Shown here in pieces: positions 1 through 34,415 of a stretch of 34,415 nt of DNA. The stretch is taken from positions 97,133 through 131,547 of the forward strand of contig NW_003112481.1 in NCBI RefSeq assembly GCF_000003605.2, written 5' to 3'. Every line of letters begins with the position of its first letter. Positions within the stretch are counted from its first letter, which is position 1. This DNA comes from Saccoglossus kowalevskii. Taxonomy: Eukaryota; Hemichordata; Enteropneusta; Harrimaniidae. Below the pieces are notes generated by a model. That model made no database searches. It was given only the letters and a program-made list of their open reading frames with translations, and had not been told where the DNA came from. The translations under genes and the position numbers were made by a program.

Positions 1-65
1 CATTTAACGAGCAGTCATTGATTGATTAGTCCCATGAGACCTACAGAGGTCCCTGTGACTGATGG

Positions 66-640
66 TAGAGAATGAGGGTGAACTAGTGAAGTTACGCAGG
101 GACAGGGTGAACTAGTGCAGATAAAAAGGGGCAGGGTGGATTAGTGAAGTTAAAAAAGAACAGGGTGAACTAGTGAAGTTAAGAAAAGACTGGATGAACT
201 AGTGTAGTTAAAAATGGACAGGGTAGACTATTGAAGTTAAGAATGGACAGGCTAGATTAGTGAAGTTAAGAAGAGACTGGATGGATTAGTGGAGTTAAAA
301 ATGGACAGGGTTGACTAGTGGGGTTAAAATTTGACAGCGGGATTAGTGAGGTTAAGATGGAACTGGGTGGATTAGCGAGGTTAAGTAAGAACTGGATGGA
401 GTAGTGAAGGTTGAAAGGTGAACTAGTGGAGTTAAGGAGGGACAGGGAGGACTAGTGAAGTTAAAAAAGGACAGGATTGGACTAGTGAAGTTAAGAAGGG
501 ACTGGATGGAGTAGTGAAGGTTTAGGGACTGGATAGACTAGTGAAGGTTTAGGGAGTCAGTGAACTAGATACGTTTAAAGGGGGTAGAATAGTGAAATCA
601 AAAATGGAATGAATTGACTATTGAAGTGAAATAAGGAAGA
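66..640. repeat. 29-bp minisatellite, ~19 degenerate copies
   Basis: Head-to-tail array of a 29-bp unit whose best conserved part is ACTAGTGAAGTTAA followed by a purine-rich GGACAGGGTG stretch. Most copies are exactly 29 bp; a few (near 410, 510 and 540) are shortened. Copies drift and fade after about 600. The strand is almost devoid of C, so it is strongly purine-skewed. No open frame or gene is associated with it. Counted by eye. Confidence 0.9.
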
Positions 641-2525
641 GGTATTATAAAGTATTTCCACCAGGAATATATATTAAAAAGTGTTTATTGTCACAACACT
701 TTTAAAAATGTTATCATTATTGTTTTGAGAAATGTAATATCTGAATCTTAAATATGTGATGTCAAATATTATTTTGGGTTGATGATATTAATGAAAGGCA
801 CATATAATGTGGAAATGAACATATGACCACACACCAGTAATACTAATTGAACTTTTCTACAAATTCTGCCTAACCTTTCTATATTATTTGGTGACCTGTG
901 TCATCTCTCTGGAGATGTCGGCATTAAATTAATGCAAAATATAATAGTATTTATTGAGAACACTGTCGTTTACGAAAGGTATCTCACAAAAGAAATAACA
1001 AACCAAATTATTGTTTAATATTAGTTTTCATATTGTATCGTATTTATGACATTTCAAAATAATAGTTAAATAATTAAGATTTAAAGGGGCTCGTTTAGAT
1101 CATACACAAATTTGCACAGGTTTGTGGTAATACAGGTGTGGTATATTAGATGGCTTCAACATTGACCTCCACCAATATAATAAGAACTATGAATAAAATC
1201 AATCTGTTGATTAGATTAAAGGAAATTAAGGCCTGTCTCGCGCTGCATCAGCCAGTTTAGAAACTCGAGCATTGATAACAAAACGGCGTATGTGTAATCT
1301 CATTGTTTACTGTACTTATGACAGGTAAATAGCATGAACAAAATACAGGAATGTATAAAGTTGTATATTATTGAAAATACTGAACTCAATAAATTTATGT
1401 GCGGGTATTTGTTTCTAATAATTAAGCTGTAATTACATACATACATACAGAAGTGTCATGTAGATAAACACTTATGAATCATGCATAGTCACGTGGTTTA
1501 AGTTGAAGCACTTCATGTGTGTGTTTTCTGAAGTGCTTCAAATTAAACAGTTTGGGAAAAAGTGTCTTAGTTAGTTCCATGAACACAAATGCATATTATA
1601 CATTATTACTTTGTGAAACATTTATAGTTTGGTGTTTAGATTGAAACGTCGTTGGTGACTTTGCTTTCACATATGCTTGAACAGCTTTCAAGACAAAAAT
1701 GTAAACCGCATGTTATTCGAACCATTACCATCGTTCACCAAATGAGTATTAAACTGCATTAGGCCACGTGGTATTTCACCATGTATCTTGATTACCAGTT
1801 GCACTTACAATTTGAGATAACATCATAATAGAGTACATATAATTAATTCTTTAACATCCTGGTGTTTGATATGTTACTAACCGTTGAGATATTTGAGTTC
1901 AATAACAGAACATCATAAAATATCAAAAGTATTTCTTGAATAAGGAAATAACCATCTCATTATACGTTAAATTACGCCACCTTCACCTAATACGTAATTT
2001 ATATGTTGTAACAAACGAACATATTTTGCATTAACAAAATACTTAATGAATGATTGATTACATAATGGTACTTTGCTCTAGAAATATGCGAAAATAATTG
2101 AGTTCAGGAGTAGAGAGCTGTATGTTATTTCTAGATATATTGTATGTGGACGTCGCTTCGAACGTTAAGGCATGGGGAACAATACAAGTCAGCTACATAG
2201 TTGACATTTTAATTAGTGTGTCAACATGTAACTATCGATTGGTCTGCCATTAATGATGTCTTATTATTAACATAATACTATCAAATATGAATGCATGGCA
2301 GCTGTATGTTCTCATGGCTAACCCACCTACTGTCAATTTACCCCTTGGAAATTGAAGAGATCGTGGAAGATAAGCGTGTATAATACTATACCACATAGGG
2401 CGAGCAATAACAAATGGAACACCAGAGTACAGCATTGGTCACGATCACTGGCCGTTTTCTGGAGCAAAGGAGACTCTGCACTGCGACATTCCATCATGTG
2501 AAACAGAAAATAGCATAAATTTAAA
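641..2525. other. upstream flank with no recognised gene
   Basis: AT-rich, no coding exon with splice signals seen on either strand. It must contain the promoter and any 5' UTR of the polycystin gene unless a non-coding first exon lies further upstream. I could not identify a TATA box or initiator with confidence. Two CACGTG hexamers occur, near 1491 and 1765. Short minus-strand frames at 2250-2674 overlap the start of the real gene and look like chance. Confidence 0.6.
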
Positions 2526-2555
2526 ATGCTTATTCTGACTTTTTTCGTGTTACAG
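2526..2555 (+). CDS. PKD1: exon 1: start codon and first half of signal peptide
   Basis: Ten codons, M-L-I-L-T-F-F-V-L-Q, ending in CAG before the donor GTAAGC (phase 0). An in-frame TAG lies 15 nt upstream and there is an A at -3 of the ATG. With exon 2 it makes a hydrophobic leader of 19 residues. An untranslated upstream exon cannot be excluded. Confidence 0.72.
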
Positions 2556-5500
2556 GTAAGCAAAATTGAATTACTGAATGCAGTCACATTACATTGTACA
2601 TATTTTGCTATTTGTTCTACAGCAGGGTTATATTTCGTACATTGGTGGGTTGGGTTAACAAATATGAACGTCACGACAGTATATGAGAGAACAAGCTACT
2701 AGTATATAGCAACATCGCTATATGAAGGTCGTTGCTGTCCCGTGGAGATTAAAAGTTTATTTTTTGATTTGACATCTACACAATATTACAATAATTTGAT
2801 CCACATTAAACGGTTAATATCAATATAGTATTTGTTATTCAAAAGAAAAAGATTTTAATATTGCTCATTATTTGTGTTTTCGTTCTTGTAATTGGCCTTT
2901 TCTCTATTTTATTTCAGCTGTTCGTGCATATTTCTGTTCGAGCAGGTAAGTGTATACGTTTTGTATATACAATTATTGCCTTATAATGTCTTATAATCTC
3001 TCTATATAATTGCCCAGAAACTATTGCAATTTTAAATAATCTCACTTAAAACTAAACTAATTGCAAGTGTTCTAATAATGCCTTTCAGAGTACAACCTTT
3101 GTTCGAACGCCACTCATGGCCAAGCTTCGATCATCCAACGAACGGATACGAGTAGTTCTGAAAACCAACTCATACTCCTGGACAGTTCCGCTTTCTCGTG
3201 CTATGGTACAGTAGTTGGATGGCGGTTTTGGGCAACCCAGAATACAGTGTTTAAAGTCGGCGTGTGGAGAAGAATGCAAGACGATTATTACTCGTTGGTT
3301 GGAGAAAACAAAATTGTTGTGACAACAACTGGTGAAACAATCGTGCAGCTGCTTGAATTGCAAACGATCCCATTCGCTGATGGAGACGTAATAGGTATGA
3401 GATGGTTTGGCCCTCCGTTTGGGTATGATCTTGGAACAGAGGCTCGGTTAGTTCGCTATGTTGCAATAACTACAGATGATTATTTAGCGGACTGGGAATA
3501 TGGTACGATTAAACACGTCATAAATACTGCTACCAGGGCATATGGAATAGAAGCCCTTGTTGAAAATCAACGTAAGTGTTTTACAATAAGAGTTATTTAG
3601 TTGAAATGTTCCACCGTTATCAGTGTTTGTATATTAACTCGGCATTATTATTGGAATAATCAATTGATGGATTTATTTGCAAGTGATTAAATTAGAAATA
3701 GAAAATAGAATAGACTTGAATTATCTAATCTTGATTCATTTGATTTTAGTTGTGTGTCCAGTGCAAGAATACGGCCAAGAAGTGCGAAATCGAGGAAATG
3801 TTGACGGTGCATCGTTTGCTATGGTGATATGTGGTTTACCGATACCTTGTTATGGTAGGGTCACAGGGTGGAGATTTTTTAGCGCCGCGGATAACGCGTT
3901 TAAAGTCGGAATATACCGTCCGGTCTCTGGGAATGTAGACCAGTTCCGATTGGTCGGCGAAACGCTCATCTCGGCAGATAACCCAATCACCGAGGAAACA
4001 ACAGTGCTTGTCGATGAATTAAATCAGTTTGATTTTCTTCCTGGTGACGTCATCGGTTTCCGATTCGAGTCGTCTGCTTTGTCTTATGAAATAGGTTCAG
4101 TGGACAGTACATTGACGAAATGGGCCATCCATAACAGCTATGAATATTCTAATACCAACGTAGGCGATACATTGACATTCAATGATGGGTCTGAAAACAG
4201 AGCTTATTCAGTTCAAGTTTTGTTTACCCAATATGGTAAGACGCTTCAACACTTTCTAGTACTTCTTCAGTGATTTGCGTACTATTTCAAATTCCAGTTA
4301 TAGTATATAGTGGTGACTTTCTAAAGAAACAACCTGCCAATCGGGTGTATCCGATACATGTATATATATATTGTCACTATGCATTCTTCTGTGTAATGTA
4401 TAACTAGGCTGCAACTATGTGAAAATGTACAATACGTTGTTTAGGTGGTATTTATTTACTGCTATATAATCTATTTAACATCAGATTATTATGGTTGTCA
4501 CAATGATGAGCCGAATAATCGCGAGTTTGCTAGATCGGCTGCAAAATACGACCACCAAAAGATAACTCCTGGTATATGCATCGAACTGTGCGGCGAACGA
4601 GGTTTCTAGTAAGTCCCGTCTCATATTTAGTTATACATATGTATCTATATCACTGGAATATTGTTGTGGACATTGAGAAATGCTGCAGTAAGTTGTAAAA
4701 TTTTCAGTGTAACTATGTTATTTGAGAGCATTTTAGTTTCACTGTGAGATTGTGTTCGTAACTATAATATACTATTAAATTCATCATACTATTAATTGGT
4801 TGAATGCATTTAGTGGTAATATGATACACAATACAGAACGTCATGTAGTGAGTTTTGTTCTGTTTATTCAGGTGCCTATTTTTAAGATCTATACATTTGG
4901 AAACCCCAATTACGTGTAAAATGATTTGAGCAATACTTGGCCATTATTTCAATTCCCCGTCCCGTAAAACAGAATACAAAACATACTCATTAAAGCATTT
5001 GCGTTCATGCGTATCTCAATGATTGGAGACGATATATTGTATATATATATATATATATATGTATATAAAATAGCTTTGGGTCTGTACCACGTAGTATTGT
5101 ACTGGGCAAAAAGCTTTCGCGAACAAAAAGGAGTAAAATACTGTATTTACAATCTTTTATGTCACATGGCATAATTCACCTCGTCTTAAATTATTCAAAT
5201 TCATTTGTAAATTTTGAATTATTGTATCCATCAGAGTCAAGCTAGCCCATTTGAATGAAATTTCGTCTTTTGCGTTCACAAATTTTGCATTCACCATCCA
5301 AATATTTCCTAAAACCAGGTATGCATATTTATGTTATTTATATTGACAATTGTTGATTGAACTGAATTTTTAAAATCAATTCATTCGCGCAAATAATCTG
5401 AATGTTTTTTTTTTCGGAATGTTACAGTTATGCTGGGGTACAACAAGGTGAACTGTGTTTCTGTTCCAATACATACGGTACCCACCGTAACGCCGATCCA

Positions 5501-8500
5501 ACTTATTGTGATCATCCGTGTTCTGGTGACAGGGAAACCACATGTGGAGGTGAACTGTATAATGACGTGTTCAAGACAGCTGAATTATTGAGTGGATTCG
5601 AAATTATTGCATATGATGGCAAGTATCTTAAACGTGTTTAGGTATATTATGTCAACTTCAAGAGATTTTAAACCCGATCATTCATATTGATTGTTTAGAA
5701 CCCATTTCCCTTCTTTGACCATATGTGCAAAATTATTCATCTAGATGAGGAACGTCGCCATGAAGATTTCTATACATATCACTTGAAACAAGTTATGTTC
5801 ACTAAATTTAAATAGAACAGCATGATCAATTACTAATAATATAGTTTATGCAATATATTATAATCGGTAATTATGAATGAGTATTGTGTTGCAATAATGG
5901 ATTGGGCTGTTTTAACTTAATGAACATACGCGAGAAATGCTTTTTGAATTGAATTTCGTTATCACAAATTACTTTCTTTCAAAAATTTTTAAAAATTCCA
6001 AATATTACCAATATTTTGAAATTCAGTAAAACATTAAATGTTTTTACTACCACTTATCCCTTGGTTTTGAAGTGTTGTTACATAGTAGAATATTATTGTA
6101 TTATGTTTATTTTGCACCATAGCAACAGTCTCGTGACGCTCACAGACGTGCCTTATTAAAGTTCATAATATCAAATGTTTCTTCTTGACAGCAAACAAAT
6201 AATATTGAATTTAATATTGATCATTTTTCAGACGAAATATCGTTATTGATTTATTATAATCAACCTAGCTTTATACGGCAGGACAATGTACACAGAACCT
6301 CGTGAGGATGTAATCATCACTTCTATTCACTGTAAATAACTAATAGATACAAAACAGGAAAAGCACTATTATTTTAATCAATAATATTATTTTCAATATT
6401 AAATATCAGTTGCACTTTTTTTAATAATCAATACAACAATGAACATATGACATAGCGGGATCGATATTTGTCTTGCGAAACACGTACCAGTTTTGTTGTT
6501 GTGCTGTGATGTACTCTGTTATGTTGTGCCGTTTTATACGATTAGACGATTGCCGTGTAGTCAAGGGAAGTACACCGAATGCTGCTGACACAATACTTGT
6601 AAGCCCCATTTACTTTTCCATAAACATATAGCGTTTTATAAAATATGAAATCGAACATAATTTATTGCCCAGCCTTGTAAGCAATCACGGTCAGCAATTG
6701 ACCATAAGTATGATGCAGTGTCATTTATCTTGGATCTTGCCCTGGGTCATACGTCTTTGGTTTAGAGCGTCATTTTGACGAATTCGTCTGTTTGTGTGTT
6801 CCACTTTAGTCTCGGTTCGATCTGGGCCAATGTTCTAAAACCACAGCCCAGACTATTGGACTAGCAACTTGTTTTTTTTTAATTTGTATTTGCAATAATG
6901 AAACAACATAACGTACATTTTGTTTTCACACATCTCCGTTGATAGAGTCATGATTTAGTTAAATGAAATTCTCAAAATTAACTGAATTTTCAACGCGTTT
7001 TCCAACTTAGTCAGTGCATATTAGGGTATCTCGGATATCTCGGGTACAAAATATAATAAAAAGGTTAAAACTATGATCATTTCAATAATGTGTGCATAGA
7101 TCGCATACAAGGGTAACACGTCAAACAAAACGAACGAACCCAAAGAAAGCCATGGAACAAGGACTATTCAAGTGAAGTACCAGCACTATATACACTCTAC
7201 TGCTGTCACTGGTCTCGGCCCTCTACTTTTCTTGATGGCCTATTTTTTCCTTTTCCCTATTTTCTTGCTGACAACTGCACAAGGGTCAATCGCGCCTAAT
7301 ACCAGATAAACTTGCTTGAGGCAATATCACACAGTATCTCTGGTATTGGACGCAAACAATCTCTAATATCAAATCTCTAAATATTATTTTTTTGTTTCGA
7401 TAGGTTTAATTAGTACTTATGACAACACAAGTATCCAGGTGAATGAAACACGTGGTGAAGACATCTCGTACAACTTAGATTTAAGCGATGGTTATTCTAT
7501 TGGTCCTACCAGTGAAGACACTGTATATCACGTATTCAAGTAGGTTGTACTTAAGTTTATATTCACAGTACATCATATAAATATACACCACCACTCAGTT
7601 CATGTTGTGAAGTTGTGTTCATAACGATAATATATGACAAGGTTTCAACTATTAATATCTATCATACTATTAATTGGTTGCATGCATTTAATGGTAATAT
7701 GATAAACAATAAAGAACTTCATGCGGTGATTTTTGTTCTGTTAAACTGTGAATTAAATGTACTAGATGTGACTCCAACTACGTGACAAATGCGTCAATGC
7801 AGTTTTTAAGAAAGTTATAAGATATTCATATATCGTTGGTCACTTAACTGATATTTGACATATTTTTTCCAAAACAAATTGTCGTCTTTGTTGCGGAATG
7901 AAGAAATGTACTAACTGAGCCAATCCAGTTATCTCGAGTGAAATTGATTGAAAAACAGTTGGATTTATAAATACGTATAACCATGTCTGTTGATTTTAAT
8001 GTGTATTTTATTACGTCTTATTAGAAAGTGAAGCGGTTTCATTTATCATTATGTAACGTCAATGAATTTACCTTGTAGAAAACCCGGAAAAGCCGCCATT
8101 GAAGCAACGGGAATTGATAAATGGTCAACGGTGGAGGTGGACAGCGTGGCAATAGAAGTAGAAACACCGATTGGAAATATTACCTTTGTGTGTCCATTAT
8201 CTATTGAAGTAAACACAGCGTTCCTTTGTGACATCAAGATAGACCAAGGAACAAACATGTCCGCTAATGTCAATTTTAGTGATGGAAGAATTATTGACAT
8301 GGAGGTTTCTGGTTAGTTTGTTATAAAGTCTCAATTTCCTGTATCCCAAATGTATAACTTTCATAAAAGATAGATTCAAGGTAGCCGGCCTTCAGAGAAG
8401 CGCATTTAGTTAATTTTTATATTTTTCAAATGTTGAGTCGACTCAGTACTCGTTTATTATGCTGAAATACGTTGAATTACAGAGTGAATATGTGTAATCT

Positions 8501-11500
8501 ATAGCATTACATAGCCAGAATTCGCCAGAATCCGCCAAATCATTCTAGATCACTGGAATGTCTTATCAACATGAAAGTATTTTTATTTTCAAGTTACCGA
8601 TGACATGTTTCCTGATAGCATGCTCCCATTAGTTTACTACTGCGATCTTATTTTACACATTTAAGTGAATATATCTGAAACTATTTGCAGATGCTGAGGT
8701 AGTTTGGTATGGGGACCTAGATGAACCTGATATTACGCTCAACAACCAACCAGCAAATACAATATTCCTTCTAGTAAACCAACTTATAAAAGAGGATGGA
8801 AAACTGGTGGGATGGGAGATAAACGCCATAGCCACAGGCAACGTCTATTTACAGGTAGTGTAATTTCAATAACTCAGTGAATTATATTGTTTCACTTTTA
8901 CATTAGTGGCTCTCTTCACTTCATTGTGATGTTGTTGTGATCTATTGTCTGAAGCGTAAAATAGAGGTATTAATAATACTATAATATAAAAATATTTATA
9001 TTTGATTATTTCGTATAGTTAGTGAATTTATTCAAAGTATTGTCTGAAGTGCACTGTATTGATGCCTATGTCTGACGTGTACATTGGTGGTGTTCATATT
9101 CGATTGTTTGGCTTTCACATCAGTTATACTTATGTTCTATTGTCTGACGTACACATTAGAAGTGCTCATATTCGACTCAGTTAAGTGTACTATAGTGTCG
9201 GTAATATCCGATTTTATTGCGTGTACATTGGGGGGGAGTAATAGATTGTATGACTTTTACATCAGTGTACCTCAAAATATATTGTCTGACATTTACGTTA
9301 TTGGTACTCATATTTCATTGTCTGACGTGTACAATTTCACTTCTTTTTAGGTGTATCGACCAAACTGCCCTACAAATTTACAATTCTGTTACAGAACACA
9401 CAGTTGCATTCCCGTGGGAACCACGTGTAAAAACTTGACAGATTTCTGGTCTAAATCTTGCGATTCGGTCGGGCATTTTAGTTTTAGTAAAAGAAAATGT
9501 GTGAAGTCCAGTGACAATTCACTAGTTAACGACAAGATCTTCAGCAACCAACCCGTGGATTACAAAGGCATATCCGTGTTTGAGTATAATATTGAATCAA
9601 CTGGTAAGCAATACATTGCATTGGCTCAGATCAACCAGATTGCAGTACAGCAAGGTGATGTCATTGCGTGGTACAACAGCAACGAAGGACAGATTGGATA
9701 CGTCTCCGCGGATCCATCGAAAGATGGGCCTGAGTTTCTACTAAGTAGCTCAAGTCAGGATCTCCGAAACGCCATTGGTTACACCGCAGTCGCATCTAGC
9801 TCAGTACCTCACGCATATAAACATTCTCTGCGGGCGCACGTTATAAGACCAGCTACAATAAGACTGCTCCACAACTACACAGATGAAAACACACAGCGAC
9901 AAGACATAACTATAAACATCACTAACGATATTTCCTCCAGAATAAAAATACATGAGATGAAAATACAGACTAACATCAACAACTTGGAATTTGTGAATCC
10001 ACAAACAGGTAGGAATTTATCTGCTGCACACCAACTTGTTTGCGGCTTTAATGTCATATGTGGGATATTTGTCTTAATACATTATCTAGACCGCCATTTT
10101 TGTTCATTGTCTCAGCGAATAAATATATAAATAATGATCAACTTGAGTTCTTGATTTGGGTATTGACGATTTTGCACTTTGTGAACCAGATCCAATCATC
10201 CTAAGTTACTGAAATAATCGACAGAATATGTTTTTTTCTCTCCATATTATACTGAACAACTGCGTTTAGAAGTAGTTTTACATACAATTCGTGTTGAATT
10301 CAAGTGTCAAGGCAATCAGAACTTTTATTGCAATTTTAATATTTTGTAGGCATCACAGGCAAAGACGTGAATTTAGAAATATTGGAGCATAGTGGCAGTG
10401 AAGTAATTTACAACTGGTATTTTGGTAATGGTGACTTTAATGAAACAAATTACAAATCATTTAACTATACATGGGAGTCTGCCGGTGTTTATACCGTCAC
10501 ATTGTATGCTTATAACGAAATTAGTGATGCATATTTTGTGGTAAGTTATGGGATAACTCAACAATGATTAAGAATTTGAACAGATAAATATATTATCCGG
10601 AGTGTTTAAATATGGGGAATTTAAATGTATTCGTTTGGTACAATGTTTTATTATTTTCATTTTAATACTCTGACAGTCGTGATGGGAAGAGGGCTCTGGC
10701 AGTTCTGTTAAGTTAGGTGTGTAGTGTGCATACTTATTTTGATTGGGTACATTTGGTTGTAATTTGACTTCTAATTTTGATGAGTTATATCTTTAAGTCT
10801 TTTTTTGGATGGAAGTATCTGTTACGGGTGTACTCATGGTTCATTCACGATGGCTGCAATTATGTAGTTTTATAAAGTAATTACAGTTGTATCCTTGCAC
10901 GATTTAAAAAGCACGAATGTAGGGTCCAATTGTCTGTGTGATTCAATTTCCAGAGTAGCAATAACCTTCTTGTGAATTCATCCCTAATGTGTTCATAAAT
11001 AGCTAATATTTCACAAATGCCTAATTGATATATATCGTTCTAATGAATTACCATTAAGAAAGTCGGGAATTTGGTATATCTCATTTATTTCTTGCAAGGA
11101 GAGGTTTAAGTTAGCTATGTTACTGTATTGCGTTGTCTATTCAGAAGTCAGAGTTTTGAGTTCAAGTAAGGTTTTGTATCAAGCCACTTAATTGTCATTG
11201 AATTCAACCTAGGCTTGTATTGTATGACTGTATATATTTATATATCGACATCATTTATCATACATTGAAGTCTGTCGGGTTCAAGTATGCGCTGATATAA
11301 TATATTTATTTTCCCAATCAAATCAGAGAAAATAATTAATCACTGAAAATGGGATCGCATTCAGGTATGAAAATATAATGTGTTGTGTCAAGACTTGAAC
11401 AAATTATATAGTACTGATTACTAAGTTCTGAATATACCTTAATTTAATCCCTAATGAGATACGAGGTCACTGAAAGGGAGATAATTTACATGGTGACCCG

Positions 11501-14500
11501 GCTATTGAGGTCAGTACTGCTAATCAGTTCAATGAAAAGTATCTTTCAAAGAGATAGGGCACATTTTTATCAGAAGATGCTATATGTTAATTAAATTTGC
11601 CATAGGCCTATCTTATTACCAAACGAAATTGGTCTATGGCCAGGGAAAATAAATATGAATGATTTTGGCTGAAATACTTGTATACAAGCATATCCATGGT
11701 ATAAACACTTATGGCAGTATGAATCCTAAAAGACACCTGTATTGTTTCAGTCGTGGATTACGATCCAAGATGACATCAATGAACTCTCATGGAATGACTC
11801 CTCTTTGCTATCACTTCATCCAGAATATCCAATAACACCCAAAGCTCTCGGCGATGAAACTATTCTATCCTGGTGTGTTTCACAAGGTTAGCATTATTTA
11901 ATTCAAATCTAAGTAATCATGTGTGTTCTTGGTATTTGAACATAAATCTAACATTTACGTTTGTCTATTTTAGGTACAAATATAACGTATGAGGTGAACC
12001 TTGATGATTTTGTTTTGATTCTCCTCCCATTTGATGAGGATCCTCTTATAACACCTCTAGGTATCACAGCCTTGCACCATGGTGAGATATATGTTTGTTC
12101 GGTTTTTGTTCGTCAGTCCGTTTACTGTCAATCTATGGTGAACTCNNNNNNNNNNNNNNNNNNNNNNNNNNNNNNNNNNNNNNNNNNNNNNNNNNNNNNN
12201 NNNNNNNNNNNNNNNNNNNNNNNNNNNNNNNNNNNNNNNNNNNNNNNNNNNNNNNNNNNNNNNNNNNNNNNNNNNNNNNNNNNNNNNNNNNNNNNNNNNN
12301 NNNNNNNNNNNNNNNNNNNNNNNNNNNNNNNNNNNNNNNNNNNNNNNNNNNNNNNNNNNNNNNNNNNNNNNNNNNNNNNNNNNNNNNNNNNNNNNNNNNN
12401 NNNNNNNNNNNNNNNNNNNNNNNNNNNNNNNNNNNNNNNNNNNNNNNNNNNNNNNNNNNNNNNNNNNNNNNNNNNNNNNNNNNNNNNNNNNNNNNNNNNN
12501 NNNNNNNNNNNNNNNNNNNNNNNNNNNNNNNNNNNNNNNNNNNNNNNNNNNNNNNNNNNNNNNNNNNNNNNNNNNNNNNNNNNNNNNNNNNNNNNNNNNN
12601 NNNNNNNNNNNNNNNNNNNNNNNNNNNNNNNNNNNNNNNNNNNNNNNNNNNNNNNNNNNNNNNNNNNNNNNNNNNNNNNNNNNNNNNNNNNNNNNNNNNN
12701 NNNNNNNNNNNNNNNNNNNNNNNNNNNNNNNNNNNNNNNNNNNNNNNNNNNNNNNNNNNNNNNNNNNNNNNNNNNNNNNNNNNNNNNNNNNNNNNNNNNN
12801 NNNNNNNNNNNNNNNNNNNNNNNNNNNNNNNNNNNNNNNNNNNNNNNNNNNNNAAGTCGGCCCGTTTACTGTCAATCTATGGTGAACTGTTCGTCTTACA
12901 AGTCGGCCCGTTTACTGTCAATCTATGGTGAACTGTTCGTCTTACAAGTCGGCCCGTTTACTGTCAATCTATGGCGAACTCTTCGTCTTACAAGTCAGTC
13001 CGTTTACTGTCAATCTGTGGTGAACTCTTCGTTATACAAGTCAGTCCGTTTGCTGTCAATCTAGTTTAATTTGGGGGGAATTGTCAAATAAGCCTTAAAT
13101 GCAATTAGCCACATTTTTATCAACACATTTCGTGTTTGAAAACTCACTAAAAATACTGGAAATTACGTAATTTTTCTAGACTTGTGATACTCTATATATC
13201 ATTGTTTCATACTTTACTCATATTAAAATAAAACAATGGAAAAATGCTCAAAAACAAAAAACATGCTATTTTCACTTCAATGCGTACGGTGATCCAATTA
13301 TTTATTTCATTTTTTTGTATGTAAAATAAAGAAAATGACATTTTCTTATTTGAATAACATTCTACTATAATACTACAATGAATTTCTGATTACAGGTCTA
13401 TCAGGAAGTGTAAGATATACATACCCATCCATTGGCTATTACAATATCTCAGTAAATGCGTCTAATCTAGTAAGCAGTAAAATAATCTACGGGATGGCTA
13501 TTGTTCAGTTACCAATCACCAACTTCAGACTTTCAGATCCTGGACCCATTGCCCATGGAGAGGAGGAGCCGATCTTTTTATTCGTGGACACTGGCACAAA
13601 CATGACATTTAACGGAACATTTAATCAAGTTTCTATTGGAAAGGAAGACTTTTTCTTTAATGAAGCCATGCATGAGGGTTATGCAATGATTACTCCTGAT
13701 AAATACACAATAAGAGGAATACTACCGTTCAGTGTCACGGCTGTAAATCTTGTCAGTGGACCTTTCGTTTACAACCTTGATATTCACGTTGAGTATCCTG
13801 TAAGAGATTTAAGAATATGGACTGATGATCCTGATGTTGAACCAAACACAGTGGTGACTGTAACTTTCGACATGCTTTGTGGAACTGGACTTACCCTGAC
13901 TCTTGATTATGATGACAACAATGTGGTTTACACAGCTGATCAAATGTTTCGATCAAACAATGATTCCATGTCACAGTTAAAATTGTGGCCATTCGCCAAA
14001 GAGTATAATGTAACTATTACAGCCGAAAATGTGTTGGGGATTTGGCAAGCAAGTACCATTGAATATGTTCAGAACCCTGTTCGAGATATCGTTATTTCTA
14101 CCAACACACCGGGGATAATACCCTGGAATTCTAATGGGACTATAACATATACGTGGACGTTTAATGGACTGAACGTACCGTCGAGTGTGAGTGCACATTA
14201 TTTCATAGCTATTGGAATTGAGTTCGATTTTGAACTACCATTTGACACAACAGGACTAACCACAATATCTCATGATGTATCGTTGGCAAAATATGGCACA
14301 TATTATACGCAAATAACACTTGCCAACCGAATCAACTCCATGATGTTTGAGTCAACAATTGACATGGAAGAACCTGTTGAAAATGTTACGTTTCAAATTA
14401 ACCATGATCAACCCTATTTGGAAGTCGGAGAAACAATTGAAGCAACAGTTATGTTCTCCTGGGGATCTCGTGTATCATTCTATTGGGACTTTGGTGATGG

Positions 14501-17500
14501 CAATGCCTTTGGCGTGGCTGAAGGAGGACTGACAACACACTCAAATGCATATCTACAACCAGGACAATACAATCTACAGGTAACAACAAGTAATATTCTT
14601 GGCCACGTGACTGCTATTTTGGAGATTATAGTACAGTATCCCGTTAAAGGATTCGTTTTCAGGGGAAGAAGGCTTAACAAAATAGAGAACAACAATATTG
14701 ATATTCCATATAACTTGTACATTTCAAAAAACATCCCCTTAGAGGAGTTTCCAACAGAAGCTAAAATAACAATTGATTTTGGTGTGCCAGGACCAATACA
14801 ATGGATGGACCTGACAATGGCTAATGCTCTGACATCAATGGACACCAATGCAGAAAGACATGTTTGGAATTTTAATGGAATTTCTTACTCCACACCTGGC
14901 CACGTCGTTGTAGTGTGCAATATTTGGAACCTTGTCAGTAACATTACGTACACCTATGATATATATATTTACCAGAGCATCACAAATTTGGACAAAGAAG
15001 TCAAGTATAATGAATATATCATACGCAAACAAGGAGGACCTGGTGATGAAAATCTTGATGAAAATGCATACATTTACAATTCAGAAGTGTATCTACCATT
15101 TGAGGAAGCTGTAGTGTTTGTTCTCACCTATGACACTGGTACTGGTTTGACATTTACATGGGAGTTTGATGATGAATTTAGCATGTGCATAGTAACACCG
15201 CCACCACCCACAGGAATGACAACTCAAATAACTACAACTGATATACCAACAACTGAAGCAAGAACCCGGGAACAAACAACCACGAACACATTGGACAGTG
15301 ATAATGCAACATATACAAGTACAAACATGTGGAGCAGTTTAGATGGAACATATACGTCTATGATGCCGACGCAGGGTACTACACCACTAGGAACAACACC
15401 TGAAATGTCTCCTTGCAACACACTTATGGTGACAACAGAACCCAGAGCTATTTGGTGGTTCTCCAGTCCAGGGGATTATATAGTTACAGTAAATGTGTCA
15501 AATCCTGTGCACTGGGATACAGAAATCATCTTGGTACATATTGAAGCTAGTGTTCAGGATCTTAAATTGTCGGACCATGGTCCCATGCCGGTCAACACAA
15601 CTATATTTTTTAAATTAGATACTGGTAATGTTGGCACAGACGCCTGTTATTTTGTCGATTTTGGCGATATCACAAGTAAAGACAACTATTATGCTTTCTG
15701 GGGTGAAGAGTATATGTGCTCATTTTTCTGGCCTGAACATTTTCAAAACTACAGTGATATATTGCGATTTTACAACACAAGCAGTTATGACCTGTTATCA
15801 ATGAAAGAAGCCGGGAATGACCCCATTATCAATTTACACAATTATTTTATGAATATAAATGAGTATACTGTTACTGTAACTGGACAAAACCATGTTTCAC
15901 AGGAAATAGTATCAATAATTACAACTGTTACAAAGGGACCATGTTATTACCCTATTGTTGTATTACAAGAGAAAAACTTGTGTAATGAAAATTTTGTAAC
16001 TTGCGATGAGACAACTGGATATCGACAATACATGGCATCAACCGAAGTGAAGGTATATTCTGAAGTCACACTCAACTGTACGACTACAAACAGAGCATAT
16101 TTTACCTGGAGGGCATTCAGACAGCTTGGTGATGGAGATGAAGAAGAAGCTGACCTCGGTGATACAGAAACATCAGGGCTGTCTATTGGGACCCTAACCA
16201 TTAAAAAGTTAACGCTAGGATATGGTTTATATCGAATGGAGCTCAATGTATCCATGTATGGAGAGATTGGCGTTGAAACGGTGGAATCAGCATACATATA
16301 CATTGTTGCCACTCCTTTGGTGGCAAGCATATCAGGTGGCTCTGAGATACGTGTCCGGTGGTCTGCTCTCATTGAAATAGATGGACTATCAGATACTTAT
16401 GATCCAGATGTTGAACAAGACAACAAATTGGGAATGGAATTCATTTGGATGTGTCGGCGCATGACATACACGATTGATGATGACACAACTATAGAAAACG
16501 TTGAAACATTTCAAGAATGGGATGAATATTATCAAACACAATTGTCACCGGCAGTAACAAACGCAGAATTTGTAGGTGAAATCGGCGATATTGGTGGATG
16601 CTTCGGAAGAGATGTTGGGGATGAAGTTCTCTTTAGTGAGCCTGGAGGTGAGTACAAACTATGTATAGTTTTAACTATTGTTGTGGACGTGAAAGAGACC
16701 AATGATAAAACCCCTGTACTTTTTTTAAATTTTATTTTCAAGATTATTTGATTAAATCATGGAGCATGTGTAACAGAATGTGCTCACTTTTCAAAATACA
16801 TGACTTCACTTCATGATACCATGGTATGCAATAACCATTCTCTTACTGATTGGACTATGTTGTGTAATGTAATGTATTGTATATTGCCTCTTTTAATAGT
16901 TGTCACAGTCATTTGTGTTGTGTTCAGTGATTATCCTTTGTATATACAGTTTCAATCGGTTAAAAAATTGCTGTTGTTTCTGCATTGAATCAGCGACGGT
17001 GATTCGATAATGGTAATCTAGGCTGTTGTACAGTCCATTATTTTCCCTTGACCTCACAGCAATTTGATGGATTACTTGGGAATTTCCATGCCACATGTAA
17101 CCGACTATCATTTGGTAAATGCGTGTTCAAATTAACGTATTATCGAACCAAACGTTAACACAGTGGATATTGTATTACTGGTATTTAACCTGTGACGGTG
17201 ATATAATGTGAATTCTGAATATCTATATGTCAATGTAATGTAACAAGAACTATTTGATTGTAGTTTAGTAATGTAGATGGAAGTCCACATCTTCTCACTG
17301 ATTTTACAATGTATTGTAATATGTGTTTATCCTATTGTGTATATTGTTGGAAAGTATGGCTTGGGATTGGCTATGGCGGTGTTTTTACTTTATTACAGGT
17401 AAAATTAACTTCACAAGTGGTCATATTGAAATAAATACAGAAAAGATGTATTATAACATGTTGTTCGAAATTAAAATGATTGTTATCAAGGGTGACCGCA

Positions 17501-20500
17501 TTGCCACCGCTTCCCAGGTTCTAGATGTCACAGAGGGTAATCCCCCACGGATGTCAATAAGGTAAGTTAAAATACAATTTTCGAAGTAGGCGCATGCCTA
17601 TGTGTTTCATGCTCGTGCATGTCATCATTGTTACAGTTTAAGTTATGATTAAGACCATATGACGAGCTCAGTTGTGTGTCATTTGTGATCAACCAAACCT
17701 GAATTGTTTTAGCAAGTATCAAAGTTAATTTGTTTTGTTTTTTATTTGTGGAATGATAAGTATAATAATTAGTAAAATAATTTACCACAGAAATAATAAT
17801 TGCAAAACTTTAATCCACATGACAATTGTATTTAATGCACTGACTACGATTATGTCGTCGGTTATTGTTCCTACCTTTATATTTAACATGAATCCATATT
17901 TTAAATATTTTGTTTGAGCCGAGGCCATTTCGAATTACGTCAGTCACAACAAACTTCATAGTCCATCCTCGTATTTTCAAAGATTTGTGAAATTCAAACC
18001 ATTTGAAAAGAAACATGTACAAGTACATGCAATATTTTGTTAAGATATAGCATATACAGACGTCGACAGTCAACAGTTTTCCTATCTGAGGAATAAAAAA
18101 ACTAAACCAGAAATACACCGCAAATATCGCATACTCACTGTGCTCCTTTCAATGACAAACTCATGTGGTAGATCGTCCGACATGAGCACAATCAATCTAA
18201 TCGATTTATCAGATTTGTTTACATTGCTGCTATACAAAAAAAACACTACAATAAAGATCTTACATTTTCGACATTGTGAAATTCTTTCGTTATGGGGGGA
18301 AAAAACCAAAGACAAGATAATTCAGAATTATATTATAAATATTTTTTACCAAATGTATTTCCTATGCACCCATGAATAATTTTCATAATTACCGATTACA
18401 CAAGGACATTACAGAAAATAGTTATTTTCTATATTCTCTATATTTTCATTTGTCTTGAATTGTTACAGAAAGAAGCTGAATAAATTACAAATTACGAGCG
18501 TATGTATTGTGTTCAACAACTCATGTATAAGCAATAACTTTAATAAATATGATTTTAAATAGAATTTCACAATGTCAAAAACGGAAAGTTGTTATCGTAG
18601 TGTTAAAAACTAAAACAATAACAAACGACAACATTAATTGTTAAATAATTTCTTACTCAGGTGTAAGTTGAACTGCATGAATAAAGTCAGTACAACAAGC
18701 CGATTCTCCTTAGAATCAATAAACCAAGATTTTATCCGAGGTGTTTTCCTGTATTACAAGTAAGTGAGAATTGAAACCAACACTACGAGTTAAAGTAGCT
18801 ATAGTGTTCCAATATAGTTAAGTCAGAACTACTATATTTCGTTTCAAGTATTAATTCGTGCTTTGATATGACGTTTCGCATGAAACGTGGATGATAATTT
18901 GCATGCTTATGTTCAGTTTACGATTGTGACAAAATGAATACTGTTATAATGTGAAATATAACTTTTTTCTAGAAGTTCAGTATTTCGATGGACACTGGCA
19001 GCGAAAATATGTTGGTTTCTGTAGAGGGATGTTTGTAAGCATATCTAACACATGTGAAGAATAAGTGCCAAATAAACAAAAATAGTTCAAAACAGTATCA
19101 CAATTCAGACTAAGGCTTCCAAATTGGCCATTGTGAATTAAGTAAAAGATAAGTTAGGCAAAGATATGGTATATATCTCCAATACTATTGATATCATTCA
19201 TACGGAATTTGGAAAATTGGAAAGACAGAATAAACAGTTTAAATATACTCTCTGGTCTAAACACCGACATTTTCAATACATGGGTTATAGAGTTATACAG
19301 TTGTTATCTTTTCTAATCTTAAAGAATTTCAAATTAACTTTATAACATGTTCAATCAAATTAGAAATGCCATGTTGTCTCTATGGTTACAAACAAGTTTA
19401 CTAAAACATAATCATATTAATACCTCTATTCTATTTAGGTGGGAAGTGCAGCTTTACCAGAGCTCTAGATATATACCTATTTCTTCGTCTGAATGGCGAG
19501 ATTCGTCCGGAACCGGAAGTGACGGACAGAATTTTTCACTTGAAAAGGGTTTTCTTATAGATGTGTCATTCTATCGAATCAAAGTGATAGCATCAAGAAA
19601 TCCGGACTTCAGTAATTATGGTGAGTGTACGATTGCACAGTCTGTCATTACTATTTGGATATAAATACAAGTTGTACGTTTTTCGTATCCACATTGTCCC
19701 TATAATGGTGACTGACTGGGAGTAATTTATAATCAGATAAAAAACGCATTCGGTCTTAAGACCGAAACGTTTTATTGTAAGTAGTAGTTTGTACGAAGAT
19801 TGTATCTGCCTTGAAATCTACCACCCCAAATCATTCATAAATACACATTAAGGGGAACTATCGATCTTTTGAAGGCATTTGGGGAGTTCTATCAACAATT
19901 CTGCCCGATATTCAAATGCAATATAAGAGTTCTATAACCTTCATTGTGCCATGTGTGACACCAGTACACACGAACAATAATGGTGTACATTTCGTATCGT
20001 GTAGTTATTGTTCTCATAAAATGTGCGTATTTAAATTGTGGCAGGAGGACATTATATCAATTACTGGCACTGATAAAATTATGATAAATTTCTGCCAAAC
20101 TAAAAACATGATATATATCACAAGCCAGTGTCATCGAGTCATCACAAAATACAGCGTGAGTATAAAACCGCTCGTTTTCGGAGTCCATGTAGTTTCTTCT
20201 AATAGTGCCGCTAAACTAAGTCAGGATTTATTTAATGATATAATGTTGATTCATGCGACAGTTGAAATTTGAGTTGATCCTAATTCGTGATTGTCGAATT
20301 ACCGACCTACGCGATGTGGTTATGTTTGCGCATGCGTAACCAACCTAGCAACAGGCGAATATAGGACCAAAATATATAAAATATCAAAAGTAGAATGGAC
20401 GACAACTCCGGATGAAGTCAGCGGTTTGTAAACCCGGGGCCACATACTATGCGTAAGCGCACTATCGATAAACGCCGAACCGGTATCAATTAGGGAATTA

Positions 20501-23500
20501 TGACCATACTTATGACACGGGACGGATATAAAGTCCTCCAATGAAACTTTCTGATTGACCAAAAAGCACAATTTTAATTTATGCGGGCCTTTATTACACA
20601 ATAACAATGTTGTACGATATATCCTTTTTTATATTTATATTTAAGATATGATTGTATTCAACATTTGAGAAACGACATAAAATCATAGTTCATATCATAA
20701 CTTGCACAGTACTGAGTAGAAATATATTATAGAGTATTGTCGATTATTGACTATTTCTTGTGTCCAACAGGAAGTGCATCTCGTGACATCACCACAAATG
20801 AGGTGCCCATCGTTGGAACATGTTACCCTATTCCTACTAACGGCACTGCGCTAAATACAACATTCAATTTTTATTGTTCTGGTTTTGACGATCCTCATAA
20901 GCCACTACTGTACCGATTTGCTACTACTAGTTCTAATGGGTCTTATGTGTGGATGTATAGTGGTATGTATGATGTAGACGAATTTATTGATATTCGAATT
21001 ATGCCTATAGAAGTGCGATGTTCTGACAATTTCGTGAATAATCTGCAGATGCGGCACAGGTTATTCAACTAGAACGGTGATACTGTGTATTTAACAGAAT
21101 CTAATGTGTGTTCTAATATGATCTTAATATTGACATCATCGAATGCAATGTTGTATTATATGTTGTTATAGGGGAGAATCCCTCCATGGATCAGCCAGCA
21201 ACATTGCCCGCGGGTGAAGAAGAAGATGACTATTTTGTAACAATAATCGTCAGGGTCTCCGATTCATATGGTAGTTACTCCGATTTTACATCGATGAAAG
21301 TTCAGGTAAAACTGTAACCATGTAACATGTATCGCGAAAAGCAAATAATATTGTATTTTGTAGATGTAATTGTAAAGTATTCTGCTAATGAAAATGGGGG
21401 ATATTAAGCATTTAATTCAGGAGATGATAATTATTGGATCGCTGAGATAAAGTTGTGTTTCGGTAGGTTATTTGTTTGCAATTTGACATAGTTGCGTCGC
21501 ATAGTTTTATTTGTGACTGGTCTGCTAGACAATAAATTGTTTAGGATATTCGCACTTTTATAATCTAACAGCAATAATTGTAATTGGGCAGTAATGTTAA
21601 GAATCTGTAAGACATACCAAAGCAATATTTTAATACATCAAAATATTTGTAGTAGTGAAATAATATGTTGTAAATAATAACGAAATGTTGAGGAGTTCGG
21701 GCCTTTCAAGCGGTTATAAAATCAATTGTCAACATTTCCAATAATACAAACTTAGAATATACAGTATCAAGAAACATACACACACACAAATAGACAAAAC
21801 TCCATGAGAAAAGATAAATAAACCGTTTGATCTGTATGAGTGTAAACACATGTTGAGACAAAGATACATACAGCACCACGCTACACAGGTAAACTTTGTG
21901 TACCTTAAGACAAGAAATCATTTTATAAAAAATAATTATTGTAATTCGCATTCAATTCGGAACTTAGACATCTCCATTTAAAGGCAGGGGCGAAGTTCAA
22001 AGTCTGTGTTTGGTTTAACCGTGGTATAAAACATTTTGATATTTGCAGGTGTTTCCCCAAGAGATGGACACGAGAGACATGAAATCACTCATTAAAGAAT
22101 TAACCACAGGAACTAACAGTCCTATGGACCTAATGATTGGTAGTGGTAAAGCTGGTGCAGCTAATAATATTGCTGCTGCGTGTGCCAAGACACTCAACAA
22201 GTTTTCTACCAAATCCAAAGTGGCAAACAATGGCACATTCACAGTCACCCCAACAGTTGGTAAGAGTTTAACATTGCAGCATCGCGTAAATATAAACAAA
22301 ATAATATGATCATACCAAAGACTATACAATCGAGGGCTTTTTGAATTTATTTGAGGAAACTATATTCATCGTGTTTTATTAATAAACTCTCTTCTGTAAG
22401 TAATGTATGAAGGACCCGTTATACTAGTAATTAATCCAAAACATGTATATCCGAATAGGTCCATTTATTGGTACAACGAGTACTACGAAGTATACAACTG
22501 CTAGCACTCTCACTGTTGAAGATGAAGAAGACATGGAAGAGAACACTGAGGTGCGGGAATATTCAATGTGTTGTATTTATATGTATATATTGTATTATTA
22601 TTATTATTCAAATTATGAAACAATGTTGTATTGTTCCAATTATTATAAAAAATTCTATAGAATTGAATTACATCTGTGTGATCAATGTGCTAAATTTTCA
22701 CGATCTGTGGGAAATTTTGTTATGAAACTTGATTGGGGTTAGTTTGTTTATTTAGACCACTACCCAGTCCTTGGTAGTCTATGTCGATGTAGAACTATCC
22801 TTACGTGTTTGATAGTCTTTACACATAATACTTTTGAATAATTTCTTGTCAAAACAAAGAAAAAGAAAGTAAAATCATCGTGTTGTTGAGAAAGATCAGT
22901 ATTTAGTTTCATAGTCAATTATTTTGAGGTTCGTTGAAATCCAAAAAGAATTGTTGTTGAATGAGTTGCCTGTGCGTGATTTGGTTCTTTGATAATTATT
23001 CAAAATACAGGCATATAGACTGAATTAAACAAACAAACATAAACGAGAACAAGTTATATGTAATTTGTCGTTCATTGGGTGTTGTATTTGTTCTTTGTAG
23101 ATAAGAACAGAACTGGTCAAAGGAGCGGTGTCTGGAGCTGTGACTTCCATGGGTGAATTAAAACAGCGTTCGTCAACTATGGAGCTTGTTAGCTATGACC
23201 CTTATGAACTGAGCCAGGAAGCCCAGGTATGTCACTGGTATATCCAGAAATAAGTCGCTTATCTGTTATTCAATTTTATTATCAAAATTACTGGTGTTGG
23301 TTTATTTTTCCATAGGATACTATGGTTGATTCTCTTCAAGTGTGGACTTCTTTTCTTGAGGACCAGGCTAATGGTGGTGAGGTAAACGCCAATTTACTGG
23401 AAGATGGCGGTAGCGGTTTGTTAGTAATTGCTTGTAAGTGTTCTGTACAGTGTAATATGCGGCATACGTACGCATTGTATCTGTGGTACGATTTAATATT

Positions 23501-26500
23501 GACCTTTTCGCTTCGATACTACTTATCGACGTTATGTCATGAAATTATGAGTTCATACACTAATGTTTTCCTTCGTATTAATAGCAAATGCATTACAATC
23601 GAGCGTGGTGACTGTACAACGGGCGACTACTAAAGCAGAAGAACTGCGAGCTGAACTCGAGATACTTGCAACCACCGAAGCCCCGGACCCTGATGCACTG
23701 GTCGCCAAGCGTAGGCGACGACGTGAAATAAATAATGCAATAGAAGAAGCAGAAGTGGCCAACGAACAGGTAATAACAGAAGACATAGTAATCGAACTCG
23801 ATCTATATAATTAATAGACACTAAATAATTGTCATTATTTAATTTTGTGATTTTCGGCAAAGTTGAAAATTGTGTGTGGCCATTTTATTTATTGTGTACA
23901 TGCTTTCCCTCTCTAGTCAAGACAAAGATCTGAGAAAGTAATGGGAATCACTGACACCGTTGTAAGCATCGTAAAAAACAATCTTGTGGCCGGGCAGGAC
24001 GACGTTCAAGTTACTGGTAACGGCATTAGTGTTCAAGTTGGTATAACTTTTCCTGACAAGCTGGAAAACAGTAAGAATGTTCATTTAACAATAGTGGGTA
24101 TATTTATTTTACATGGGTTGTTTATGACTGAGATTATGTAAGAATAACATTGCATTGGAAATAGCAGATGATATTTAGATCTAGATTTCTGGTTGCTCCA
24201 TAAACTGGTGTAAGTCATGTATGTGAGTATGTTGTTGGGTAGAAAAGTATATTAAAAATGTAATGATTCATAGTATATTTCCATTTACTTAGATCAATGT
24301 TTTTTGAACGGACAATGATTTTCGATATTCTTAAAATCTGATAATATGAAATTATGGTTTGATGTCATGTTTTTGTTTTTTAGAGAAAATTGAGCAGGGT
24401 GATGGTATAACCGTTGAACTTCCCACAGTTTATGATATGTTTGGTGATGAGAATATCACATACATTGCACAAGAGGTTTGTTTTATTTACTCTTTATTTC
24501 GTGATTCGTTGCTTCATCAATTGTTGTAAAAGTTGATGTGGTTTAATTAATTAATTGATTAATTAATTAATTAATAGAGTAAATATGTTTGGTCCACAGA
24601 TGGTTGTTTATCAGGATAATTTTATAACTTGGTCTAACAGCTCAGAAAGCGTGCAGGGAAGTTTGGTTGCGTTTACTATGTACAATGAGACTGGCGAGTT
24701 TGCAGATTTAAGTGAATTGCAAGAACCAATTAAAGTTATGGTACCCAATTATGGAGATCTTGACGCGGTCGAGGTGTTTCAAAATGTGACAACGCCATTA
24801 TATAGGCCTATGTCTGTGCATAAGATCAGTAAGTAAATTGAAATATTTACTTTCTTGCTGACTGTATATATTGCAACTGCCAATTTTGTGTTTCGGTTAA
24901 TCAATGTCTTTATATATTTTTTTATGATCTAGCGGTCGAAGATAATACAGCGCTTGTGATTGATGTACGACCACTGACTGTCAATGGTACGAATACAGAC
25001 AATGTGACAATGTATATGTTCTTTGGTGTTGGTTATTATCCCGATGACAGACCTGGTGGACATGATTTCAATTGCTCAGTACCACGTCAGCCACAATTTG
25101 TAGTAGGGGATAATGATACACTAGACATAAGTAATCTCTGGGAATTGCAAGAACCGTATTTGTGGTCTTGTTTCTTCAGCAACTCTTTTCTTGAAAGGTA
25201 ATCAATATTTTAAACTCACGCTTGAAAAGTAAAATTATATTGCACATATAAGTATCAGAAATATTTTAAGCAATGTAATATTTCATCTCTCTTTAGTTTC
25301 ATGAATGTTTCAAATGACATCTACGTTGGCGTTAAGCATACTGGTGGATGGAATCAAACTGCCGCTGATGACTACTTAGCGGGTACCGAGTATACGAATT
25401 TTTGGCCATTACATTATGAACTGCGAGATTTCACACTGCAGTGTTCCTGGTACAACAACGAAACTTTGACATGGGAAACATCGGGAATAACGGTAGGTAG
25501 CCGTGATTTGGTGACTATGTTCATTCATTGTGCATTGTGCACTGTGCTCTTGGTGGCTGTATTCCGTTTGTATTTTGTTTTTGTTTAGACAGTGTTAGTT
25601 TCACATTGTTCATACTTCGCAGCACTACCACAAGGACAAAAACCTATTTACAATTTAAAAGTATTAAGGTATACAAGTGGGGAAAATTAATAATTTACAT
25701 AATTGTATACCCAGTGTGCATTTTACAAGCACTAATGTGGGTATATGTTTCAATGCAATTATGTGGGGTTCTTTCGTCATCGTTTTTTTAAAACACAATT
25801 ATAGCCTTACACAGCACTCGCAAAGATGCACATTTGTATTTGTTCAGGTAAGTTATTTAGTTTAGTATATTTCTCTTGTGATGGAGCATCATTTTTTTTT
25901 TATATGTGAAGCCATGATCCGTCTAAACAACTTGCGTCTATACTACAAAGGGCTATATTTGTCGAGCTGCGCATGTGCGAGAAATGGGTCCCATAATAGT
26001 ATTGACAGAGATATTACGCAGATCAACGTGTACACAAAGGAGAGACTCCGGTTTAGTTGGGTAATTTATATGATGCTTGCCACACATCGAAGTACTTTAG
26101 GAAGTAAAAGTCGGCATTCAGTGTACATCGCGATCAGAAAACTGGATGAGCGCATTTAGTTAAGGAAAACGTACGGTTCATCAACTCAACTCGTGCGTAT
26201 GCGTGGCGCGATTACCACCAACCTTTAATAATTTCGTTGGCTGATTTTCAACTACAATAGTGTATTGAACACTAAAATAATAAAATAACCACTTTTTAAA
26301 GCTGTCACAACATTTGTTCATGATCTTTTTATGTAGGTTGGTGAACGGTCTACGATCAACAATATAGAATGTTTGGCGCAACATTTGACGTTGTTTGGTG
26401 GAGGGTTCAAGTTACCAATGAATTCCATAGATTTTAGCGACTCTGCGTTCACGAAACTCGACGAGAATCCCGTTGTGTTCGCTTTCATGGTGTCGTGCAT

Positions 26501-29246
26501 TGGGGCGTATTTGGCAGTAATTGTCTGGGCACGGAAAGCAGATAAGCGAGACAAACTCAAGGTACATAGTTCCAATTGTTTAGTAAAAAATCCAACGTTT
26601 TTCCAAACTTTAAATCACTATTGTTGCTGGAATTACTCTGTTTGAAGTGAGTTGGAGGATAAATATTACTCAGGCTTATATTTTACCAAGTCATATTGAA
26701 TAGCGATATGTACTGCAATGGCATATAATGAGGTGTGTGGAATTATTGATGGGATAAGCTTAATTCTTTCTATATAATTATTGTTTTATAGGCAGGTGCC
26801 ACGCCTCTGAAAGACAACGACCCAAGAGACCACTATAACTATGAGATTACTATATTTACAGGAGTAAGGAACAATTCAGGTATGTTCTCCCAATATGTCC
26901 TTAGTTACAATTACGTGTGTACTAACATTTAAAGCCCATTCATTTGTGTATTACTGTGTTATAGATACAACAGCTAAAGTATCTATGATACTCACTGGTG
27001 ATTTGGGAGAAACCGAACCGCGCCTGATTGATGATGAAAAACGAAAAGTTTTTCAACGTGGAGGTGTTGACACTTTCATCATGGCAGTTCCCACGTCTCT
27101 AGGGACCTTGTTCCACGTACGAGTGTGGCATGATAATGCTGGCAAAACGCCAAGTTGGTTTCTCAGTCGCATCTCGATTAAAGACCTACAAACTGACAGG
27201 ATGTATTTCTTCATGCTGGATAGATGGTTAGCCGTGGAGGAAGAAGATGGTCAGGTATTTACAATGCATTTCATTGTTCACGAAGAGTATATCCCACACA
27301 AATAACTCAATGAGTATCAGAGTTTGAAATTTTATTGTGTTTAAATTCAATGATTTGTTTTTTATATTTATGCAGATTGAACGGGTCATACCCGTGGCTG
27401 GTAAGAGTGAACTGACCAGCTTTGGCCACCTGTTCTACAGTAAGACAAGGAGAAATATGAGTGATGGTCATCTGTGGTTTTCAATCTTCATTCGACCAGC
27501 CCGAAGCCGATTCACTAGAGTGCAGCGTGCAACATGCTGTGTTTCCTTACTCTTTTGCACCATGATGGCCAACATATTTTTTTATAATGTCGACATGGGT
27601 GCAGGTGCTGTTGGGAACTCGTACACACTTGGTCCAATTAGCTTCTCATTAGCAGAGCTCACAATCGGCGTCATAAGCAGTCTTATGGTGTTTCCAGTCA
27701 CCCTTATCGTTGTGCAGATATTCCGTAATGTAAAAGAACATCCGAAGGTTAGCTGCTGTTGTTGCAAAAAGAAGAAGAAACATCCAGCAATTGCATATCA
27801 ACAACGATTCGAACGAACAACAACGGACAGAGCAGTCTCCGAATTAAAAAATGAATTGACGCTACTAGACGCTGATGACTTCAGTGGTGGTTTCCTGAAA
27901 GTGAACCTGGAAGAGGGACGCACTCTTTCAGCGTCCAGTGCACGCCCAGTAAGCAGAATTAGTATGGTTTCTAACTCAAGTGTGGCAGTTGACTTTACAT
28001 CCGCAGACAGAGATGGTTACTTAAGAAAGCCAGTTGCAGGATTCAAGAAAACCAGGAAGAAAAAGAAGAAATTTGAACTTCCGTGGTGGTTCATTTATGT
28101 CGGTTGGTTTTTCGCAGGTGCGTCATTAGCAGTTGCATTTATGATGACAATCGAGGTTGCTGGTCAGTTTGGAAAAGAAAAATCTGAAGAATGGTTGAAA
28201 TCAATGGTATTCTCGGTTCTACAGGATGTACTCATAACCCAGCCAATTAAGGTAAGGATAGCACAACATTATGCTACTATTTTAGTTGTCATGTGAATAC
28301 GTGGTTACCTTATTGACAAAACTTATTTGGTAACAATGATATGTATTTCACTTCCAGGTACTGTTTATGGCAATGTTTTATGCGTTGGTAATAAAGACCC
28401 CAGACAAAGAAGATGAAGAGATTTCTCCACATCTAAATACAGATGAAGAATGGACTCACGATAGGATGACTGAAGAAGAACTTCATGATCCTGAGAGAGT
28501 GGCTAAAATGCAAGAAGAAAAAATAGCCAGGTTGTCCAATATAAAACAACCGGATACGGATGAGTTAGAGGAGGCCAGAGTTGTTAGGTAATGATAAAGG
28601 GCGGCAGTCGTCGCGCCACGCATGCGCGAGATATATGGGTCTCATATCAACAAAAATGGCGACTTTGACGGTTGCGTAGATCAACGAGTACGAACTGATA
28701 CGCTGCTATGCTTTAGTTAGGTTACGAAGGAGTCACCGGCGGTAATTAGAGCGCCCAAGTCAAACCTCATACATTTGATTCCATTAGAAGAGCGCATTGG
28801 ATTGTGGAAAAATCAATGTTTATCAACACAAATGTAGAACATGCGCAGCGCGACGAACAACGCCCTTTAATAATGACGTATATATACAACAATGTACAAT
28901 GTGATCCATCCAACAGCCTTCCTCTGAATTATATACGAATATACACTACGTATATATTAATGATTGATGATTGAAACATTAAACAGGAATTTAATCAATA
29001 AGATTACATTAAAATGGATTATGGGATTGCAACTTACTTCTTCATTTTGTATGTGACAGATTTAAAGAGATCAAGATGCACGCTATTATCAAAGAGATCA
29101 TATTTTATATGTCATTTTTGTATTTATTAATGATCATCTGCTATGGAAACCGAGATCCTGCTGGTTATTTGCTTAACAAAAGTTTAGTTGATGGATTCGT
29201 GGGAGCGGGATATAATGGCCTAATGCGTTTTGACATGGTAATTCGA

Positions 29247-29316
<70 letters not shown>

Positions 29317-32300
29317 CATGTGATAAATATTGGTAGTGTTAGTTTCTTTATTTACATTACAAATATTTATGCATATTGGTATTAAGGTCAATAGAAACAC
29401 CGCATCAGCGTCCTTTCATCTCAGACCTAAAACGATCTAGTGTTGCATTGAATGTAGTAATATGTATAAGATATTTTTCCATCCACAACTATGCAGGTAT
29501 CAAATCGCGATTACTTTTGGAACTACACTGAGAACGTGTTTGTACCCACCCTGTTTTCTGGTCCCTGGTATAATGGACAGGAAGACAAATATGGTGCACA
29601 AACCAAAGCCATTGCCGATAGATCAACCAGTCTGATAGGGGTGGTGCGGTTAAGACAATTGCGAGTTGACAAAGGTTTGTAATAAATAATATCATACTAT
29701 TTGTTTTACTAAAATATGATACTCAATATCATAAAATCGTAACATTCGTGACACTAATTTCGATATACATTTAATGAAGTTATTGTTCAGTAGCCCCCAA
29801 GTGTAGTATTGAGATGTGTATTTATGCAGAGTTAAATCACAGACCCGTATTGACCGAAATCAATGATTAAAACTCATAGGCGTGGCAGAGTAAACACGTG
29901 ATTAGTCAATCGCTGCAGCCGTTGGCACGATCACGTGATTATCAAAAATGTGTCTCACGGTTGAAGCATTGCAAATTTGGCACTACTAAATATAATTAGT
30001 AAAAATTCTATTTATAAAATTCCTGTAATATCTGTTTATAATGTCTATATATTTATATGCAATTTGTTGATCCTACATAATACTACAACGGTGTGTGAAC
30101 CAAATGTGCGTACGTGATGTCGTTATGAACATGTTTGTCTGAATTCGAGTTGCTCATAAATGTGTGTGTATATATATATATATATGGTATCGGTTTGTTC
30201 CACAGAGAATTGTACCTTGCACGAGGTCATGGAGGATGTTATCAAGAATTGCAAAAAGAGTTATTCGTCTTCGAATGAGCTTAATGTGGATACCATAGAA
30301 GGGTGGAAGTTATATACAAATGAATCAGGTATTGTTTGCTCACTCTTTTATACACGTATTTGTTTGTTTTGATAAATTGTACTTGCGTTTGATTGCGTTG
30401 AAATTTCAAATTTTGTTAAGCTGTATCTTAATTCAAACAATGATTTAAATACAATAAAGTGAAAGAATTAATAATTGTGTTAATTTGTTCGTTTGTTTGT
30501 TTGTTAAAAAAATGCGTGTTACTCAGTTACTTGTGTGGATTTGATCACGTGGCTTAATCTATACTGTGTCAATGTCATTTGCAATAAATTGTAATGACCG
30601 TCGTGAGCGATATGTTTACTGGGAAAGATTTGTGTCAAATAAAATAAAATAAAATATCCACTATAGTAGCTAACTTGTACATAAATGGGACAATAATTTA
30701 CCACGGTAACTTGCCATGCTGATAAATGTCTGTTTTCATTCTGGTATATTCACACAATGAATGGTCATCTGAAACAATATTACATCATATGAATTCAAAA
30801 AAAAAAATGATTCCCACTCTTTTCATCTATTTACCATATATGCAGATGAACCAGACTACACAGACAGTTATAATAGCGTTTGGAAATACAGAAGTTGGCA
30901 CGAAATTGATTCTTATCCGTATTACGCCAAGCATAATCTCTATAATGGCGGTGGTTACGTAGCAACTTTGGGGAATGACTATGATGACGCAATGGACATG
31001 GTATCCTATTTAAAGTCATCTAATTGGATAGATCAATATAGCAGAGCTGTGTTCTTTGAATTTGTTGTTTTCAATCCGCCAAGTAATATGTTTTCGGTTT
31101 CCTATTTGATCGTAGAGTTTCTTCCTACTGGTGGTAAGTATAAGATTTTCAATAAACTACAGGCTCTCTAAACATGGAGCGCCTCTGTCACGTGACATCA
31201 AATGTTGTAATTGGTTAAAGTGGTGTTGTTAAAATCGACAACTGTGATTTATTCGTCATCTACAGTATAGCAAAATCTCCATTTACTAAAGACTACTAAT
31301 TAAAACGGACTTCGTGTTATTTACGTCATGGAACGCGTCGAAACTAAAGGGCGCAATTTATAGGAAAGGTGTATTGTATTTGCATTTCATAAACTAAATA
31401 AGAAGTAGCTGTCAAATAATCGTCCGTGTTTGTACTCTCATTAACTAGGTGCGTTCCCCTATGTCAAGTTTCACACGCTACCATTAGATCGTTATTATGG
31501 TACATGGATGTATTTTGTACTGGCGGCGGAAGTGACGTTTGTCCTCGTCATTCTATATTTTCTCTACCGGGAAGGAAAAGGTTTACATAAGCAAAAGAAG
31601 AAATACTTCAAAAGTTTCTGGAACTGGATGGAAGTGGTGACTCTGTCGTTGGCCATCACTGCAATAGTTATGTACTTTTATCGCTTGAGTATTTCGTGGA
31701 GAGTCATTGCTAAATACAAACAGAACAAGAAAGGCTTCACAAATTTCCAGTATTTAGCATACTGGGATGAGGTAACCATTATATTTTTTTTTATTTTACA
31801 TCATGTTAAATAAGGGTACTCCTCACTACCACTACGGCTAAATAGGCGTTAAGGCCGGTCGTGTTTGATTGATTGAAATTATTGATCTATTTATTTGTTT
31901 ATTTATTTATTTGTTTATTTATTTATTTCAGTTGTTTGGATATATGATGAGCCTTGTGCTTTTCATATCAACTCTCAAGTTTCTTAAGCTGCTCCGATTT
32001 AATCGTAGAATGTTACTTCTAAACCAGACCATCAAAGCATTTTGGTATGATGTGTTGATGTTCCTCGTCATCTTTGGAATAATATTCTTCGCATTTGCAC
32101 ATTTCGCTTTTCTCATATTTGGTATCACATTGAGAGATTTCAGCACAGTCGTGCTGACAATAGAATCACTCTTCTCAACTCTCCTTGGTAAGTTGTTTTT
32201 AGACTTACTTATATGGTTGTCATTTTATTATTTTTATAATTATTGTTTGAACGAAATTGATTTCAAAAGTTTATCTTGGTAAAACGTTGTGTATTTTATT

Positions 32301-33331
32301 ATTTTTATAATTATTGTGTTAACAAAATTGATTTCAAAAGTTTACCATGGTAAAATGTTGTGTATATAAGTCTGTTGAGTGTGGCTGTAACATAGGCATT
32401 ATTGCATTTCATTATTAAAATACTAATATCTTACTTTGTCAAAATTACATGTACGAATTTTAATTATAATATACTATCTATAGTTATGAACAACGAAATG
32501 TCAATTATACTAAAGAAATAAGAAACTACGATACGTTTAAGTTTAATATAACATTATATGTATGCCAATTACAGGTAAGTTTGAGTTCGAAGACATGGTT
32601 ATGGCAAGCCGCTATCTCGGGCCAATTTTTTTTTTCTTCTACGTGATGTTAGTCATGTTCGTTCTCCTCAACATGTTTCTTTCGATCATCAATGAGGGAT
32701 TTTCCCAGGTCAAAGCTAGAAACGATAGTATGGAAAATGAATTGGAGATCGTCGACTTCATGGTGGACAGATTCAAGAAATGGACTGGTTTCGCGGAAAA
32801 ACGTGTCCCTCGAACAGCTAAGGCATACACTTATATAGAAGGTGAGTGTGGTGATTCAGTATTTTAAGCATAATAAGTGATTACTTTTTGTTAAATAAAC
32901 ATGACAACCCTAGTCACTCAAATATGTGTTGAAAAAAAACATAATGTGATTTGGTGAGTAAGATATAGAAACGGGAACAGAACATGATCTACCCATAAAA
33001 GTACAACATATCGGGTATGCATTTCATACAATTCTTAAAGCTTTTTATGAGAGTACGTTCCCAAGTGTCACAAACACACTAATAAACTACAAGATATTAC
33101 TCCGTTATTTCGATGATAGGCAGAATGTGATATTTGTTTTCAAATAATGGTAATTTCAATTCATTTGTCACAGGCAATGAACCGGTTCAGGTGAAATGTG
33201 ATGAAATGAGAGAAAAGCTTTCAAATATGGTTGATCGACTGAATGAGCTAGTACGGGATGAAAAGAAAGATAATAAACATATCTTCGGCGATATCAACGA
33301 TGAGACGCCAAGAAACATCTATACTTCGTAG
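2526..33331 (+). CDS. PKD1: polycystin-1-like protein, 42 exons, 4,045 residues
   Basis: Multidomain receptor-channel subunit of the polycystin-1 family; by family knowledge it acts at the plasma membrane or cilium with a PKD2-type partner. Domain order seen: signal peptide (1-19), two unnamed modules (20-342), WSC (~343-440), PKD repeat (~448-515), linker, split module with LDL-A-like insert (~571-815), about nine PKD repeats (845 to ~1840), REJ (~1840-2330), GAIN-like region with GPS (~2331-2910), first span (~2930), PLAT (~2970-3095), ten further spans, TOP domain, pore (~3895-3910), coiled coil (~4000-4025). The start is fixed by an in-frame TAG at 2511-2513 and a plausible signal peptide. 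All junction phases match and the total is a multiple of three. Length is close to human polycystin-1 (about 4,300). LRRs and C-type lectin were not found. WSC plus the split LDL-A region argue for PKD1 rather than PKD1L1-3, but the intact pore is PKD2/PKD1L-like. Orthology is inferred, not tested. Confidence 0.93.
2918..2945 (+). CDS. PKD1: exon 2: 28-nt microexon completing the signal peptide
   Basis: Preceded by a pyrimidine-rich tract and TTTCAG, followed by GTAAGT. Encodes L-F-V-H-I-S-V-R-A and the first base of Glu (phase 1). Signal peptidase cleavage after V-R-A is plausible. Too short for ordinary ORF finding; supported by splice sites on both sides and by phase agreement with exons 1 and 3. 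Confidence 0.72.
3089..3571 (+). CDS. PKD1: exon 3: unnamed N-terminal module, copy A
   Basis: Acceptor TTTCAG, donor GTAAGT, symmetric phase 1-1, 161 codons (residues 20-180). Key features are an N-terminal Cys, then C-Y-G-x-V-x-G-W-R-F, a strand ending F-K-V-G-V-W-R, then D-G-D-V-I-G-x-R-W, and a closing R-A-Y-x-I-E-A-L-V. Predominantly alternating hydrophobic residues suggest a beta-sandwich. It pairs residue for residue with exon 4. I do not recognise it as a named domain. It occupies the place where vertebrate polycystin-1 has leucine-rich repeats. Confidence 0.88.
3750..4235 (+). CDS. PKD1: exon 4: unnamed N-terminal module, copy B
   Basis: Symmetric phase 1-1 exon of 162 codons (residues 181-342), acceptor TTTTAG, donor GTAAGA. 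Shares with copy A the spaced motif C-Y-G-x-V-x-G-W-R-F, the strand F-K-V-G-(I/V), the turn P-G-D-V-I-G-F-R-F and the end N-R-A-Y-S-V-Q-V-L-F. A tandem exon duplication in the 1-1 shuffling class is the simplest explanation. Function unknown. Confidence 0.9.
4485..4608 (+). CDS. PKD1: exon 5: first half of WSC domain
   Basis: Acceptor ACATCAG, donor GTAAGT, phase 1 in and 2 out (residues 343-384). Starts Y-Y-G-C-H-N-D and carries the WSC pattern I-C-x-x-x-C-x-x-x-G-F-Y. WSC is a cysteine-rich putative carbohydrate-binding domain found N-terminally in polycystin-1 and in fungal wall sensors. Continues in exon 6. Confidence 0.92.
4740..4863. repeat. dispersed repeat copy in intron 5
   Basis: About 125 bp that recurs, diverged, at 7603-7742 in intron 7: shared blocks include ATCATACTATTAATTGGTTG, GCATTTA-TGGTAATATGATA and TTTTGTTCTGTT in the same order. 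Either two copies of a small mobile element or an ancient intron duplication. No terminal repeats recognised. Confidence 0.8.
5040..5060. repeat. (TA)n microsatellite in intron 5
   Basis: About ten TA dinucleotides, continued imperfectly to 5067. Intron 5 otherwise holds only the dispersed repeat at 4740-4863. Confidence 0.95.
5428..5618 (+). CDS. PKD1: exon 6: second half of WSC domain
   Basis: Continues the WSC domain with Y-A-G-V-Q-x-G-E-L-C-F-C, then Y-C-x-x-P-C and T-C-G-G, giving eight cysteines across exons 5-6, the usual WSC number. The acceptor follows a T-rich tract. The frame must end before a TAG at 5639; the best donor is GCAAGT at 5619, a GC-AG intron (phase 1). Confidence 0.87.
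5619..7403 (+). other. intron 6 (GC-AG), nothing else recognised
   Basis: Largest intron, 1,785 bp, between the WSC domain and PKD repeat 1. Begins GCAAGT and ends TCGATAG. AT-rich; a minus-strand frame at 6421-6609 has no support. No repeat array or transposon ends seen. Confidence 0.65.
7404..7539 (+). CDS. PKD1: exon 7: first half of PKD repeat 1
   Basis: Acceptor TCGATAG, donor GTAGGT forced by an in-frame TAG one codon on; phase 1 in, 2 out (residues 448-493). Encodes the front strands of a PKD (immunoglobulin-like) repeat, including I-S-Y-N-L-D-L-S-D-G and ending V-Y-H-V-F-K, which joins K-P-G-K-A of exon 8. Confidence 0.85.
7603..7742. repeat. dispersed repeat copy in intron 7
   Basis: Second copy of the element described at 4740-4863, same orientation, about 80% similar by eye with a small insertion near 7640. 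Confidence 0.8.
8079..8311 (+). CDS. PKD1: exon 8: end of PKD repeat 1 and cysteine linker
   Basis: Finishes PKD repeat 1 (K-P-G-K-A-A-I-E-A-T-G), then a segment with F-V-C-P and a second Cys. As I remember human polycystin-1, a similar V-C-P segment follows its first PKD repeat and leads into the C-type lectin. Phase 2 in, 1 out (donor GTTAGT). No lectin sequence follows in this exon or in intron 8. Confidence 0.85.
8691..8854 (+). CDS. PKD1: exon 9: first half of module copy C
   Basis: Acceptor TTTGCAG, donor GTAGTG, phase 1 in, 0 out (residues 571-625). Contains G-K-L-V-G-W-E-I followed by G-N-V-Y-L-Q-V-Y-R-P across the junction. This resembles the V-x-G-W-R-F ... F-K-V-G-V/I-Y-R-P core of exons 3 and 4. 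I read it as the front of a third copy of that module. Confidence 0.86.
8885..9335. repeat. degenerate 36-bp minisatellite filling intron 9
   Basis: Twelve or so diverged units beginning ATTGTCTGAC or similar, followed by TTTACAT-AGT and a CTCATATT end. Clean 36-bp spacing is seen at 9103-9139 and 9281-9317. Because 36 is a multiple of three, the array stays open in some frames and gives false ORFs with a 12-residue period (9084-9350). Confidence 0.82.
9351..10008 (+). CDS. PKD1: exon 10: LDL-A-like cysteine insert, then second half of module copy C
   Basis: Opens V-Y-R-P-N-C-P and carries six cysteines within about 50 residues (C-x-I-P-V-G-T-x-C), like a degenerate LDL-receptor class A repeat, but without the acidic calcium-binding C-D-x-x-D-C core. 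Then the back half of the unnamed module: Q-Q-G-D-V-I-A-W-Y, Q-I-G-Y-V and a closing H-S-L-R-A-H-V-I. Acceptor CTTTTTAG, donor GTAGGA; residues 626-845. Same order as the LDL-A region of vertebrate polycystin-1 as I remember it. Confidence 0.9.
10350..10540 (+). CDS. PKD1: exon 11: PKD repeat 2
   Basis: Phase 1 in, 0 out, residues 845-908. Shows Y-N-W-Y-F-G-N-G-D, a variant of the PKD motif W-D-F-G-D-G, and the closing strand G-V-Y-T-V-T-L-Y-A-Y-N-E. Acceptor TTTGTAG, donor GTAAGT. Several N-glycosylation sequons (N-E-T, N-Y-T). Confidence 0.92.
10541..11750 (+). other. intron 11, one imperfect hairpin
   Basis: 1,210 bp. AT-rich. GCCATAGGCC near 11602 and GGTCTATGGC near 11631 could form a short stem. 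No exon or transposon recognised. Confidence 0.55.
11751..11886 (+). CDS. PKD1: exon 12: front strands of PKD repeat 3
   Basis: Acceptor TTGTTTCAG, donor GTTAGC, phase 0 in and 1 out (residues 909-954). Open throughout but with no strong motif of its own; W-I-T-I-Q-D-D at the start and I-L-S-W-C-V-S-Q at the end. Placed by phase agreement on both sides and by its position before a PKD closing strand in exons 13-14. Confidence 0.75.
11974..12081 (+). CDS. PKD1: exon 13: middle of PKD repeat 3, with two possible donors
   Basis: Starts G-T-N-I-T-Y-E-V, typical of the second strand of a PKD repeat. Phase 1 in. The donor GTGAGA at 12082 is preferred; GTATCA at 12061 is also phase 1, so a shorter form lacking seven residues would stay in frame. 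The intron that follows contains the assembly gap, so a lost exon cannot be fully excluded. Confidence 0.75.
12108..13062. repeat. 46-bp minisatellite in intron 13, interrupted by an assembly gap
   Basis: Unit of 46 bp with core CGTTTACTGTCAATCTATGG and CTTCGTCTTACAAGTC. One partial copy precedes the gap and about four and a half follow it, spaced exactly 46 bp (AAGTC starts at 12854, 12900, 12946, 12992 and 13038). Copies are nearly identical, implying recent expansion and explaining the failed assembly. The unit is not a multiple of three but is stop-free in more than one frame, which creates long false ORFs. Confidence 0.93.
12146..12853. other. assembly gap (708 N)
   Basis: Run of N inside the 46-bp array of intron 13. 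The distance between equivalent repeat positions on both sides (744 bp) is not a multiple of 46, so the gap length is probably an estimate. Confidence 0.99.
13396..16647 (+). CDS. PKD1: exon 14: large exon with PKD repeats and start of REJ region
   Basis: 3,252 nt, residues 990-2074, phase 1 in and out (acceptor ATTACAG, donor GTGAGT). It finishes PKD repeat 3 and encodes about seven more, each ending in a strand like Y-x-V-T-x-x-A-x-N-x-x-S/G. Only one repeat has the canonical W-D-F-G-D-G (near 14485); others are degenerate. One repeat is split by a Thr/Pro-rich insert (15196-15440). From about 15940 (G-P-C-Y-Y-P) the REJ region begins, with G-G-S-E-I-R-V and Y-D-P-D-V-E near 16335-16415, matching the G-G-x-x-R-x-V ... 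D-P-D pattern of REJ domains. Human PKD1 also puts most of its PKD repeats in one giant exon, as I recall. Confidence 0.96.
15196..15440 (+). other. Thr/Pro-rich mucin-like insert inside a PKD repeat
   Basis: About 80 residues, very rich in Thr with four consecutive prolines near its start, between the strand F-T-W-E-F-D-D-E-F and the closing G-D-Y-I-V-T-V-N-V-S-N-P of the same PKD repeat. One Cys lies just before it (M-C-I-V) and one near its end (S-P-C-N). It is likely an O-glycosylated loop. Confidence 0.8.
16648..17398 (+). other. intron 14, nothing recognised
   Basis: 751 bp between donor GTGAGT and acceptor TATTACAG. AT-rich, no repeat array, no exon with both splice sites. The short frame at 16800-16988 is not supported. 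Confidence 0.6.
17399..17561 (+). CDS. PKD1: exon 15: REJ region
   Basis: Residues 2074-2128, phase 1 in, 2 out. Encodes a hydrophobic strand region (M-L-F-E-I-K-M-I-V-I-K-G-D-R) then P-P-R-M-S-I-R, joined to C-K-L-N-C of exon 16. This matches the REJ pattern of a strand ending in V/I-x-I/L-x-C followed by N-C. Confidence 0.9.
17562..18660 (+). other. intron 15, nothing recognised
   Basis: 1,099 bp, AT-rich. Small frames on both strands (17735-18379) have no splice support, no domain motif and no partner; treated as chance. No transposon ends seen. Confidence 0.6.
18661..18759 (+). CDS. PKD1: exon 16: REJ region, cysteine motif
   Basis: 99 nt, phase 2 in and out, acceptor TTACTCAG, donor GTAAGT. 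Encodes C-K-L-N-C-M-N-K-V-S-T-T-S-R-F-S-L-E, the C-x-x-N-C ... S-x-R-x-S-L signature of REJ domains. Residues 2128-2161. Confidence 0.9.
19439..19620 (+). CDS. PKD1: exon 17: REJ region
   Basis: Residues 2161-2222, phase 2 in, 1 out, acceptor CTATTTAG, donor GTGAGT. Opens W-E-V-Q-L-Y, and ends Y-R-I-K-V-I-A-S-R-N-P-D-F-S-N-Y-G, the usual closing strand before the REJ P-x-x-G-x-C block in exon 18. Confidence 0.92.
19621..20770 (+). other. intron 17 with an 18-bp palindrome and a CpG-richer patch
   Basis: 1,150 bp. Contains the perfect palindrome TTCGGTCTTAAGACCGAA (about 19749-19766). The stretch 20280-20600 is visibly richer in CpG than the rest and includes GCGCATGCGTAA; this may be a decayed mobile element but I found no matching terminal repeats. 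No exon seen. Confidence 0.6.
20771..20962 (+). CDS. PKD1: exon 18: REJ region, G-x-C-x-x-x-P block
   Basis: Residues 2222-2286, phase 1 in and out. Encodes P-I-V-G-T-C-Y-P-I-P-T-N-G-T-A-L then F-Y-C-S-G-F-D-D and P-L-L-Y-R-F, the strongly conserved G-x-C-x-x-x-P-x-x-G-x-A-L ... C-x-G-W-x-D ... P-L-x-Y segment of REJ domains. Confidence 0.95.
21172..21305 (+). CDS. PKD1: exon 19: end of REJ region
   Basis: Residues 2286-2330, phase 1 in, 0 out, donor GTAAAA. Encodes L-P-A-G, an acidic E-E-E-D-D run, then V-T-I-I-V-R-V-S-D-S-Y-G-S-Y, the standard last strand of the REJ region. Confidence 0.9.
21306..22048 (+). other. intron 19, nothing recognised
   Basis: 743 bp, AT-rich. A short run of CA dinucleotides near 21778. 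Minus-strand frames here lack any support. Confidence 0.6.
22049..22259 (+). CDS. PKD1: exon 20: start of GAIN-like helical region
   Basis: Residues 2331-2401, phase 0 in, 1 out, acceptor TTTGCAG, donor GTAAGA. Encodes mixed helical sequence (M-K-S-L-I-K-E-L-T ... A-A-N-N-I-A-A-A-C-A-K-T-L-N), as expected for the membrane-distal helices of the GAIN domain that follows REJ in polycystins. Confidence 0.85.
22459..22550 (+). CDS. PKD1: exon 21: short Thr-rich then acidic segment
   Basis: 92 nt, phase 1 in, 0 out, residues 2401-2431. Thr/Ser-rich start and an acidic E-D-E-E-D-M-E-E end. Splice sites are weaker than elsewhere (acceptor CCGAATAG without a long pyrimidine tract; donor GTGCGG). Kept because phases fit both neighbours and skipping it would shift the frame. 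Confidence 0.65.
23101..23226 (+). CDS. PKD1: exon 22: GAIN-like region
   Basis: 126 nt, phase 0-0, acceptor TTTGTAG, donor GTATGT, residues 2432-2473. Helical sequence containing V-K-G-A-V-S-G-A-V and ending E-L-S-Q-E-A-Q. No named motif. Confidence 0.82.
23316..23433 (+). CDS. PKD1: exon 23: GAIN-like region
   Basis: Residues 2474-2513, phase 0 in, 1 out, acceptor TTCCATAG, donor GTAAGT. Encodes an amphipathic helix (M-V-D-S-L-Q-V-W-T-S-F-L-E) and a Gly-rich turn. Confidence 0.82.
23585..23769 (+). CDS. PKD1: exon 24: GAIN-like region with a polybasic run
   Basis: Residues 2513-2574, phase 1 in, 0 out. Helical, with a loop A-P-D-P-D followed by A-K-R-R-R-R-R-E at 23704-23727, then a second helix. 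Donor GTAATA. The basic run lies in the predicted extracellular part. Confidence 0.85.
23917..24070 (+). CDS. PKD1: exon 25: GAIN-like region
   Basis: Residues 2575-2626, phase 0 in, 1 out, acceptor TCTCTAG, donor GTAAGA. Helix followed by beta sequence (D-V-Q-V-T-G-N-G-I-S-V-Q-V-G), i.e. the helical-to-beta transition expected in a GAIN domain. Confidence 0.88.
24384..24475 (+). CDS. PKD1: exon 26: GAIN-like beta region
   Basis: 92 nt, phase 1 in, 0 out, acceptor TTTTTAG, donor GTTTGT. Encodes K-K-I-E-Q-G-D-G-I-T-V-E-L-P. Residues 2626-2656. Confidence 0.82.
24543..24575. repeat. TTAA tetranucleotide tract before exon 27
   Basis: About eight TTAA units with one GATT interruption, ending 24 bp before the acceptor of exon 27. 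Confidence 0.93.
24600..24828 (+). CDS. PKD1: exon 27: GAIN-like beta region
   Basis: Residues 2657-2733, phase 0 in, 1 out, acceptor GTCCACAG, donor GTAAGT. Encodes S-L-V-A-F-T-M-Y-N and L-Q-E-P-I-K-V-M-V-P-N, close to the I-x-V-x-V-P-N strand of vertebrate polycystin-1 before its GPS as I remember it. A TTAA-repeat tract (24543-24575) lies just before the acceptor. Confidence 0.92.
24933..25197 (+). CDS. PKD1: exon 28: GAIN-like beta region
   Basis: Residues 2733-2821, phase 1 in, 2 out. Contains A-L-V-I-D-V-R-P-L, V-T-M-Y-M-F-F-G-V-G, F-N-C-S-V-P and W-S-C-F-F-S, beta-rich and with Cys residues typical of the pre-GPS region. Donor GTAATC. Confidence 0.92.
25297..25492 (+). CDS. PKD1: exon 29: first half of GPS motif
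   Basis: Residues 2821-2886, phase 2 in, 0 out. Contains D-I-Y-V-G-V-K-H-T-G-G and the start of the GPS, L-Q-C-S-W-Y-N-N ... L-T-W-E-T-S-G-I-T (Cys about residue 2870). The adhesion-receptor GPS usually has G-C after the second Trp; here it is G-I. Donor GTAGGT. Confidence 0.93.
25948..26225. mobile_element. MITE copy 1 in intron 29 (278 bp)
   Basis: Non-coding element with imperfect terminal inverted repeats: the left end AAGGGC ... GTCGAGCTGCGCATGTGCG pairs with the reverse complement of the right end ... GTATGCGTGGCGCGATT ... AACCTT. It shares order and local sequence with copy 2 in intron 34 (ATGGGTC-CATA, AGATCAACG-GTAC, GAGCGCATT, CTTTAATAAT). Right flank is TA; the left flank TA appears mutated to CA. 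No transposase. The frame at 25878-26159 falls within it and is not a gene. Confidence 0.8.
26337..26561 (+). CDS. PKD1: exon 30: GPS cleavage site and first transmembrane span
   Basis: Residues 2887-2961, phase 0-0. Completes the GPS with E-C-L-A-Q-H-L-T-L-F-G; autocleavage would fall between L2903 and T2904 (26387/26388). Then N-P-V-V-F-A-F-M-V-S-C-I-G-A-Y-L-A-V-I-V-W, the first span, and a basic cytoplasmic stretch R-K-A-D-K-R-D-K-L-K leading into PLAT. Acceptor TATGTAG, donor GTACAT. Confidence 0.96.
26792..26879 (+). CDS. PKD1: exon 31: start of PLAT domain
   Basis: 88 nt, phase 0 in, 1 out, residues 2962-2991. Encodes L-K-D-N-D-P, then Y-N-Y-E-I-T-I-F-T-G-V-R-N-N-S, the first strand of the PLAT/LH2 domain. 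Confidence 0.94.
26965..27254 (+). CDS. PKD1: exon 32: PLAT domain
   Basis: Residues 2991-3087, phase 1 in, 0 out. Clear PLAT sequence: T-T-A-K-V-S-M-I-L-T-G, F-Q-R-G-G-V-D-T-F, L-F-H-V-R-V-W-H-D-N-A-G, P-S-W-F-L-S-R-I-S-I-K-D-L and R-W-L-A-V-E. In polycystins this intracellular domain binds lipid and trafficking partners. Donor GTATTT. Confidence 0.97.
27376..28251 (+). CDS. PKD1: exon 33: spans 2-4 and large cytoplasmic loop
   Basis: 292 codons (residues 3088-3379), phase 0-0. Starts with the polycystin block L-W-F-S-I-F ... R-S-R-F-T-R-V-Q-R-A-T-C-C, leading into span 2 (~3139-3157), then span 3 (~3180-3202). A cytoplasmic loop follows, opening with S-C-C-C-C-K-K-K-K-K and ending with a second basic run before span 4 (~3325-3346, P-W-W-F-I-Y-V-G-W-F-F). 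Ends at W-L-K-S-M-V-F-S-V-L-Q-D-V-L-I-T-Q-P-I-K, the start of span 5. Donor GTAAGG. Confidence 0.96.
28358..28587 (+). CDS. PKD1: exon 34: span 5 and acidic cytoplasmic loop
   Basis: Residues 3380-3456, phase 0 in, 2 out. Completes span 5 (V-L-F-M-A-M-F-Y-A-L-V) and encodes a highly charged loop (E-D-E-E-I, E-E-W-T-H-D-R-M, probable coiled coil A-K-M-Q-E-E-K-I-A-R-L). Donor GTAATG; a MITE begins 9 bp into the intron. Confidence 0.93.
28597..28867. mobile_element. MITE copy 2 in intron 34 (271 bp)
   Basis: Element bounded by AAGGGCG on the left and CGCCCTT on the right, with inverted termini extending about 30 bp (left GTCGTCGCGCCACGCATGCGC against reverse-complemented right GTTCGTCGCGCTGCGCATG). 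TA dinucleotides flank both ends (28595-28596 and 28868-28869), consistent with a TA target duplication as made by Tc1/mariner-like and some other transposases. It carries no open frame. Same family as the copy in intron 29. Confidence 0.87.
29060..29237 (+). CDS. PKD1: exon 35: span 6 and start of TOP domain
   Basis: Residues 3456-3515, phase 2 in, 0 out. Encodes span 6 (I-I-F-Y-M-S-F-L-Y-L-L-M-I-I-C-Y-G-N-R-D-P), the S1-equivalent of the channel part, then the start of the extracellular polycystin (TOP) domain. Acceptor GTGACAG, donor GTAATT. Confidence 0.94.
29251..29315. repeat. (ATT)n microsatellite, ~22 units
   Basis: Uninterrupted 65-bp ATT tract in intron 35, starting 14 bp after the donor of exon 35. 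Gives a false poly-Tyr frame on + and poly-Asn on -. Confidence 0.98.
29497..29674 (+). CDS. PKD1: exon 36: TOP domain
   Basis: Residues 3516-3575, phase 0 in, 1 out. Encodes D-Y-F-W-N-Y-T-E-N-V-F-V-P-T-L-F and L-I-G-V-V-R-L-R-Q-L-R-V, the conserved F-W-x-W ... L-P-x-L ... G-x-x-R-L-R-Q-L-R-V pattern of the polycystin extracellular domain. Donor GTTTGT. Confidence 0.96.
29675..30205 (+). other. intron 36, nothing recognised beyond simple repeats
   Basis: 531 bp. Two CACGTGATTA decamers (about 29895 and 29934) and a short TA run just before the acceptor. No exon seen. Confidence 0.6.
30206..30328 (+). CDS. PKD1: exon 37: TOP domain, cysteine pair
   Basis: Residues 3575-3616, phase 1-1. Encodes E-N-C-T-L ... 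I-K-N-C-K-K-S-Y, a Cys pair in the position of the conserved polycystin/mucolipin extracellular disulphide, then G-W-K-L-Y. Acceptor TTCCACAG, donor GTATTG. Confidence 0.9.
30846..31133 (+). CDS. PKD1: exon 38: TOP domain, second half
   Basis: Residues 3616-3712, phase 1-1. Encodes W-K-Y-R-S, Y-N-G-G-G-Y-V-A-T-L-G, L-K-S-S-N-W-I-D-Q-Y-S-R-A-V-F-F-E-F and Y-L-I-V-E-F-L-P-T-G. The G-G-Y ... W-I-D-x-x-S-R-A-V-F-x-E-F block is diagnostic for polycystins. Confidence 0.97.
31449..31771 (+). CDS. PKD1: exon 39: spans 7 and 8
   Basis: Residues 3712-3819, phase 1 in, 0 out. Two hydrophobic spans, one around M-Y-F-V-L-A-A-E-V-T-F-V-L-V-I-L-Y-F-L and one around F-W-N-W-M-E-V-V-T-L-S-L-A-I, separated by a basic K-K-K-Y-F segment. 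Corresponds to S2-S3 of the channel fold. Confidence 0.95.
31888..31929. repeat. TTTA/TTTG tetranucleotide tract serving as splice tract
   Basis: About ten TTTA or TTTG units running directly into TTTCAG, the acceptor of exon 40, so the pyrimidine tract of this splice site is a microsatellite. Confidence 0.92.
31932..32187 (+). CDS. PKD1: exon 40: spans 9 and 10 and pore helix
   Basis: Residues 3820-3905, phase 0 in, 1 out. Span 9 with F-L-K-L-L-R-F-N-R-R-M (S4-like), span 10 (V-L-M-F-L-V-I-F-G-I-I-F-F-A-F-A), then pore helix F-S-T-V-V-L-T-I-E-S-L-F-S-T-L-L-G. The acceptor follows a TTTA repeat; the donor is GTAAGT. Confidence 0.96.
32222..32363. repeat. 71-bp tandem duplication in intron 40
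   Basis: Two adjacent copies, 32222-32292 and 32293-32363, sharing ATTTTATTATTTTTATAATT and GATTTCAAAAGTTTA, with a few substitutions. The rest of the intron is plain AT-rich sequence. Confidence 0.9.
32575..32841 (+). CDS. PKD1: exon 41: pore filter end and span 11
   Basis: Residues 3905-3994, phase 1-1. Encodes G-K-F-E-F-E-D-M, then R-Y-L-G-P-I-F-F and span 11 with V-L-L-N-M-F-L-S-I-I-N-E-G-F, the S6-type signature of PKD2 channels (L-L-N-M-F-L-A-I-I-N). The exon starts with GTAAGT directly after ACAG. Then a charged cytoplasmic segment ending W-T-G-F-A-E-K-R. Confidence 0.97.
33174..33331 (+). CDS. PKD1: exon 42: coiled-coil C-terminus and stop
   Basis: Residues 3994-4045, then TAG. Encodes a short heptad segment (M-R-E-K-L-S-N-M-V-D-R-L-N-E-L-V-R-D), by family knowledge the tail that pairs with PKD2-type subunits. 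Much shorter tail than human polycystin-1. Acceptor TGTCACAG. Confidence 0.94.
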
Positions 33332-33653
33332 AGCAGGCACTTCTCATCGTCAACTTATATCAAAAATGTGCCTGGAATCACAGTTATTGTAGTGTGTCAG
33401 CAAGTTACATTTTGTTTAGTTTTGTGTGTCAGTTAGGGTCGTAGTTAATATTCAATATTTATATTAAGTGCACATTCATATGCATAATATATTCTATATT
33501 GGAAGTTTCTTGTTAATTCCACTGTTAAAACCATTCACTTAGTATTCCCGTGAAGCACAAGCGAAATGTATCCTCGATCGTTCCCTATCTGCGAACTGTA
33601 TCGTAGACAATATTTACAGGTTTGACTGGCTACCACTCACTGTCCATTAAGTG
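33332..33653 (+). other. 3' flank, probable 3' UTR
   Basis: AT-rich sequence after the stop. I see no AATAAA or ATTAAA; AATATA near 33486 is only a weak variant. The polyadenylation site is therefore not placed. Confidence 0.45.
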
Positions 33654-33660
33654 TGACGTC

Positions 33661-33882
33661 CAGTGGCGGCAGCACAGGGATAGAGAGGAAGCTGAAATCA
33701 TTTGTGTCAGCAAAATTTGCCCCTCAATATGCGGCAAATAGCGTTTCAGAGGGTCTAGATTTCAATTTTGTAGGGGACCATGCCCCGGACCCCCTAGTAA
33801 TGTCGCGCCTTCGGCGGATGGAAAGCAGTCGGATGCTGAGCAGATCTCGGCCCTCCATGCAAAATTTCGTGCCGCCTCCTCT
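33661..33882. mobile_element. possible non-autonomous hAT-type relic
   Basis: Starts CAGTGGCGGCAGCAC, resembling the CAGTGGCGG starts of many hAT elements; the right end, read in reverse complement, is AGAGGAGGCGGCAC, a partial match. The 7-mer TGACGTC flanks both sides (33654-33660 and 33882-33888), near the 8-bp duplication hAT elements make. CpG-rich inside, unlike the surroundings. No transposase. The open frame at 33653-33943 is probably incidental. Confidence 0.5.
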
Positions 33883-33929
33883 GACGTCATACTTTATTTG
33901 CTGTAGTATATTTCATTGTGTGTCTGAGT

Positions 33930-34415
33930 GCTTCTCATTCTAAATTTTAGAATGCAGTGGTTCCATTGCAGTGTGTTACTGTGTGTTTCTCACTCCAGAC
34001 TGTAGAATGCCGTGGTCCCATTGCAGTGTGTTACTGTGTGTTTCTCACTCTAGACTGTATAATGCCCTGGTTCCATTGCAGTGTGTTACTGTGTGTTTCT
34101 CACTCTATACTGTAGAATACAGTGGTTCCAATGCAGTCTGTTACTCTGTGTTTCCCACTCTAGACTATAGAATGCAGTGGTCCCATTGCAGTGAGTTACT
34201 GTGTTTCTCACGCTAGACTGTAGAATGCAGTGGTCCCAATGCAGTGTGTTACTCTGTGTTTCTCACTATAGGCTGTAGAATGCAGTGGTCCCATTGCAGT
34301 GTGTTACTGTGTGTTTCTCACTCTAGACTGTAGAATGCAGTGGTCCATCACGTTGTGTTACTCTGTGTTTCTCACTCTAGACTGTAGAATGCCGTGGTCC
34401 CATTGCAGTGTGTTA
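33930..34415. repeat. 55-bp minisatellite, ~8.8 copies, runs off the window
   Basis: Unit of 55 bp containing ACTCTAGACTGTAGAATGCA, GTGGTCCCATTGCAGTGTG and TTACTGTGTGTTTCTC. Equivalent points at 33937, 33992, 34047, 34102, 34157, 34210, 34265, 34320 and 34374, so most units are exactly 55 bp with two short ones. Copies are about 90% alike. Confidence 0.96.

Follow-up and report, generated by a model that had tools for sequence, protein, structure and literature searches.

Polycystin-1 is the product of the principal gene of dominant polycystic kidney disease, and descriptions of its N-terminal part give a string of LRR, WSC, PKD, lectin and LDL-A domains. In three papers (PMC10487028, PMC3677617 and PMC12833057) LDL-A is listed as one item in this domain string; a search of the open-access literature gave no treatment of LDL-A as an insertion or an interrupted domain, which may still be published. 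A polycystin-like gene of Saccoglossus kowalevskii raises the question of whether the LDL-A-like stretch is a domain of its own or a loop within a larger one. The window, i.e. the whole stretch of 34,415 nucleotides that was analysed, is C653:97133-131547 in an assembly of 572 Mb and 4,830 contigs.

Gene layout and the uninterrupted module

Exons 1-11 splice to an open frame of 908 amino acids without stops. A Pfam search of this protein found a WSC domain and PKD repeats, and an NCBIfam search gave nothing at E up to 1. Downstream of the PKD repeats, where the exons were searched by Pfam as single ORFs and not as a spliced gene, REJ (1.1e-26), PLAT (1.4e-14) and PKD_channel (5.2e-15, 6.7e-15 and 2.3e-10) were found, i.e. 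the REJ, PLAT and polycystin channel domains by which membership of the PKD1 (polycystin-1) family is judged. Given the WSC domain and the PKD repeats together with these downstream domains, the window gene is, by its predicted protein, a member of the PKD1 family. The features on which the argument rests are the following:

3089..3571, + strand: exon 3, uninterrupted module, copy 1 (flanking introns both phase 1; score against exon 4)
3750..4235, + strand: exon 4, uninterrupted module, copy 2 (flanking introns both phase 1; 29% identity to exon 3)
4485..5618, + strand: WSC domain in two exons, 4485-4608 and 5428-5618 (Pfam PF01822, E 1e-16)
8691..8854, + strand: exon 9, with the module's front half from ~8756 (NTIFLL...VGWEI...VYLQ; match to profile 22-69)
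9351..9362, + strand: VYRP, end of the front half, first codons of exon 10 (sequence and profile alignment)
9363..9554, + strand: insert of ~64 residues, a six-cysteine stretch and a cysteine-free linker of ~18 residues (sequence; profile alignment)
9555..9671, + strand: back core of the module (VDYKGISVFEYNIESTGKQYIALAQINQIAVQQGDVIAW; match to profile 83-107)
9672..9857, + strand: presumed last third of the module, to HVIRPAT (placed by position)
9858..10008, + strand: remainder of exon 10, ~50 residues leading to the following PKD repeat (exon end in phase 1)

The intron after 5618, 3' of the second WSC exon, has a GC donor (GCAAGT).

One module is present twice, in exons 3 and 4, whose local alignment score of 163 was reached by 0 of 2000 shuffles. 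Pfam assigned no family to exons 3, 4, 9 and 10; a single DUF348 row for exon 3 (E 0.12) lay below the cut-off of that family. A PDB sequence search revealed no relative (the rows shown had E-values of 0.35 or more), and a PDB search with the PKD/REJ exon gave no polycystin-1 chain and one row with E 0.1. Relatives were not confirmed in the collections of viral contigs and genome contigs and were not found in plasmids; two phage rows (E 0.7) were taken as chance.

When exon 4 was searched against the genome by tblastn, a further uninterrupted copy, the third, was located on contig C449 (E 2.1e-6), and an HMM, m3, was made from these first three modules (exon 3, exon 4 and C449). With exon 3 as query, tblastn gave copies on C1938 (1.4e-6), C561 (0.014) and C3325 (0.15), all of which were confirmed by m3 (E 1.4e-11, 1.3e-9 and 3.5e-8, respectively); together with the m3 modules they make up a second HMM, m6. 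A seventh, weaker copy on C1468 (E 0.006 and 0.009) was left out of m3 and m6 and entered one block alignment only, in the search for a third interrupted copy. A match of the C449 module on C1005 was dropped (E 0.25, one stop). In C1938, C561, C3325 and C1468 the open frame stops shortly past the G-D-V-I block and, therefore, only three copies show the C-terminal third; in the stretches of the first three of these contigs (L014, L015 and L016) the block at the frame end reads G-D-x-I/L-G (or N-D-F-I-G). On these same three stretches Pfam found a CUB domain; the neighbours of the C449 copy (L004, C449:40000-49990) include farnesoic-acid-methyltransferase-like and F5/8-type domains. We infer that the module and its neighbouring CUB, F5/8 or farnesoic-acid-methyltransferase-like domains form single genes. 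A preliminary description of the window had proposed that no genes but those of this kind keep the uninterrupted form; this was not borne out, since at least four further contigs carry copies close to other extracellular domains. By eye, a sushi-like ORF was also seen near the C449 module.

Exons 9 and 10 compared with the module

The same description placed V-G-W-E-I, V-Y-L-Q-V-Y-R-P, six cysteines and Q-G-D-V-I-A-W-Y in exons 9 and 10, and all of them were found there. Exon 9 is entered in phase 1 and ends in phase 0, exon 10 extends from 9351 to 10008, and the outer introns of the interrupted unit, read by hand from the gene model, are in phase 1 as in exons 3 and 4. A front block with W and V-x-R-P followed by a G-D-V-I block, the pattern of the exon 3/4 module, is present in exons 9-10; the module itself differs in that it has no cysteine insert and that further copies lie on contigs where CUB, F5/8 and farnesoic-acid-methyltransferase-like domains occur. 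In pairwise comparisons with 2000 shuffles each, the score of the front was reached by 11 shuffles against exon 4 and by 103 against exon 3, that of the back by 1 against exon 3 and by 425 against exon 4, and that of the whole unit by 10 against exon 3 and by 83 against exon 4. These scores are modest (for two half-module pairs out of four, over 100 shuffles did as well) and would also suit an arrangement in which two small separate domains flank an independent LDL-A-like domain and the likeness to exons 3 and 4 stems from convergence on a beta-strand pattern (W, R-P, G-D-V-I). Since the single pairwise likenesses were weak, profiles were built.

On the 908-aa protein, m3 matched exon 9 with profile positions 22-69 (iE 1.3e-4) and exon 10 with positions 83-107 (iE 0.002). 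The two matches have the same order as in the profile, are complementary and do not overlap. That the end of exon 9 resembles the front half of the module was thus borne out; of the back of exon 10, for which the same had been claimed, the Q-G-D-V-I-A-W-Y block matched, but a resemblance of Q-I-G-Y-V and S-L-R-A-H-V-I was not demonstrated. Among 794 fragments (six-frame translations of the window of at least 25 residues) exons 9 and 10 ranked directly behind the two training exons, 3 and 4, with either HMM: m3 had exon 9 at rank 3 (E 0.087) and exon 10 at rank 4 (E 0.15), m6 had exon 10 at rank 3 (E 0.0034) and exon 9 at rank 4 (E 0.061), and the next window fragment followed at E 0.45 in the m6 search.

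A local profile alignment in which a long insertion is allowed at fixed cost gave exons 9-10 a score of 40.8 with m3, which none of 5000 shuffles reached (mean 18.9), the best of them coming close with 40.3; as controls, the PKD/REJ exon was cut into 15 overlapping stretches, which scored 16.0-20.0. With m6 the score was 31.9 and 1 of 5000 shuffles reached it. The C-terminal part (Q-I-G-Y-V, S-L-R-A-H-V-I) fared differently: its score was reached by 33 of 2000 shuffles against exon 3 and by 1838 of 2000 each against exon 4 and the C449 copy. The module boundary had been put at R-P on both sides of the insert, which holds for the front, but the back half resumes ~18 residues past the last cysteine.

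A second interrupted copy and the profile-profile comparison

A search of the genome for REJ gave 33 matches (E up to 0.01) on 13 contigs, including the window's own. To look for further interrupted copies, the upstream 20 kb were read at C3470 and likewise at C1217, along with one stretch from each of three other REJ contigs. At C3470 an LRRCT-like exon (Pfam E 0.0027, below the cut-off) and further leucine-rich ORFs, the latter by eye, were found, along with a stretch that looks WSC-like by eye and in which Pfam gives no WSC at 0.01, and a PKD repeat by Pfam, followed by a front exon, a cysteine-rich stretch and a back exon. The front exon contains G-K-L-L-S-W-E-F and L-H-L-Q-V-Y-T-P, the back exon E-N-D-V-L-G. 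Among 3134 fragments of L023-L056, m6 ranked the C3470 front ORF best (1.2e-4); next came the back ORF at 0.096, which falls short of the inclusion threshold. With exons 9-10 as query the front ORF was matched at 5.2e-5. In the spliced C3470 unit searched alone, profile positions 17-72 (iE 1e-6) and 79-114 (iE 3.7e-5) flank the unit's own cysteines. Its long-gap score with m3 was 38.0, reached by 1 of 5000 shuffles; with m6, 4 of 5000 reached the score. In the window gene as in C3470, the cysteine loop comes after the V-Y-x-P strand; intron positions and cysteine spacing of the two are not the same. The last third of the module was not detected in either interrupted copy.

In L058-L060, parts of the upstream regions of the other three REJ contigs, 313 fragments gave no third interrupted copy (best E 0.18); nor was a convincing module seen in the 20 kb of C1217 (best E 0.94). 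Genome tblastn searches with exon 10 (E up to 1) and with the C3470 front exon each returned the query itself only, and thus exon 10 gave no second copy. At C1217, Pfam found a WSC domain and then PKD repeats in the same frame; this stretch (L055, C1217:290001-300000) appears to be another PKD1-like gene, with LamG-like and kringle-like ORFs, seen by eye, preceding the WSC domain. With 33 REJ matches, this genome seems to have an expanded PKD1 family.

The interrupted copies of the window and C3470 were then aligned to each other, and the resulting pair profile was compared with the HMMs by hhalign. Against m3 a single alignment across the insert was obtained (76.1%, E 2.3e-5). Against m6 the best alignment was confined to the front (71.9%, E 3.4e-5), with a separate second alignment for the back (21.4%, E 0.001), so that only m3 aligns across the insert as long as no human row is included. 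The scores, 39.9 with m3 and 38.6 with m6, were not reached by any of 300 column shuffles of either (maxima 21.9 and 22.5); reversed profiles gave 10.5 and 13.1. As single sequences the window copy scored 32.2 and 30.2 and the C3470 copy 26.9 and 28.9 with m3 and m6, respectively, compared with 10.5-17.4 for 14 other stretches (eight from the PKD/REJ exon, five from C1217 and one WSC-PKD). The profile similarity to exons 3 and 4 that had been put forward as a check is, therefore, significant. These comparisons show, on sequence grounds, that the flanks of the insert are homologous to the module and where in it the insert lies.

That m6 matches front and back as two alignments, and that the detected parts of the module are its front and middle alone, would agree with separate domains around the cysteines. 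This arrangement is nevertheless improbable, since order and complementary profile coordinates recur in two genes and neither the column shuffles nor the PKD, REJ and WSC controls reach the scores. Since the ordered HMMER matches occur in two genes, the odds of an interrupted domain do not depend on the failure of m6 to align across the insert. Exons 9-10 very probably constitute an interrupted domain of the exon 3/4 type, matching its profile in the front and middle strands, and a domain with an inserted six-cysteine loop is the best explanation overall, to which we assign a probability of roughly 0.8. Of the proposed third module copy split by an LDL-A-like insert, the front, the middle and a single internal cysteine site have thus been recovered, the last third has not.

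In the proposed mechanism, exons 9-10 would encode one extracellular domain that has taken up a six-cysteine, LDL-A-like hairpin in the turn following its V-Y-R-P strand. The insertion would predate the split of the window gene and C3470 because C3470 has the same arrangement, an argument from layout. The opposite direction, with the interrupted form as the older one and a loss of the cysteine loop in the uninterrupted modules, could account for the interrupted form in two diverged polycystin-like genes and, presumably, in human PKD1; we consider it unlikely, since the uninterrupted copies occur in several domain settings, which favours these as the general form.

The cysteine insert and the human parallel

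The six cysteines of the insert lie at 9366-9500 with the spacing C6C5C6C10C12C. The insert shares with the LDL-receptor class A domain (Pfam PF00057) the number of six cysteines and an F-C-x5-C-I core, and differs from it in the long gaps between cysteines 4-6 and in the missing Pfam match: in exon 10 Pfam found no family and hence no LDL-A at E up to 5, a search in which the HMMER filters drop most weak matches, and in the two C3470 exons no LDL-A was found at E up to 0.01. The term LDL-A-like, used for the insert before, is thus justified by the cysteine pattern but not by Pfam. An acidic segment, D-x-S-D-E, which we take to be the calcium-binding motif of LDL-A between cysteines 4 and 6, is missing from the insert by eye. 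A true, calcium-binding LDL-A domain might be suspected from the C6C5C6C spacing of the first four cysteines and from the F/W before the second, both as in the presumed human stretch; with no Pfam match, no acidic segment in the second half and a different cysteine spacing in C3470, we regard this as very improbable. Because the D-x-S-D-E segment is missing, the loop of the interrupted domain would be held by disulphides and not by the calcium site of a true LDL-A. The module may be a beta-rich domain that forms an N-terminal, ligand-facing head before the PKD repeats and displays the cysteine-rich loop in the turn between two strands, a role to which we give about even odds. The displayed loop might serve as a binding surface, a tentative guess from its setting among WSC, PKD, CUB and F5/8 domains.

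The preliminary description had also ascribed the same layout to human polycystin-1. Our comparison sequence, 263 residues around LDL-A, is a presumed human sequence and, therefore, the human parallel to the interrupted module is a lead only. In human PKD1 the LDL-A region presumably has L-Q-V-Y-R, a cysteine stretch with C6C5C6C and then a P-G-D-L-V-G block, and we take WSC and PKD to precede and the PKD array to follow it. Exons 9-10 share with this presumed region the order, L-Q-V-Y-R and the C6C5C6C spacing. In local alignment the presumed human row matched the window best over 23 residues of the cysteine stretch (87 of 3000 shuffles did as well); the front match consisted of L-Q-V-Y-R only (396 of 3000) and the back was reached by 61 of 3000. 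Alone, as one sequence, this row was not significant against the HMMs of the uninterrupted modules (m6 E 0.032, m3 E 0.091), and against the profile of the window and C3470 copies it gave 15.4% and E 0.0017. Adding it to the interrupted profile gave 94.5% (E 8.1e-8) with m3 and 95.0% (E 4.1e-8) with m6, with aligned ranges that span the insert in both cases, and none of 300 shuffles reached the m3 score. The claimed human layout thus agrees in order and cysteine spacing, but with a presumed sequence that is not significant alone. According to PMC10487028, human PKD1 has a C-type lectin domain, whereas the 908-aa window protein has no Pfam lectin match.

On balance we favour a reading in which the LDL-A of polycystin-1, the human protein included, would be a disulphide loop inserted in a turn of a mobile extracellular domain that has gone unrecognised, measures ~160 residues when the loop is left out and forms a head before the PKD repeats. 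If this is true, constructs and disease variants that are read by the LDL-A borders bisect a larger domain, and the borders on which constructs, binding studies and the interpretation of missense variants are based would shift; further, an extracellular module family without a Pfam entry would gain a testable fold. The interrupted domain may already be visible in a public AlphaFold model of the human protein.

Apart from the module, alike short stretches were noticed by eye in the ORF list at 12057-12931 of the window, where they flank a 708-base N gap (12146-12853); they are probably part of an unresolved tandem repeat.
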